Shown: in pieces, positions 1 through 64,000 of the stretch
How the letters are laid out: every line of letters starts with the position of its first letter
Position numbering within the stretch: the stretch's first letter is position 1
Assembly: GCA_903851305.1 (NCBI GenBank)
Contig: CAINNX010000029.1
Location: 1 to 64,000 of the forward strand
Length of the DNA stretch: 64,000 bases
Direction of reading: 5' to 3'
DNA from: an uncultured Hyphomicrobiales bacterium
Lineage (GTDB): Bacteria > Pseudomonadota > Alphaproteobacteria > Rhizobiales > Beijerinckiaceae
Program-made: the position numbers and the translations under genes
Notes under the pieces: model-generated
The model's input: only the letters and a program-made list of their open reading frames with translations
Database searches by the model: none
Told to the model about the DNA's origin: nothing

Positions 1-937
1 TCACATGCTTATGGGCAATGCCCTGCTGATAGGTGTAGAGCAGCATCTGTTCCCAGGTGGCGCGGTTTTCATCAATGCCGAAGGGGAATGTATCGCCCAT
101 CATGTCGCGCATGCGGCGCGCATAAGTCGGCAACCACGGCAGCGGATAGCGCGAGACAGCCGGATCAAACAGACGCTCGATCGAGCGGTTCTTGGATTCC
201 ACAAAGGCATTGTAGAGGTTGCGCGGCACCCACGGGTTCTCGTCAACAATGCTCTTCTTCATCGCGATGATGTGCATGATCGGCCAGACCTTGGTCTTGG
301 CGTAATAATCTTCTTCCATCTCGAGATATTCAGGGAAGAGGCGCACGACATTCGGGTCGCCTTCGAGGAAGCAGGTCGGCGGACGCGCGATGATCGCGCA
401 ATCGATTTCGCCAGAGGCCAGCATTTCGGAGAGCGACTTGTCGGCCACGCGGGTGAGCTTCAGGCCTTCCGGCAGGTTCAGCTCGACCTTTTCAATACGG
501 CCCGGCGCATTGGCGCCCGCCTGATACCAATGCACGTCCGTCAGCTTCACGCCGCAATCATTGTGCATCCAGCCGCGCATATAGACGGCTGCCGAATGTG
601 CCCATTCGGGCGAGCCGACGCGCTTGCCCTTCAGGTCACCAATCGTCTTGATGCCGGAATTCTTGTTCACATAGAAAGACGAGAAGCGGAACAGACGCGA
701 GCAAACCACCGGCAGGCCGACAATGTCGCAATCGTCGCGCGTGATCTGGGTCGAGAATTTCGCAAACGACAATTCGCTCACGTCGAATTCGCGGTTGAAA
801 GTCTGGCGCGCGAAGATTTCATGGTGACCTAGCGTCAGCCAATTGTGGTCAATGCCCTCGGCCTTGACGAGGCCCATGCGGAAATCGCGGAAATGATCGT
901 AATCGGTCGTCGCGATGCTGAGTTTCAACTGGCTCAT
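1..937 (-). CDS. 4,5-dihydroxyphthalate decarboxylase-like protein (partial, runs off window start)
   Basis: This gene reads leftwards from an ATG at 937 and its end lies outside the window; 312 codons are visible. A strong ribosome site, GGAGGGG, sits 8 bases before the ATG. The product has the look of the Pht5 family, which has a periplasmic-binding-protein fold: EFDVSELSFA near residues 50-59, GKRVGSPEW near 104-112 and ARPPTCFLEG near 184-193. There is no signal peptide, which favours a cytoplasmic enzyme over a transporter subunit. In the named family member, 4,5-dihydroxyphthalate is decarboxylated to protocatechuate. The gene is divergent from a dehydroshikimate dehydratase-like gene that would also yield protocatechuate. 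The family call is good; the exact substrate is inferred. Confidence 0.72.
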   Translation of the reverse strand, partial: MSQLKLSIATTDYDHFRDFRMGLVKAEGIDHNWLTLGHHEIFARQTFNREFDVSELSFAKFSTQITRDDCDIVGLPVVCSRLFRFSSFYVNKNSGIKTIGDLKGKRVGSPEWAHSAAVYMRGWMHNDCGVKLTDVHWYQAGANAPGRIEKVELNLPEGLKLTRVADKSLSEMLASGEIDCAIIARPPTCFLEGDPNVVRLFPEYLEMEEDYYAKTKVWPIMHIIAMKKSIVDENPWVPRNLYNAFVESKNRSIERLFDPAVSRYPLPWLPTYARRMRDMMGDTFPFGIDENRATWEQMLLYTYQQGIAHKHV

Positions 938-1120
938 CTATCCACCCCTCCAAAGCTTGTTGTCTGCGGGTCTCTGACCCCGAGGGGCGGACCATCCCGG
1001 TTCTGATACATGAAAGGGCGGCCATGGGGAATATGGGCTGGCCGTCATTGCGGGGACATGCGGACCCCTTTATGCTTTGAAATCAGAAGAATCTGGCGCC
1101 ATGCCCTGAAGGAACCCTGC

Positions 1121-3013
1121 ATGCTTCGTTGGTCCATCGCTACCGTCTCCATGGGGGGCACGCTGGAAGCGAAACTGGCTGCTGTAGCCAGAGCCGGGTT
1201 CCGCGCTGTCGAGATTTTCGAAAACGACCTGACCTTCTTCTCGGGCAAGCCCAAGGACGTGCGTGCCCGCTGTCAGGATCTGGGCCTTGAGATTATCGGC
1301 CTGCAGCCTCTGCGCGATTTCGAATCCATGCCCGAGCCGATGCGCGCGCGCAATTTTGACCGCGCCGAGCGCAAATTCGACCTGATGGAAGAATTGGGCA
1401 CGCGCTTTTTAGGGATGTGCTCGTCCGTCTCCGAAGACAGTGCCGATGACAAACATCGCTCGGCCGCTGATCTGGCCGAGCTTGCCGATCGCGCCGCCCA
1501 GCGCGGCTTTCGCTTGGGCTATGAGGCGCTCGCCTGGGGCCGCTATGTAAAAGACTGGATGCAGGCCTATGAGCTGGTCTGCCTCGCTGACCGTCCCAAT
1601 CTCGGCATCGTGCTCGATTCATTTCATATCTGTGCCAACAAGAACCCGCTGGCGCCCTTGGCGGATATTCCAGCGAGCCGCATCGGTCTTGTCCAGCTCT
1701 CCGACGCGCCCGGCATTTTGATGGATCCGATGTCGCTGTCGCGCCATCACCGCTGCTTCCCTGGCCAAGGCGATCACCCGGTCGCTGAGTTTCTGGATTA
1801 CGTGATGAAGACGGGCTATCGCGGCCCTGTCTCGCTGGAAGCTTTCAATGACCATTTCCGTGGCGCACCGGCCGCCATGATTGCGCATGATGGCATGCGC
1901 TCGTTGCAGATTGCGGGCGAGACGCTCGACAAGGGTCGCGGCGCGCAGGGTCTCGCGCCTTTGCGCATCGGTGGTGAATTGCCAGAGGCCTCGCCGATTG
2001 GCGGCATTGAATTTGTCGAATTCACCACAGGCTCATCGGGCCCGGGGTCTTTCGTTGGCCTGCTGGAGGGGCTTGGCTTTACGCGCGTGGCGCGCCATCG
2101 CTCGAAAGAGGTTGATCTCTATCGCCAGAATGATCTCAACATTGTGGTCAACAGCGAGCAGGATGGCTTTGCCCATGCCTTTGGCTTGCTGCATGGCACA
2201 TCCATGTGCGCGCTGGGTCTGCGCTTTGATAATCCCGAGCGCGCGCTGGAGCGTGCCAATGCGCTTGGCGCGCCGACCTATTTCGGCCGCATCGGGCCCG
2301 GTGAAGATCTCATTCCGGCAGTGGCGGGCGTTGAAAATTCCCTGATCTATTTCATGGGTGCGCGCCAAGAGGGTGCGCAGACCAATTGGGATCGCGACTT
2401 TGTTTTCGACAAGGCTGAAGCGCCGGGTTCGCTGAAATGTTTCGACCATTTCTCCAACGTCCTGCGCCGCTCGGAATTCCTGTCTTGGATGACCTTCTAC
2501 AAAAGCGTGTTGGGTCTGGTGAATGATCCGCAGGTGGAAGTGGCCGATCCTTATGGGGCTTTCTACAGCCGCGTCATTCGCTCGCCGTCGAGCACGTTGC
2601 GGATCCCACTCAACATTGCCGATGGCGGCTCAACAGCTGTCTCGCGTTTTATCGACGCGTTTGGCGGATCAGGCGTGCAGCACATCGCGCTTGAAACCGG
2701 CGATATCTTTGCCTTTGTCGAAACAGCCGTTGCGCGCGGTGTGAAGTTTCTCACCATTCCGAACAATTATTACGACGATCTGTCGGCGCGCTTTGTTGAT
2801 CTCGATAATGATCTCATCGAGCAGATGCGCAAATATGGCATTCTCTATGATCGCAATCGGTCAGGTGATTTCTTTCAGATCTATACGGCGACGTTCGAGA
2901 AGACGTTCTTCTTCGAGATCGTGGAGCGCAGGAATTATGAGCTGTTTGGTGCTGCCAACACGCCCGTGCGCCTTGCCTCGCAAGTTGCCGAACAAGAACG
3001 CATGGGGTGGTAA
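1121..3013 (+). CDS. quiC: Bifunctional 3-dehydroshikimate dehydratase / HPPD-like fusion protein
   Basis: 630 residues from the ATG at 1121, chosen because GAAGGAA lies 6 bases upstream and homologues start with this LRWSIATVSM block. Residues 1-280 form a sugar-phosphate-isomerase-like TIM barrel with metal-ligand candidates E135 (GYEALAW), D166 (LDSFH), Q192 (VQLSD) and E240 (SLEAF). Residues about 295-610 are two vicinal-oxygen-chelate repeats like 4-hydroxyphenylpyruvate dioxygenase, and they keep the iron triad H443 (FDHFSN), H521 (GVQHIAL) and E599 (FFEIVERR). This layout matches QuiC1-type enzymes, which turn 3-dehydroshikimate into protocatechuate in quinate/shikimate breakdown. What the C-terminal half does is not established here. 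The downstream aldolase-like genes are probably co-transcribed. Confidence 0.85.
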   Translation: MLRWSIATVSMGGTLEAKLAAVARAGFRAVEIFENDLTFFSGKPKDVRARCQDLGLEIIGLQPLRDFESMPEPMRARNFDRAERKFDLMEELGTRFLGMCSSVSEDSADDKHRSAADLAELADRAAQRGFRLGYEALAWGRYVKDWMQAYELVCLADRPNLGIVLDSFHICANKNPLAPLADIPASRIGLVQLSDAPGILMDPMSLSRHHRCFPGQGDHPVAEFLDYVMKTGYRGPVSLEAFNDHFRGAPAAMIAHDGMRSLQIAGETLDKGRGAQGLAPLRIGGELPEASPIGGIEFVEFTTGSSGPGSFVGLLEGLGFTRVARHRSKEVDLYRQNDLNIVVNSEQDGFAHAFGLLHGTSMCALGLRFDNPERALERANALGAPTYFGRIGPGEDLIPAVAGVENSLIYFMGARQEGAQTNWDRDFVFDKAEAPGSLKCFDHFSNVLRRSEFLSWMTFYKSVLGLVNDPQVEVADPYGAFYSRVIRSPSSTLRIPLNIADGGSTAVSRFIDAFGGSGVQHIALETGDIFAFVETAVARGVKFLTIPNNYYDDLSARFVDLDNDLIEQMRKYGILYDRNRSGDFFQIYTATFEKTFFFEIVERRNYELFGAANTPVRLASQVAEQERMGW

Positions 3014-3022
3014 CGCCCCGTG

Positions 3023-3105
3023 GCCGTCATTGCGAGCGAAGCGAAGCAATCTAGGGGCCTCACGTCTGGCTTTCTGGATTGCTTCGCTTCGCTCGCAATG
3101 ACGGC
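3023..3105. repeat. Intergenic palindromic repeat, copy 1
   Basis: A perfect 29-bp inverted repeat has arms at 3023-3051 and 3077-3105 and a 25-base spacer. The arms begin GCCGTCATTGCGAGCGAAGC. It would fold into a long RNA hairpin between quiC and the first aldolase-like gene. It is one of six related elements in the window and the best preserved. Confidence 0.9.
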
Positions 3106-3135
3106 GAAAATGAAACATAAATTAGAGGAAACGAC

Positions 3136-3933
3136 ATGACACTGTTCCGCTGCGCCTGTCATTCAGGCCTTTCTTATCTGCGCTCGCCTGCCGACTTGGC
3201 CTCAGGCGCGCCAGCGCCCAAGTCTGGTGGCAAGGTTGATGCGTCGGTGTTCAAAGACATTGCCGCCGCTAGCCGTATTCTTGCGGACCAAGGCGTGGTC
3301 GATGGTTTCGGGCATGTCTCGATGCGCCACCCGCATGATCCAAATCGATTCCTGATGTCGCGCTCAATTGCGCCTGCGCTTGTGACACCCGATGATATTC
3401 TCGAATACGATCTGGAATGCGAATGTGTCGAAGCGCGTGGCTTTGGTTCATTCTTGGAGCGTTTCATCCACGGCTCGATCTATCGCGCCCGCCCAGATAT
3501 CAATGCAGTCGCCCATTCCCATTCGCCCAATGTCATTCCTTTCGGTCTGACGGGTCGCCCGATGCAGGCCATGTTCCACAATGCCGCTTTCATTGCACGC
3601 GGCGTGCCGCTTTTCGATATTTCGGAAAAGTTCGGCGCCACCGACATGCTGGTCGGCAATAACGCTAAGGGCGATGCGCTCTCAGCTGTGCTGGCGGACA
3701 AGGACATTGTGCTGATGCGCGCGCATGGGTCTGTGGCCACGGGCCCTGATTTGCAGACGGCGGTTTTTCGCGCGGTCTATACGGAATTGAACGCGCGCAT
3801 GCAGGTCACGGCGACCATGCTGGGCGGCCATATTGCAGCACTCTCGCCTGAAGAAGGTCGACTGGCTGATGAAGTGAACATGAAGGCTGGCTTCCGCGCC
3901 TGGGATTTGTGGAAGACACGCGTCGGTTTCTAA
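3136..3933 (+). CDS. Class II aldolase/adducin family protein (first of two)
   Basis: 265 residues; AGAGGAA lies 5 bases before the ATG. The class II aldolase fold is marked by the zinc ligands H127 and H129 (AHSHSP) and H197 (RAHGS), with the typical IYRARPD segment before them. The family includes sugar-phosphate aldolases and also decarboxylases such as the 3,4-dihydroxyphthalate decarboxylases. Given the Pht5-like and QuiC-like neighbours, an aromatic-acid decarboxylase is a reasonable guess, but the sequence does not fix the substrate. Compared with the next gene it has an N-terminal extension of about 30 residues with two cysteines (RCAC). It lies 12 bases before the next gene, so both are probably one transcript. 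Confidence 0.8.
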   Translation: MTLFRCACHSGLSYLRSPADLASGAPAPKSGGKVDASVFKDIAAASRILADQGVVDGFGHVSMRHPHDPNRFLMSRSIAPALVTPDDILEYDLECECVEARGFGSFLERFIHGSIYRARPDINAVAHSHSPNVIPFGLTGRPMQAMFHNAAFIARGVPLFDISEKFGATDMLVGNNAKGDALSAVLADKDIVLMRAHGSVATGPDLQTAVFRAVYTELNARMQVTATMLGGHIAALSPEEGRLADEVNMKAGFRAWDLWKTRVGF

Positions 3934-3945
3934 AAGAGGTTTGAT

Positions 3946-4620
3946 ATGTCGCAGAAGAATGATCCGCGCCAAGAGCTCGTCGATTGCATCCGCATGCTGG
4001 AAAAGGCGGATATCATCGACCACAACGGCCATGTCTCCATCCGCTATGGCGACAATCTCCTGATCAACAACGGCTCGGCAGTGAAGGGCCTGATGACACA
4101 GGATGATCTTGTCGAGATCGATATGGATGGCAATGTTGTGTCGGGCAAAGGTAAGCCGCCGCTCGAGTTCCACATTCACACCGAAATCTATCGCGCGCGC
4201 CCCGATGTGCAGGCGGTGGCGCATACGCATCCCAAATGGTCGACCTTTCTGACCATGGTCGGCAAGCCCTACAAGCATGTCTATGCGCAGGGCGTTTTGC
4301 TGGGCGATATGCCAGTGATGAACACGCCGATGTCGGTCAACACCAAGCCGATGGGCGAGCGTCTCGCGCAGACATTGGGCAAGCGTCCGGCGGTTTTGCT
4401 GAAATCACATGGCGTGACGATTGTCGGCACCAATATGATCGAGTGCTTCGCGCTCGCAGCTTACGTCGAAGAAAATTGCTATCGCCAATATATGGCCGAG
4501 CAGCTGGGCGAGCCTTACGAATTTTCGGAAGAAGAAAAGAAGGCTTGCTACGAAAAGCTCTGGTCAACGAGCTTATTCCAGAAGACCTGGGATCATTACC
4601 GCTCGAAGGTGACGGGCTAA
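3946..4620 (+). CDS. Class II aldolase/adducin family protein (second of two)
   Basis: 224 residues, close to the usual family length. Zinc ligands are H93 and H95 (AHTHP) and H155 (KSHGV), with the candidate catalytic E74 in PPLEFH. An AGAGG ribosome site precedes the ATG. It shares the family fold with the gene just upstream but differs over much of its length, so the pair is unlikely to be a recent duplication. The two may form different steps, or subunits of a mixed enzyme. The role is inferred to be aldol cleavage or decarboxylation of an aromatic or ring-opened acid. Confidence 0.82.
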   Translation: MSQKNDPRQELVDCIRMLEKADIIDHNGHVSIRYGDNLLINNGSAVKGLMTQDDLVEIDMDGNVVSGKGKPPLEFHIHTEIYRARPDVQAVAHTHPKWSTFLTMVGKPYKHVYAQGVLLGDMPVMNTPMSVNTKPMGERLAQTLGKRPAVLLKSHGVTIVGTNMIECFALAAYVEENCYRQYMAEQLGEPYEFSEEEKKACYEKLWSTSLFQKTWDHYRSKVTG

Positions 4621-4623
4621 CAG

Positions 4624-4712
4624 CCCGTCATTGCGAGCAAAGCGAAGCAATCCAGAGGCCTCTTGTGTTGCTCTGGATCGCCGCGTCGCCTGCGGCTCCT
4701 CGCAGTGACGAC
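4624..4712. repeat. Intergenic palindromic repeat, copy 2 (degenerate)
   Basis: The left arm CCGTCATTGCGAGCAAAGCG is well kept. The right arm has drifted (TCTGGATCGCCGCG... CTCGCAGTGACG). It lies between the convergent ends of the second aldolase-like gene and aroE, where a hairpin could help end both transcripts. Confidence 0.8.
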
Positions 4713-4725
4713 GCCTTTGGCTTCG

Positions 4726-5568
4726 TCAAATCGTCGCTTCCATCATGGCGCGCAGTTCTGGCGTCACTTTTGGCTCAATGCCAAACCAGTCGCGAAACGC
4801 CGGGCGGCCTTGATGCAGCAGCATGCCAAGGCCGTTGACGGTCTTGTTGCCGCGCTCGCGCGCTTCTTTCAACAGTGGCGTCTCTTTCGGGATGTAGACA
4901 ATATCCGAGACCAAAGCGTGCTTGGGTAATTTGGCGAGCGATAGATCGAGTGCGCTTTGTCCGACCATGCCTTGGCTTGTGGTGTTCACCACCATGGCTG
5001 CGTCTTCGAGCGCAGCGTGACGATCTTCCCACGCCACAGCTGTGATCGGTGCCCCAAACTCGCGCACCAGACCTTGTGCGCGTTCCGGTGAGCGATTGAT
5101 AATGCGAATATCCTTCGCGCCGCGATCAGCAAGCGACAGCGAGACGGCACGCGCGCCACCACCCGCACCCATGATCACGACAGGGCCATGTTCGGCTTTC
5201 CACTCCGGCACTTCTTCGAGAATGCCGTTGATATAGCCATAGCCGTCGTTGTTGGAACCTTTGAGCGAGCCATCCTTGCGCACCACCACGCAGGAGATCG
5301 CGCCGATGCGCTTGGCCATCTCATCGATCTCATCCATGAATGCCATGGCGGTTTCTTTATGCGGAATGGTGAGATTGCAGCCTGCAAAGCCAAGCGCATG
5401 CAGCGCCTTCAGCGCAGGGCCGATGCCATCCGGTTCAACCGCCAGCGGCAGATAGGTGCCAGCCAGATTGTGCGTTTTGAACCAGTAATTGTGCATCATC
5501 GGCGAGCGCGAATGCATCACGGGCCAGCCCATGACGCCGGCAAGAAGGTAACGGTCAGGATGCGCCAT
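4726..5568 (-). CDS. aroE: Shikimate dehydrogenase (NADP+) family protein
   Basis: 280 residues, normal for AroE. It reversibly reduces 3-dehydroshikimate to shikimate. Visible sites are the shikimate-binding SRSPMMHN (20-27), catalytic K71 in NLTIPHKE, catalytic D108 in NNDGYG, the nucleotide loop GAGGGARA (134-141) and NRSPERA, which suits NADP. The usual NTDG motif reads NNDG here. The position beside quiC and the aldolase-like genes suggests a catabolic copy feeding shikimate into 3-dehydroshikimate. A purely biosynthetic role cannot be ruled out without knowing whether a second aroE exists. Confidence 0.88.
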   Translation of the reverse strand: MAHPDRYLLAGVMGWPVMHSRSPMMHNYWFKTHNLAGTYLPLAVEPDGIGPALKALHALGFAGCNLTIPHKETAMAFMDEIDEMAKRIGAISCVVVRKDGSLKGSNNDGYGYINGILEEVPEWKAEHGPVVIMGAGGGARAVSLSLADRGAKDIRIINRSPERAQGLVREFGAPITAVAWEDRHAALEDAAMVVNTTSQGMVGQSALDLSLAKLPKHALVSDIVYIPKETPLLKEARERGNKTVNGLGMLLHQGRPAFRDWFGIEPKVTPELRAMMEATI

Positions 5569-5674
5569 GAAGAATCTCGAAGTGGAAACGGCTCTGCCCC
5601 CGGTTCGGGGTTAGCGGGGTTCTAGCGGCTCAAGGCGCGCCCGTCGAGTTTGACCTTTGGCCTGTCGCTCTGGC

Positions 5675-6748
5675 TCAGACCTGCCGCAGCACCTGCGCCA
5701 TATAGGCTTCAATGGAGGCCCAGTTGCGCCCCGCACCAATGGCGGCGCGATAGGAGCCAACAATGCGCGCCGCAAATGCGCTCTCGGATGCTTTGCGATC
5801 CAGCACCACTTGCGTCTTGGCGCGCATGGCGGCGATGACATCTGGCGGAAAGGCAGTCACCTTCGCGCCTGCGGCGACGAGTTCGACAATCGCCTGCGCA
5901 TTGCTGGCCTGCGCTTCCACGAGCCCCGCATTATGTTCGGCCGCGCAGGCGGTCTCGACAATGGCGCGCAGATCGTCTGGCAATTTCTCGAAAGCGGGGA
6001 TGGAGAGCAAAGCCTCAGCCGCGCCATTGGGCTTGTTGAAGCCCGGCATGTGATAGATGGGCGCATATTTCTGAAAGCCGAGTGGCTGGTCATTGACGGG
6101 TGCGAGCAATTCCACCGCATCAATCGTGCCGCGCTCAAGCGCTGGCACAATATCGCCCGGAGGAATGGATTGCGGTGTTGCGCCCAGTTCCTTGTAAACC
6201 TCGCCACCCAGACCTTGCACGCGTATGCGCAGGCCTTTCAGATCATCGACCGATGTGATGGCTTTGCGAAACCAGCCGCCCATTGAGGGGCCGGTGTTGC
6301 CAGCGAGCAAGCCACGCACGCCAGCGGGGCGGTAAAAATCGTCCCACAATTGCTGGCCACCGCGCTGTTCAATCCATGTCTGATGTTCAACAGGCGGCAG
6401 TCCAAAGGGCGCCGTGGTGAAGAGGGCCGCGCCCGGCATTTTGCCATCCCAGAAGAACGAGGCCGTGTGGCCCATTTCCGCGACGCCGGTCGAGACAGCT
6501 TCAAACACGCCAAAGGCTGGCACGATGGAGCCGGCCGGAAACACCTCCACCAGCATGCGCCCGCCGCTCATCTTGTTGATGCGCGCGGCGAGGCGTTCGG
6601 CAGACACGCCGGGGCCGGGAAGATTCTTCGTCCATGAGGTGATCATGCGCCAGCGGATCACGCTTTGTGCGCGCACTATGTGTGGGCTTGCGAGGGTCGC
6701 GGCTGCTGTTGCGGCCAGAAGTGTGCGGCGGGAGGAGATGTGGGTCAT
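5675..6748 (-). CDS. TRAP transporter substrate-binding protein, DctP family
   Basis: 357 residues. The N-terminus SSRRTLLAATAAATL is a twin-arginine-type export signal ending near HIVRAQ, so the protein should be periplasmic. The body matches the DctP family: WTKNLPGPGVSAERLA near the start, GLRIRVQGLGGEVYKELGA in the middle and TACAAEHNAG later. TRAP binding proteins capture organic acids for the membrane subunits DctQ and DctM. Neither partner is found next to it in this window. It lies about 100 bases after aroE in the same direction, so it may supply the shikimate/aromatic cluster, though that is inference. Confidence 0.85.
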   Translation of the reverse strand: MTHISSRRTLLAATAAATLASPHIVRAQSVIRWRMITSWTKNLPGPGVSAERLAARINKMSGGRMLVEVFPAGSIVPAFGVFEAVSTGVAEMGHTASFFWDGKMPGAALFTTAPFGLPPVEHQTWIEQRGGQQLWDDFYRPAGVRGLLAGNTGPSMGGWFRKAITSVDDLKGLRIRVQGLGGEVYKELGATPQSIPPGDIVPALERGTIDAVELLAPVNDQPLGFQKYAPIYHMPGFNKPNGAAEALLSIPAFEKLPDDLRAIVETACAAEHNAGLVEAQASNAQAIVELVAAGAKVTAFPPDVIAAMRAKTQVVLDRKASESAFAARIVGSYRAAIGAGRNWASIEAYMAQVLRQV

Positions 6749-6765
6749 CGGTCCAATTCATTGGG

Positions 6766-6843
6766 GTCGCCATTGCGAGCGAAGCGAAGCAATCCAGTGT
6801 GTTTCTGGATTGCTTCGTCGCTTGCGCTCTTCGCAATGACGGC
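6766..6843. repeat. Intergenic palindromic repeat, copy 3
   Basis: The left arm CATTGCGAGCGAAGCGAAGC begins at 6771. The right arm ends GCAATGACGG at 6842. It lies between the start of the TRAP gene and the stop codon of thiC, so it would fold just after thiC translation ends and may act as its 3-prime hairpin. Confidence 0.85.
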
Positions 6844-6861
6844 GAGGAGAGAGGGTTGCAA

Positions 6862-9900
<3,039 letters not shown>

Positions 9901-9901
<1 letters not shown>

Positions 9902-11346
9902 CAGATCAGCCCTCCCGTGGATTCATCATCAACGACCCACGTGTCTTTCGTGCCGCCGCCTTGACTTGAATTGACGACGAGTGAGCCTTCTTTCAAAGCC
10001 ACGCGCGTCAGCCCGCCGGGGATGACACGCACGCCATCGGCACCAGAGAGCACAAAGGGGCGCAAGTCTACGTGGCGCGGGCCAATGCCCGATTCAAAAG
10101 ACGCCGGGCAGGTCGAGAGATTGAGTGTCGGCTGCGCGATAAAGCCGTCGGGATCGTTTTGCAGCTTCACTGCAAATTCCGCTATCTGCGCTTGCGTCGC
10201 ATGCGGGCCGACGAGCATGCCATAGCCGCCTGATCCGTTGACTTCTTTGACCACCAGCTCGGGCAAATGCGCGAGCACATATTTCAGCGTGTCAGGCTCG
10301 CGGCAGCGCCAAGTCGGCACGTTTTTCAAAAGCGGTTCTTCGCCAAGATAGAATTTGATGATCTCGGGCATGTAAGTATAGACGGCTTTGTCATCGGCAA
10401 CACCTGTGCCCACCGCATTGGCGAGCGTGACATTGCCCGCCAGATAGGCGCTCATCAGGCCCGCCACGCCAAGCGCGCTGTCGGGACGAAAGGCGAGCGG
10501 ATCAAGAAAGTCATCGTCAAGGCGGCGGTAAATAACATCAACGCGCTGCGGGCCTTGTGTGGTGCGCATATAGACGATCTTGTCGCGCACCAAGAGGTCG
10601 CGGCCTTCGACCAATTCCACACCGAGTTTGTCGGCCAGAAATGAATGTTCGTAATAGGCCGAGTTATAAATGCCGGGAGTCAGCAGCACGCAAACAGGAT
10701 CAGAGCCCGATGCTTTGGGGGCAACCGAGCGAAGGCTGGTCAGCAAAGCGTCGGGATAATTTTCAACGGGTGCGACACGGTGGCGCGAAAACAATTCCGG
10801 CACGAGGCGCATCATCACTTCGCGGTTTTCCAGCATATAGGACACGCCAGAGGGCGTGCGCGCATTGTCTTCCAGCACATAGAAATCGTGATCATCCACG
10901 CGCACAATGTCGATTCCGGAAATGTGAACGTAGACATCGTGAGGCACTTTCACGCCGCGCATTTCGGGGCGGAAGTGCTCGTTCTGGAACACAATATCTT
11001 CCGGAATGATACCGGCCTTGATGACCTCGCCCTTGCCGTAAATATCGGCCAGAAACATATTCAGCACTTTGACGCGCTGTTTGAGGCCTGCTTCCAGTCG
11101 GGTCCATTCGGAGCGGCCGAGCACGCGCGGGATGATGTCGAATGGGATCAGGCGTTCAGTCGAATCCTTGTCGCCATAGACAGCGAAAGTAATGCCAATG
11201 CGCCGGAACATGAGTTCGGCTTGGCTGCGGCGCGAGGCCAAGAGCTCAGGCGGGGCGGAGGCAAGCCAGTCATTGACCCGTTCATAAACCGCACGCGGCA
11301 ACCCGTCGGGCTTGGTCATTTCATCAAAAAAGCGCCCATTGGCCAC
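9901..11346 (-). CDS. Circularly permuted type 2 ATP-grasp protein (DUF404/DUF407)
   Basis: About 481 residues from a GTG at 11346, chosen because GGAG lies 8 bases upstream and no ribosome site fits the TTG at 11382 or the GTG at 11379. The protein carries FDEM near the start, VLEDNARTPSGVSYMLENR in the middle, and ELVVKEVNGSGGYGMLVGP plus GGLTRVALKEGSLVVNSSQG near the end. These are the conserved ATP-grasp blocks. Such enzymes are predicted to form amide bonds using ATP. It is coupled to the alpha-E gene. The transglutaminase-like and proteasome-like partners common in other genomes are not next to it. Confidence 0.88.
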
Positions 11347-11382
11347 TGACTGCACTCCAGACCCACTGAAACGTTTCACCAA

Positions 11383-11889
11383 AAGCTAAGCAAGCCAAGT
11401 GCCATTCGAAATGGTGTGTGCGCCTGTTCTCTGGGCGGTGTTTTTCTACGACTAAGGGCGAAGGCTGGCGCAATAACAGGCTGGCGCGATGTTCGACTGC
11501 TCGCAAAGGGCTATTGTGTGCCTCTTTCTTGTGCAGCTTTTCCTAGGCCTTGAGAGCCCATTTGAAGGGGGCGAGGGCGTAGGAGGTCGGGCTTGCTTTG
11601 GGGTATGGCCAAAAGCAAAGAGGGCACAAGGCGATGGTTCAAGCAGAAACGATAATGAGTTTAGCCCCGCTTCATGACGTTTATGTGCAGCTGCGGTCTT
11701 TGGGCGCGAACCAATGGCAAATGGGCACAAAAGCTTGCCTCTGCCTTGGAATTGGTTCACTGTTGATCCATCCATTCTGCAGGGCGTAAGCCTTACCAAT
11801 GGAACAGCCGTTCGACAGAGCCCTAAGGCCGTGGCGGCGCCCCCTCGATTTGCAAATCTTGCAGGCTCCCCCCTGCTTTTCGGTGATTC
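11383..11889. other. Gene-poor stretch between ATP-grasp and RND adaptor genes
   Basis: About 500 bases with no convincing gene. Open frames here lack ribosome sites and do not read like proteins. No tRNA-like cloverleaf or clear terminator was seen. It should carry the promoters of both divergent units, but I cannot name a specific one. Confidence 0.6.
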
Positions 11890-13038
11890 ATGAAACGCAA
11901 AACTGCTCTTGTCACAGTGTCCGCTGGTTTGGCCTTTGTGATTGTCGGCCTCTCCATTTTCCAGTTTGTTGCCAAGCCTCAAATTGTGAAGGGCATCATC
12001 GCAGGCATGCCGCGCCCGGTGCCAGCTGTGGCAGTGGCAGAAGCCAAGACCGAGACGTGGCAGACACGCATTGCAGCCATAGGCACATTCCGCGCGGTGC
12101 AGGGCATTGATGTTTCTCCGCAGGTTGGTGGCGTTGTGCGCAGCATCAATTTCGAATCCGGACAAGATGCGCAGAAGGGCCAGCTGCTTGTGCAGATCGA
12201 CGATTCGGTTGAGCAAGCAGATCTGAAATCAAATCTCGCGACATTGCGAAATGCTGAATTGGCTCTGGAGCGTCAGCGCCAGTTGATCACCGGAGGTTCT
12301 ACCGCAACTGCGCAGGTTGATTCTGCTTTGGCCGCGCGTGACTCGGCTGCCGCGGCTGCAGATCGCACGCGCGCGCTCATTGCGCAAAAAGCTTTGGCTG
12401 CCCCTTTCGCGGGTCGTCTGGGTCTGCGCAAGATTGATGCGGGTCAATATATTCAGCCTGGCACTTCAATTGTGACGCTGCAGCAGCTCGATCCGATCGA
12501 TGTGGATTTCCCTGTGCCTGAGCAAGACATCGCGCGCGTCGCCGTTGGCCAGCCGATTGAAATTCTTGTCGATGCATTTGAAAGCAAAACTTTTGCCGGC
12601 AAAGTCACATCGATTGATGCGCGCGTCAGCATTGAGGCCCGCACCATTCTTGTGCGCGCGCAGGTGAGCAATCCGCAGGCCGAATTGCGCCCCGGCATGT
12701 TTGCCAATGTAGCCCTTCTGGTCGGCAAGGGTGTCGATGTGGTTACGCTGCCACGCACCTCTGTCACTTATTCGCTTTACGGCGACACCGTGTATGTCGT
12801 GAAGCCGCAGCCAGTGCCAGATGGTAGTGCCCCCGCGCAAGGCGACCAGCCAATGATTGCCGAGCGCCATGTGGTGAAAACCGGCGATACACGCGGTGAT
12901 CGTGTATCCATTCTCACCGGCGTCACTGCTGGCGAGCGCGTCATTACCGAAGGTCAACTCAAGCTGCAGCCCAATGCGCGTGTGCGCATTGATGAGGCGG
13001 GTGGCCTGAAAGCCCCCGCCACATTGCAGCGCCAGTAA
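11890..13038 (+). CDS. RND efflux periplasmic adaptor subunit (MexH/AcrA type)
   Basis: 382 residues with one N-terminal anchor (residues 8-27, TVSAGLAFVIVGLSIFQFV). It then has the lipoyl-like half motif VSPQVGGVVRSINFESGQDA, a short coiled hairpin (about 105-155, rich in Ala, Arg and Gln), the second half APFAGRLGLRKIDAGQYI, and a beta-barrel domain with PGMFANVALLVG. It bridges the inner-membrane pump and an outer-membrane channel. The pump gene starts 12 bases downstream, so this is one operon. No TolC-type channel gene is adjacent, so one elsewhere must serve. The exported substrate cannot be told. Confidence 0.92.
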   Translation: MKRKTALVTVSAGLAFVIVGLSIFQFVAKPQIVKGIIAGMPRPVPAVAVAEAKTETWQTRIAAIGTFRAVQGIDVSPQVGGVVRSINFESGQDAQKGQLLVQIDDSVEQADLKSNLATLRNAELALERQRQLITGGSTATAQVDSALAARDSAAAAADRTRALIAQKALAAPFAGRLGLRKIDAGQYIQPGTSIVTLQQLDPIDVDFPVPEQDIARVAVGQPIEILVDAFESKTFAGKVTSIDARVSIEARTILVRAQVSNPQAELRPGMFANVALLVGKGVDVVTLPRTSVTYSLYGDTVYVVKPQPVPDGSAPAQGDQPMIAERHVVKTGDTRGDRVSILTGVTAGERVITEGQLKLQPNARVRIDEAGGLKAPATLQRQ

Positions 13039-13050
13039 GGAGCGCCGCGC

Positions 13051-16000
13051 ATGACGTCGTTCACCGATCTTTTCATCCGGCGCCCGGTTCTCTCCACCGT
13101 CGTCAGTCTGCTCATTCTGCTGGTTGGTCTGCAAGCCGCGTTCAAGCTGCAAATCCGGCAATATCCGGAATTGTCACAAACGACGATCACCATCACCACG
13201 GTCTATCCCGGCGCCAATGCGGATTTGATCAAGGGGTTCATCACGGTTCCCATCGAGCAGGCGGTGGCCAGCACCGAAGGCATCGACACGCTTATTTCGA
13301 ATTCGCAGCAGAACACATCGCTGATCACACTCAATCTGCGCCTGAACGCCAACCCGGATCGCGCGGTCTCGGATGTGCTCACCAAGCTGCAGCAGGTGCG
13401 CTCCGTCCTGCCGCGCGAAGCCAATGACCCGATTGTCGTCAAGCAGACGGGCCAGGGTTATGCGCTCATGTATATGAGCTTCAATTCCAAGGTTCTCTCA
13501 GCCTCGCAGATTACCGATTACATCACCCGCGTCGTGCAGCCGCGTTTGCAAACGATTGATGGTGTCGGCAATGCGCAGATTCTGGGTGGCCAGACCTTTG
13601 CAATGCGCATCTGGCTTGATCCGGATCGTATGGCTGCGCGCGGTGTCACGCCGGTCAATGTGCGCGATGCTCTGGCCAGCAATAACTTCGTCTCCGCGGC
13701 AGGACAGATCAAAAGCGAATTCACACAGACCAGCATTAATGCGCTGACATCTCTGTCGAGCCCTCAAGCTTTTGGCGATCTTGTCGTCATTGCGCGCGGC
13801 GACAGTTTGATCCGTCTGTCCTCGATTGCTGACATTGAGCTTGGTCCACAAGCTGTTGATGCCTCGTCTGTGTTTGACGGGCTTAAAGCGGTGTTTGTAG
13901 GCGTTTATGCGACGCCCTCGGCCAATCCGCTGACCATGATTGACAAGGTGCGTGCGGCCTTCCCGGATATTCAGGCGCAATTGCCCGCCGGTATTGAGGC
14001 GGCGATTGCTTATGACGCGACAGAGTTCATCCGCTCGTCGATCTATGAAGTGGCGAAAACCCTGCTTGAAGCGGCGGTGATCGTCGTCATCGTGATCTTC
14101 CTGTTCCTTGGTAACTTCCGTTCCACGATGGTGCCGGTTGTCACGATTCCCTTGTCGCTGGTGGGTGTGATGATTGCACTCATGCTGATGGGCTATTCGA
14201 TCAATTTGCTGACGCTGTTGGCGCTGGTGCTGGCCATCGGGCTTGTGGTTGATGACGCGATTGTCGTAGTTGAAAATATCTACCGCCACATCGAAGAGGG
14301 CATGACGCCGTTTGATGCCTCTATCAAGGGCGCGCGTGAAATTGCGCTGCCTGTTATCTCCATGACGATCACACTGGCGGCTGTTTATGCGCCGATTGGT
14401 TTTGTCACGGGTATTACTGGTGCCTTGTTTCGTGAATTTGCTTTCACATTGGCGGGCGCGGTCATCGTGTCGGGCTTTGTTGCGCTGACGCTGTCACCGA
14501 TGATGTGCTCAAAGCTGCTGCGCCCACCGGCAGAAGACCACAATGAATTCGTTGCATTCCTGGACCGGCTTTTTGAAAATCTTCGTATGCGCTATGAAAG
14601 CCGTCTTAGAAAGTCGCTCGATTTCCGTGCCATGACCATGCTGGTTCTGGTGGGTGTGCTGGCACTCACCGCTGTCATGTATGCCTCGACGCCCAAAGAG
14701 CTGGCGCCGGAAGAAGATCAGGGCATTCTCTTCCTGCTGGTCAAGACGCCGCAATATGGCAATCTCGATTATCTCGAACAGTCGACGGATGCGCTCTACA
14801 AGATCCTCGATTCAATCCCTGAGAAGAGCCATGTCTTCACCATCAACGGGTCTGGTGGTGTGCGTCAGGCCTTTGTTGGTCTGTTGCTGAAGCCCTGGGA
14901 TCAGCGCAAGCGCTCGCAGAAGCAGGTTTTGCAGGAATTGCAGGGCCGCATTTCCTCCATCACCAGCGCGCAGGTTCTGGCTTTCGCACCGCCAGCGCTG
15001 CCGGGCTCGACAGGCGGGCCGCCGCTGCAATTCATCATCCGCTCGACGGGTGATTATCAATCACTCGCCACTGTGCTCGACCAGATGCAGGCTGCAGCAC
15101 GCGAAAGCGGCATGTTCATTTTCATCGATGGTGACTTGAAGTTTGACACGCCGCAGATTGAATTTTCGATTGATGCCGACAAGGCCAACCGCCTTGGTAT
15201 TAGCATGCAGGATGTCGGCAATTCGCTGTCCACGCTGCTGGGCGGCAATTACGTCAACCGCTTCAATCTTTACGGGCGCTCCTATCAGGTCATCCCGCAA
15301 GTGCCGCGCCAATATCGCGCCACAGCGGATTGGCTGACGCGCTATCAAATCCGCACAGGTACGGGTGAGCTCGTGCCGCTGGCAACGATTGCGACGGTCA
15401 ATTCAACCGTGCAGCCCAATGCTCTGACGTCGTTCCAGCAGCTCAATTCGGCAACATTGTCGGGCGTGCCCTTTCCGGGGCGCACATTGGGTGAGGCCAT
15501 CGATTTCCTGACCGAGAAATCAAAAGAGGTCTTCCCAGAAGGCTATACTTACGATTTCAACGGTGATGCCCGCCAATATGTGCAAGAAGGCTCGGCACTC
15601 ACGGTGACCTTCATCTTCGCGCTGATCGTCATCTTCTTGGTGCTGGCCGCGCAGTTTGAAAGCTTCCGCGATCCGCTGATCATTCTGATTGCGCTGCCGA
15701 CCTCGATTTTCGGCGCGCTGCTGCCACTCAATCTGATGGGCATTGTCGGCGCGGCGTCTATCAACATCTACACGCAGATCGGATTGGTGACGCTGATCGG
15801 TCTCATCACCAAGCACGGCATTCTGATGGTGGAATTTGCCAACAAGCTGCAAGTCGAACAGGGCTATGGGCGCCGTGAGGCGATTGAACATGCCGCTGGC
15901 GTGCGTCTGCGCCCGATCCTGATGACCACCGCCGCCATGGTGGTGGGCATGGTCCCGCTGATCCTGGCGTCCGGTGCGGGCGCGCGCAGCCGCTTCGACA

Positions 16001-16170
16001 TCGGCCTCGTCATTGCCATGGGCATGGCGGTTGGAACGCTGTTCACACTGTTTATCACGCCGGCTGTCTATACGTTCATTGCCCGAGACCACGGCCATGA
16101 TCGGGAGAAAGAGGCGGGCAAGGCCCCCTCGGCTGCCCCCGATCTGGCAGCGCCCAAGGCGGTCGACTAG
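13051..16170 (+). CDS. RND multidrug efflux pump, inner-membrane subunit (HAE1 family, MexI-like)
   Basis: 1039 residues, the usual size for AcrB-type proton-driven pumps with twelve membrane helices and two large periplasmic loops. It opens with FIRRPVLSTVVSLLILLVG. The proton-relay aspartates are D401-D402 in GLVVDDAIVVVENIYRHIEEG, and the partner lysine is in LITKHGILMVEFAN near residue 920. The loop segment GNAQILGGQTFAMRIWLDP is typical of the family. AGGAG lies before the ATG and a strong hairpin follows the gene. It is expected to export drugs or hydrophobic metabolites. Confidence 0.94.
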   Translation: MTSFTDLFIRRPVLSTVVSLLILLVGLQAAFKLQIRQYPELSQTTITITTVYPGANADLIKGFITVPIEQAVASTEGIDTLISNSQQNTSLITLNLRLNANPDRAVSDVLTKLQQVRSVLPREANDPIVVKQTGQGYALMYMSFNSKVLSASQITDYITRVVQPRLQTIDGVGNAQILGGQTFAMRIWLDPDRMAARGVTPVNVRDALASNNFVSAAGQIKSEFTQTSINALTSLSSPQAFGDLVVIARGDSLIRLSSIADIELGPQAVDASSVFDGLKAVFVGVYATPSANPLTMIDKVRAAFPDIQAQLPAGIEAAIAYDATEFIRSSIYEVAKTLLEAAVIVVIVIFLFLGNFRSTMVPVVTIPLSLVGVMIALMLMGYSINLLTLLALVLAIGLVVDDAIVVVENIYRHIEEGMTPFDASIKGAREIALPVISMTITLAAVYAPIGFVTGITGALFREFAFTLAGAVIVSGFVALTLSPMMCSKLLRPPAEDHNEFVAFLDRLFENLRMRYESRLRKSLDFRAMTMLVLVGVLALTAVMYASTPKELAPEEDQGILFLLVKTPQYGNLDYLEQSTDALYKILDSIPEKSHVFTINGSGGVRQAFVGLLLKPWDQRKRSQKQVLQELQGRISSITSAQVLAFAPPALPGSTGGPPLQFIIRSTGDYQSLATVLDQMQAAARESGMFIFIDGDLKFDTPQIEFSIDADKANRLGISMQDVGNSLSTLLGGNYVNRFNLYGRSYQVIPQVPRQYRATADWLTRYQIRTGTGELVPLATIATVNSTVQPNALTSFQQLNSATLSGVPFPGRTLGEAIDFLTEKSKEVFPEGYTYDFNGDARQYVQEGSALTVTFIFALIVIFLVLAAQFESFRDPLIILIALPTSIFGALLPLNLMGIVGAASINIYTQIGLVTLIGLITKHGILMVEFANKLQVEQGYGRREAIEHAAGVRLRPILMTTAAMVVGMVPLILASGAGARSRFDIGLVIAMGMAVGTLFTLFITPAVYTFIARDHGHDREKEAGKAPSAAPDLAAPKAVD

Positions 16171-16195
16171 GCCGGAAGGATTGGATTTTTGAGCT

Positions 16196-16226
16196 GGGCC
16201 GGGTTAAACCCCGGCCCGGTTTCGTT
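16196..16226 (+). terminator. Probable terminator of the RND operon
   Basis: The stem GGGCCGGG/CCCGGCCC (16196-16203 with 16210-16217) has a 6-base loop and is followed by a T-rich stretch GGTTTCGTTT. It lies 26 bases after the pump stop codon. Confidence 0.7.
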
Positions 16227-16263
16227 TGTGGCGCCCGCGCGCCGATAGACCTTGAAAGCACCC

Positions 16264-17844
16264 ATGGCCCAGCCTGATCCCGTCAGTCGGCGGCGCACCT
16301 TCGCGATCATCTCGCATCCGGACGCCGGTAAGACCACGCTCACCGAAAAACTCCTGCTGTTTGGCGGCGCCATTCAGCTGGCGGGCGAAGTGCGCGCCAA
16401 GGCCAATCGGCGCCAGACGCGTTCCGACTGGATGGGCATTGAGCGCGAGCGCGGCATTTCTGTTGTTACTTCGGTGATGACGTTTGAATATGCGGGCAAT
16501 GTCTTCAACCTGCTCGACACGCCGGGGCATGAAGACTTCTCTGAAGATACCTATCGCACACTGACCGCGGTCGATTCCGCCATCATGGTGATTGATGCGG
16601 CCAAAGGCATTGAAGCGCGCACGCGCAAATTGTTTGAAGTCTGCCGCTTGCGTGACATTCCGATTGTGACCTTCATCAACAAGATGGATCGTGAAACGCG
16701 CGACCCCTATGATCTGCTGGATGAGATCGAAAAGACACTGGCGCTTGATTGTGCACCCGTCACCTGGCCGATTGGTCGTGGCCGCGATTTCAAAGGCACG
16801 TATGACTTGCGCAAATCGCAGATTCGCGTCCTTGACAGCGAAGATGGCCCGCGTGCTGTCAATGGTCCAAGCGATCCCTCGATTGCCGCGCTCTTGCCCG
16901 AGCATGAGCGGGCAGCCTTTGTCGAAGAATTATCGCTCGCCACGGAAGCGCTGAAACCCTTTGATAAGAAGGCTTTTCTGGAAGGCCATCTGACGCCCGT
17001 TTATTGGGGCTCGGCCTTGCGCACCTTTGGCGTGCAAGATCTGATTGATGGTCTGGGTGAATTTGCGCCACCTCCCCGCGCACTGGATGCAGCCACCCGC
17101 AAGGTCGAACCGCGCGAGGCCAAGATGAGCGGCTTCGTGTTCAAGATCCAGGCGAATATGGATCCCAATCACCGTGACCGTATCGCTTTCATGCGCGTGT
17201 GTTCGGGCAAGCTGACGCGTGGCATGAAGGCCAAGCTTGTGCGCACCGGCAAGCCGATGGCGCTCAATGCGCCGCAGTTCTTTTTCGCTCAAGAGCGCGC
17301 GATTGCTGATGAGGCCTATGCGGGCGATGTGGTGGGTATTCCCAATCACGGCACTCTGCGCATTGGCGACACGCTGACCGAGGGCGAGGATATTGTGTTT
17401 CGCGGCGTGCCCAGTTTCGCGCCCGAAATTCTGCGCCGCGTGAAGCTCGGCGATGCCATGAAAGCCAAAAAGCTGCGCGAGGCCTTGCAGCAAATGGCCG
17501 AAGAGGGCGTCGTGCAGGTATTCGTGCCAACCGATGGCTCGGGCGCCATTGTGGGCGTCGTGGGGGCCTTGCAGCTTGATGTGCTGTCGGAGCGCCTGCA
17601 GGCTGAATACGGCCTGCCCGTGTCGTTCGAGCCCTCCCGCTTCGAGCTGTGCCGCTGGGTGACAGCTGAAGATAGCGGTGAGCTGGACAAATTCCGCCGG
17701 GCGTTCTCGTCTTCCATTGCCGAGGATCTTGACGGCGCGCCGGTCTTTCTGGCGCCCTCCGCGTGGTCCTTGCGCTATGAAGAGGAAAAGTGGCCGACGA
17801 TCACTTTTTCCGACATTAAGGATTACCAGAAACAGGCTGCCTGA
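16264..17844 (+). CDS. prfC: Peptide chain release factor 3
   Basis: 526 residues from the ATG at 16264; a TTG at 16252 in frame is a less likely start. RF3 is a GTPase that recycles RF1 and RF2 from the ribosome after termination. GTPase motifs are all present: ISHPDAGKTTLTEK (G1), the switch region RGISVVTSVM, DTPGHEDFSEDTYR (G3) and NKMDRE (G4). The C-terminal part has the RF3-specific QFFFAQERAIADEAYAGDVVG-like region and ends in YQKQAA. It appears to be a stand-alone gene. Confidence 0.96.
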   Translation: MAQPDPVSRRRTFAIISHPDAGKTTLTEKLLLFGGAIQLAGEVRAKANRRQTRSDWMGIERERGISVVTSVMTFEYAGNVFNLLDTPGHEDFSEDTYRTLTAVDSAIMVIDAAKGIEARTRKLFEVCRLRDIPIVTFINKMDRETRDPYDLLDEIEKTLALDCAPVTWPIGRGRDFKGTYDLRKSQIRVLDSEDGPRAVNGPSDPSIAALLPEHERAAFVEELSLATEALKPFDKKAFLEGHLTPVYWGSALRTFGVQDLIDGLGEFAPPPRALDAATRKVEPREAKMSGFVFKIQANMDPNHRDRIAFMRVCSGKLTRGMKAKLVRTGKPMALNAPQFFFAQERAIADEAYAGDVVGIPNHGTLRIGDTLTEGEDIVFRGVPSFAPEILRRVKLGDAMKAKKLREALQQMAEEGVVQVFVPTDGSGAIVGVVGALQLDVLSERLQAEYGLPVSFEPSRFELCRWVTAEDSGELDKFRRAFSSSIAEDLDGAPVFLAPSAWSLRYEEEKWPTITFSDIKDYQKQAA

Positions 17845-17900
17845 GGCGGCGGGATCTATGCTATAGACGCTTCGCATTTGAAAGATGAGGCGACGGACCT

Positions 17901-19310
17901 ATGGCGACCATTTTGCCGATCATTATGTGCGGGGGCTCCGGCACCCGCATGTGGCCGGAATCACGCGAGAGCTTTCCCAAGCAATTCCTGCAGCTGACTG
18001 GGCCCCTGTCGACCTTCCAGACGACCGCCGCCATGCTGGCGGGAGCCCCGCAATTTGCCCGCCCCATCGTCATCACCAATACGGATTACCGCTTTCTCGT
18101 CGCTGAACAGCTGGCGCAGGTGAAGGTCGATGCCGAGATCGTGCTGGAGCCTGTGCGCCGCGATTCAGGGCCGGCTGTCGCCGCCGCCGCCGAGATCGCC
18201 TTTCAGCGTGATCCTGAAGCCATCGTCATCATCATGGCGGCTGACCATGTCGTGCGTGATCGCGATGGGCTTGTGGCATTATGCGTCAAGGCCGCCGAAG
18301 TGGCAGGCCAAGGGCGCATTGTGACGCTCGGCATCAAGCCGACGCATCCTGAAACCGGTTATGGCTATATCCAGCCCGGTGACCTGATTGCTGGCGATGT
18401 GCGCAAGCTCGCAGCTTTCGTGGAAAAGCCTGATGCCAAGACGGCGCAGAGCTATCTCGACAAGGGGTATTTGTGGAACTCCGGCAATTTCATTTTCTCT
18501 GCTGCGACCATGCGCGAGGAAGTTGCCCGTTTTGAGCCGGCCATGGGCGAGGCTTGCGCGGCGGCGGTTGAAAAAGCCAAGCGCGATTTGCAATTTCTCG
18601 TCCTTGATCGAGCGTCCTTTGAAACAGCGACCAAGAAGTCGATCGATTACGCCGTGATGGAGCGCACCGACAAAGCCGCTGTCATCCCAGCTGATATTGG
18701 TTGGTCGGACATAGGCACATGGTCGGCAGTGCGCGATCTCAGCGTGCAGGATGCAGATGGCAATGCGCTGACAGGCGAATCCTTTGTACTGGATGGCAAA
18801 AACAATCTCGTGCGCTCGGATGGGTTGCTGACCACGGTTGTGGGACTCGACAACATCATTGTTGTAGCCACGCAAGATGCTGTGCTGGTGGCCCACGCAG
18901 ATGCAGCTGCACGGGTGAAAGATCTCGTTGAGCAGCTGAAACAGCAAAAGCGCCCCGAGGCGCAAGAGCACAAGCGCGTCTATCGTCCTTGGGGCTATTA
19001 TCAGTCTGTTGATAGTGGCGCGCGGTATCAGGTGAAGCGCATCGTCGTGAAGCCGGATGGTCGCTTGTCGCTGCAAAAGCATCACCACCGCGCCGAACAT
19101 TGGATTGTGGTCAAGGGCACTGCCGAAGTGACAGTCGATGATGCTGTGCGTCAGGTGCATGAGAACGAGTCGATCTATCTGCCTATCGGCTGCACGCACC
19201 GTCTCGTCAATCCGGGTAAGATCAATCTTGAATTGATTGAAGTGCAGACCGGTTCTTATCTGGGTGAAGATGACATCATTCGTATGGAAGATGTTTACAA
19301 TCGCAGCTGA
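17901..19310 (+). CDS. manC: Mannose-1-phosphate guanylyltransferase / mannose-6-phosphate isomerase
   Basis: 469 residues, the normal length of the bifunctional type II enzyme. The N-terminal nucleotidyltransferase half has MCGGSGTRMWPESRE (residues 9-23), AAFVEKPD and NSGNFIFSA. The C-terminal cupin half has RPWGYYQSVD and LQKHHHRAEHWIVVKGTAEV, the zinc-binding isomerase centre. It makes GDP-mannose for exopolysaccharide, O-antigen or glycolipid. No other sugar-nucleotide genes are adjacent. The exported RNase gene follows in the same direction after 40 bases. Confidence 0.95.
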   Translation: MATILPIIMCGGSGTRMWPESRESFPKQFLQLTGPLSTFQTTAAMLAGAPQFARPIVITNTDYRFLVAEQLAQVKVDAEIVLEPVRRDSGPAVAAAAEIAFQRDPEAIVIIMAADHVVRDRDGLVALCVKAAEVAGQGRIVTLGIKPTHPETGYGYIQPGDLIAGDVRKLAAFVEKPDAKTAQSYLDKGYLWNSGNFIFSAATMREEVARFEPAMGEACAAAVEKAKRDLQFLVLDRASFETATKKSIDYAVMERTDKAAVIPADIGWSDIGTWSAVRDLSVQDADGNALTGESFVLDGKNNLVRSDGLLTTVVGLDNIIVVATQDAVLVAHADAAARVKDLVEQLKQQKRPEAQEHKRVYRPWGYYQSVDSGARYQVKRIVVKPDGRLSLQKHHHRAEHWIVVKGTAEVTVDDAVRQVHENESIYLPIGCTHRLVNPGKINLELIEVQTGSYLGEDDIIRMEDVYNRS

Positions 19311-19350
19311 GCAAAATCTTTCTGTGCGAGGCACCTTCATCAGGGGGTCC

Positions 19351-20004
19351 ATGCCAAGGCGCATGGCGTATTTTGTGCTGATAGGCCTTGGCGTGTTGTC
19401 ATGGGCATTGCCCACAAGAACATGGGCACAATCGCAGGCCTTTGACTTTTACGTCTTCGCCTTGTCGTGGTCGCCGGGTTTTTGTGCGCTCGAAGGCGAG
19501 GCAAAGGGGCGCACGCAATGCGCGCCCGGCGCGCGCGCCAGCTTTGTCGTGCATGGCCTTTGGCCGCAGGCTGGCTCTGACGCCGCCATTGATTGTCCAG
19601 CTGGCCAGCGCCCGATCCCGCGAGCGGTGCTCGATGCAGCGCGTGATCTGTTTCCTGAAGAAGGTCTGGCGCGTTATCAATGGCGCAAACATGGCGGGTG
19701 CAGCGGGCTTGCCCCATCGGCTTGGTTTGAAGATGTCCGGCGTGCGCGGGCCGTGGTTTCGTCCCCGCCGGATTTGACGGCGCTGCGTCAGGACATGCGT
19801 CTCGAGCCGGACGATATTTTACGAAAGTTTCGTGATATCAATCTGCGCCTGCGCGCAGGCATGGCGGCTGTATCTTGTCCGCGCGACGTGTTTCAGGAAA
19901 TACGCATCTGCATGAGCGCTGACCTGCGTGATTTTGTGCCCTGTCCGCAAGTCGTTCGACAATCCTGTCGTGCGAAATCTGTTCTTGTGAAAGCCCCGAG
20001 ATGA
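19351..20004 (+). CDS. Ribonuclease T2 family protein, exported
   Basis: 217 residues from the ATG at 19351, chosen because it starts a signal peptide (MPRRMAYFVLIGLGVLSWAL, cleavage near TWAQ); the frame is open further upstream inside manC. The two catalytic segments are clear: CAS I FVVHGLWP with H68, and CAS II QWRKHGGCSG with K113 and H114. T2 enzymes cut RNA through a 2',3'-cyclic phosphate and act outside the cytoplasm. Its last four bases overlap the start of rlmJ (ATGA). CAS II normally reads HGTC; here it reads HGGC. Confidence 0.88.
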   Translation: MPRRMAYFVLIGLGVLSWALPTRTWAQSQAFDFYVFALSWSPGFCALEGEAKGRTQCAPGARASFVVHGLWPQAGSDAAIDCPAGQRPIPRAVLDAARDLFPEEGLARYQWRKHGGCSGLAPSAWFEDVRRARAVVSSPPDLTALRQDMRLEPDDILRKFRDINLRLRAGMAAVSCPRDVFQEIRICMSADLRDFVPCPQVVRQSCRAKSVLVKAPR

Positions 20005-20846
20005 ATTACCGCCACGCCTATCATGCGGGCAATTTTGCCGATGTGTTCAAACATGCGCTGCTGGCGTTGATGATTGATTATCTGAAGCGCAAAGAAACAG
20101 GCTTTCGCTATATCGACACCCATGCCGGTCCCGGCTTTTATGATTTGGCAGGTAGCGAGGCGGCGCGCGCCGGCGAATGGGTTGACGGCATCGGGCGCAT
20201 CGCGAAAGAAAATTTCACCCCGCAGATTGCCGAGATTCTGGCGCCATATCTGGGTGCGCTCGGCCCCAACGCCACACGTTACTATATGGGTTCGCCCGCT
20301 CTCGCACAGTCGCTTTTGCGCAAGCAGGACCGTCTCACTTGCTGCGAATTGCACCCCGATGATTTCCGCGCATTGGAGCGCAATATGGGGCGCGACAATC
20401 GCATGCGCCTGCTCAATGAAGATGGCTATCGGGCGCTCAAAGGTCTGGTGCCGCCCACCGAGCGGCGCGGGCTTGTGCTGATTGATCCGCCCTTTGAAGA
20501 GCGCGATGAATTTGAAGTCATGGAAGAGGCGCTGGCCAAGGCTTGGCGCAAATGGCCGACCGGTATTTTTGCGCTCTGGTATCCGGTGAAAGATTTGCGG
20601 GCCGTATCGCAATTTGTGGCGCGGCTGAAAGCGCGTGACATCCCGCGCATTCTGCGGCTTGAATTGATGGTTGAGCCGATCCGCACACAAGGGCCGCTCT
20701 CGGCCACGGGGCTAGTTGTGGTCAATCCGCCCTACATGCTGGAACAGCAGGCGCGCCAGCTTTTGCCCGTTTTGGCCAAAGTGCTGGCGCGTGGACCCGG
20801 TGCGACATCCTGGGTGGAGCAGGTGACTGGCGAAGCGCTTGCCTGA
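20001..20846 (+). CDS. rlmJ: 23S rRNA (adenine(2030)-N(6))-methyltransferase RlmJ
   Basis: 281 residues. It opens with MNYRHAYHAGNFADVFKHALL, the family signature, and carries the N6-methyltransferase catalytic motif IDPPFEERDE near residue 159. DTHAGPGFYDL marks the SAM-binding loop. RlmJ methylates A2030 of 23S rRNA. It is translationally coupled to the RNase T2 gene by an ATGA overlap, although one product works in the cytoplasm and the other is exported. Confidence 0.94.
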   Translation: MNYRHAYHAGNFADVFKHALLALMIDYLKRKETGFRYIDTHAGPGFYDLAGSEAARAGEWVDGIGRIAKENFTPQIAEILAPYLGALGPNATRYYMGSPALAQSLLRKQDRLTCCELHPDDFRALERNMGRDNRMRLLNEDGYRALKGLVPPTERRGLVLIDPPFEERDEFEVMEEALAKAWRKWPTGIFALWYPVKDLRAVSQFVARLKARDIPRILRLELMVEPIRTQGPLSATGLVVVNPPYMLEQQARQLLPVLAKVLARGPGATSWVEQVTGEALA

Positions 20847-20895
20847 GCGACGGCTGGTTGCGATAAGAACAACAAAGATTTTGGGAGGAATGACA

Positions 20896-21492
20896 ATGAA
20901 ACTACGTTATGGCGCTGCATCACCCTTCGCGCGCAAATGCGCATTGGCCGCTCATGTCTTGGGGCTGGCTGATCGCGTGATGTTGGTCGACAACACCAAT
21001 GATCCGGGCGATGCCATTCGCTCGCGCAATCCGTTGAACAAGATTCCCATGTTGCTGACAGATGACGGCATGGCGGTATTCGATAGCCCGGTCATTCTGG
21101 AATATCTCGATCATGTGGCGGGTGGCGGCAAAATTTTGCCCAAGGATGCTGCGCCCCGTTTCCGCGCACTGATACAGCAAGCGTTGGCTGATGGTCTGAT
21201 GGATGCAGCTGTTCTGGTCATGTATGAAGGCCGCTTCCGTGAGCCCGAGCAACATTCCGATAAGTGGGTCGCGATGCAGCAGGGCAAAGTCGATAAGGCT
21301 TTGGCCGCACTTGAGGCTGATGTGCCCGGTGACGAGGTCAGCGTCGGCACCATCACAATCGCTTGCGCCCTTGGCTATCTCGACTTCCGCTTCAAGGGCG
21401 AATGGCGTGTCAAGCATCCCAAACTTGCCGCCTGGATGGATGGCTTCCGCGCTCGCGTGCCGGGTTTTGACAAGACGCAGCCCTCCGGCTGA
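20896..21492 (+). CDS. Glutathione S-transferase family protein
   Basis: 198 residues from the ATG at 20896, which stands 6 bases after GGGAGGA; the ATG two codons earlier touches the ribosome site. The thioredoxin-like N-terminus has YGAASPFARKC with candidate catalytic Ser/Cys residues. NKIPMLLTDDGMAVFDSPVILEYLD carries the glutathione-binding IP and DSP elements. The helical C-terminal half has the N-capping box region ITIACALGYLDFRF. The substrate is unknown. It is probably cytoplasmic and transcribed alone or with rlmJ. Confidence 0.92.
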   Translation: MKLRYGAASPFARKCALAAHVLGLADRVMLVDNTNDPGDAIRSRNPLNKIPMLLTDDGMAVFDSPVILEYLDHVAGGGKILPKDAAPRFRALIQQALADGLMDAAVLVMYEGRFREPEQHSDKWVAMQQGKVDKALAALEADVPGDEVSVGTITIACALGYLDFRFKGEWRVKHPKLAAWMDGFRARVPGFDKTQPSG

Positions 21493-21495
21493 GTT

Positions 21496-21509
21496 TTGAT
21501 CGGTATCAA
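21496..21509. other. FNR/FixK-box-like palindrome at a gene end
   Basis: TTGATCGGTATCAA matches the TTGAT-N4-ATCAA pattern of FNR/FixK operators exactly. It lies 4 bases after the GST stop codon and just before the shared terminator, which is not a promoter position. It may be a chance or structural palindrome. Confidence 0.35.
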
Positions 21510-21511
21510 AC

Positions 21512-21545
21512 AAAAAGCCCGGCGGGATGACCGCCGGGCTTTCTT
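21512..21545. terminator. Bidirectional terminator between GST and Omp25-like genes
   Basis: A strong stem AAAAGCCCGGCGG / CCGCCGGGCTTT has a 5-base loop. It is flanked by an A-run on the left and TTCTT on the right, so it can end both convergent transcripts. Confidence 0.88.
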
Positions 21546-21566
21546 GATGTGGTCGTCTGGTGACGA

Positions 21567-22199
21567 TTAGAACTTGTAGTTCACGCCCGAACGGATGGCG
21601 CTGGTGTTGGAACCAGCGGTCGTTACAGCCGTCAGATTGTAGTTCTTGTCGCTGAGGTGGCTGTAGAGATATTCAGCCTTGGCCGACACGTTGTTGGTGA
21701 AGGCATATTCAATGCCAGCGCCTGCAGCATAGCCATTTTCCCACTCGGAGCCCGAGCCCGCAGCAGTCGTGACCTTGTTGTTGCCACCGGCGTAACCGGC
21801 TGTGCCGTACACGAGGGCGCGGTCAACTGCGACACCGGCGCGTGCACGCACTGTGCCGAACGAAGTGATCTTGGCTGAATTGGTGCCAGTGGAGCCGTCG
21901 ATGTTGGTCTTGGCGAAGTCGCCTTCAACGCCGACGACGAAATTGTCGATCTGCTGGTTGTAACCAGCCGTGCCGCCGACTGAATAGCCTTTGATGTCGC
22001 CAACAGCTGACTTGGCCGAAGCTGATTCCTTGCCGAAACCATAGCCGGCGTTCAGGCCAGCGTAAGCGCCGGTCCAGTTAAAAGACTTATAGGCGGGCGC
22101 CGGGGCGGCAGCAGCGGTGCGGCGTGGCAGGTCAGCAGCCATGGCGGTGCCAGCGAGAGCGGTGGCGACAACAGCGCCTGCGAAAATCGACTTGAACAT
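21567..22199 (-). CDS. Omp25/RopB-like outer-membrane beta-barrel porin-like protein
   Basis: 210 residues from the ATG at 22199, preceded by GAGGAG. The signal peptide MFKSIFAGAVVATALAGTAMA ends before ADLPRR. The NWTGAYAGLNAGYGFGKES segment is the opening strand of this Hyphomicrobiales family. Alternating Gly/aromatic strands follow, and the last residues are GVNYKF, ending in the aromatic needed for Bam-dependent insertion. These abundant 8-stranded surface proteins help outer-membrane stability. It is probably highly expressed, given its AT-rich leader and strong ribosome site. Confidence 0.9.
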   Translation of the reverse strand: MFKSIFAGAVVATALAGTAMAADLPRRTAAAAPAPAYKSFNWTGAYAGLNAGYGFGKESASAKSAVGDIKGYSVGGTAGYNQQIDNFVVGVEGDFAKTNIDGSTGTNSAKITSFGTVRARAGVAVDRALVYGTAGYAGGNNKVTTAAGSGSEWENGYAAGAGIEYAFTNNVSAKAEYLYSHLSDKNYNLTAVTTAGSNTSAIRSGVNYKF

Positions 22200-22588
22200 A
22201 TGCTTACTCCTCTTCACGCTAGCAGAACCCGCGCCAGCGATACGACCTTCATGTAAGATTTCAGGGGTTACTAAATCCTAACCACCGAGCATTGCTTTGT
22301 CGTTTGTGAATAAGGCGAGACTTTGTTCAAAGAAGAGTGAATAAGTAAAACATGATTCATTTCGATGTCTTCGTGTTAACCATGACGAATTCTATTGATT
22401 AGATGCGCGAAACCTTTCGATTACCTCAAGAAGACTTCGAAATAGTGTGCTTAATGAAGTGTTAAACGTGATTGTTGCCAAGTTGAAACTGTGCTTTTTC
22501 GTGGCAGGGCTGATGTTTTTATTGAATAAGCCTTGTCGTCACGCTGCGTTGCAACAGTTAGACTGTGAATGAAAAACAAGGGAAAAGC
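22200..22588. promoter_or_regulatory. AT-rich divergent promoter region with a CtrA-like half-site pair
   Basis: About 390 bases, much richer in A and T than the rest of the window, separate the Omp25-like gene and the SDR gene. I see no gene in it. TTAA-N7-TTAA occurs at 22451-22465, the pattern bound by the cell-cycle regulator CtrA. Promoters for both genes must lie here, but I cannot place -35 and -10 boxes with confidence. Confidence 0.5.
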
Positions 22589-23359
22589 ATGAGCCAAGAT
22601 CTTCAGGGCATTCGGAACGCGCTTGTGACGGGCGCTGCACGGCGTATCGGCCGTGCCATTGCTCTGCGTCTGGCGGGTGAGGGCTATGGTCTGGCGCTTC
22701 ATTCGAGCTTGCGCTCTGCTTCGGATGCGGAGGTCTTGGCGCAAGACATTCGCCGTTCAGGTGGCCGCGCACAGGTTGTCACGGGTGATCTGGGCCGAGC
22801 CGAGGATGTTGCAGGCTTGCTCAGCAAAGCCGCGGTCGCCATCGGGCCGCTCAGCCTGCTTGTCAACAATGCCTCGCTTTATGAGCCTGATGTGCCGGGT
22901 GCTTTTGATGGCACCTTCTTTGATCAAATGATGGCGGTCAATCTGCGTGCGCCATTGCAACTCGCTTCAGATTTTGCTGCGGCTTTGCCCACGCAGGCGC
23001 GTGGTGCTGTTATCAATATTATCGATCAAAAAGTCTGGCGTCTGAACCCGCGCTATTTCTCTTACACGTTGAGCAAAAGCGCTTTCTGGACGGCGACGCA
23101 AACCATGGCGCAAGCTTATGCGCCCCGCATTCGGGTCAATGCTGTGGGGCCAGGGCCGGTCTTGCCAAATCATCTGGAAGGTGAGGCAGGTTTTTTGCGC
23201 GAGGCGGCAGCTGTGCCTTTAGGTGCAAGTGTGAGCCCGGATGAAATTGCTGATGCGGTGATTTATCTCGTTCATGCGCGTAGTGTGACAGGGCAGATGA
23301 TCGCGGTCGATGGCGGTCAGCATTTGGCGTGGAAGACGCCAGACGTGCCCGAGCATTAA
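22589..23359 (+). CDS. SDR family oxidoreductase, pteridine reductase/FolM-like
   Basis: 256 residues from the ATG at 22589, with AAGGGA 5 bases upstream; a GTG at 22565 is a weaker choice. Short-chain dehydrogenase marks are TGAARRIG (14-21), NNAS (94-97) and the catalytic pair Y159 and K163 in YTLSK. The TGxxxRxG form of the cofactor loop is characteristic of pteridine reductases, and GPGPVLP replaces the usual PG motif. It probably reduces a pterin or folate with NADPH. Its end overlaps the convergent small gene by 4 bases. Confidence 0.82.
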   Translation: MSQDLQGIRNALVTGAARRIGRAIALRLAGEGYGLALHSSLRSASDAEVLAQDIRRSGGRAQVVTGDLGRAEDVAGLLSKAAVAIGPLSLLVNNASLYEPDVPGAFDGTFFDQMMAVNLRAPLQLASDFAAALPTQARGAVINIIDQKVWRLNPRYFSYTLSKSAFWTATQTMAQAYAPRIRVNAVGPGPVLPNHLEGEAGFLREAAAVPLGASVSPDEIADAVIYLVHARSVTGQMIAVDGGQHLAWKTPDVPEH

Positions 23360-23619
23360 TCAGCGGTTGGCAGACGGCGGATGGTGAATTCAATCTGTCC
23401 GTCCGCCAGTTCGCGCCAGCTTTCAATTTCCGTCATATAGGCTTGTTTGGGAAACGAGCTGAACCATTCGCGAGCTTTTTCGCGCGCTGCATCGCGTGGC
23501 AAGGTAAAGGTCTCGCGCCGAAATGCACTTGCAACCTGATCACGCGCACGCCGTGTGGTGCGCGCACGCTGTGATAGCGAGCGGGCCAGATCGGCGGGCA
23601 TTTTGCGGTCGTAGGCCAT
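23356..23619 (-). CDS. Small conserved-looking hypothetical protein
   Basis: 87 residues, rich in Arg and Ala at the N-terminus (ADLARSLSQRARTTRRARDQ). The compact C-terminal half has KAREWFSSFPKQAY and DGQIEFTIRRLPTAD. Codon use and the protein-like second half suggest a real gene, but I cannot name a family. It reads towards the SDR gene and overlaps it by 4 bases. No clear ribosome site precedes the ATG at 23619, and M7 is an alternative start. Confidence 0.6.
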   Translation of the reverse strand: MAYDRKMPADLARSLSQRARTTRRARDQVASAFRRETFTLPRDAAREKAREWFSSFPKQAYMTEIESWRELADGQIEFTIRRLPTAD

Positions 23620-23676
23620 CGCGGGTCTCAGCGTCGAATAAGCCCGAGCTTAGCTCTTTGCCCCCGCGCTGGGGAG

Positions 23677-24864
23677 TCATTTTGCGCGGGCGGCCAGTGC
23701 CTCTGTCACAATCTGCTCAAAGGCCTCGGGGTTTTCGGGGAAGCCTTTCTGAATCCATCGCTTTTGGATCTCGTTGAGCATTTCGCCAATGGCTCTGCCC
23801 GGGCTCATGCCGCGTGCAAGGAGGTCGGCACCGTTCAGGGGCAATTTGGGTTCGTTCAAGCTTTGTGCTTGTGCGCATGCCTCTTCAAAGCCCGCTAACA
23901 TCAGTGCGTCGCAGGTTGCTTGCCGTCCAAAAAGCATCAGGCAGATGCGGATGTGATGTGTGTCAGGTTCTGTTGCGCGGGAGATTTTTTCTGATGCTTG
24001 GGCGGCGCGAGACAATCTTTGCGTTTCAGCATTTGATAGGCGCAAACAGTCTTGCAAGCGCGCCGCGTCTTCGCGCTTCAGCATGGCCAGACTCGCGAGT
24101 TTTAAAATGGCATCGCACTCGTGGGGTATGCGCGCCAGACGTGTTGTGCAATAGACGCCACCCAAGAGCGGCATAACAAGCCCAAATCCACTCATAAGAG
24201 CAAGGGTGTCGGCAGCGCCTTCTGTCTCAAACAGTTTTATCAGCTCTGCGCGCACACGCTCGCGCGATAAACCGTTCAAGCCCTCGCGCTGGTGCAAAAT
24301 GGCTTGAAGCGCTGCAGGGTCAGCGGTGTTTTCTGAAAAAGCTGCATGAAACCGGAAATAGCGTAGAATACGCAAATAATCTTCGCGGATGCGGGTTGCC
24401 GGATCGCCAATAAAGCGCACATGGCGCATTTCAATATCGCGCATACCATCGGCATAATCATGCACAATTCCGTTAGCGCCTACAGATAGTGCATTGAACG
24501 TGAAATCACGGCGCAGAGCATCTTTTTTAAAATCACGTCCAAAAAGAACCGTGGCACGACGTCCGTCTGTGTCAACATCTTCGCGCAAGGTGGTGATCTC
24601 GAACGGAACATGATCGACAATCAACGTGACGGTGCCATGATCAATGCCGGTCGGCACGCTTTTGAGGCCAGCTTTTGCTGCGCGTGCAATCACCACATCG
24701 GGCGTCGCGGTGGTGGCCAGATCAATGTCGTGAACTGGTTTGCCCATGAAATGATTGCGTACCGCGCCGCCCACCACGCGCAGCTCCTCGCCATGGCCAT
24801 CGAGTGCGGCAAACACGCGCTGCACATGGGGATCATCGAAGAAAGAGGGTGAGCCGATCTTCAC
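23677..24864 (-). CDS. CCA tRNA nucleotidyltransferase / poly(A) polymerase family protein
   Basis: 395 residues. The class II nucleotidyltransferase head is clear: VVGGAVRNHFMGKPVHDIDLAT with the two catalytic aspartates in DID. LFGRDFKKDALRRDFTFNAL, DYADGMRDIEMRHVRFIGDP and RILRYFRFHAAF follow. It adds or repairs the CCA end of tRNA. Its start overlaps the end of the Nudix gene by 4 bases (ATGA), and the DUF1285 gene precedes that, giving a tight three-gene operon. Such a DUF1285-Nudix-CCA order is common in Alphaproteobacteria. Confidence 0.94.
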   Translation of the reverse strand: MKIGSPSFFDDPHVQRVFAALDGHGEELRVVGGAVRNHFMGKPVHDIDLATTATPDVVIARAAKAGLKSVPTGIDHGTVTLIVDHVPFEITTLREDVDTDGRRATVLFGRDFKKDALRRDFTFNALSVGANGIVHDYADGMRDIEMRHVRFIGDPATRIREDYLRILRYFRFHAAFSENTADPAALQAILHQREGLNGLSRERVRAELIKLFETEGAADTLALMSGFGLVMPLLGGVYCTTRLARIPHECDAILKLASLAMLKREDAARLQDCLRLSNAETQRLSRAAQASEKISRATEPDTHHIRICLMLFGRQATCDALMLAGFEEACAQAQSLNEPKLPLNGADLLARGMSPGRAIGEMLNEIQKRWIQKGFPENPEAFEQIVTEALAARAK

Positions 24865-25532
24865 GCATATAGCCTTTCGTGAAGATTGCGGATGATTCCA
24901 GCTGTCACGCCCCAGATGTTTTTTCCGCCATAAGGCATGACATGGAAATGACGTGTCACACCCTCACGCGTGCGTGATTCCCGGGCATGGTTGGTGGTAT
25001 CCATCAAAAAGCGCAGCGGCACTTCAAAGGCTTCTTCGACTTCCGTGTGGTTGATGGTGAGTGCAAAAGGTGTACGCACTTCAGCCACAAGCGGCAAAAT
25101 GCGAAAGCCCGAATGGGTGAGATAGGTGTCAAGAAAACCCAAGGGCGTCACAAGCTCGGGTGACAGCCCGATCTCTTCTTGTGCTTCGCGCAGGGCGGCT
25201 GCCGCCGCGCTCTCATCTTCCGGATCGATGCGCCCGCCTGGAAAAGCGACTTGTCCCGCATGGCGGCGCAAAGCGAGTGAGCGGCGCGTCAAAAGCACAT
25301 GTGTTTCATCGCCACGTGCAATCAGGGGAATGAGCACGGCGGCGGGCGTCGCCGCTGCGGCTAACCCGTTTTTGTAAAGATCGGGATTGAGCACATGGTC
25401 GCCACGATGCGGGATGTTTAGCGGGTCTGTCGCGCTCAAGGGCAGGTCAAGCGAGAGGCGTGCGAGGGCGCGCATGCGTACATCGCTGGCGGAGAAAGGC
25501 ACATGGTCCTTGATCTCGCTGGGGCCTGTCAT
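24861..25532 (-). CDS. Nudix hydrolase, CoA pyrophosphatase-like (NudL type)
   Basis: 223 residues. The Nudix box GGRIDPEDESAAAAALREAQ (with EEIGL following) is complete. Before it, RRHAGQVAFPGG matches the extra UPF0035 element of CoA pyrophosphatases. It probably hydrolyses CoA or a related nucleoside diphosphate derivative. It overlaps both neighbours by 4 bases, so all three genes of the operon are translationally coupled. Confidence 0.9.
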   Translation of the reverse strand: MTGPSEIKDHVPFSASDVRMRALARLSLDLPLSATDPLNIPHRGDHVLNPDLYKNGLAAAATPAAVLIPLIARGDETHVLLTRRSLALRRHAGQVAFPGGRIDPEDESAAAAALREAQEEIGLSPELVTPLGFLDTYLTHSGFRILPLVAEVRTPFALTINHTEVEEAFEVPLRFLMDTTNHARESRTREGVTRHFHVMPYGGKNIWGVTAGIIRNLHERLYA

Positions 25533-26086
25533 TTTGATATGCCTGTTCCGATTATGAAAAACGTCTCTCCTGATGCCACGCCGGTCTCTTCGCGTCCATT
25601 CACCAGACGGGTGTCTGCCTGCGCGACCAGATCAAAGGTCACAGCGCGGGTGACGAGCGCCCATAAGTCGCCGCGCACCAAGAGATAGGGTTTGAGCCCG
25701 TCTGCTGCGCCCCGCTCAAAGCGCAAGGGATGGTCGAGGCCAGCCGTCACCTTCTCGCCGAGATTGGTGCGAAAGATGAGTCTTTCATCCTCCATCCACA
25801 GGTCGACGGCCAGAAAAGGCGCGTCCTCAACCTCGACGGGCACTTTTTCAACCGGCGTCACAAGAAAATGACCATCGGCCTCGCGCCGCAGAACAGAGGC
25901 AAAGAGCTTGACGAGGGCGGGGCGGGAAATGGGCGAGTTTTGATAGTGCCAGGCACCGTCGCGGGTGATTTTCAGACCAATATCAGCGCAAAGGGGTGGA
26001 TTCCACGCAGGGGCGGACGGCAGGTTGGTCAATTGCGCAGCGGCAGCCGCAACGGCGTCCAGCCTCCCTTTCTCTGCCTCCGCCAT
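25529..26086 (-). CDS. DUF1285 domain-containing protein
   Basis: 185 residues from the ATG at 26086, preferred because GAGAGGA lies 10 bases upstream; an earlier ATG at 26134 has no ribosome site. The family pattern DIGLKITRDGAWHYQNSPIS, VTPVEKVPVEVEDAPF and FRTNLGEKV is clear. Its function is not established. It heads the Nudix and CCA-transferase operon and is divergent from the MoxR module. Confidence 0.85.
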   Translation of the reverse strand: MAEAEKGRLDAVAAAAAQLTNLPSAPAWNPPLCADIGLKITRDGAWHYQNSPISRPALVKLFASVLRREADGHFLVTPVEKVPVEVEDAPFLAVDLWMEDERLIFRTNLGEKVTAGLDHPLRFERGAADGLKPYLLVRGDLWALVTRAVTFDLVAQADTRLVNGREETGVASGETFFIIGTGISK

Positions 26087-26215
26087 GATGCGACCATCCT
26101 CTCGTGTGGAACTGTGGGGCTTGTGCATCGACATTGCCGCCCCGCGACCTAAACTAACAAGATCAGGTTGAAACGGGAACCGTCAGGACCGGTCTGGCCG
26201 GGGGGATCAGGGATC

Positions 26216-27217
26216 ATGCAGGACAATAGCGCCACCTCACTCGATGCCGCCGTCACCCGCTCGGCAGAAGCCGCCCTTGAGCGCGTCGGCGCGGCGCGCG
26301 CCGCCATCGGCACGGTGATCTTTGGCCAGGAGCGGGTGGTTGAAGAAACGCTCGTTACATTGATCGCCGGCGGCCACGGCTTGTTGGTCGGTGTGCCGGG
26401 CCTCGCCAAGACCAAGCTTGTGGAGACGCTGGGCACGGTGCTGGGGCTTGATGCGCGTCGCGTGCAATTCACGCCTGATCTGATGCCCTCCGACATTTTG
26501 GGTTCTGAAATTCTCGAAGAAGGCTCTGATCGTGCGCGGGCCTTCCGCTTTGTCAAAGGCCCGATCTTTGCGCAGCTGTTGATGGCCGATGAAATCAACC
26601 GCGCCAGCCCGCGCACGCAATCGGCTTTGCTGCAGGCGATGCAGGAATATCATGTCACGGTGGCAGGCGAGCGGCATGATCTGCCAAAGCCTTTCCATGT
26701 GCTGGCCACACAAAATCCACTGGAGCAGGAAGGCACTTATCCATTGCCCGAGGCCCAGCTTGATCGCTTTCTGATGCAGATTGATGTGACTTATCCCGAC
26801 CGCGAGGCCGAGCGGCGCATCCTGATCGAGACGACAGGCGAAAGTGACGTGCGTCTGCGCGCTGCCATGAGCGCGGATGATCTCATGGCAACGCAGCGCC
26901 TCGTGCGCCGCCTGCCCGTGGGCGAGCGTGTCGTTGATGCCATTTTGGATCTCGTGCGCTCGGCGCGCCCGGGCGAAGGCGGCCATGAGGTGACGCAATA
27001 TATCGCTTGGGGGCCGGGGCCGCGCGCGGCGCAAGCACTCATGCTCGCATCTCGTGCGCGTGCCTTGGTAGATGGCCGCTTGGCACCCTCGCTTGATGAT
27101 CTTATCGCTCTGGCTGAGCCTGTCTTGAAGCACCGTATGGCGCTGACCTTTGCGGCGCGTGCGGAAGGCTGGACCATTTCATCGGTCATCGCCAAGCTCG
27201 CTGAAAAGCTCGGCTGA
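26216..27217 (+). CDS. MoxR family AAA+ ATPase
   Basis: 333 residues from the ATG at 26216. Walker A reads GVPGLAKTKL, the variant used by MoxR proteins, and Walker B reads LLMADEINRA. Sensor and arginine-finger regions LATQNPLEQEGTYPLPEAQLDRF complete the AAA+ core, and a lid domain follows. MoxR ATPases act as chaperones with von Willebrand factor A-type partners. The DUF58 gene starts 2 bases later and two membrane proteins follow, which is the standard context. Confidence 0.93.
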   Translation: MQDNSATSLDAAVTRSAEAALERVGAARAAIGTVIFGQERVVEETLVTLIAGGHGLLVGVPGLAKTKLVETLGTVLGLDARRVQFTPDLMPSDILGSEILEEGSDRARAFRFVKGPIFAQLLMADEINRASPRTQSALLQAMQEYHVTVAGERHDLPKPFHVLATQNPLEQEGTYPLPEAQLDRFLMQIDVTYPDREAERRILIETTGESDVRLRAAMSADDLMATQRLVRRLPVGERVVDAILDLVRSARPGEGGHEVTQYIAWGPGPRAAQALMLASRARALVDGRLAPSLDDLIALAEPVLKHRMALTFAARAEGWTISSVIAKLAEKLG

Positions 27218-27219
27218 TC

Positions 27220-28140
27220 ATGGCGCAGGTCGAGCTCCTCATTCGGGACGACGCAGAGCGCCAAGCTTTGCACCCTTTGGGGCCGCTTGATCTTGCACGC
27301 CGCCTGCCGGGCCTGATTGTCTCCGCCAAAGAAGTTGCAGCGACCGTGATGCACGGCGTGCATGGGCGCAAGCGTGCGGGTGCTGGTGAGACCTTCTGGC
27401 AGTTTCGTCCCTTCACCTATGGCGAAGCGAGTGCGCGCATTGATTGGCGCCGCTCTGCACGTGACGACAGGCTCTATGTGCGCGAGCGCGAATGGGAGGC
27501 GGCGCATACAGTCTGGATCTGGTGTGATCGCTCCCCCTCCATGGCTTATGTGTCGGGCCTTGCCTTGCAGCCCAAGATCGATCGCGCTCTGGTTTTAGGC
27601 CTGGCGCTGGCCGATTGCTTGGTGCGTGGTGGCGAGCGTGTTGGCATTCCCGGCCTCACGCGCGCTTTTGCGGCCCGCGACATTGTCGAGCGTCTGGCCG
27701 AGCGCATGGCAGAAGAATCGGCGCGCCCCGGCCATGTGGCAGGTGAATTGCCGCCAGCCGAAGCGCTGGCGCCGCGCACGCAAGCCGTCATTCTGTCAGA
27801 TTTTCTCTCCGACCCGCATGAGATCGCCGCCACCATTCGCGCCATGTCTGCGCGTGGGGCGCGTGGTCATCTTGTGATGATTATGGATCCCGTCGAAGAG
27901 ACGTTTCCCTTCTCCGGTCACACCGAATTTCGCGATGTCGATTCCTCTGCGCGCTTGCGCGTGGGTGAAGCGCAATCGTTCCGCGCGGATTACATCCGCC
28001 GTCTGGCTGAGCATCGCGACAGCTTGCGCGCGGCCGCGCGTGCGCGTGGCTGGAGTTTCGCGCTCCATCATACTGACAGGCCCGCCTCTGAAGCTTTGCT
28101 CAATCTGCGCATGCAGCTTGAAGTTGGGCAGGGGGGCTGA
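27220..28140 (+). CDS. DUF58 domain-containing protein
   Basis: 306 residues without membrane segments. The DUF58 hallmark runs FRPFTYGEASARIDWRRSAR then DRLYVREREWE. A vWA-like domain follows, with WIWCDRSPSM containing the D-x-S-x-S metal site in modified form. It is thought to be the partner or target of the MoxR ATPase. It lies 2 bases after moxR and 3 before the next gene, so it is part of a polycistronic unit. Confidence 0.9.
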   Translation: MAQVELLIRDDAERQALHPLGPLDLARRLPGLIVSAKEVAATVMHGVHGRKRAGAGETFWQFRPFTYGEASARIDWRRSARDDRLYVREREWEAAHTVWIWCDRSPSMAYVSGLALQPKIDRALVLGLALADCLVRGGERVGIPGLTRAFAARDIVERLAERMAEESARPGHVAGELPPAEALAPRTQAVILSDFLSDPHEIAATIRAMSARGARGHLVMIMDPVEETFPFSGHTEFRDVDSSARLRVGEAQSFRADYIRRLAEHRDSLRAAARARGWSFALHHTDRPASEALLNLRMQLEVGQGG

Positions 28141-28143
28141 TCG

Positions 28144-30921
28144 ATGCTGGGCCTGCCACTCGCCTTTGCTGCGCCTTTCGTGCTCTCTGCACTGCTTGTG
28201 CTGCCAGCGTTTTGGTATCTGCTGCGCCTCACGCCGCCGCGCCCGCGCGAGATTGCTTTCCCGCCCTTGCGGCTGATCCTGGATTTGCAGGCGCGCGAAG
28301 AAACACCCGCGCACACGCCGTGGTGGCTGCTCGCTTTGCGCCTGTTGCTGGCAGCTTTCATCATTATCGCCATGGCTGGACCTGTCTGGAATCCGCCGCC
28401 CGCATCGCTTGTCGCGCGCGGGCCTGTGCTGGTGCTGATGGATGATGGCTGGACAGCGGCCCCTGATTGGGCCGAGCGCGTCAATGCAGCCGCCGAGCGC
28501 ATGGCGTCTGCCAACCGTGAGGGTCGCCCGGCTGCGCTCGTCGCTCTGTCGGAGGGTGCGCGCGAAATCATCGCGCAGGATTCAGCGCGCGTCACAGAGC
28601 GTCTGCGGGCTTTGAAGCCTGTGCCCTATGTGGCAGACCGGCGTCTGGCTTTGCCTGCCATTGAGAAATTTTTAAGCCGCGAGAAGCAGGCCGAGATTGT
28701 CTGGATTGCCGATGGCTTGATCAGTGGCTTTGCCGACGAATTTTCGCGCGATCTTGGCACGCTCGCAGGCGCCAATCCTGTTCATTTGGTGCGCGCCAGC
28801 CGTCCGCTGTTGGCCATTTCATCCACCGAGAATGCAGCTGGCGCGTTGGAAGTGACACTGACACGCGCGCAAACACAAACTCCGGCGGCGGGCCAATTGC
28901 GTGCCTTTGACAAAAAAGGCCTGGCCATGGGGCAGGGCTCTTTTGATTTCGGTGCGTCTCTGGAAGCCAAAGCCACATTCGATCTGCCGATTGAATTGCG
29001 AAATGACATTGCCCGCGTTGAGATTGAAGGCGAGCATTCAGCCGGTGCTGTGAGCCTGCTTGATGAGCGTTGGAAGCGCCGCCGAGTCGGGCTGGCGGCG
29101 GGCTCAACGGCTGACGTCGCGCAGCCTTTGCTCTCACCGCTCTATTATCTGCGCCGCGCCTTGCAGCCCTTCGCCGAAGTGCGCGAGGCACAAGCGGGCC
29201 GTGGGGATCCGATCCTCTCGCTGCTTGAAGATCGTCTGTCAGTGCTTGTGCTGGCTGATATCGGCGTCATCACCGGCAAGACGCGCGACGAAGTTTTGCG
29301 CTTCGTCACTGAAGGCGGCGTGCTCTTGCGCTTTGCGGGCACGCGACTGGCGGGTGCAAGTGACGATCTCGTGCCGGTGCGCCTGCGCCGTGGTGGGCGC
29401 GTGCTGGGTGGCGCAATGTCGTGGGATCAGCCCAAGCAGCTAGCAAGCTTTCCAGCAGAAAGCCCCTTTGCGGGTCTTTCCATTCCGCAAGAAGTCACTG
29501 TCACGCGGCAAGTCCTGGCAGAGCCTGATGCCAATCTGCCCGCGCGCACTTGGGCGCAGCTGGCAGATGGCACGCCGCTGGTGACAGCTGAGAAGCGCGG
29601 CAAAGGTGTCATTGTTCTGGTGCATGTGACGGCTGACACGACATGGTCGAACCTGCCGCTGTCAGGTCTCTTCGTTGACATGCTTCGCCGCACAGTCGCG
29701 CTATCGGGCGAGACGCTGGCCACGGGGCAGGATGCGCAAGGCCAGCGCGTTGAGACATTGGCGCCGCAGCGTAGCCTCAATGGTTTTGGTGCGCTCGGCG
29801 CGCCGCCGCTCAATGCGCGCCCCATTCCAGCGAATTTTACGGGCGCGCCCGATGCTGAACATCCACCCGGTTTTTACGGTCCGCCCGAAGCGCAAGTCGC
29901 GATCAATACATTGCAGCCTGGTGAAAAGCTCGAAATGGCAAAATATGAAACGACCTTTGTGAGCGAGCCTTTGCTGCGTGCAGCGCCTGTTGATCTGCGT
30001 GCCAGCCTGATAGCGCTGGCGCTCGCACTGTTGCTCGTCGATGCCTTTGCTTCGCTCTGGCTCGCAGGCGGTTTTGATCGCCTGCCATGGCGCAAGGTTG
30101 CGCGCCGTGGCGCAGCCGCCTTGTTGCTCTCGCTGGCGACCTTGATTGTGTCTCCCGATCATGCGCGCGCACAAACCAAGCCGGGGGATGCGGCACTGAC
30201 CACGCGTCTGGCCTATGTCGTGACCGGCGATGCGCAGGCGGATGAAGCCAGCCGCTTGGGTCTGGCATCCTTGTCGCGCGCTTTGGCAGCGCGCACAGCC
30301 TTGTCGCCGGGCGAGCCGCAAGGCATTGATCCCGCGCGTGACGAACTTGCATTTTTCCCGCTGATCTATTGGCCCGTCGTCGCCACGCGCCCGCAGCCCT
30401 CGCCCGAGGCTGTCACGCGCATTGCCAATTTCATGAAACAGGGCGGCACAGTGATCTTTGACACGCGCGATGCGCTCACCGCGCGCCCCAGTGGTCCGCC
30501 CTCTCCCGAGCAGCAATGGTTGCGCACCATGCTGACGGGCGTGGACGTGCCGGAGCTGGAGCCAATCCCGCGCAGTCATGTCGTGACGAAAACATTTTAT
30601 CTGCTCGAAAATTTTGTCGGCCGCACGACAGTCGGGCAGACATGGATCGAAGCACTGCCGCCTGAAAATGCCGATCAATCCAATCGCCCTGTGCGTGCGG
30701 GCGATGGCGTCTCGCCCGTCATCATCACGTCGAATGATTTTGCGGGCGCATGGGCCGCGGACCAAAATGGCAGCCCGCTTTATCCGCTGGTGCCCGGCGG
30801 CAATCGCCAACGCGAATTGGCGCTGCGGGCTGGCGTCAATCTCGTCATGTATACGCTGACTGGCAATTACAAAGCCGATCAGGTGCATGTGCGTGACCTT
30901 CTGGAGAGGCTCGGCCATTGA
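28144..30921 (+). CDS. BatA/DUF4159 domain membrane protein
   Basis: 925 residues. The N-terminus is a BatA-type double-helix anchor: a helix near 8-27, the loop RPREIAFPPLRLILDL, and a second helix near 59-81. A long soluble region follows, then two helices near 620-643 and 656-676. The last 230 residues, with ELAFFPLIYWPVV and FMKQGGTVIFDTRDAL, match DUF4159. It is the third gene of the MoxR module. Its molecular role is unknown; a cell-envelope function is inferred from its topology. Confidence 0.88.
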   Translation: MLGLPLAFAAPFVLSALLVLPAFWYLLRLTPPRPREIAFPPLRLILDLQAREETPAHTPWWLLALRLLLAAFIIIAMAGPVWNPPPASLVARGPVLVLMDDGWTAAPDWAERVNAAAERMASANREGRPAALVALSEGAREIIAQDSARVTERLRALKPVPYVADRRLALPAIEKFLSREKQAEIVWIADGLISGFADEFSRDLGTLAGANPVHLVRASRPLLAISSTENAAGALEVTLTRAQTQTPAAGQLRAFDKKGLAMGQGSFDFGASLEAKATFDLPIELRNDIARVEIEGEHSAGAVSLLDERWKRRRVGLAAGSTADVAQPLLSPLYYLRRALQPFAEVREAQAGRGDPILSLLEDRLSVLVLADIGVITGKTRDEVLRFVTEGGVLLRFAGTRLAGASDDLVPVRLRRGGRVLGGAMSWDQPKQLASFPAESPFAGLSIPQEVTVTRQVLAEPDANLPARTWAQLADGTPLVTAEKRGKGVIVLVHVTADTTWSNLPLSGLFVDMLRRTVALSGETLATGQDAQGQRVETLAPQRSLNGFGALGAPPLNARPIPANFTGAPDAEHPPGFYGPPEAQVAINTLQPGEKLEMAKYETTFVSEPLLRAAPVDLRASLIALALALLLVDAFASLWLAGGFDRLPWRKVARRGAAALLLSLATLIVSPDHARAQTKPGDAALTTRLAYVVTGDAQADEASRLGLASLSRALAARTALSPGEPQGIDPARDELAFFPLIYWPVVATRPQPSPEAVTRIANFMKQGGTVIFDTRDALTARPSGPPSPEQQWLRTMLTGVDVPELEPIPRSHVVTKTFYLLENFVGRTTVGQTWIEALPPENADQSNRPVRAGDGVSPVIITSNDFAGAWAADQNGSPLYPLVPGGNRQRELALRAGVNLVMYTLTGNYKADQVHVRDLLERLGH

Positions 30922-33002
30922 GCGACCTGTCTCTCCATTTCACGCCTCTCCTGCCGCTCTGGCTGATCATCGCTTTTGCAGTGGTCTCTGCGCTTATCGT
31001 TGCGCTGGGTGTTGTCACAAGACGGCGTGGTGCTTGGATGCGCGGGCTCGGTCTTGCGCTCATTCTTGCGACACTTGGTGATCCATCCTTGGTGCGCGAA
31101 GATCGCGAGCCTTTGAAAGATGTGGTGGCTGTCGTGCTGGATCGCTCGGCCAGCCAGAGCATTGATGTGCGCAAAGGCCAGACGGATAAAGCCCGCGCAG
31201 GATTAGAAAAGACGCTGGGCGATCTGGGCCATGTCGATGTGCGCTTTGTCGATGGCGGCGGCGTGGATTCCGGCAATGACGGCACGCGGCTCTTCTCATT
31301 CCTCAATGCAGCGCTTGTCGATGTCCCGCCCGAGCGCATGGGTGGCGTTATTCTTGTCACCGATGGCGTGGTGCATGACATTCCAGCCAATGTCGGCGCA
31401 CTTGGCTTTCATGCGCCTTTGCATGTGCTCGTCACAGGGCGTGAGGGCGAGCGTGATCGGCGCATTGAGCTGGTAGAAGCGCCGCGCTTTGGCATTGTTG
31501 GCAAAGATCTGACGGTGGGTATTCGCGTGCAGGAAAGCGGCGGCTCGTCCGAGCCTGTGCCTGTGCGTATTCGGCGCGATGGCGCAGATGTGGCCACTGC
31601 GCGTCTGCGCCCTGGGCTACTGGTGCGCGTGCCTGTGCTGATCGAGCATGGCGGGCCCAATGTGCTCGAATTTGAAGTGGCCGGTGCGCCCGATGAATTG
31701 ACGCTCATCAATAATAAGGCCGTGCTCACAGTTGAGGGTGTGCGCGACAAGTTGAAAGTGCTGCTCGTCTCGGGCGAGCCGCATGCGGGTGAGCGCACAT
31801 GGCGCAATCTGTTGAAGGCTGATGCCAATGTCGATCTGGTCCATTTCACCATTTTACGCCCGCCGGAAAAGCAGGATGGCACGCCGATTTCAGAATTGTC
31901 GTTGATCGCTTTCCCGACAGCTGATCTGTTTGGACGGCGCATCAAGGATTTCGATCTTATCATCTTTGATCGTTATTCGAGTCAGGCAGTGCTGCCCGCT
32001 GTCTATTTCGAAAATATCGTGCGCTATGTGCGCGAGGGTGGTGCATTGCTGATGGCGGTCGGGCCTGATTTTTCTGGTCCCGAAGGCCTCTATTATTCGC
32101 CTTTGGGGAAAATATCGCCAGCCCGCCCGCTCAATATGATTGAGCGTGCCTTTCGTGCGCAGGTGTCGGATGAGGGTCGCAAACATCCGGTGACGCGCGA
32201 TCTGCCGGGCTCGGATGTCTCGCCACCCAAGTGGAGCGAGTTTTATCGACAGGTGGGTGCCGAGCGTTTGCGTGGCACAGCGGTGCTGAACGGCGTCGAC
32301 AATCAGCCACTCTTGCTTTTGTCGCGCGAAGGCAAGGGCCGTGTTGGTTTGATGCTGTCGGATCAGATCTGGCTTTGGGCGCGCGGCTATCAGGGCGGCG
32401 GGCCGCATCTCGATTTGCTGCGGCGTATGTCGCATTGGCTGATGAAAGAGCCCGAGTTGGAAGAGGAAGCCTTGCGTGCCAGCGCGCGCGGGCGCGAGAT
32501 CACGATTGAGCGGCAATCGCTCACGTCGCAAGCGCCTTCGGTGTTGATCACTGGCCCGCGCGGACAAGAAAAACAGATTGTCTTGCAGGCCGCGGAGCCG
32601 GGCTTGTCGCGTGCGACAATCAGCGTGGAGGATTTCGGTCTCTATCGCGTCAATGATGGCGACTTGTCGGCGCTCGTCAATGTCGGCCCAGAAAATCCGC
32701 GCGAGTTTCAGGATGTCGTCTCGACCACAGAAAAGCTGCGCGCTTTGGCAGAAGCCAGTGGCGGCACGGTGCGGCGTATTTCATCTGGCAAGGGTGACGA
32801 GATTGAATTGCCTCGTCTTGTGTCGATGCGCGAGGCCAATGTTTATGGCGGTTCGGATTATATTGGGGTGAAGCGCACGGGCGCGAGCATTGTCACCGGC
32901 ATCGGTGTGGCGCCGCTGGCGCTCGGATTTTTCGGGCTGTTGTTGTTGCTAGGCAGTGTGATCGCAGGCTGGCTCGCAGAAAGCCGCCGGCGCTCGGCTT
33001 AA
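30918..33002 (+). CDS. Membrane protein with vWA-like and glutamine-amidotransferase-like regions
   Basis: 694 residues beginning with TTG at 30918, which overlaps the previous stop (TTGA). No later start would keep the first membrane helix at residues 13-32, so the TTG is likely real. A second helix lies near 41-58. VVAVVLDRSASQSID near residue 70 looks like a vWA start with DRSAS. The central part (LIIFDRYSSQAVLPAVYFE, GGALLMAVGPDFSGPEGLY) resembles class I amidotransferase-like domains found in this protein type. A C-terminal helix lies near 660-685. It is the last gene of the MoxR module; its function is unknown. Confidence 0.82.
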   Translation: MSDLSLHFTPLLPLWLIIAFAVVSALIVALGVVTRRRGAWMRGLGLALILATLGDPSLVREDREPLKDVVAVVLDRSASQSIDVRKGQTDKARAGLEKTLGDLGHVDVRFVDGGGVDSGNDGTRLFSFLNAALVDVPPERMGGVILVTDGVVHDIPANVGALGFHAPLHVLVTGREGERDRRIELVEAPRFGIVGKDLTVGIRVQESGGSSEPVPVRIRRDGADVATARLRPGLLVRVPVLIEHGGPNVLEFEVAGAPDELTLINNKAVLTVEGVRDKLKVLLVSGEPHAGERTWRNLLKADANVDLVHFTILRPPEKQDGTPISELSLIAFPTADLFGRRIKDFDLIIFDRYSSQAVLPAVYFENIVRYVREGGALLMAVGPDFSGPEGLYYSPLGKISPARPLNMIERAFRAQVSDEGRKHPVTRDLPGSDVSPPKWSEFYRQVGAERLRGTAVLNGVDNQPLLLLSREGKGRVGLMLSDQIWLWARGYQGGGPHLDLLRRMSHWLMKEPELEEEALRASARGREITIERQSLTSQAPSVLITGPRGQEKQIVLQAAEPGLSRATISVEDFGLYRVNDGDLSALVNVGPENPREFQDVVSTTEKLRALAEASGGTVRRISSGKGDEIELPRLVSMREANVYGGSDYIGVKRTGASIVTGIGVAPLALGFFGLLLLLGSVIAGWLAESRRRSA

Positions 33003-33499
33003 GCTGCGCGCGTGACGTTGCCGTGCACGCCCTCAAAAGCACCCTCTTGCAATTCGCAGATGAGGAGACGTGCGGGATCAACGGGGCCTGGCATCAGAAG
33101 GCGGCCCATCGGCACGCGCTTGAAGCCGACGCGCTTGTAATAGGGTTCATCACCGACCAGCAGCACAAGCTTGTGGCCTTGCGCGCGCGCCGCATCCAGC
33201 GAGGCCTGCAACAGGCGCTCGCCAATGCCGCGTGAGCGGAAGGCGGGCTCGACGGTCAGCGGGCCCAGCAAGAGAGCGGGTGCGCTACCTGCACGGACCG
33301 CAGTCATGATGTTGGAGCCGACGAGAAATGTGCCGACGCGTGCAATAAAGGAAAGGCTCATGACAGGCGTCATGCCCTCACGCAGCCGATAGGCTGTGCG
33401 GGTAAAGCGGCCGGGGCCAAAGGCGCGTTCATCGAGCTTTTCGATGTTCGGCAGATCGGCGGCCGTGATTGGTGCGACATCCAACGTGAGTTCAGTCAT
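32999..33499 (-). CDS. GNAT family N-acetyltransferase
   Basis: 166 residues from the ATG at 33499 with AAGGG upstream. The acetyl-CoA-binding motif A is LTVEPAFRSRGIGERLLQAS, and GDEPYYKRVGFKRVP is the typical end of the fold in this subgroup. The acceptor substrate is unknown. It converges on the preceding membrane-protein gene with a 4-base overlap. The Nudix gene upstream runs in the same direction and the two may be co-transcribed. Confidence 0.9.
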   Translation of the reverse strand: MTELTLDVAPITAADLPNIEKLDERAFGPGRFTRTAYRLREGMTPVMSLSFIARVGTFLVGSNIMTAVRAGSAPALLLGPLTVEPAFRSRGIGERLLQASLDAARAQGHKLVLLVGDEPYYKRVGFKRVPMGRLLMPGPVDPARLLICELQEGAFEGVHGNVTRAA

Positions 33500-33537
33500 G
33501 AAACGCCCTTTAGCATGGCGGGGCGGCAGCGCAAATC

Positions 33538-34017
33538 TCACCAGTGTGGAGTGGGCTCATGCCGTTCGAGCACTTCGGCCAACCTCCGCCGGGTCGGGCC
33601 TGTTGTCCCTTCTGGCAGGGCATCCAGAGGAAAAAAGCCGACGTCGATGATTTCTCGGGGGTCGGGCCGGTGGTTCGTTCGCTCAAAAGCCCGGATGATA
33701 TAGACCGCCACATGGTCGCGGGCCGACCAGCGGCGGTTGAGGTAGAGCCCGAATAGCTCTGGCGTGCCCTGTATGGCCAGCCCCGTCTCCTCCCAGAGTT
33801 CACGTGCCAGAGCCTCTGATGCCGTTTCTCCAGGCTCGATGGCCCCACCGGGCATGTGCCAGCCCGCTACATAAGAGTGGCGGATCAGGCAGACATGGCC
33901 TTCGCCGTCCAGTACCATGGCGCGCACGCCCATGGTCAGTGGGCGGGTGAGCCGTGCGACATAGGGCATGGCCCGGCTGACGGTTGCCCGGAGGGTCGCG
34001 ACAAAAAACCGCTTCAT
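33538..34017 (-). CDS. Nudix hydrolase
   Basis: 159 residues from the ATG at 34017. The Nudix box is complete: GGAIEPGETASEALARELWE followed by ETGL. Before it, LIRHSYVAGWHMPGG is typical of small Nudix enzymes that clean up nucleotide derivatives. The substrate cannot be predicted. The gene is divergent from mbfA, and the Irr-box-like palindrome lies between them, so it may share the iron response; this is inference. Confidence 0.88.
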   Translation of the reverse strand: MKRFFVATLRATVSRAMPYVARLTRPLTMGVRAMVLDGEGHVCLIRHSYVAGWHMPGGAIEPGETASEALARELWEETGLAIQGTPELFGLYLNRRWSARDHVAVYIIRAFERTNHRPDPREIIDVGFFPLDALPEGTTGPTRRRLAEVLERHEPTPHW

Positions 34018-34065
34018 TTTGTCCAATCCAGCTGGGGGCTGAGCCAAATAGTTCTTCCGCTCGTA

Positions 34066-34080
34066 TTAGAAGGATTCTAA
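34066..34080 (+). promoter_or_regulatory. Irr-box (ICE)-like palindrome upstream of mbfA
   Basis: TTAGAAGGATTCTAA is a perfect 6-3-6 inverted repeat. It resembles the iron-control element bound by Irr in Rhizobiales, which has TTAGAA and TTCTAA half-sites. It ends 31 bases before the mbfA start, where a repressor would block transcription. mbfA is a known Irr target in Agrobacterium and Bradyrhizobium. Confidence 0.72.
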
Positions 34081-34111
34081 ACAACTGGCGACCACTTGGA
34101 GGTGTCTTCCC

Positions 34112-35083
34112 GTGAAAAGCTTCGCCGATCTCAGCGCCCGTGAAATTCTCGCCGTCGCGATTGCGTCCGAGGAGGAGGACAGCCGCATCTACGCGACCTT
34201 CGCCGAAGACCTCGCCGAGCGCTACCCAGCCTCCGCCCAGGTGTTTGAGCAGATGGCCGATGAAGAGCGCGGGCATCGCCACGCCTTGCTCACCATGTAT
34301 GAGCAGCGCTTCGGCACCAACCTGCCGCCCATCCGCCGTGAAGACGTCAAAGGCTTTTTGAAGCGCCGCCCGATCTGGCTGACCAAAAACCTGTCGCTCG
34401 AGACGATCCGCAAGGAAGCGGAGAATATGGAATATCAGGCGGCCCGCTTTTACGAAAAAGCCGCCGCGCAGACGACGGATGTCGAGATCCGCAAATTGCT
34501 GGGTGATCTGGCTGAAGTCGAAAAGAGTCATGGCCGCCATGCAGGTGAGCTTGAAAAGCATTTGCTGACGGAAGAAGCGCGCGAAGAAGAGGCCTCGACC
34601 TCACATCGCATGTTCGTTTTGCAATATGTGCAGCCCGGTCTTGCGGGCCTCATGGATGGCTCTGTCTCCACACTCGCGCCTTTGTTTGCGGCTGCCTTTG
34701 CAACGCATAGCAATTGGGAAACATTTCTTGTTGGTCTTGCCGCGTCCATTGGTGCTGGTATTTCGATGGGCTTTGCCGAAGCTTTGTCAGACGATGGTGC
34801 GCTCACCGGGCGCGGGACGCCTTGGCTACGTGGAACGATTTGCGGCTTGATGACCACTTTGGGTGGTCTGGGTCATACCTTGCCCTATCTCGTGCCTGAC
34901 CGTTGGGATAATGCCTTCTGGATCGCGACAGCTCTTGCGGGTGTTGTGGTCTTTATCGAGCTCTGGATTATCGCCTGGGTGCGCGCGAAATATATGGATA
35001 CGCCTTTCTTGCAGGCGGTTTTCCAGATTGTGCTGGGCGGTGTGATCGTTCTTGCGGCCGGCATTCTGATCGGCGGCGCGTGA
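34112..35083 (+). CDS. mbfA: Membrane-bound ferritin-like iron exporter MbfA
   Basis: 323 residues. Residues 1-155 are a ferritin/rubrerythrin four-helix domain with the iron-binding pattern [35 protein letters not shown] and [12 protein letters not shown]. Residues 165-323 are a VIT1-type membrane domain with [20 protein letters not shown] and about five helices. This fusion is MbfA, which exports iron and protects against iron and peroxide stress. A ribosome site GGAGG precedes the ATG. The Irr-box-like palindrome upstream suggests expression when iron is plentiful. The phosphoesterase gene overlaps its end. Confidence 0.94.
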
Positions 35084-35958
35084 GCTTCCGTCTCGCCCAT
35101 CTGTCGGATGCGCATATCGGGCCTTTGCCCGAGCCGCGCTGGCGTGAGCTGATGAGCAAGCGTCTGACGGGTTATCTCAATTGGAAACGGCGCGGGCGCA
35201 TTCACAATATGGATGTGCTGCGCGCCATTGTGGAAGATATCCGCGCGCAAGGCCCCGACCATGTCGCGATGACGGGCGACATTCTCAACATCGGCCTGCC
35301 CGCAGAATTTCCGCTGGCTGAAGCATGGTTGAAAACTTTGGGCGAAGCGCAGGGTGTGAGCTTTGTGCCCGGCAATCACGATGCCTATGTGCCCTCGGCC
35401 ATGCCGTTGGTTGCGAAAACGTTCGCGCCGTGGATGGCGGGTGATGCGCATGTGGCGCATGCATTCCCCTATCTGCGCCAGCGCGGCGATCTTGCGATCA
35501 TTGGTCTGACATCGGGCGTGCCTACCGCGCCGCTGCTTGCCAATGGCCGCTTGGGTGCAGAACAGCGCGCGCGCTTTGCGCAAATGCTCAGCGATACACG
35601 CGGGCAAATGCGCGTGGTGATGATCCATCATCCGCCATATAATACCGGCTCGACGCCGGGGCGTGGCCTCACCGACTCGCGCCGTTTTGAAAAGATCATT
35701 CGCGAGCATGGGGCCGAACTCATCATTCACGGCCACAATCACCGCCATTCGGTCGCTCATCTCGATGGCCCCAATGGCCCTGTGCCGGTTGTTGGCGTGG
35801 CGTCGGCCTCTGCCGTGCCTGGCACAGATCGTCACCGCGCGGCATGGCATCTCTATGAGATCACCCGGGCCGGTGCGCGCTGGCAGATTGAAGGCAAGAT
35901 TCGCGGCATGACGCGTGATAGTCACGACGTGATTGAGATTGGTCGCTTCTCCCTCTAG
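35080..35958 (+). CDS. Metallophosphoesterase (calcineurin-like)
   Basis: 292 residues starting with GTG at 35080, which overlaps the mbfA stop (GTGA), so translation is coupled. The dinuclear-metal site is complete: SDAHIG, TGDILN, GNHDAY, MIHHPPY and HGHNH. It belongs to the class III phosphodiesterase type that includes CpdA, but the substrate is not certain. Co-transcription with mbfA hints at an iron-related or stress-related role. The fused oxoprolinase gene starts 9 bases after its stop. Confidence 0.88.
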
Positions 35959-35967
35959 GTTTGGCTG

Positions 35968-38900
35968 ATGACAGGCCAATGGCAATTCTGGATCGACCGC
36001 GGCGGCACATTCACCGATGTGATTGGCCGTGATTCGTCAGGTCATCTGCATGTCCATAAATTGCTGTCAGAAAATCCCGAAGCTTATGAAGATGCCGCCA
36101 TTGCTGGCATTCGTCGCTGTCTCAATCTATCCATTCTCGCGCGCATTCCTGACGGGTTGATCGAGTCTGTCAAAATGGGCACGACAGTGGCCACCAATGC
36201 GCTGCTGGAGCGCAAGGGCGAGCGTGTTTTGCTTGTCACCACGCGCGGTTTTCGCGACGCGCTGGAGATCGGTAATCAGGCGCGGCGAGATATTTTTGCG
36301 CTGAAAATCGAAAAACCTGAGCAGCTCTATGCAGGCGTGCTGGAAGCCGATGAGCGTGTGCTGGCCGATGGCGCGGTGGAGCGCGCACTTGATGCCAAGG
36401 CCCTACGGCGCGATCTGCACGCCGCCTACCGCCAAGGCTTTTGCGTGGCGGCGATTGTCTTCATGCATGGCTGGCGCTTTAGCACACATGAAGAGATGGC
36501 TGCGCGCATCGCTCGCGAGATCGGCTTCACGCAGGTCTCCGTGAGCCATGAGATTTCGCCACTGGTGAAATTCATCGGGCGCGGTGACACCAGTGTGGCA
36601 GATGCCTATCTGACGCCCATTCTGGCGCGCTATGTCAAGAAAGTGGCGCGTGAGCTGGGTGCCTCGACGCGGCTCTATTTCATGACGTCGGCGGGTGGTC
36701 TTGCGGCGGCTGATCGCTTCACGGGCAAGGATGCCATTCTGTCAGGGCCAGCAGGCGGCGTTGTCGCCATGGCTGAGACCGCGCGTGCAGCGGGCTTCAA
36801 GCGCGTCATTGGTTTTGACATGGGCGGCACCTCCACCGATGTCGCGCATTTTGCTGGAGAGTTCGAGCGTTCTTTCGAAACAGAAGTTGCAGGCGTGCGT
36901 CTGCGCGCACCCATGATGCAGATTCACACAGTCGCGGCGGGTGGTGGGTCTGTTCTGGCCTGCGAGAGCGGGCGCTTTCGTGTCGGGCCAGATTCGGCAG
37001 GTGCCAATCCCGGTCCTGCTTGCTATCGCCGCGGCGGGCCGCTGGCGGTGACCGATGCCAATGTCATGCTCGGCAAATTACTGCCCGATTTTTTCCCCGC
37101 CATTTTCGGACCTCAGCAAAACGAAAAGCTCGATGCGCAGATTGTGCGCGAGCAATTTATGCGCCTTGCTGAAAGCAATGGCCTGTCGCGCAGCGCCGAA
37201 GAGATCGCCGATGGCTTTGTCGCCATTGCTGTAGCGCATATGGCTGAGGCCATCAAAAGCATTTCGGTGGCACGCGGCTATGATGTTACCACCTATGCAT
37301 TGAATTGCTTTGGCGGTGCGGGCGGGCAGCATGCTTGCCTTGTCGCCGATGCTTTGGGCATGCGCCGCGTGCTCATTCATCCGCTGTCCTCAGTTTTGTC
37401 GGCCTATGGCATGGGGCTGGCTGAGCAGCGTGTCTTCGTGCAGGAAAGTCTGGAGCGCCGTCTCGACAAGGTGGGTTTGAAACTGTTGCGTTCGCGCGCG
37501 CGGGCATTGAATGCGCGGGCGCAAGCTGACTTGATTGCGCAAGGAGTGCCGCAGAAAAAAGTCACAACGCGACTAGCCGTGCGGCTCAAAGTTGCGGGCA
37601 CCGATATGGCGCTCGAATTGTCTGAAAAAATCGCGGGGCCGGATGCGCGCGTGCTGGCGCGCCTCACCAAAGCATTCACCAAGCTGCATGCCACGCGCTT
37701 TGGTTTTGCCGATCCGAAAGCAGCGCTCGTCATCGATGCGCTGTCGGTTGAGGCTATGGCTAAGACCAAGCGCCTGCGTGAAAGCAAGGCGCGCCTTGTC
37801 AAAGGACAAAAGCCCAAGCCTGCGGCCAAGACGCGTTTCTTCTCGCAAGGCCAATGGCACAAAGCGCCTGTTTTGCTGCGCGAGTCTTTGCGCCCCGGTG
37901 CACAGGTGAAAGGCCCGGCGCTGATCATTGAGCCGCATCAGACAATCGTCATTGAGAAAGATTGGCGCGCTGAGATCACCGCGCTCAACCATGTTGTGTT
38001 GACCCGCGCCAAGGCGCAGCTAAAGAAGCAGGCCGTTGGCACGCAGGCTGATCCGGTGCTGCTTGAAATTTTCAACAAGCGCTTCATGTCGATTGCCGAG
38101 CACATGGGGCTTGTGCTGCAAAACACCGCTTCTTCGGTGAATATCAAAGAGCGGCTGGATTTCTCTTGCGCCATCTTTGATGAGCGCGGACATCTGGTCG
38201 CCAATGCGCCGCATATGCCGGTGCATCTGGGCTCTATGGATCGCTCGGTTGAGACCATCATTCGCGCGAACAAAGGAAAGATTCGCCCCGGCGACGTCTT
38301 CGCGCTGAACGCGCCGTACAATGGCGGCACACATCTGCCTGATATTACCGTCTGCACGCCGGTCTTCGACAGGCTGCGCAAAAAGATTCTCTTCTGGGTC
38401 GCCTCGCGTGGGCATCATGCCGATATTGGCGGCATTGCGCCGGGCTCCATGTCGCCGCTGGCCACGCATATTGAAGAAGAGGGCGTCTATCTTGATAATC
38501 TAAAGATTGTTGAGCGCGGCGCCTTCCGGGAACATGCTATTTTGGCTGCTCTGCTGACAGCGCGTTATCCGGCGCGCAATCCGGCGCAGAATCTGGCGGA
38601 TCTGAAAGCGCAGATTGCAGCCAATGCCAAAGGTGTGCGCGAACTCGACGCGCTCATTGATGATTATTCATGGGATGTCGTGCGCGCCTATATGGGCCAT
38701 GTGCAAGACCATGCTGAGGCACGCGTGCGTGACCTCATCAGCACGTTGCGCGATGCAAAAGCGCAAACTGAGACAGATGATGGCGCCATTATCCGCGTGC
38801 GCATCACGCTCGACAAAAAGACGCGGCGCGCCAAAGTTGATTTCTCAGGCACGTCTGCGCAGCGCGCCAATAATTTCAATGCGCCGGAACCAGTGACACG

Positions 38901-39576
38901 CGCAGCGGTGCTTTATGTGTTCCGTGTGTTGGCTGGCGGCGATATGCCGATGAATGCCGGCTGTCTGCGCCCGCTCGAGATCATCATTCCGCAAGGCTCG
39001 ATGCTGTCACCGCAATATCCGGCCGCTGTTGTGGCGGGCAATGTTGAAACCAGTCAGGCGGTGACTGATGTGCTCTTTGCAGCACTCGGGCGTTTGGGCT
39101 CCGCGCAGGGCACAATGAACAATCTCACCTTCGGTAATGTCAGGCATCAATATTACGAGACGCTGTGTTCAGGCGCGCCGGCAGGTGAGGGGTTTGATGG
39201 TGCTGCGGCTGTGCATACGCATATGACCAATTCGCGCCTGACCGATCCCGAGATTCTTGAAATGCGTTTCCCCATCGTGCTGGACGATTTCCACATCCGG
39301 CGCGGATCTGGTGGCAAGGGCAAGTGGAAGGCGGGTGACGGCACAAGCCGCACGATCCGCTTCCGCCAAGAGATGCAGCTTTCCATTCTCTCCGATCATC
39401 GCCGCATCGCGCCCAAAGGCATGCAAGGCGGCGTTGATGGCGAAGTGGGGCGTAATCTCTTGCGTCATGCGGATGGCGTTATCGAGACGCTGAAAGCCTG
39501 TGACACGCGCGCGGTGCAAGCTGGTGATACCGTAATCATCGAGACGCCGACAGGCGGCGGTTTTGGTCGTGCCTAG
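35968..39576 (+). CDS. Fused hydantoinase/5-oxoprolinase (HyuA-HyuB)
   Basis: 1202 residues. Residues 1 to about 690 are HyuA-like, with the ATP-binding opening [38 protein letters not shown] and [17 protein letters not shown]. From about 696 the HyuB-like half begins ([17 protein letters not shown]), with [16 protein letters not shown] and [12 protein letters not shown]. Fused forms hydrolyse 5-oxoproline with ATP; related enzymes open hydantoins or carboxylate ketones. 5-Oxoprolinase is the best guess. It follows the phosphoesterase closely and converges on the extensin-like gene with a 4-base overlap. Confidence 0.92.
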
Positions 39577-40610
39577 CGGCGCTTGGGCACGAATTCGCCG
39601 TTGAGCAGCAAACGATCCAGTGGCGACAGGGGCGTCATTTTGGCTGGCGGATTGATCACCGGTTGCGGTGACAAAGGCGCCGTTTCGACAGGCGCCACAT
39701 TTTGCGCCACGCGCACGCGTGGTGCTTCTGGTGGCGCGGGCGGCAGACCGAGTGAGATCTTCGAGCCGTTCGACAGGCTCGAAGAGGTATTGCTCGCCAC
39801 AGCTGTGCGTGGAACAGTCTTTTCAATCAGTCCTGCAATATCGAGATCTTCTTCCAGCTCCGGCGGATCTGGCAGATCATCATGTTTGAAGGGCTTGGGC
39901 ATCAGGCCGGGCGCCGGAATCGGTTTGCAATAGCGGCGTGGGCCTTCTGATGTATTGCCGTGCATGGCCAGATCCACATGCATGTGGTTGTAGTGGAACA
40001 TATCCGAGCCCGGCGCGAGCACGGTTGTGAAGATCTGGCAGGCGCCTGCCTGTATCTCACGCAAAAAGGCTTTGTCGACATCCTTGCCGCGCGTCCAGTC
40101 GCGCACGAAGGTGATTTCGCGACCATCCATCAGCACAAAGCCCGCAATGTCGATGGCATTGCCAAAGCCATGTTCTGACAGGCGCACGCCCTGATTGTTC
40201 ATCGAGCGGCAGGCGTAAGAGCCCATGCTCTTCACTTCGGTGATCGGCTGTCCATAACGCTGCAAGGCAATCGGCTGCACAAAGTCGCTGACCCATTGAT
40301 CAAGCGCGGCCGTCATCGGGCAGCCAATCGTCTGGGTGGAAGTAAGAGCGACCGTGCCACCCGCCAGTGCGGTGACTTTCAACGGCATGGTCAGTCCGCA
40401 AATGCCGGGCCCGTCGATTTCTTTTGCCAGTTCGACAAAGGCCGTCATCTGGATTTTCTTTTCGGCAAAGCAGGCTTTTTCCGCTTGGGCGCGCCAAGCC
40501 GGCCTCTGCGGGCGCTGGAACAGCGAACATCCGGACAGAGCAAGAGCGGCAACCGACAGGGCTGCTATAGGCCATACGCAACGCGCCATGCCTCTCTTGT
40601 CGCCTGCCAT
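39573..40610 (-). CDS. Extensin-like family lipoprotein (DUF882/extensin-like C-terminus type)
   Basis: 345 residues. The N-terminus has a hydrophobic stretch ending in the lipobox LSGC, so it is likely a lipid-anchored envelope protein; the ATG at 40589 is a possible later start. The conserved region holds [40 protein letters not shown] and [13 protein letters not shown], the pattern of the extensin-like domain. Its His/Asp sites resemble peptidoglycan peptidases such as the LAS group. The C-terminal 110 residues are Pro-rich and low in complexity. A cell-wall role is inferred. Confidence 0.9.
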
Positions 40611-40757
40611 CGGTTAAGGTCCGCTAAACCAAATGTGGCGAGACGCAAAAATCTGCTGATCAACGAGGGGTGCTTCTTGCTGCGTTGCAGCGTCGATCAC
40701 GGAAAATTTGACGCTGGGGCGGCTTATAAAGCCTGCGGCGGCCTCTTATATTCATGG

Positions 40758-40776
40758 GGCGGGCGTCTTGCCCGCC
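40758..40776 (+). other. Leader hairpin before the Tim44-like gene
   Basis: The stem GGCGGGC/GCCCGCC with a 5-base loop ends 20 bases before the ATG at 40797, just upstream of the ribosome site GAGGT. It may modulate translation or mRNA life. Confidence 0.4.
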
Positions 40777-40796
40777 TTACCTATGAGGTAACACCA

Positions 40797-41807
40797 ATGA
40801 CCATCCGTCGCTCGACCAAAATGGCCGCGATGGCGGTTGCCATCTCGCTGGCCCTCGCGCCGGCCCTTGCCATGGCCAAGCCAGGCTCGGGTAGCAGCAT
40901 GGGCAGCCGGGGCACCAAAACCTTTTCCGCTCCGCCTGCCACCCAGACGGCGCCCGGTGCTGCACAGCCCATGCAGCGCACGATGACCCCTAACACGCCT
41001 AGCCCGGCACAAGCCGCGCCTGCGGCCACGGCGGCTGCCCCGCAATCAGGCGGCTTCTTCAGTTCGGGCCTTGGCCGCGGTCTGATGGCTGGCCTCGTGG
41101 GGGCTGGTATTTTCGGCCTGCTCTCAGGCTCCGGCCTGTTCAGCGGGCTTGGCTCGATGACTTCCATTCTGGGGCTCATCTTGCAGCTGGGGCTGGTCTT
41201 CCTGGTGGTGCGTTTTGCCATCGGCTGGTTTACCCGCAAGCGCGAAGGTGAATTGGCAACAGCCACACCCATGGGCCAGGCTCCTCAGCAAGCTCCTCAG
41301 CAACCCATGCAGCGCGACGGCTTTGGCGGCATGTTCGGTGGCGGTGGTACGGCTGGCGGCGCCATGCCGGCCAGCGGGCCACAGGTTGTGGATCTGCAAA
41401 TCTCGCCCGATGACTTCAACGCGTTCGAGCGCAAACTGGCAGACATCCAGAGTGCCTATGGTGAAGAAAACATGGACCATCTGCGTCGTCACGTGACGCC
41501 GGAAATGGCCTCTTATTTCTCCGAAGAACTGGCTGATAATGCCCGCAGGGGTGTGGTCAACAAAGTCTCGGGCGCGAAGCTTCTGCAGGGTGATCTGTCG
41601 GAAGCCTGGCGCGAAGGGGCTGAAGATTACGCAACCGTCGCCATGCGATTCTCGGTCATGGATACGGTGGTTGACCGCGCAACGGGCGCCTACATTTCGG
41701 GTGACCGCACCGCGCCGACGGAGACAACAGAAATCTGGACCTTCACCCGCCGCTCAGGGGGCGGGACGGAAGACTGGAAATTGTCTGCGATCCAGCAGGT
41801 CGCTTAA
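40797..41807 (+). CDS. Tim44-like domain-containing protein
   Basis: 336 residues from the ATG at 40797 with GAGGT upstream; the frame is open for another 500 bases but those are antisense to the extensin gene. A signal peptide ends near ALAMA. A low-complexity Ala/Pro/Gln linker, a Gly-rich patch and a membrane helix near 122-142 (ILGLILQLGLVFLVVRFAIG) follow. Residues 200-336 are a Tim44-like (NTF2-fold) domain: FERKLADIQSAYGEEN, SYFSEELADNARRG, EIWTFTR. Bacterial members are membrane proteins of unknown role. Confidence 0.9.
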   Translation: MTIRRSTKMAAMAVAISLALAPALAMAKPGSGSSMGSRGTKTFSAPPATQTAPGAAQPMQRTMTPNTPSPAQAAPAATAAAPQSGGFFSSGLGRGLMAGLVGAGIFGLLSGSGLFSGLGSMTSILGLILQLGLVFLVVRFAIGWFTRKREGELATATPMGQAPQQAPQQPMQRDGFGGMFGGGGTAGGAMPASGPQVVDLQISPDDFNAFERKLADIQSAYGEENMDHLRRHVTPEMASYFSEELADNARRGVVNKVSGAKLLQGDLSEAWREGAEDYATVAMRFSVMDTVVDRATGAYISGDRTAPTETTEIWTFTRRSGGGTEDWKLSAIQQVA

Positions 41808-41817
41808 ACAAAAACAA

Positions 41818-41842
41818 ACGGGCGCCGAAAGGCGCCCGTTCT
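41818..41842 (+). terminator. Probable terminator of the Tim44-like gene
   Basis: A perfect stem ACGGGCGCC/GGCGCCCGT with a GAAA tetraloop lies 10 bases after the stop codon. The following T-run is poor, so it may end transcription only partly. Confidence 0.7.
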
Positions 41843-41853
41843 GCATTGAGCAT

Positions 41854-41938
41854 CGTCATTGCGAGCGAAGCGAAGCAATCCAGAAGGTTCACGCGTTGCC
41901 TCTGGATTGCTTCGTCGCTGCGCTCCTCGCAATGACGG
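41854..41938. repeat. Intergenic palindromic repeat, copy 4
   Basis: The left arm begins CGTCATTGCGAGCGAAGCGA. The right arm is CTCTGGATTGCTTCG... and ends CTCGCAATGACG. It lies between the convergent ends of the Tim44-like gene and uvrB. Confidence 0.88.
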
Positions 41939-41942
41939 CTGG

Positions 41943-46005
<4,063 letters not shown>

Positions 46006-46026
46006 GCGGCGGCTCACGCAAGAAAC

Positions 46027-46057
46027 AAAGGCCCTGTCGAAAGACAGGGCCTTTTTT
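46027..46057 (+). terminator. Terminator of the aspartate aminotransferase gene
   Basis: The stem AAGGCCCTGTC/GACAGGGCCTT has a GAAA loop and six T residues after it, 22 bases past the stop codon. It is a textbook intrinsic terminator. Confidence 0.93.
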
Positions 46058-46071
46058 GTGCGCTCACCTGC

Positions 46072-46157
46072 GCCGTCGTTGCGAGGAGCAAAGCGATGAA
46101 GCAATCCAGAGGCCTCACGTGCTGCCTCTGGATTGCTTTGCTCCTCGCAATGACGGT
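46072..46157. repeat. Intergenic palindromic repeat, copy 5
   Basis: The left arm is GCCGTCGTTGCGAGGAGCAA and the right arm ends CTCCTCGCAATGACGG. It lies between the terminators of two convergent units. Matching changes in both arms keep the pairing, as in TTGCGAGGAGCAAAG against CTTTGCTCCTCGCAA. Confidence 0.85.
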
Positions 46158-46171
46158 GGGCGTGAAACAAA

Positions 46172-46203
46172 AAAAGGCCCCGGAAAACCGGGGCCTTTTG
46201 TTT
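46172..46203 (-). terminator. Terminator of the cytochrome bc1 operon
   Basis: Read on the minus strand, CAAAAGGCCCCGG-TTTT-CCGGGGCC is followed by seven T residues. It lies about 20 bases after the petC stop codon. Confidence 0.93.
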
Positions 46204-46221
46204 CTTGGAAGAAGACAGAGA

Positions 46222-47058
46222 TCAGTGGGCGACGTCGGCCCAGACCTTCTTCTTCGTGTAGTAGAGCAGGCCGGCGAAGACGAGCAGGAAGGCCATGGCG
46301 CGGAAGCCGGTCTTCTTGCGTTCTTCGAGTTTCGGCTCGGCAGCCCACATCATGAACGCCGCAACGTCGCGCGAATATTGCAGCAGCGTCTTGGGCGAAC
46401 CGTCTGTGTATTCCACTGCGCCGTCAGCGAGCGGGGCAGCCATGGCGATCTTGTTGCCGGGCATGTAGTCGTTCCAGTTCGGATCATCCGCCTTGGAATA
46501 ACCGTTCAGCAGAGCCACGATATAATCGGGGCCATGTTCCTGATAGGCGCCGCCGGGGATCGGCAGAGCGTCAATCAGGAAGAGCGGGAAACCACGCGAA
46601 TAGCCGCGCGCCTTGGCGAGCAGCGAGAAATCCGGCGGTGCCGCGCCGAGTGCAGCGCGAGCTGCTTCCGGATTAGCGAAAGGTGCCGGGAACTTGTCCG
46701 AAGGGCGGCCGGGACGTTCAAACATATCGCCGGATTCGTTCGGGCCGTCCTTGACCTTATATTCCGCGGCAAGTGCCTTGACCTGCGCTTCCGAGAATTG
46801 CGGGCCGCCTTCTTCCGAGAGGTTGCGGAACGCCACGCGCTTCATCGAATGGCAGTTCGAGCAAACTTCGCGATAGACCTGAAAACCGCGCTGCAATTGC
46901 GCACGATCGAACTTGCCGAAAGCTCCGGCGAAGCTCCAGGGCTGACGCTCTGGCAGCTTGCTGTCATGGCCGCCAGCGGCGAGCACCGGACCCGCGACAA
47001 GTGCTGTCGCGAGGCCGAGGATGGTGAGGCTGAGTTTGGTCTTGATCATTGTCGTCAT
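46222..47058 (-). CDS. petC: Cytochrome c1 of the bc1 complex
   Basis: 278 residues from the ATG at 47058; the ATG at 47049 is also possible. A signal peptide ends near VLAAG. The haem site is VCSNCHS (C66, C69, H70), and the axial methionine is probably in the region YMPGNKIAMAAPL. A C-terminal helix (FRAMAFLLVFAGLLYYTKKK) anchors the protein, which faces the periplasm. It hands electrons from the Rieske centre to soluble or membrane cytochrome c. It is the last gene of petABC and is separate from petB, not fused to it as in some Bradyrhizobium relatives. Confidence 0.96.
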   Translation of the reverse strand: MTTMIKTKLSLTILGLATALVAGPVLAAGGHDSKLPERQPWSFAGAFGKFDRAQLQRGFQVYREVCSNCHSMKRVAFRNLSEEGGPQFSEAQVKALAAEYKVKDGPNESGDMFERPGRPSDKFPAPFANPEAARAALGAAPPDFSLLAKARGYSRGFPLFLIDALPIPGGAYQEHGPDYIVALLNGYSKADDPNWNDYMPGNKIAMAAPLADGAVEYTDGSPKTLLQYSRDVAAFMMWAAEPKLEERKKTGFRAMAFLLVFAGLLYYTKKKVWADVAH

Positions 47059-47073
47059 GTCCCTCGATCAGCC

Positions 47074-48351
47074 TTACTTGTTTTCGGGTGCATGTGCGGC
47101 ACCAGCCGCAGCAGCACTCGCTGAACCACCACGTGCCAGCACCGAATCCGCAATGGAAGCGGGTAGCGGCTTGGGTGTCTCAAAGAGGCCCAAGAGCGGC
47201 ATGATGATGAGGAAGAAGGCAAAGTAATAGACGGTCAGGATACGTGAAGCGATCACGTAGCCGCCTTCTGCCGGCATCGCGCCGAGATAGCCAAGGCCAA
47301 TCCCGCAAAGCACGAAGACGACGAAGAAGACGCGATAGACCGGACGGAAGTTTGCCGATTTCACGCGTGACGTATCCAGCCAAGGCAGGAAGGCCAACAC
47401 GGCAATCGAGCCGAACATGGCAATGACACCACCGAGCTTGTCGGGAATGGCGCGCAGGATCGCGTAGAACGGCAGGAAGTACCATTCCGGCACGATGTGG
47501 GCTGGTGTCACCATCGGGTTGGCGTCGATGTAATTGTCGGGGTGACCGAGATAGTTCGGCACATAGAAGATGAACCAGCTGAAGAAAGCCAGGAACACCA
47601 CCATGGCAAAACCGTCCTTGATGGTCGCGTAAGGTGTGAAGGGCAACGTGTCGCGCTTCACGTCTTTAACTTCCACGCCGGTCGGATTGTTCTGCCCCGA
47701 CACATGCAGTGCCCACACATGCAAGGCGACAACAGCCGCAATCATGAAGGGGAGCAGGTAATGCAGCGAGAAGAAGCGGTTCAGTGTCGGATTGTCGACC
47801 GAATAACCGCCCCACAGCCAGGTCGTGATGGACGTTCCCACCAGCGGAATGGCCGAGAAGAGGTTGGTAATGACGGTGGCGCCCCAGAAGGACATCTGGC
47901 CCCAAGGCAAAACGTACCCCATGAAAGCGGTGGCCATCATCAACAGGAAGATGACAACGCCCAGGATCCAGAGCACTTCACGCGGCGCCTTGTAGGAGCC
48001 GTAGTAAAGGCCGCGCAGCATGTGAATATAGACGGCGATGAAGAACATCGAGGCGCCATTCGCATGGGTGTAGCGCATGAACCAGCCCCAGTTCACGTCG
48101 CGCATGATGTGCTCGACCGACTGGAAGGCATAATCGACATGCGGGGTGTAATGCATGACCAGCACAATGCCGGTGATGATCTGCACGCCCAGCATCAGCG
48201 ACAGGATGCCGCCGAAAGTCCAGAAATAATTGAGGTTCTTCGGGGTCGGATAGACCACGAAAGAAGAGTGCATCAGGCCCATGATCGGGAGCCGGCTTTC
48301 AAACCAGCGGCCGATGGCGCTCTTGGGGACGTAAGTTGAAGGTCCGCTCAT
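47074..48351 (-). CDS. petB: Cytochrome b of the bc1 complex
   Basis: 425 residues from the ATG at 48351; a GTG at 48360 is the other option. Helix B and D haem histidines lie in [20 protein letters not shown] and [19 protein letters not shown]. The quinol-site [18 protein letters not shown] contains the PEWY motif, and [16 protein letters not shown] is the helix C/cd1 region. It is an integral membrane protein that oxidises ubiquinol and carries the two b haems. The gene lies between petA and petC with short gaps. Confidence 0.97.
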
Positions 48352-48399
48352 GTCGTTCACTCGTTTCGATGTTTTGTCTTGTCAGCACAGCGATGCGCG

Positions 48400-48423
48400 A
48401 AACCCGGGCGTGAACCCGGGTTT
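48400..48423 (-). other. Hairpin between petA and petB
   Basis: AAACCCGGG and CCCGGGTTT pair with a 6-base loop in the 79-base gap between the petA stop and the petB start. There is no T-run on the coding strand, so it is more likely to shape mRNA processing or the relative amounts of the two products than to end transcription. Confidence 0.55.
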
Positions 48424-48430
48424 GGAATTC

Positions 48431-48949
48431 TCAGCCGATACGAACTTTCGTGTCAGTCACGAACTGATACGGAGGCACGTCCAGATTGCGCGGAGCCGGC
48501 CCCTTACGGATGCGGCCTGACGTATCATAGTGCGAGCCATGGCACGGGCAGAACCAGCCATCATAATCGCCAGAATGGCCAAGTGGCACGCAACCCAAAT
48601 GGGTGCAAACGCCCGTCACGATCAACCATTCCGGCTTTTTGACGCGTTCCGCGTCAGCCTGCGGATCTGGGAGCTGAGCGAGCGGTGTCGCTTGGGCTTC
48701 CTGAATTTCCTTGGCTGTGCGGTGGCGCACGAACACCGGCTTGCCGCGCCATTTCACGGTCATGATGCCGCCGGCAGGCAAAGCCGCCAGATCGACTTCG
48801 GTCGACGCCAAAGCGAGCGTCGAAGCGTCGGGGTTCATTTGGCTGATCAATGGCCATGCCACTGAACCAACGCCAACCGCCGCAACTGCGCCGGTCGCAA
48901 TATAAAGAAAGTCCCTGCGGGTCGGCTCGACCGTCGTTGCTTCTGCCAC
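48431..48949 (-). CDS. petA: Ubiquinol-cytochrome c reductase iron-sulfur (Rieske) subunit
   Basis: 172 residues starting with GTG at 48949, preceded by GGGGG. The twin-arginine signal anchor is TRRDFLYIATGAVAAVGVG. The [2Fe-2S] ligands are C115 and H117 in CTHLGC, and C134 and H137 in CPCHGSH; C120 and C136 form the stabilising disulphide. GGPC-type proline loops near the end are seen as GPAPRNLDVPPY. It is the first gene of petABC, and its promoter must lie in the gap up to trmL. Confidence 0.96.
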   Translation of the reverse strand: MAEATTVEPTRRDFLYIATGAVAAVGVGSVAWPLISQMNPDASTLALASTEVDLAALPAGGIMTVKWRGKPVFVRHRTAKEIQEAQATPLAQLPDPQADAERVKKPEWLIVTGVCTHLGCVPLGHSGDYDGWFCPCHGSHYDTSGRIRKGPAPRNLDVPPYQFVTDTKVRIG

Positions 48950-49335
48950 GATTAACCCCCAAATTCATGCCATCATCTGCTCCATCGCGCAGGTGCCGCC
49001 TGTTGGCGGGAAAGGCCTGCGGAGGGCATTTTCGAGCGGCGGTCAGATATGTCCGCCCCCCGTCGGTCGTTGGATACGTCCGACACCCGGTTGCGGCAAT
49101 GCGACCCATCGCCACCGCAGCCGTATAAAAACGGCCTCAGGCGCGGGAATCCGCTCTCGAGCGCGGGTTGTTTCGCACCCTTCGCCGCACTTGTCTATAG
49201 TCACGTCCTCGTGACATCGTTTAGTCTTGGTTTAGTCCTGCATCTAGTTTCATCTCCCCGTTTGCCCCCTTATGGGAGGCCTTTTTCGAAACCCTGTCCG
49301 GGGCCTCAATTCCGGGCCCTAGAGCGTCCGTCCTG
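48950..49335. promoter_or_regulatory. Divergent promoter region between petA and trmL
   Basis: 386 bases with no convincing gene. It holds GC-rich stretches and the short palindrome TCACG-N4-CGTGA at 49201-49214. A hairpin-like GGGCCTCAATTCCGGGCCC stands just before trmL. Promoters for both units are expected here but no clear -35/-10 pair is seen. Confidence 0.5.
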
Positions 49336-49839
49336 ATGACCGATCCCGATCGCCTCTCCTCTGCGCTCCCCCAAGGACGCCTGACGCTTGCTCTCTACCA
49401 GCCCGACATTCCCCAAAACGCTGGCACGATGATGCGTGCCTGTGCTTGTCTGGGGGTGGATGCGGCCATTATCGAGCCGGCTGGGTTTCCGGTCTCGGAT
49501 CGCCACTTTCGCCGCTCGGGCATGGACTATCTCGACCATGTTCCCATTGACCGGCACGCTTCCTTTGCGGCTTTTGAGGGCTGGCGGTCCAAGGCGGGTC
49601 GCAGGCTCGTCCTGCTGACCACCAAGGGCGCGGTCGATTATCTGGATTTTGTCTTCCAGCCGGGGGACGTCATTCTGGTTGGCAGGGAATCAGCTGGGGT
49701 GCCCGATCAAGTTCATGAGGCTGCCGATGCGCGGATCGTGATCCCGGTCAGGCCGGGGCTTCGCTCGCTCAATGTGGCCGTGGCTGCGGCCATGGTGATG
49801 GGGGAGGCCTTGCGCCAATTGGGGAAGGAAGAAAAATGA
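49336..49839 (+). CDS. trmL: tRNA (cytidine/uridine-2'-O-)-methyltransferase TrmL
   Basis: 167 residues, the normal size of a minimal SPOUT methyltransferase. The three SPOUT motifs are [34 protein letters not shown] and [20 protein letters not shown]; the last two build the knot that binds SAM. TrmL methylates the ribose of position 34 in certain leucine tRNAs. Its stop overlaps the hemF start by 4 bases (ATGA), so the two are coupled. Confidence 0.93.
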
Positions 49840-50747
49840 CCGACACTATTTTGGCGCAGCGTCAAGCCGAGGCGCGGGCCTGGTTTGAAAGCCTGCAAGA
49901 CAAGATCATTGCTGCTTTTGAAGCGCTGGAAGATGCAGCCGACATGCATCTTCATCCTGATGCGCCCAAGATGCCTGGCCGTTTCGAGCGAAAGCCATGG
50001 ACGCGCGACAATCATGATGGTGCACCGGGTGGTGGTGGTCGCATGGGCATGCTGCACGGGCGTTTCTTTGAAAAAGCGGGTGTGCACACCTCCACTGTTT
50101 TCGGAACCTTTGCGCCTGAATTTGCCAAACTGATTCCGGGTGCAGCTGAAGACCCGCGTTTCTGGGCGTCGGGCATTTCGCTGATTGCCCATCCCTGGAA
50201 CCCCAATGCGCCCACCGTGCATATGAACACGCGCTTTGTTGTGACATCAAAAGCATGGTTTGGCGGGGGTGCGGATCTGACGCCCGTGATGATGTCGCGC
50301 CGCACGCAGGAAGACCCAGATTCAATAGCTTTTCATGCGGCGCTTGAAACCTGCTGTGGTCGTCATGAGATTGCGGATTACCCGAAATATAAAGCCTGGT
50401 GCGAAGAATATTTTTGGTTGCCGCATCGCAGCGAGCCGCGTGGCATTGGCGGTATTTTCTATGACTATCTCAATTCTGCGGGTGATGCCGAAAACAGCGC
50501 ATGGGACAAGGATTTCGCACTGACACGGGATGTCGGAGAGACATTTGTGTCCGTCTATCCCCAGATTGCACGCGCGAATATGACCAAGCCCTGGACGGAA
50601 CAGATGCGCGAAGAGCAGCAAGTGCGTCGCGGACGGTATGTCGAGTTCAATCTGCTTTATGACCGCGGCACGATTTTCGGCCTCAAAACAGGCGGAAATG
50701 TCGACTCGATTCTCTCATCCATGCCGCCCAGTGTGAAATGGCCTTGA
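49836..50747 (+). CDS. hemF: Oxygen-dependent coproporphyrinogen III oxidase
   Basis: 303 residues. Family blocks are [20 protein letters not shown], the substrate site [33 protein letters not shown] and [19 protein letters not shown] near the end. The enzyme oxidatively decarboxylates coproporphyrinogen III to protoporphyrinogen IX in haem synthesis and needs oxygen. It is coupled to trmL. The small ORF on the other strand overlaps its last 91 bases. Confidence 0.97.
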
Positions 50748-51013
50748 GAGCGCGGTGAATCCGGCACGCTGATGCGCGCCGGGCAGTCTTGGCCAAAAAA
50801 GATATCGGTCTTGAACAAGCGAAAAGGCGTGTAATACAGGCACTCAATATGCCAACCATCGCTTGATGGTCGTGACCAGATATTGAAGCCCTCGTTCCAC
50901 ACAAATAGTGTGGCATGACTGAGACCCAGGCCAATGAAGGCCATTGTAAAAAACATAAAACGAATGATTTCCATAATCGGCCGACAAATCATGATGCGCA
51001 ATGCGCCAATCAT
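50657..51013 (-). CDS. Small membrane-anchored hypothetical protein next to GtrA
   Basis: 118 residues if started at the ATG at 51013, 4 bases after the GtrA stop. M14 (50974) would start closer to the hydrophobic stretch [19 protein letters not shown], a signal or membrane segment. The middle is Trp- and Cys-bearing ([25 protein letters not shown]) and reads like a real protein. Doubts are the lack of a clear ribosome site and the 91-base overlap with the end of hemF. I do not recognise a family. Confidence 0.5.
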
Positions 51014-51017
51014 GTGA

Positions 51018-51398
51018 TCAGGCTTTGCGGAAAGTCCACAGCTTGTTGCCCAGAAAACTCCAGAGCATCACGATGCCAGTCGTTACAACTTGGGCAAGTA
51101 GATATGGAGCCTCTGCTTTTTCGACAAAAATTATCATCATGCCCCAAGTGGCAAAAAATCCGGTCGTTGCGACCGCTATAAATCGCCAGATGGCTTCACT
51201 ATGGGTTCTGTCGCTCACAAACGTGTGTCGGCGGTTGAGCACATAGGACGTGATGCCGCCACATAAATAGCCGATGAGTGTCGCGGGCACCGGCGACCAG
51301 CCAAACAGCTCCACAAGCGCAATCAGTGCCCCGTAATGGGCTGTCGCGGCAATAACGCCAACAATCACAAAGGCTGAGATCTGTTTTCTGAGTGGCAT
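51018..51398 (-). CDS. GtrA family membrane protein
   Basis: 126 residues with four predicted helices. The family pattern is FVIVGVIAATAHYGALIALVE, GYLCGGITSYVLNRRHTF and a final SFLGNKLWTFRKA. GtrA-type proteins help move polyprenyl-linked sugars across the inner membrane or serve in surface polysaccharide assembly. No glycosyltransferase gene is adjacent, so the role here is open. Confidence 0.9.
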   Translation of the reverse strand: MPLRKQISAFVIVGVIAATAHYGALIALVELFGWSPVPATLIGYLCGGITSYVLNRRHTFVSDRTHSEAIWRFIAVATTGFFATWGMMIIFVEKAEAPYLLAQVVTTGIVMLWSFLGNKLWTFRKA

Positions 51399-51607
51399 GA
51401 TTATCTGGTAGCGGGCGTGAGATGATTTGTCACCTCTCCCGCAACGCCATTTTACGAATTAACGAATCGTAACAGATCGTTGGATATTTCGTAGGGATGT
51501 TTCTGGTTTGGTGTCGGCCTCCCCTTGCGGAACCTCGACCGTTCTTATGCGTTCCTTTAATGTTTCCTGCGATTGTAGTTTGTTTTTTAATTGATTGACG
51601 GAATTTG

Positions 51608-52126
51608 ATGGTGTTTCGACAAGCCGCATTGGGGCAAAGGTTAGGTGCGTTCTGTCGCGCCGGATCTGGCGCTGTTTTTGTCGAATTTTCACTCGCGCTT
51701 TGGCCTTTATTGGCGACGCTTCTGTTTGTCTATGACACGGGCGCGAATTTCCTGACATTTCGTCAGGTTGACCTGGCGGGTGCAGCTCTCATCGAAAAAA
51801 TGCGCAGCGGACAAATTGATCCACGCAATTACACCCAAGCCTCGTTTCGCCAGTCCTTATTGTGTCCGGCCGTCACCATTGTTGCTTGCGATCAGTTCGT
51901 GGTCCATTTGTCGGATGCGCAGACCGGCCCCAAGTTGACGCCCACGCAGGTCTCTGGTGCGCAATGGTGTCCAGGTGGACCATCGGATGCGCGCATCCTG
52001 CAGATTGCATTCCCTGTGCCGTTTTTGTCGCGCATTTGGGCCGGCGCGCTTGTTGATGCGCATGTGTATTACGTGTCGGCTTTTGGATTGCGTAATCGTC
52101 CCGATGTTGCTGTGGGGGCGTGCTGA
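51608..52126 (+). CDS. TadE-like pseudopilin
   Basis: 172 residues from the ATG at 51608. The N-terminal basic part is followed by GSGAVFVEFSLALWPLLATL, with E26 five residues after G21 and a membrane helix. This is the TadE signature, where a prepilin peptidase would cut before or within the AVFVEF block. The C-terminal part is extracytoplasmic and carries four cysteines. TadE proteins are minor pilins of Flp/Tad pili or related surface systems. The next gene begins one base after its stop. Confidence 0.8.
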   Translation: MVFRQAALGQRLGAFCRAGSGAVFVEFSLALWPLLATLLFVYDTGANFLTFRQVDLAGAALIEKMRSGQIDPRNYTQASFRQSLLCPAVTIVACDQFVVHLSDAQTGPKLTPTQVSGAQWCPGGPSDARILQIAFPVPFLSRIWAGALVDAHVYYVSAFGLRNRPDVAVGAC

Positions 52127-52127
52127 C

Positions 52128-52802
52128 ATGCGTGCCTTATTCGCCAGATTTCGTGCAGACATGTCAGGCCTGACGTTGATTGAATCGACCTTCTTCATGT
52201 TGCTTCTCATCGCCTTGATGGTAACGGGCACGGAGGTGCAGCGTTATTTTCGTCTGGCGCGTCATATGTCTGCGGGTGGTGAGAGTCTGGCTGATCTGAT
52301 GGGCCAGCGCCGCGCACCAATGCGTGATTTTAACTGGAGCGAAGATACATCCTCTCTGGTTTGGCTTGTGCCTGAAGTGCAATCGAGCGCGGGCACAGAT
52401 TGGCGCCAGTCTGTTGGTGTGCAAACCACCTATGTGCGTTTTGTGCCAATTGATCCAAATTGCACCAGCAATTGTTTGGCAGATCGGGCGCGTATTTTGT
52501 GGACATGGGACGGCGGTGTTGCAGGGTCGCGGCGTTTGCTCACCGCAGCATCATTCTTGCGCGAATGTGGCGTGGTGCTTTTGCCGGGTGGTGATGGAGC
52601 TGCGCGCGACACTTTGCCCGTAGCGCTGTTTACGGGTCAAGATTTGCTCATCGTAACATTGGTGTATCGCTTCCAGCCGCGCGTATTGAATTCTTTATTT
52701 ACGGCAAAAACCCTTCTGACGCAGGCCTATCTTGCCGTGCCGACCGACAGGCTCACAATTGATCCGTTGGGGATCGCCAATGAGGTCGCGCCATGTCCTT
52801 GA
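52128..52802 (+). CDS. Pilin-like (TadE/TadF-type) protein
   Basis: 224 residues from the ATG at 52128. After a short basic leader comes SGLTLIESTFFMLLLIALMV: G14 followed by LTLIE, with E19 at +5, which fits a prepilin cleavage and assembly site unusually well. The rest is extracytoplasmic, with cysteines in NCTSNC and near residue 150. It is only loosely similar to TadE/TadF. It overlaps the following TadG-like gene by 10 bases, so the three genes form one coupled operon. Confidence 0.72.
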   Translation: MRALFARFRADMSGLTLIESTFFMLLLIALMVTGTEVQRYFRLARHMSAGGESLADLMGQRRAPMRDFNWSEDTSSLVWLVPEVQSSAGTDWRQSVGVQTTYVRFVPIDPNCTSNCLADRARILWTWDGGVAGSRRLLTAASFLRECGVVLLPGGDGAARDTLPVALFTGQDLLIVTLVYRFQPRVLNSLFTAKTLLTQAYLAVPTDRLTIDPLGIANEVAPCP

Positions 52803-54760
52803 AAGTGCTGGCGCACGCAGTTCAGGATTTTCGGGCGCGGCCTTATGGCAATGCGATTTTGATCGCGCTCGCTATCTTGCTGCCGATCATGTTGCTGACA
52901 GGCGCGGCCCTTGATTACGGCATGGCCTGGCAGGCACGCCGCAAGCTGGATGTGGCTGCGCAATCAGCAGCGGCGGCTGCAGTCGCGCAAAGCCGCGCCT
53001 TGCGGGCTATTTTTCCTGATGTGCCGCTGGAAGACATGATGGAAAAAGGCCGCGGATGCGCCGATATGGTGTTCAATGCGCAAAAGCCCAATGTGCAAAA
53101 TGTGCGCACGAATTTCCGGCTTGAGCGGACCAGTGAGCGCAGCACATATTTGGCCAGTGTTGAATATGACGCCTTGTTGCCGAGCGTCTTTATGCGTCTC
53201 GTTGGCCTTCGCGAACTCAGTTTGCGGGGGCGCGCCACGGCGCTCTGGGTTGCGCGTGATGCGCTACTTGATGATGATTTCAGCGATTATGAAGCCGAGG
53301 TGCGCGCAGGTGGCACCAAAGCTTTTGCGCCCCTGAATGGTTGGGTATCAGGATTGCGACTGCGTCCGGGCGGGTCACCCGTCATGCCATTATCGGCGGC
53401 TGATCGTTATCCGGGCGCGCCGCCGCCAACTGGCGTTGTCGTGGCCCTTGAGCTCGACACAGGCATCGATAGCGGATTTATCGCCAAAAAGTTTTCGGCT
53501 GATCCCGGTTTGCATCAGGTGCGCTACTGGTATCGCGATCAGGCACGCAATGAAACGCTGGCGCCAGCATGGCTGTGTGGCGCGCGCGAAGAGGACGTGA
53601 TGTGGATGACCACACGCGACCGGAGTCTGGCAGGAAACACCAATCGCATGTCGGTGCATTTGGTACTCGATGAAGGTGGCAGGCCACCTTCGAATGATCT
53701 TGGCTTTCATGCCGGCAATCGCATTGATGCTTGTTATAGCTCGGGCGGGCGCTGGATAGAGCGCGTCATCAAAGTCGATATTGCCACGCGTGGCGATTAT
53801 TGGATCGCCTTCAGGCCCGAGGGGAAAGTTGATTCCCTTGGGCCCTTGATCGCCAATATTTTGGTGTGCCGCGAGCCTTGTGCACGCGACAATGGTGAGC
53901 CACGCCCAGCCCCGTCCAGCAATTTTCCGTGGCGCACGGATGAGGTTTTGTTCGAGGATCGTTTCACATCAGTGAGCGAGAATCCGATCGCCAATTCCCC
54001 GCCCGCTGGCGCGAGTGGCTGGGATTATCTGCCACCCGGTTGGACGGTTTGGCCTCAAAATCAGGTTGGTTATGTCGCGGGGAAAAGTGGCGCCTCCGGC
54101 TATGCCGAGCTTGATGTGCGCACGCCAAGTGGCAGTTATGAAAATCGCGCCATGGCGCGTTCCTTCATGCTCGTGCCAGGCTTCTATCAATTGCGCTATC
54201 AATACAGCACAGGCGCTAATCAGGTAGCGGCCGCCGCTTGCAATTATTTCAGCGTGGAGGGCGCTTTGCAGCGCGTGCCACGCCAGCGTGGCGCTGATTC
54301 ACGACGCGTGTCCGTCCATGTCGATGCTGATTTAGCCTCATTGCATCCCGAGCTGTCCGGGCGTTCGGCCGAAGAGAGGGCCAGCTGGTACACGCCTGAT
54401 CGCATGCCGGAGCGCGACGCCAGGCTGGAGCGACTGGTGCGTCTGCCCAGTCTCGCCAATGCGGTGGATTTCTGCATCGATGCCCCGGCGGGGGCGCCGA
54501 TCTCGCGTGAAGTCATGTTCAAGGTGGAGCGCCCCGGCTTGTATTGGATCACCTTTGTCGGGGGTGGAGCGGCGGATGGGGATGGTGGCCGGGTTTCCGC
54601 GGTTCAGCTGATTGCCAAAGGGGTGGTTCCGGGTGGGGCTGCCTTGCCGCGTGTGGTGCGTGGTTTTGATCGCAATGACCCCATAAATCCCCCAATGGGC
54701 TCTTGGGTGGCGGTGCCGGCCGCAGCTGGTAGCAGGGCGCCCTATAAGGTTCAGCTCTAA
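52793..54760 (+). CDS. TadG-like membrane-anchored protein with two copies of an unrecognised domain
   Basis: 655 residues. Residues 17-70 are TadG/TadE-like: RPYGNAILIALAILLPIMLL, then DYGMAWQARRKLDVAAQSAA. After a short segment, residues 157-362 and 385-608 are tandem copies of one domain. Paired stretches are DDDFSD/FEDRFTS, GLHQVRYWYRD/GFYQLRYQYS, RMSVHLVLDE/RVSVHVDADL, IDACYSS/VDFCIDA and KVDIATRGDYWIAF/KVERPGLYWITF. They look like beta-sandwich modules, possibly ligand-binding, but I know no family. The vWA domain of some TadG proteins is absent. Expected location: inner membrane or pilus tip, outside the cytoplasm. Confidence 0.8.
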   Translation: MSLKVLAHAVQDFRARPYGNAILIALAILLPIMLLTGAALDYGMAWQARRKLDVAAQSAAAAAVAQSRALRAIFPDVPLEDMMEKGRGCADMVFNAQKPNVQNVRTNFRLERTSERSTYLASVEYDALLPSVFMRLVGLRELSLRGRATALWVARDALLDDDFSDYEAEVRAGGTKAFAPLNGWVSGLRLRPGGSPVMPLSAADRYPGAPPPTGVVVALELDTGIDSGFIAKKFSADPGLHQVRYWYRDQARNETLAPAWLCGAREEDVMWMTTRDRSLAGNTNRMSVHLVLDEGGRPPSNDLGFHAGNRIDACYSSGGRWIERVIKVDIATRGDYWIAFRPEGKVDSLGPLIANILVCREPCARDNGEPRPAPSSNFPWRTDEVLFEDRFTSVSENPIANSPPAGASGWDYLPPGWTVWPQNQVGYVAGKSGASGYAELDVRTPSGSYENRAMARSFMLVPGFYQLRYQYSTGANQVAAAACNYFSVEGALQRVPRQRGADSRRVSVHVDADLASLHPELSGRSAEERASWYTPDRMPERDARLERLVRLPSLANAVDFCIDAPAGAPISREVMFKVERPGLYWITFVGGGAADGDGGRVSAVQLIAKGVVPGGAALPRVVRGFDRNDPINPPMGSWVAVPAAAGSRAPYKVQL

Positions 54761-54912
54761 GAGATAAAATTTTGAGAGTTTCGTCTGGGGATCGCGGCCT
54801 TTCCGGGGTTCCCAGCCTCGGCCTTTTGGGCTACATCAGCGACGACTTTCGGGCCGGGGCTCCCGCCTGATACCCCAAGGGGTTTTCGGAGGACGCGCTC
54901 CGGCCAAATCGA

Positions 54913-54935
54913 GGCCGATAGCGCGGCCTTTTTTT
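54913..54935 (+). terminator. Terminator-like hairpin just upstream of carB
   Basis: The stem GGCCG/CGGCC with a 6-base loop is followed by seven T residues. It lies 150 bases after the pilin-like operon and 45 bases before the carB start. It either ends the upstream operon or sits in the carB leader as an attenuator. Confidence 0.7.
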
Positions 54936-54980
54936 GTGCGCCGAGATAGCCTCGGGCGTGCCAGCGAGACAAGACGAACC

Positions 54981-57900
54981 ATGCCGAAGCGGACAGACAT
55001 CAAGACCATCCTCATCGTCGGCGCGGGCCCGATCGTCATCGGACAGGCTTGCGAATTCGACTATTCGGGCACACAGGCCTGCAAGGCCCTTCGCGAGGAG
55101 GGCTATCGCATTGTGCTGGTCAATTCGAACCCGGCCACGATCATGACCGATCCTGACATGGCCGACCGCACTTATGTCGAGCCGATCACGCCCGAGATTG
55201 TTGCCAAGATCATCGAGAAGGAACGCTATGCGGTCCCCGGTGGCTTTGCACTGCTGCCCACCATGGGCGGCCAGACGGCGCTCAATTGCGCGCTCTCGCT
55301 CAAGAAAATGGGCGTGCTGGAAAAATTCGACGTCGAGATGATTGGCGCAACGGCTGAGGCCATCGACAAGGCGGAAGACCGCGAATTGTTCCGCGATGCC
55401 ATGACCAAGATTGGTCTCGACACGCCGCGCTCGCATCAGATCAAGACGCTCGCGCAAGCGCTCGATATCCTTGATGACATTGGTCTGCCCGCGATCATTC
55501 GCCCGTCCTTCACCATGGGCGGCACGGGCGGCGGCATAGCCTATAACAAGGCTGAATATATCGAGATCATCGAGCGTGGCATTGATGCCTCGCCGACGAA
55601 TGAAGTTCTGGTTGAGGAAAGCGTCCTTGGCTGGAAGGAATATGAAATGGAAGTTGTCCGCGACAAGGCGGACAATTGCATCATCGTCTGCTCGATTGAA
55701 AACATCGATCCGATGGGCGTTCACACGGGCGACTCGATCACGGTCGCACCAGCCCTGACGCTGACGGACAAAGAATATCAGATCATGCGCGATGCCTCGC
55801 TCGCCGTGCTGCGCGAAATTGGCGTGGAAACGGGCGGCTCGAATGTGCAGTTCGCGGTCAATCCCGAAAACGGCCGCATGATCGTCATTGAAATGAATCC
55901 GCGCGTGTCGCGCTCATCGGCCCTCGCCTCGAAGGCAACCGGTTTCCCGATTGCCAAAGTCGCCGCGAAACTGGCTGTTGGCTATACGCTCGATGAAATC
56001 GCCAATGACATTACGGGTGGCGCAACGCCGGCTTCGTTTGAGCCGACAATCGATTACGTCGTCACCAAAATCCCGCGCTTTGCTTTTGAAAAATTCCCCG
56101 GTGCTGAGCCCACGCTGACAACGGCCATGAAGTCGGTTGGCGAATCCATGGCGATTGGCCGCACGTTTGCGGAATCCCTGCAGAAGGCGCTGCGCTCGCT
56201 TGAGACGGGTCTGTCGGGTGTTGATGAAGCCGAGATTGAAGGTCTGGGTCTGGGCGATGATCGTGCAGCCATCCGCTCCGCACTTGGCAAGCCGACGCCA
56301 GATCGTTTGCTCGTTGTCGCGCAGGCACTTCGCTACGGCATGGCTCACGACGAGATCTATGAAGCCTGCAAGATTGATCATTGGTTTATTGATCGCCTGC
56401 AGGAAATTGTGGACCTTGAAAACAAGGTGAAGGCGTTTGGTCTGCCCGATGATGCGGTTAATTTCCGCATGTTGAAGGCTGCTGGTTTCTCGGATGTGCG
56501 CCTCAGTTCGCTGGCGGGCCTGACGGAAGCACAAGTGAGTGCGAAGCGCACGGGCCTGAATGTGCATCCGGTCTACAAGCGCATCGACACATGCGCGGCG
56601 GAATTCGCCTCGCCCACAGCTTATATGTATTCCACTTATGAAACAACGTTTGCTGGCGCGGAGCCCGTGTGCGAGGCCCAGCCGACCAATCGCGAAAAGA
56701 TTGTCATTCTGGGTGGCGGGCCAAATCGCATCGGGCAGGGCATTGAGTTTGACTATTGCTGCTGCCACGCCTGCTTTGCTCTGTCGGACGCGGGCTATGA
56801 AACCATCATGGTCAATTGCAATCCCGAAACCGTCTCGACCGATTACGACACATCGGATCGCCTTTATTTCGAGCCGTTGACGCAGGAGGATGTGCTCGAA
56901 ATTCTGCGCAAAGAAAAGATGAATGGCACGCTGAAGGGTGTGATCGTTCAGTTTGGTGGGCAAACGCCGCTGAAGCTGGCCCATAGCCTCGAACAGGCTG
57001 GCATTCCGATACTGGGCACCAGCGTCGACTCGATTGATCTGGCCGAAGATCGTGATCGCTTCAAGCGCCTGCTCGACAAGGTTGGTCTGAAGCAGCCCAA
57101 GAATGGCATTGCCTATTCCGTTGAGCAGTCGCGTTTGATTGCGGCTGAGCTTGGTCTGCCGCTCGTCGTGCGCCCCTCTTATGTGCTGGGTGGTCGCGCG
57201 ATGGCGATCATTCGTGACGAGGCTGCGTTTGATGATTATCTCTTGGGCACGCTGCCGGGCCTCGTGCCGGCAGAAGTGAAATCGCGCTATCCCAACGACA
57301 AGACGGGGCAGATCAACACGGTGCTGGGCAAAAACCCGCTGCTGTTTGATCGCTATTTGTCGGATGCGGTGGAAGTCGACGTCGACTGCCTGTGCGATGG
57401 CAAGGATGTCTTCGTTGCGGGCATTATGGAGCATATCGAAGAAGCGGGCATTCACTCCGGTGACTCGGCCTGCTCGCTGCCGCCGCGCTCTTTGTCGCCC
57501 GAAGTCATCAAGACACTCGAAGAGCAGACTGCGAAACTCGCGCTAGCGCTCAATGTTGGTGGCCTGATGAACGTCCAATATGCGCTGAAGGACGGCGAGA
57601 TCTATGTGCTCGAAGTCAATCCGCGCGCCTCGCGCACGGTGCCGTTCGTCGCCAAGGTGATTGGTGAGCCGATTGCCAAGATTGCCTCGCGCATCATGGC
57701 AGGCGAGTCGCTGGCGAGCTTTGGCCTGAAGAAGACCGAGCTGCAGCATGTTGGCGTCAAGGAAGCCGTCTTCCCCTTCGCCCGCTTCCCCGGTGTCGAC
57801 ACGGTGCTGGGCCCAGAAATGCGCTCGACGGGCGAAGTCATCGGCCTTGATCGCTCGTTCGAAGTGGCCTTTGCCAAGAGCCAGCTCGGCGGCGGCACGA

Positions 57901-58307
57901 AAGTGCCGACCTCTGGCACGGTCTTCGTGTCGGTTCGCGATGCGGACAAGCCGCGTGTTCTCTCGACCATGAAAATGCTGGCCCAGGAGGGCTTCAAGAT
58001 CGTGGCGACCGGGGGCACCCAACGCTTCCTGGAGGCCGAGGGCGTCGCGTCCGAGAAGATCAACAAAGTGTCAGAAGGCCGCCCGCATGTGGTCGATGCC
58101 ATCAAAAATGGCTCAATCCAGTTGGTTTTCAATACGACAGAGGGGGCGCAGGCGTTGGCTGACAGCCGGTCACTCCGCCGTTCGGCCCTCTTGCATAAGG
58201 TGCCTTACTACACCACTCTAGCAGGGTCGATTGCGGCGGCGCAGGGGATCAAAGCCTATAAGGGCGGTGATCTTGAGGTTCGCGCCCTGCAAGATTATTT
58301 CAACTGA
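54981..58307 (+). CDS. carB: Carbamoyl-phosphate synthase large subunit
   Basis: 1108 residues from the ATG at 54981 ([20 protein letters not shown]). Two homologous ATP-grasp halves are clear, with [17 protein letters not shown] in the first and [17 protein letters not shown] in the second. The second half has [12 protein letters not shown] and [18 protein letters not shown]-terminal MGS-like domain ([31 protein letters not shown]) binds allosteric effectors. The protein makes carbamoyl phosphate for pyrimidines and arginine. carA is not in this window. Confidence 0.97.
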
Positions 58308-58360
58308 CGAGAGGCGGGCAGCTCCGCTCCCCCTCGTTTTCCTGAATTCCCGCAGTTCGG

Positions 58361-58377
58361 GAGGCCTTTTGGGCCTC
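58361..58377 (+). terminator. Weak hairpin between carB and greA
   Basis: GAGGCC/GGCCTC with a T-rich loop follows a smaller CCCG/CGGG hairpin. No T-run follows, so termination would be inefficient, which would allow some carB-greA read-through. Confidence 0.35.
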
Positions 58378-58454
58378 ACGGGCGGTGATTCTTTGTGTCA
58401 GGGACAGGTCTTGCCTGTTTCGGACCAGCTATTAGAATTCGGAAAGATACGGAT

Positions 58455-58928
58455 ATGGAAAAGATTCCCATGACCGCCCCGGGCTATGTCGCTCTCGAAG
58501 AAGAGCTGCGGCGTCGCCAGCAGGAAGAACGCCCGCGCATCATCGCGGCGATCTCCGAAGCGCGCTCGCATGGCGACCTGTCCGAAAATGCGGAATATCA
58601 CGCCGCCAAAGAATCGCAGTCTTTGAATGAAGGCCGCATTGCAGAGCTTGAAGACAAGCTCGCGCGTGCCGAAGTCATCGACGTGTCGAAACTGTCTGGC
58701 AATACGATCAAATTCGGCGCCACCGTCACCCTCATTGATGAGGATACGGAGGAGGAGAAGACCTATCAGATCGTTGGCGAGAGCGAAGCCGATGTGAAAG
58801 ATGGCAAGGTCTCCATTACGTCGCCAATTGCGCGTGCGCTGATCAGCAAAAAGGTCGGTGACACGGTAGAGGTGAATACGCCCGGTGGTGGCAAGAGTTA
58901 CGAAATCACCGCCATCGCCTATAAGTGA
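58455..58928 (+). CDS. greA: Transcription elongation factor GreA
   Basis: 157 residues from the ATG at 58455. The coiled-coil half begins [20 protein letters not shown] and has the tip sequence [18 protein letters not shown], with the acidic residues that reach the polymerase active site. The C-terminal FKBP-like half has [20 protein letters not shown] and [14 protein letters not shown]. GreA stimulates RNA cleavage by stalled polymerase. The next gene starts inside its stop codon. Confidence 0.96.
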
Positions 58929-59932
58929 GCGCGCAGCTTCCCGCAGGCACGCGTGCCTGGATCTTGCAATCAGGCAAGATCGGGCATGAGGTCAATTGCA
59001 TGGGTGTGGCCCATGAGCTTGGTCTCGAGCCGCAGATGCGGCCTGTGCGCCCGCGCGCATTGTTTGAATTCTTCGCGCCCTGGGGGCCGATTGATCCACG
59101 CGATAATCCGGCGCGGCCTGACAGCCCTTTGCATGGGCCTTGGCCCGATCTTGTTTTCGCATCGGGTCGTGTGACGGTGCCTTATCTGCGCGCCATCAAG
59201 CGACTGTCGGGCGGCAAGACCTTCACGGTATTTCTGCAAGATCCGCACATTGGCCCCAAGGCCGCTGATCTGATCTGGGTGCCTGAGCATGATCGCCTGC
59301 GTGGCGAGAATGTGCTCGTCACGCTGACATCCCCCCATCATATGCGCCCGTCAGTCTTGGCTGAGGCGCGACAAAGCCCGGATCCGCGCTTTGCGCATCT
59401 GCCGCAGCCGCGTGTCGGCATGGTTCTGGGTGGCCCCAGTGGCGCGCATCGCTTTGAAGCGCGCGACATTGCTGCGCTATGCGATATGGCGCGTGAAATT
59501 TTGGCCAGTGGCCAAGGTCTGATGGTGACGCCGTCGCGTCGCACGCCGTCTGAGTTGATGGATGCTTTGCGCGGAGCTATTGCCGAAAGTGGCTCTGCAG
59601 CAAGGGCTTTTATCTGGGATGGGACAGGCGGCAATCCTTATGCGCAAATTCTGGCGCAGGCCTCAGCCTTGGTCGTCACAGCGGACAGTGTGAATATGGT
59701 GGGCGAGGCAGTGTCCACGGGTGTGCCTGTCTTCATTTATGAGCCGACAGGTGGCGCAGCCAAAATGTCGGGCTTTCTCGAAAAACTTGTCGGCGCGGGC
59801 GCGTTGCGTCGTCTGCCAGACCAGCGCGCGCAAGGTTGGTCCTTGGAGCGGTGGGATTATCCCCCCGTTGATGCCACGGTGATCATCGCTGCTGAAGTGG
59901 TGAAAAGATATCGCGCGTTTCGGGGGATGTAG
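58925..59932 (+). CDS. ELM1/GtrOC1-like protein (DUF1022, mitochondrial fission ELM1 family)
   Basis: 335 residues starting with GTG at 58925, overlapping the greA stop (GTGA). The family pattern is [20 protein letters not shown] near the start, [51 protein letters not shown] and [20 protein letters not shown]. The fold resembles GT-B glycosyltransferases, and the plant member affects mitochondrial fission. The bacterial role is unknown. Coupling to greA places it in a housekeeping operon. Confidence 0.85.
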
Positions 59933-59957
59933 GCTCAATGCGCGGTGCGCGCCGCTT

Positions 59958-60069
59958 CTCCCAGAGGGAGAAGCGGTCAGCGAAGCTGACTGATGAGGGG
60001 TTACAATCTAACGACTAAGAATAAAGCCCCTCACCCCGCCCCTTTGGGGCCACCCCCTCCCTCTGGGAG
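59958..60069. repeat. Composite GC-rich inverted repeat after the ELM1-like gene
   Basis: The arms 59958-59970 (CTCCCAGAGGGAG) and 60057-60069 (CTCCCTCTGGGAG) pair perfectly. Inside, GAGGGG pairs with CCCCTC and a GCCCCTTTGGGGC hairpin is embedded. It fills the gap between two convergent genes and belongs to the same broad class as the element at 44516. Confidence 0.8.
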
Positions 60070-60078
60070 AGGGTAAAC

Positions 60079-60753
60079 TTACACTCGCACAGTTTCATTC
60101 GGATAAGACAGCTGATCGCGGGCCAGCCAGGCCTGAGTCACGTAATTCAGAATGAGCGATTTGCGCTCGCCCTGGATGGTGCGCTTTTCGAAACCGTGCC
60201 AGGTGTTGTCGCTGGGCACGAAAATCATGGCGCTGTTGCGCTTGAAGGGCGAGCGGCCAAAGTGCTTGTCTTCGCGCTCGTAAATATCAGTGCCCAATTC
60301 CTCATGGCCTGCGCCCGATGACAAATAGATCAGGCAGGTGAATTTCTTCACGCCGAGATCTGTGTGGGGTTGAAGCCAGAAGCCGTCTGTATCCACCGCA
60401 TATTCGAGACGCAGATAAGTGTCATCAATCGGTGCGCCAAAGCCGGTTTGGATGGCCTGCGCGACCTCTTTCGACTGCAACGCTTCTGCAACTTTGCGCA
60501 TGACGGGAAAGCGCGCCATCGATGGGACGTCGAAATAGGAGCGCTGGTCATTGTGCAATTCGCGCTTGCCCGACACGCCGGCGAGTGCGGGCGCTGAGAC
60601 CGGCAGCTCGTTCAGTTCATCGGCGACAGCAGCCGGGAACACATTGTCGATCAGCCAATGGCGATAGGGCGCTTCAAAGGTCTGGCGCGCATTGATGCTG
60701 GCAGTGACGCTGGCAATGATGTCGGCGGTGGTGATCGCGCTCGTATTTGGCAT
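60079..60753 (-). CDS. 2-oxoglutarate-Fe(II) oxygenase family protein
   Basis: 224 residues from the ATG at 60753; a GTG at 60798 in frame is a weaker alternative and neither has a strong ribosome site. The iron triad is H130 and D132 in QPHTDLG, and H186 in NTWHGFEKR. R197 in GERKSLILNYV is the likely 2-oxoglutarate anchor. The fold is prolyl-hydroxylase-like. The substrate may be a protein, an amino acid or a small metabolite. It is divergent from trxB. Confidence 0.85.
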   Translation of the reverse strand: MPNTSAITTADIIASVTASINARQTFEAPYRHWLIDNVFPAAVADELNELPVSAPALAGVSGKRELHNDQRSYFDVPSMARFPVMRKVAEALQSKEVAQAIQTGFGAPIDDTYLRLEYAVDTDGFWLQPHTDLGVKKFTCLIYLSSGAGHEELGTDIYEREDKHFGRSPFKRNSAMIFVPSDNTWHGFEKRTIQGERKSLILNYVTQAWLARDQLSYPNETVRV

Positions 60754-61030
60754 GGGAGGGTCTGCCTTTATGAAAGCTATGGGGCCGTCTGGGCCCACGA
60801 ATTGGGCCGCACACTAGAGCCGCCCCCATCGACGGGCAAGCTTTTGCTGCCGGAGCGCCAGTGACACAATGCCCCCAGCGCGCAGAGGCTCTGGCCTGTG
60901 ATCAACCGGGCGGCCAGCCTTGCAGCCAGCGCATGTCGTTCTTATACCTAAGAGCATGTCCTAGGGCGCTTGTGGCCCTGACGCTGCCCGCTGCGGGCTT
61001 CACGAAACCGCCTTTTTCAGAGATTTGCCG

Positions 61031-61999
61031 ATGACGTCCACCGTCCCACAGCATGCGCGCATGATTATCGTCGGCTCCGGCCCGGCGGGCTATACAACAG
61101 CGATCTATGCAGCCCGCGCGATGCTTAAACCCATGATGATCTCCGGCTTTGAGCCTGGTGGCCAGTTGATGATCACGACCGATGTCGAGAATTATCCGGG
61201 TTTTGCCGATGCGATCCAGGGCCCCTGGCTGATGGAGCAGATGCGCAAACAGGCTGACCATGTCAGCACGGACATGGTCTCTGACCACATTACCAAGGTT
61301 GATCTTGCCAAGCGCCCCTTCACGCTGTGGGGGGATAGTGGCGCTATTTACACCTGTGACACGCTCGTCATTGCCACAGGTGCCAAGGCGAAATGGCTGG
61401 GCTTGCCCTCAGAGGAAAAGTTCAAGGGCTTTGGTGTCTCGGCTTGTGCGACCTGCGATGGGTTCTTCTATCGCGGCAAGGAAGTCATGGTGGTCGGCGG
61501 CGGCAATTCCGCTGTCGAAGAAGCGCTGTATCTGTCGCATCTCGCCTCGAAAGTGACGGTCATTCATCGCCGTGACTCGTTCAAGGCTGAGCGCATCTTG
61601 CAGGATCGCCTGTTCAAGACGCCGAATGTCGAAATCATCTGGGACAGCGCGATTGAAGAAATCTGCGGCGATACCTCGCCGCTGGGCGTCACCCATGTGA
61701 AGCTGAAGAATGTGAAGAGCGGCGCGATCACCGAGCGCCCCGTGCATGGCGTGTTTGTGGCCATCGGTCATGAGCCCGCCTCGCAGCTCTTTGCTGGCCA
61801 GCTCGAGATCAAGCCCAACGGCTATATCAAGACGGCGCCCGATTCCACGCAGACCAGCGTGCCGGGCGTTTATGCCGCTGGTGACGTCACGGATGACATT
61901 TATCGCCAAGCCGTGACCGCGGCGGGTCTGGGCTGCATGGCCGCGCTTGAAGCCGAGCGTTGGTTGGCGGCGCAACCCAAAGCGCAGGCAGCCGAATAA
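61031..61999 (+). CDS. trxB: Thioredoxin-disulfide reductase
   Basis: 322 residues from the ATG at 61031; a TTG two codons earlier is in frame. The FAD site is [19 protein letters not shown], the redox-active cysteines are C139 and C142 in ACATCDGFF, the NADPH site is [20 protein letters not shown], and [21 protein letters not shown] lies near the end. It passes NADPH electrons to thioredoxin. The LysR gene follows after 31 bases in the same direction. Confidence 0.96.
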
Positions 62000-62030
62000 T
62001 CGCATCGCACTTCGTTGAAGGAGGAGCCTC

Positions 62031-62921
62031 GTGGATTGGGACAAGCTGCGCATCTTTCATGCGGCTGCCGAGGCGGGCTCCTTCACCCATGCGGGTGACA
62101 CGCTGGGACTAAGCCAGTCTGCAGTCAGCCGACAGGTCAGTGCTCTGGAGCACGATCTCAAGGTTCCGCTGTTTCATCGCCATGCACGCGGGCTGATTTT
62201 GACCGAGCAGGGAGAGCTGCTGTTTCGCACGGTGAAAGATGTCTGGCAGAAGCTGGATGCCACACGCATGCGCCTGTCTGATAATCGCGAGCGCCCGCAC
62301 GGCTTGTTGCGTGTAACCACCACGGTGGGTGTGGGCACGGAATGGCTGACGCCGCGCATCGCCGAATTTCTGGAGCTTTATCCTGATATCGAACTCAATC
62401 TGATTTTGTCGGATGACGAGCTGGATATCAGTATGCGCGAAGCTGATGTGGCGCTGCGTGTGCGCGAGCCTGTGCAGCCCGATCTCATTCGCCGCCGCCT
62501 CTTCACCATGCATTTTCATGCCTATGCGGCGGCAAGCTATCTCAAGCGCTATGGTCAACCTAAAACGCTGGATGACCTCGATAAGCATCGCATCCTGACT
62601 TACGGTGCTTCATCTGCGCATTACCTGACCAATATCAATTCGCTGCAATATGCAGGGCGGGCATCGCGTGCGTCGCGTCCGTCTGCAATGACCTGCAATA
62701 ATATTCCAGCGCTTCGCCGTGCGGTGGAAGCGGGCGCGGGGATTTCTGTGCTGCCGGATTATCTGGTCGGGCCAGATTCATCGCTCGTGCGCATTCTGCC
62801 AGAAGCCGATATGCCGGAGCTAGATTGCTATCTGGTCTATCCGGAAGAGTTAAAAAATGTCGCTCGTATTCAGGTGTTTCGTGACTTTCTGGTGACCAGC
62901 GCGCAGCGTTGGGATTTTTAG
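62031..62921 (+). CDS. lsrB: LysR family transcriptional regulator, LsrB/VtlR type
   Basis: 296 residues starting with GTG at 62031, with GAAGGAGGAG just upstream. The DNA-binding N-terminus MDWDKLRIFHAAAEAGSFTH then GLSQSAVSRQVSALEHDLKV matches the LsrB/VtlR group very closely. The position after trxB is also the one known for lsrB in rhizobia. These regulators control redox and envelope genes and, in Brucella and Agrobacterium, small RNAs of the AbcR type. Two cysteines lie in the effector domain (MTCNN and LDCYL) and could sense oxidation. Confidence 0.88.
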   Translation: MDWDKLRIFHAAAEAGSFTHAGDTLGLSQSAVSRQVSALEHDLKVPLFHRHARGLILTEQGELLFRTVKDVWQKLDATRMRLSDNRERPHGLLRVTTTVGVGTEWLTPRIAEFLELYPDIELNLILSDDELDISMREADVALRVREPVQPDLIRRRLFTMHFHAYAAASYLKRYGQPKTLDDLDKHRILTYGASSAHYLTNINSLQYAGRASRASRPSAMTCNNIPALRRAVEAGAGISVLPDYLVGPDSSLVRILPEADMPELDCYLVYPEELKNVARIQVFRDFLVTSAQRWDF

Positions 62922-62922
62922 T

Positions 62923-63005
62923 CCGTCATTGCGAGCGTGAGCTAAGAAATCCAGAGAAGCACGTGTAGCTTTCTGGATTGCTTCGCCTTCGGCTCGCAAT
63001 GACGC
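62923..63005. repeat. Intergenic palindromic repeat, copy 6
   Basis: The left arm is CCGTCATTGCGAGCGTGAGC and the right arm ends CGGCTCGCAATGACG. The middle has drifted. It lies between the convergent ends of lsrB and msrP and may help end both transcripts. Confidence 0.85.
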
Positions 63006-63006
63006 T

Positions 63007-63963
63007 TTAAAACCAGATCTTCTCGCCTTCCATCCCCTTGTAGAGATGGGCGACCTCTTCGCCGTAGCCGTTGAACAAAGTGGTCGGTACGCGATTGCCT
63101 TTGCCCAGCACTTCTTCAGTTGCTTGCGACCAGCGCGGATGCGCGATGTCCGGATTTACATTGGCCCAGAAGCCATATTCGGAAGATTGCAGTGACTGCC
63201 AGAAATTCTTGGGCTGCTCTGTGACAAACGAAATACGCGTCACGGACTTCACCGATTTGAAGCCATATTTCCACGGCGTGTGTAGGCGGATCGGTGCGCC
63301 AAATTGTTTGGCGAGCGGCTTGCCATAAGCGCCTGTCACCATCAGCGTCAGATCATTGGTGGCTTCCGCCATGGTCAGCCCCTCGACATAGGGCCACGGA
63401 TACCAGCTCTGCTTTTGTCCGGGGCCCATTTTGGGGTCGAGGAATGTTTCAAAGCGCACATATTTTGCGCCTGATGTTGGCTTGGCGAGATCTACCAATT
63501 GCTTCAGCGGAAAGCCTGTCCACGGCACGGTCATCGACCAGGCCTCGACACAGCGGTGGCGGTAGAGGCGCTCTTCGAGCTGCACTTTCTTGAGCAAATC
63601 ATCGATGGCGATCTTGAAGGGCTTTTCGACCAGTCCGTCGATGCTGATGTCCCATGGCCGCGTTTTCAGCGAGTCAACACGCGTGAAGATGCGCTTGTCC
63701 ATGCCGAATTCATAAAAATTATTATATTGGCCGTTGAGCTTTTCCGGCGTGATGTCGCGATCAAGCTTGAACGCTTCATTGCGGCGCGCGGGATAGAGGC
63801 TGGCTGATGGGTCAGCGTCCTCGGCGGCGGCGAGTGCGGGCAGGGCGCTTGTGGCAATGGCGCCCGCACCGGCGCCCAGCAGCGCACGACGATTGAGGAA
63901 GAGCGCTTCGGGCGTAGCCTCGCGCTCGGCAATTTCCCAACCCTTGCGGCGAAAATAATGCAT
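63007..63963 (-). CDS. msrP: Protein-methionine-sulfoxide reductase catalytic subunit MsrP
   Basis: 318 residues from the ATG at 63963, with AAGGAGA upstream. A twin-arginine signal, LNRRALLGAGAGAIATSALP, sends the folded protein to the periplasm. The molybdopterin cysteine is C138 in RHRCVEAWSM. Other family blocks are NNFYEFG, TRPWDISIDGLVEKP and APIRLHTPWKYGFKSVKS. MsrP repairs oxidised methionines in envelope proteins using electrons from the haem protein MsrQ. msrQ does not follow it here, since the convergent lsrB lies downstream. Confidence 0.95.
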   Translation of the reverse strand: MHYFRRKGWEIAEREATPEALFLNRRALLGAGAGAIATSALPALAAAEDADPSASLYPARRNEAFKLDRDITPEKLNGQYNNFYEFGMDKRIFTRVDSLKTRPWDISIDGLVEKPFKIAIDDLLKKVQLEERLYRHRCVEAWSMTVPWTGFPLKQLVDLAKPTSGAKYVRFETFLDPKMGPGQKQSWYPWPYVEGLTMAEATNDLTLMVTGAYGKPLAKQFGAPIRLHTPWKYGFKSVKSVTRISFVTEQPKNFWQSLQSSEYGFWANVNPDIAHPRWSQATEEVLGKGNRVPTTLFNGYGEEVAHLYKGMEGEKIWF

Positions 63964-64000
63964 GGCGTTCTCCTTTGCCTCGATCATGGGCTGATTGGCC

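Follow-up and report, generated by a model that had tools for sequence, protein, structure and literature searches.

A very probable Irr box upstream of mbfA in an uncultured Beijerinckiaceae bacterium

For several related bacteria, control of mbfA by Irr has already been described. In S. meliloti, mutation of the half-site TTCTAA of the iron control element (ICE, Irr box) resulted in derepression of the mbfA promoter in low iron, and the same promoter was not repressed in an irr mutant of R. leguminosarum (PMC7540006). Repression by Irr was also described for mbfA and sufA of B. japonicum (PMC4902296). The earlier note on this DNA lists mbfA as Irr-repressed in related bacteria. The Irr protein of B. 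japonicum has two heme sites, namely a Cys-Pro motif and an HHH cluster (PMC11442138), and heme has to be bound at both for efficient degradation of Irr (PMC7762939). Binding of Irr to the mbfA promoter was shown in vitro for R. sphaeroides, in which the 5′ end of mbfA maps inside the Irr box (PMC3413700). Since the response of mbfA to iron in this species did not depend on Irr to any major extent (PMC3413700), the strength of Irr control varies between species.

The window analyzed here (the whole stretch of 64,000 nucleotides) contains the sequence TTAGAAGGATTCTAA upstream of mbfA. It is a perfect 6-3-6 inverted repeat, consisting of the arms TTAGAA (34066–34071) and TTCTAA (34075–34080) and the spacer GGA (34072–34074). 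All 12 arm positions (12/12) match the inverted repeat TTAGAA-N3-TTCTAA, which was used as the membership pattern of the ICE. Between the palindrome and the GTG start codon of mbfA (34112) lie 31 bases (34081–34111), and the gap shared with the divergent Nudix gene (34018–34111) has a length of 94 bp. Both the spacing and the location in the shared gap had been reported before from the sequence and were confirmed by these coordinates. With a probability of about 0.94, the palindrome is an ICE and the operator of mbfA, which would repress mbfA when iron is scarce and release it when iron is sufficient, leading to mbfA expression and the export of excess iron. The features of the locus are listed in Table 1.

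Table 1. Features at the mbfA locus (positions refer to the window).
Feature	Position	Strand	Basis and remarks
Irr box (ICE), very probable operator of mbfA	34066..34080	.	Site, rarity, conservation; TTAGAAGGATTCTAA
Putative −10 of mbfA, TAGAAG, in the left arm of the box	34067..34072	+	Inferred from same-genus promoter-like conservation
GGAGG, likely ribosome-binding site of mbfA	34098..34102	+	Sequence; 9 bases 5′ of the GTG
mbfA (GTG start), encoding a predicted iron exporter with a rubrerythrin-like and a VIT1 domain	34112..35083	+	NCBIfam NF045676, Pfam
Nudix hydrolase gene on the other side of the gap (divergent), Irr regulation not supported	33541..34017	-	Pfam NUDIX; ATG at 34017

The product of the reading frame at 34112–35083 scored 553 bits with the NCBIfam equivalog model NF045676 (MbfA), above the cut-off of 450, and carries a rubrerythrin-like domain fused to a VIT1 domain (Pfam). 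Its predicted role in iron export is adopted from relatives.

The conservation of the box was analyzed in public-genome mbfA loci with enough upstream sequence. A perfect box was found in 70 of 79 loci and a box with one mismatch in three more (3/79), resulting in 73/79 within one mismatch, and among the same-genus loci, including that of the window and L124 with its start codon corrected, 28 of 30 are within the same limit; both sets share organisms, mostly Bradyrhizobium and Beijerinckiaceae, and the counts are therefore not independent events. The boxes of the 79-locus set are located 12 to 47 bases 5′ of the start codon. In the same-genus alignment the 12 arm positions are near-invariant and the three central bases vary. 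Of 10 mbfA promoters taken from the order's other families, 7 carry a box that deviates in one position at most. In a few relatives that encode both Irr and MbfA, the box is not recognisable (L113) or weak (L118). In the loci L033, L095 and L113, mbfA adjoins the Nudix gene and no recognisable box was found within the 260–300 bp searched; here the control may have been lost or the start site may have moved.

Two Fur-family proteins are encoded in the genome, one of which is an Irr. It passes both NCBIfam Irr models with 210 bits (cut-offs 170 and 150) and contains an N-terminal Cys-Pro heme motif (SGCPVHE) and an HHH cluster (SKHHHF), as expected for the Cys-Pro (Bradyrhizobium) type. The GCP motif is present in all same-genus Irr proteins of the aligned set and the HHH cluster in all but one (HFH in L152); among the order-level relatives of the alignment only L136 has the GCP motif at the same place. 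A subgroup of the genus (G005, G016, G028, G029, G033, G034) has a divergent Irr that scores 145–150 bits and so falls short of the NCBIfam cut-off of 170. A perfect box 5′ of mbfA is retained in five of the six, the exception being G029.

The palindrome thus has what was used to assign a site to the ICE class, namely a position in an iron-gene promoter that is conserved in relatives and an Irr in the same genome. The earlier note had proposed a search for an irr gene and had named the lack of an encoded Irr as an outcome that would refute its proposal. Such a gene is present above both cut-offs and, together with the NCBIfam MbfA match and the box conserved before mbfA in relatives, strongly supports the proposed control via Irr.

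In the Bradyrhizobium-type set aligned on the box, the motif TTGACC is followed after 17 bp by TATATA, which ends immediately 5′ of the box. In the genus of the window, a block resembling GTGGAAAT, reading TTGACT in one subclade, is conserved 16–17 bp 5′ of TAGAAN, the latter being the left arm of the box. The promoter-like elements of this genus (L098–L127) are thus located about 9 bp closer to the box, and partly within it, compared to Bradyrhizobium (L030–L096). At the matching −35 position of the window (34044–34049) the sequence is CCAAAT, a poor match, and a scan of the gap for the sigma-70 consensus revealed no promoter on either strand. For these reasons the start site of mbfA can only be inferred. 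In both layouts of the alignments, the box covers the region where the polymerase must sit, as do the ICE over the core promoter of S. meliloti (PMC7540006) and the Irr box of R. sphaeroides, in which the mbfA 5′ end maps (PMC3413700).

By analogy with the described systems, Irr would accumulate in low iron, and hence low heme, and bind the box over the core promoter, keeping RNA polymerase off mbfA. With sufficient iron, heme would reach Irr at the Cys-Pro and HHH sites, and Irr would be degraded or leave the DNA. Once Irr is gone, mbfA would be expressed and excess ferrous iron exported.

Other explanations for the palindrome were considered. Counting any sequence, the window contains 29 perfect 6-3-6 inverted repeats compared to about 19 expected, and since such repeats are common, the palindrome alone is unremarkable and might have arisen by chance without any function. 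However, this exact sequence is expected 0.0008 times per 64 kb and was observed once in the window. Two perfect copies were found in the 2.76-Mb genome, compared to 0.010 (first-order Markov) to 0.035 (base composition) expected by chance. The site moreover stands at a known place before a known target, and the pattern of fixed arms and a free spacer refutes a chance origin, which is hardly credible. The reversed, uncomplemented pattern, used as a control, occurs once in this genome; in 37 same-genus genomes 49 box matches were found versus 12 for the control. A reading by a regulator other than Irr (Fur/Mur, RirA, IscR or Zur) is very improbable. It would draw on the second Fur-family protein of the genome, but this is Zur-like, and we know of no precedent for zinc control of mbfA. 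No Fur/Mur was found in the Fur-family search of the genome. The sole Rrf2 protein, with its gene next to cysK and a single cysteine, does not resemble RirA or IscR, so that no candidate for either was found. Fur/Mur, RirA and IscR were rejected as readers of the box on this inventory of Fur-family and Rrf2 proteins. In addition, the box carries the published Irr target half-site TTCTAA (PMC7540006).

With Irr as the probable regulator, the box could also act in both directions. In such a shared operator, Irr would repress mbfA and the divergent Nudix gene, perhaps with the GNAT gene behind it, the Nudix gene would be a true member of the regulon, as suggested in the earlier note, and it would be derepressed in the genus, with its GNAT neighbour, together with iron export. 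Iron overload would then be tied to the clean-up of nucleotides or cofactors. A distance of 48 bp separates the box from the Nudix start codon. The divergent pair is a fixed feature of the genus, as the two genes are neighbours in 35 of 35 genomes holding both. The box is nevertheless kept where the Nudix gene is missing, as in G001 (no Nudix match) and in Bradyrhizobium-type loci without Nudix beside mbfA. Conversely, it was found upstream of none of 21 Nudix homologues located away from mbfA (best matches with 38–51% identity, orthology likely but unproven); the best site has 3 mismatches and most have 4–6, similar to shuffled sequence. In the same-genus alignment, the promoter-like conserved block is confined to the mbfA side, and the Nudix side shows no conserved block that would point to a second promoter making use of the box. 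A literature search for Irr and Nudix returned, by title and abstract, no paper describing such a link. The box thus follows mbfA instead of being kept with Nudix independently of it, as a regulon member would require, and the suggestion was not borne out; a shared operator is rather unlikely. Because the distance to the Nudix start codon is so short, bound Irr may still affect the Nudix gene, and its co-repression as a side effect is possible.

For the identification of further Irr boxes, the genome was searched for the pattern allowing up to two mismatches. The second perfect copy (C87:4481–4495) is located 65 bp 5′ of a suf Fe-S assembly gene string, which encodes two cysteine desulfurases, SufB, SufC, SufD, a DUF59-type FeS assembly protein and a SufA-type protein. 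Elsewhere in the genus, all 27 perfect sites examined (27/27; one per genome, some of these genomes holding further perfect sites) precede either mbfA (20) or the same suf gene (7). Sites with two mismatches were found 18 times, 15 of them inside longer reading frames, two together 5′ of an iron-transport gene and one on C172. The two boxes of the iron-transport gene (PF10634) lie 129 and 17 bp upstream of it (L015:1501–1515 and 1613–1627; G000:C99:9393 and 9505). The nearest relative (L204) retains the two boxes; of four more relatives, three show a single degenerate match 5′ of the gene. From its upstream sequence, this gene is a possible third Irr target. For bacterioferritin, no match to TIGR00754, the one model used, was found in the genome (G000, rated 100% complete); together with the presence of mbfA, this suggests that excess iron is handled by export rather than Bfr storage.

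The Irr box before mbfA is very probably real but ordinary, since relatives of this bacterium are already well known to regulate mbfA in this way. In an uncharacterised Beijerinckiaceae lineage, the control of iron export and Fe-S assembly by Irr would thus be conserved, which adds a case and no new principle. The perfect Irr boxes are reduced to two targets in this small genome, in which no bacterioferritin or RirA was found, and MbfA is therefore likely to be the main relief route for excess iron.

Compared to the mbfA ICE of S. meliloti (PMC7540006), the box shares the half-site TTCTAA directly 5′ of mbfA, the overlap with the core promoter and, by analogy, the repression in low iron. The S. 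meliloti element was tested by mutating it and by use of an irr mutant, whereas the present one is known from its sequence alone; the Nudix gene divergent from mbfA is a further difference. With B. japonicum (PMC4902296) the locus has in common an mbfA gene that is repressed by Irr there and probably here, an Irr carrying both the Cys-Pro motif and the His cluster and, in related Bradyrhizobium genomes, the same core of the box. In B. japonicum a second target, bfr, is regulated along with mbfA; the present genome yielded no bfr, and the promoter of the Bradyrhizobium set lies further upstream relative to the box, by the 9 bp or so given above. As in R. sphaeroides (PMC3413700), mbfA is one of just two predicted Irr-box genes of the genome, the second target being ccpA in R. 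sphaeroides and the suf operon here.

Follow-up and report, generated by a model that had tools for sequence, protein, structure and literature searches.

The window, a 64,000-nucleotide stretch of DNA from the draft genome of a freshwater bacterium of the Hyphomicrobiales, carries on its forward strand three nearly gapless minor pilin genes that form a compact tadE-tadF-tadG operon away from the main tad cluster, between trmL-hemF-gtrA and carB-greA, in a neighbourhood that is kept in many relatives. The first gene (51605..52126, with an alternative ATG start at 51608) encodes a TadE-like protein of 173 aa in which a prepilin-type segment, G↓AVFVE, is followed by a hydrophobic stretch, and orthologs with 28-48% identity are found at the equivalent place in relatives. 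The second gene (52128..52802; 224 aa from the ATG at 52128) is TadF-like, overlaps the start of tadG by 10 bases, and encodes a prepilin motif (G↓LTLIE) plus a hydrophobic stretch; its orthologs lie between TadE and TadG in relatives. Neither protein gives a significant Pfam match, and these genes, named by position and prepilin motif and not by profile, are probably the expected TadE and TadF partners of the third. A full set of Tad core genes is encoded elsewhere in the genome, with TadA, two T2SSF platform proteins, a secretin, RcpC and a prepilin peptidase on one contig (C171) and two Flp pilins on another (C109).

The third gene (52793..54760), delineated from its open reading frame, Pfam and orthologs, encodes a TadG-type minor pilin of 655 aa. 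An initial sequence-only reading had called this protein TadG-like, and we find that the assignment holds: PF13400 (Tad) matches residues 19-65 (52847..52987) as an N-terminal anchor and pilin helix, with 32.9 bits against a cut-off of 22.3 and an E-value of 8.4e-8, a large C-terminal part follows, and tadE and tadF partners and a Tad core are present. The open reading frame is a real gene, since the genus holds intact, full-length orthologs with 95, 64, 63, 50 and 49% identity, along with divergent ones at 31-34%; the named carriers are recorded as Beijerinckiaceae/Hyphomicrobiales metagenome-assembled genomes. It is the sole TadG protein, and the sole PF13400 protein, detected in the genome, where "sole" means one detected in a draft of 186 contigs. 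The prepilin peptidase motif G/A-X4-E/F, present in both upstream proteins, is absent from the TadG N-terminus and its processing is thus uncertain, but the motif is no established requirement for TadG and the TadG-type assignment is kept.

The C-terminal part beyond the anchor, some 590 residues, is extracytoplasmic and holds two folded domains. Residues 66-153 (52988..53251) would form a pilin-like module or stalk, recognised by family-wide conservation, with an estimated boundary and a fold assigned by analogy to CpaL (PMC12607857). Two jelly-roll domains, each delimited by profile-profile alignment with the other, AlphaFold (AF2) models and fold matches, occupy about residues 154-366 (copy 1; 53252..53890), with invariant cysteines at 262, 314, 359 and 363, and about residues 381-610 (copy 2; 53933..54622), with cysteines at 483 and 561. 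The remaining residues, 611-655 (54623..54757), make up a proline-rich, variable tail that is poorly conserved beyond close orthologs; all these features lie on the forward strand. Searches of Pfam, NCBIfam and PHROGs return no family besides PF13400 above cut-off, and Pfam gives no VWA match that would indicate a vWA domain with a MIDAS motif; both C-terminal domains model as jelly-rolls.

The sequence-only reading had proposed a tandem duplication pairing residues 157-362 with 385-608, and the coordinates are consistent, residue 157 corresponding to 53261 and residue 608 ending at 54616. Compared directly, the window copies share only about 25% identity over 223 columns (BLASTP E 4e-5), a level that could be read as chance resemblance between two unrelated beta-rich domains, the duplication then being only apparent. 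Family profiles built from 21 copy-1 sequences (A2) and 18 copy-2 sequences (A3), however, align in hhalign over 193 columns with probability 99.9, an E-value of 7.6e-34 and a score of 221.7, whereas the best of 200 column shuffles scores 24.1, the reversed profile 17.3, and the profile of an unrelated extracytoplasmic TadF, used as a control, 15-16. In almost every ortholog the profile of each copy also picks up its partner copy, and both copies give identical fold matches (see below). Chance resemblance, which is refuted at the sequence-profile level, keeps a negligible probability. The two domains are tandem homologous copies and the internal duplication is confirmed: the repeat is significant in the profile self-comparison by which it was to be judged, and the four motif pairs picked out from the sequence are all in register in the hhalign alignment.

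AlphaFold models of the copies, each predicted alone, have pLDDT values of 86.5 (copy 1) and 83.0 (copy 2) and a pTM of 0.87 in both cases; both are mostly beta, with a like strand order. Foldseek and VIA-align match both copies to CBM4, CBM16, CBM22, Porphyromonas Kgp cleaved-adhesin, MAM and Eph ligand-binding domains, with top Z-scores of 11.7 (copy 1) and 11.0 (copy 2). Among these matches are the CBM4 chain 2y64_A (Z 11.7, rmsd 3.3 over 152 residues), the CBM16 structure 2zew (Z 11.4 and 10.9), and residues 1425-1602 of 3m1h_C, matched by copy 1 at Z 11.5 and by copy 2 at Z 11.0; the copies align to identical chain ranges also in 4itc (982-1153) and in the MAM structure 8yt7 (from 137), the latter with Z 10.8 for each; these common ranges are indirect evidence that the two predicted halves superpose. 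As modelled, both copies are beta jelly-rolls of the galactose-binding-like/CBM/MAM/Kgp cleaved-adhesin type, and since Z-scores for the CBM, MAM, Eph and cleaved-adhesin classes are tied within about 1, the fold speaks for a binding-type jelly-roll and not for a particular ligand. The beta-rich extracytoplasmic modules anticipated from the sequence are thus borne out by separate models, and their description as an unrecognised domain is right insofar as no Pfam cut-off is reached, but not for the fold, which is well known, nor for the profiles, which link to DUF642-type proteins. Direct homology to a PDB sequence was sought and rejected, with zero matches up to E 10 for each copy's profile and a single, insignificant match (E 2.1) for the full-length protein.

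When approximately 400 genomes of the order and approximately 400 of the phylum were searched with the copy-1 profile, the matches fell into three types. Some proteins are Tad-anchored and have one copy or two, others are small, secreted and PEP-CTERM-like, and a few are encoded by very large open reading frames of 1700-6300 aa. Distant domain copies lie within two of these large frames, of approximately 3700 aa (L107, genome G439) and 6260 aa (L108, genome G678), which are possibly giant surface proteins. The profile of the small secreted group (A4) matches copy 1 with an E-value of 2e-18 and copy 2 with 2.3e-9, scores far above those of 150 shuffles, and one distant relative of this secreted kind (L092) is a DUF642 member above cut-off (34.4 vs 27), the only such case. 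This profile link indicates that the jelly-roll module is a diverged relative of DUF642 and no new fold. Neither the window protein nor either copy reaches the Pfam gathering score for DUF642 (PF04862), which makes them relatives and not members; the window copies share with DUF642 and PEP-CTERM DUF642-type secreted proteins the profile NGSFE...GIE.Q...VELDSH...Y.L.F.Y.PR...GGLIDNVSL, and differ from them in having long inserted loops, extra cysteines and a pilin anchor. In plants, proteins of the DUF642 family interact with polysaccharides of the cell wall (PMC9029284). The MAM family (PF00629) has no Pfam match in the window copies and weak matches in 4 of the 21 copy-1 sequences (best E 0.00044); the sequence L064 scores 13.3 against a gathering score of 26.4, and MAM membership is rejected at that score.

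Bosea and related genera encode TadG-type proteins, approximately 380-450 aa long, in which a single homolog of copy 1 follows a Tad-type anchor. These relatives (L067, L068, L069, L099, L101 and L102, from Bosea and further Beijerinckiaceae) share with the window protein the anchor and a C..C end motif but have one domain where the window protein has two. In another Rhizobiales family (f52), one genome encodes two-domain versions at two loci (L096 and L097). A domain tree of 54 rows, with the PEP-CTERM group as its root, unites every second copy, those of f52 included (100/99), and separates all tandem copies from the Bosea-type single-domain forms (98/82); a long-branch sequence (L104) falls with the tandem copies, and support is weak for the exact placing of this sequence and of the f52 copy 1. 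The simplest reading of the tree is one ancient duplication, which would predate the split of the genus from the f52 family, and horizontal transfer between the two lineages may be considered beside it. A recent duplication confined to the window genome is ruled out by the orthologs and the domain tree, and independent duplications in the genus and in f52 are unsupported, given the common grouping of the second copies, with the f52 first copies taking no resolved position relative to those of the genus.

The head is not uniform within the genus. Six members (L034 to L039) keep copy 1 and have a C-terminal region of approximately 250 aa that is weakly copy-2-like and may be either a strongly diverged copy 2 or a replaced domain, and other members have Tad-anchored proteins with vWA domains (L028, PF00092 at 1.1e-8). 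By hand count in these draft genomes, presence of a jelly-roll TadG is not linked to that of RcpC, which is found in 19 of the 24 carriers and 20 of the 27 non-carriers.

The supposition that known TadG proteins have either a vWA domain or hardly anything after the anchor proves too narrow. Models and genetics place TadE-TadF-TadG complexes at the tips of Tad pili, with TadG as a backbone bearing a variable C-terminal modular domain (PMC12075869), and the Caulobacter crescentus TadG ortholog CpaL, modelled at the pilus tip, has a vWA head with two extra inserted beta-barrels (PMC12607857). The window protein resembles CpaL in its N-terminal Tad/pilin-like module, large C-terminal head and predicted tip position, and its two upstream genes are comparable to the CpaL partner minor pilins CpaJ and CpaK (PMC12607857); it differs in that the CpaL head consists of one vWA with a MIDAS and two six-stranded beta-barrels, whereas the window head has two tandem jelly-rolls and no vWA match, and in that a potential prepilin peptidase site is reported for CpaL. 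The KilN/TadG tip complexes of Myxococcus and other bacteria likewise combine a TadE-TadF-TadG trio with a TadG backbone and C-terminal modular domain, and their tip genes may also sit apart from the tad core; the KilN4 head, however, is described as dissimilar to known structures (PMC12075869), whereas the window head is a recognisable, duplicated jelly-roll. S. sanguinis PilB and PilC are similar in being minor pilins with grafted tip adhesion domains, vWA and lectin (PMC12075869, PMC6916266), but belong to a type IVa pilus, use a ConA-like lectin fold and are described without a tandem duplication. Variable modular domains on TadG tips are therefore already published, and what is new here is the duplicated jelly-roll head, a modest variation.

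These findings are best accounted for by a TadEFG pilus-tip complex whose TadG presents two ligand-binding jelly-rolls that are probably glycan-binding, a reading to which we assign a probability of roughly two in three (0.66). To our knowledge, Tad pili are widespread and the ligands of their tips largely unknown. By analogy to the characterised systems, the location of TadG at the pilus tip is very likely and an adhesive function of its jelly-rolls is probable, while carbohydrate as the ligand, at slightly less than even odds, is put forward tentatively. Carbohydrate is favoured over other ligands on the ground that polysaccharides are bound by CBMs and DUF642 proteins, but jelly-rolls also bind proteins, as in MAM and Eph domains, and fill purely structural roles, and so the fold is by itself no proof of glycan binding. 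A tip protein that binds protein and not glycan, in a MAM- or Eph-like manner, with a surface protein of a partner or of its own kind (aggregation) as the ligand, would fit the MAM and Eph matches, which are about as good as those to CBMs, and the weak MAM hits among copy-1 sequences; we consider it a serious but less likely alternative, as the tied Z-scores do not discriminate among fold classes and the best sequence-profile link is to DUF642-type proteins. Still less probable are domains that are mainly structural, acting as a rigid spacer or as a tip cap for priming or secretin passage without ligand binding. Here the conserved core motifs in the copy alignments (YxLRYxY, YWxTF and ID.C) are mostly fold-defining, some relatives are single-domain or have a second region unrecognisable as copy 2, and deletion of the TadG-type protein lowers piliation in Caulobacter (PMC12607857), all as a structural role would have it, but the vWA domains that stand in place of jelly-rolls in other genus members fit a swap of exchangeable binding heads better.

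In a ligand-binding tip complex of this kind, the window TadG would act as a minor pilin of the host's single detected Tad pilus, its pilin helix packing against TadE and TadF to form a pilus-priming tip complex. The two tandem jelly-rolls would protrude from the end of the pilus and attach to a ligand outside the cell, most likely a polysaccharide of a particle, of an algal or other cell surface, or of the cell's own matrix; two domains in series could provide avidity or two specificities, and retraction of the pilus would pull the cell toward the gripped object. A more far-reaching proposal, which we regard as doubtful, is that in a Rhizobiales lineage made up of the genus and one or more other families an anciently duplicated CBM-type pair replaces the vWA head of other species in the genus, its copies specialised for different ligands so as to form a bivalent or two-specificity, glycan-reading tip that selects the surfaces on which these freshwater bacteria settle. 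The TadG family described here offers a concrete Tad head with a recognisable binding-type fold, known in single-domain and two-domain forms and alongside vWA-bearing alternatives within one genus, and thereby makes tip specificity testable through isolated domains.

The minor pilin trio (51605-54760) is approximately 28-31% identical to that of genus members whose carB (54936-58307 in the window) is 81-91% identical, and these comparisons indicate that the trio evolves unusually fast. Faster evolution of the jelly-rolls than of the anchor was sought as a sign of tip diversification and is not seen; all three minor pilins diverge fast, the anchor as much as the domains, and there is thus no sign of selection on a binding face. 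The layout of the locus also varies among relatives. At the conserved locus of one genome (G001, L047:8957-9767) all that is left is a 116-aa fragment matching the C-terminal end of TadG and a TadE remnant of 95 aa, and the trio appears largely deleted; Tad-anchored proteins persist elsewhere in that genome. Two others (G014, L042:2701-3450; G025, L043:4858-5486) have TadG with no TadE or TadF detectable in the gap of approximately 250-290 bases between gtrA and TadG, and RcpC is undetected in both genomes. In a fourth (G018, L032:4588-8142), TadE and TadF are divergent from TadG in transcription and there is no single operon. A fifth (G023, L031:2442-7761, the same locus as L059) has one TadE-TadF pair with a full-length, two-domain TadG paralog on either side; the two paralogs may serve a single pilus as alternative tips.
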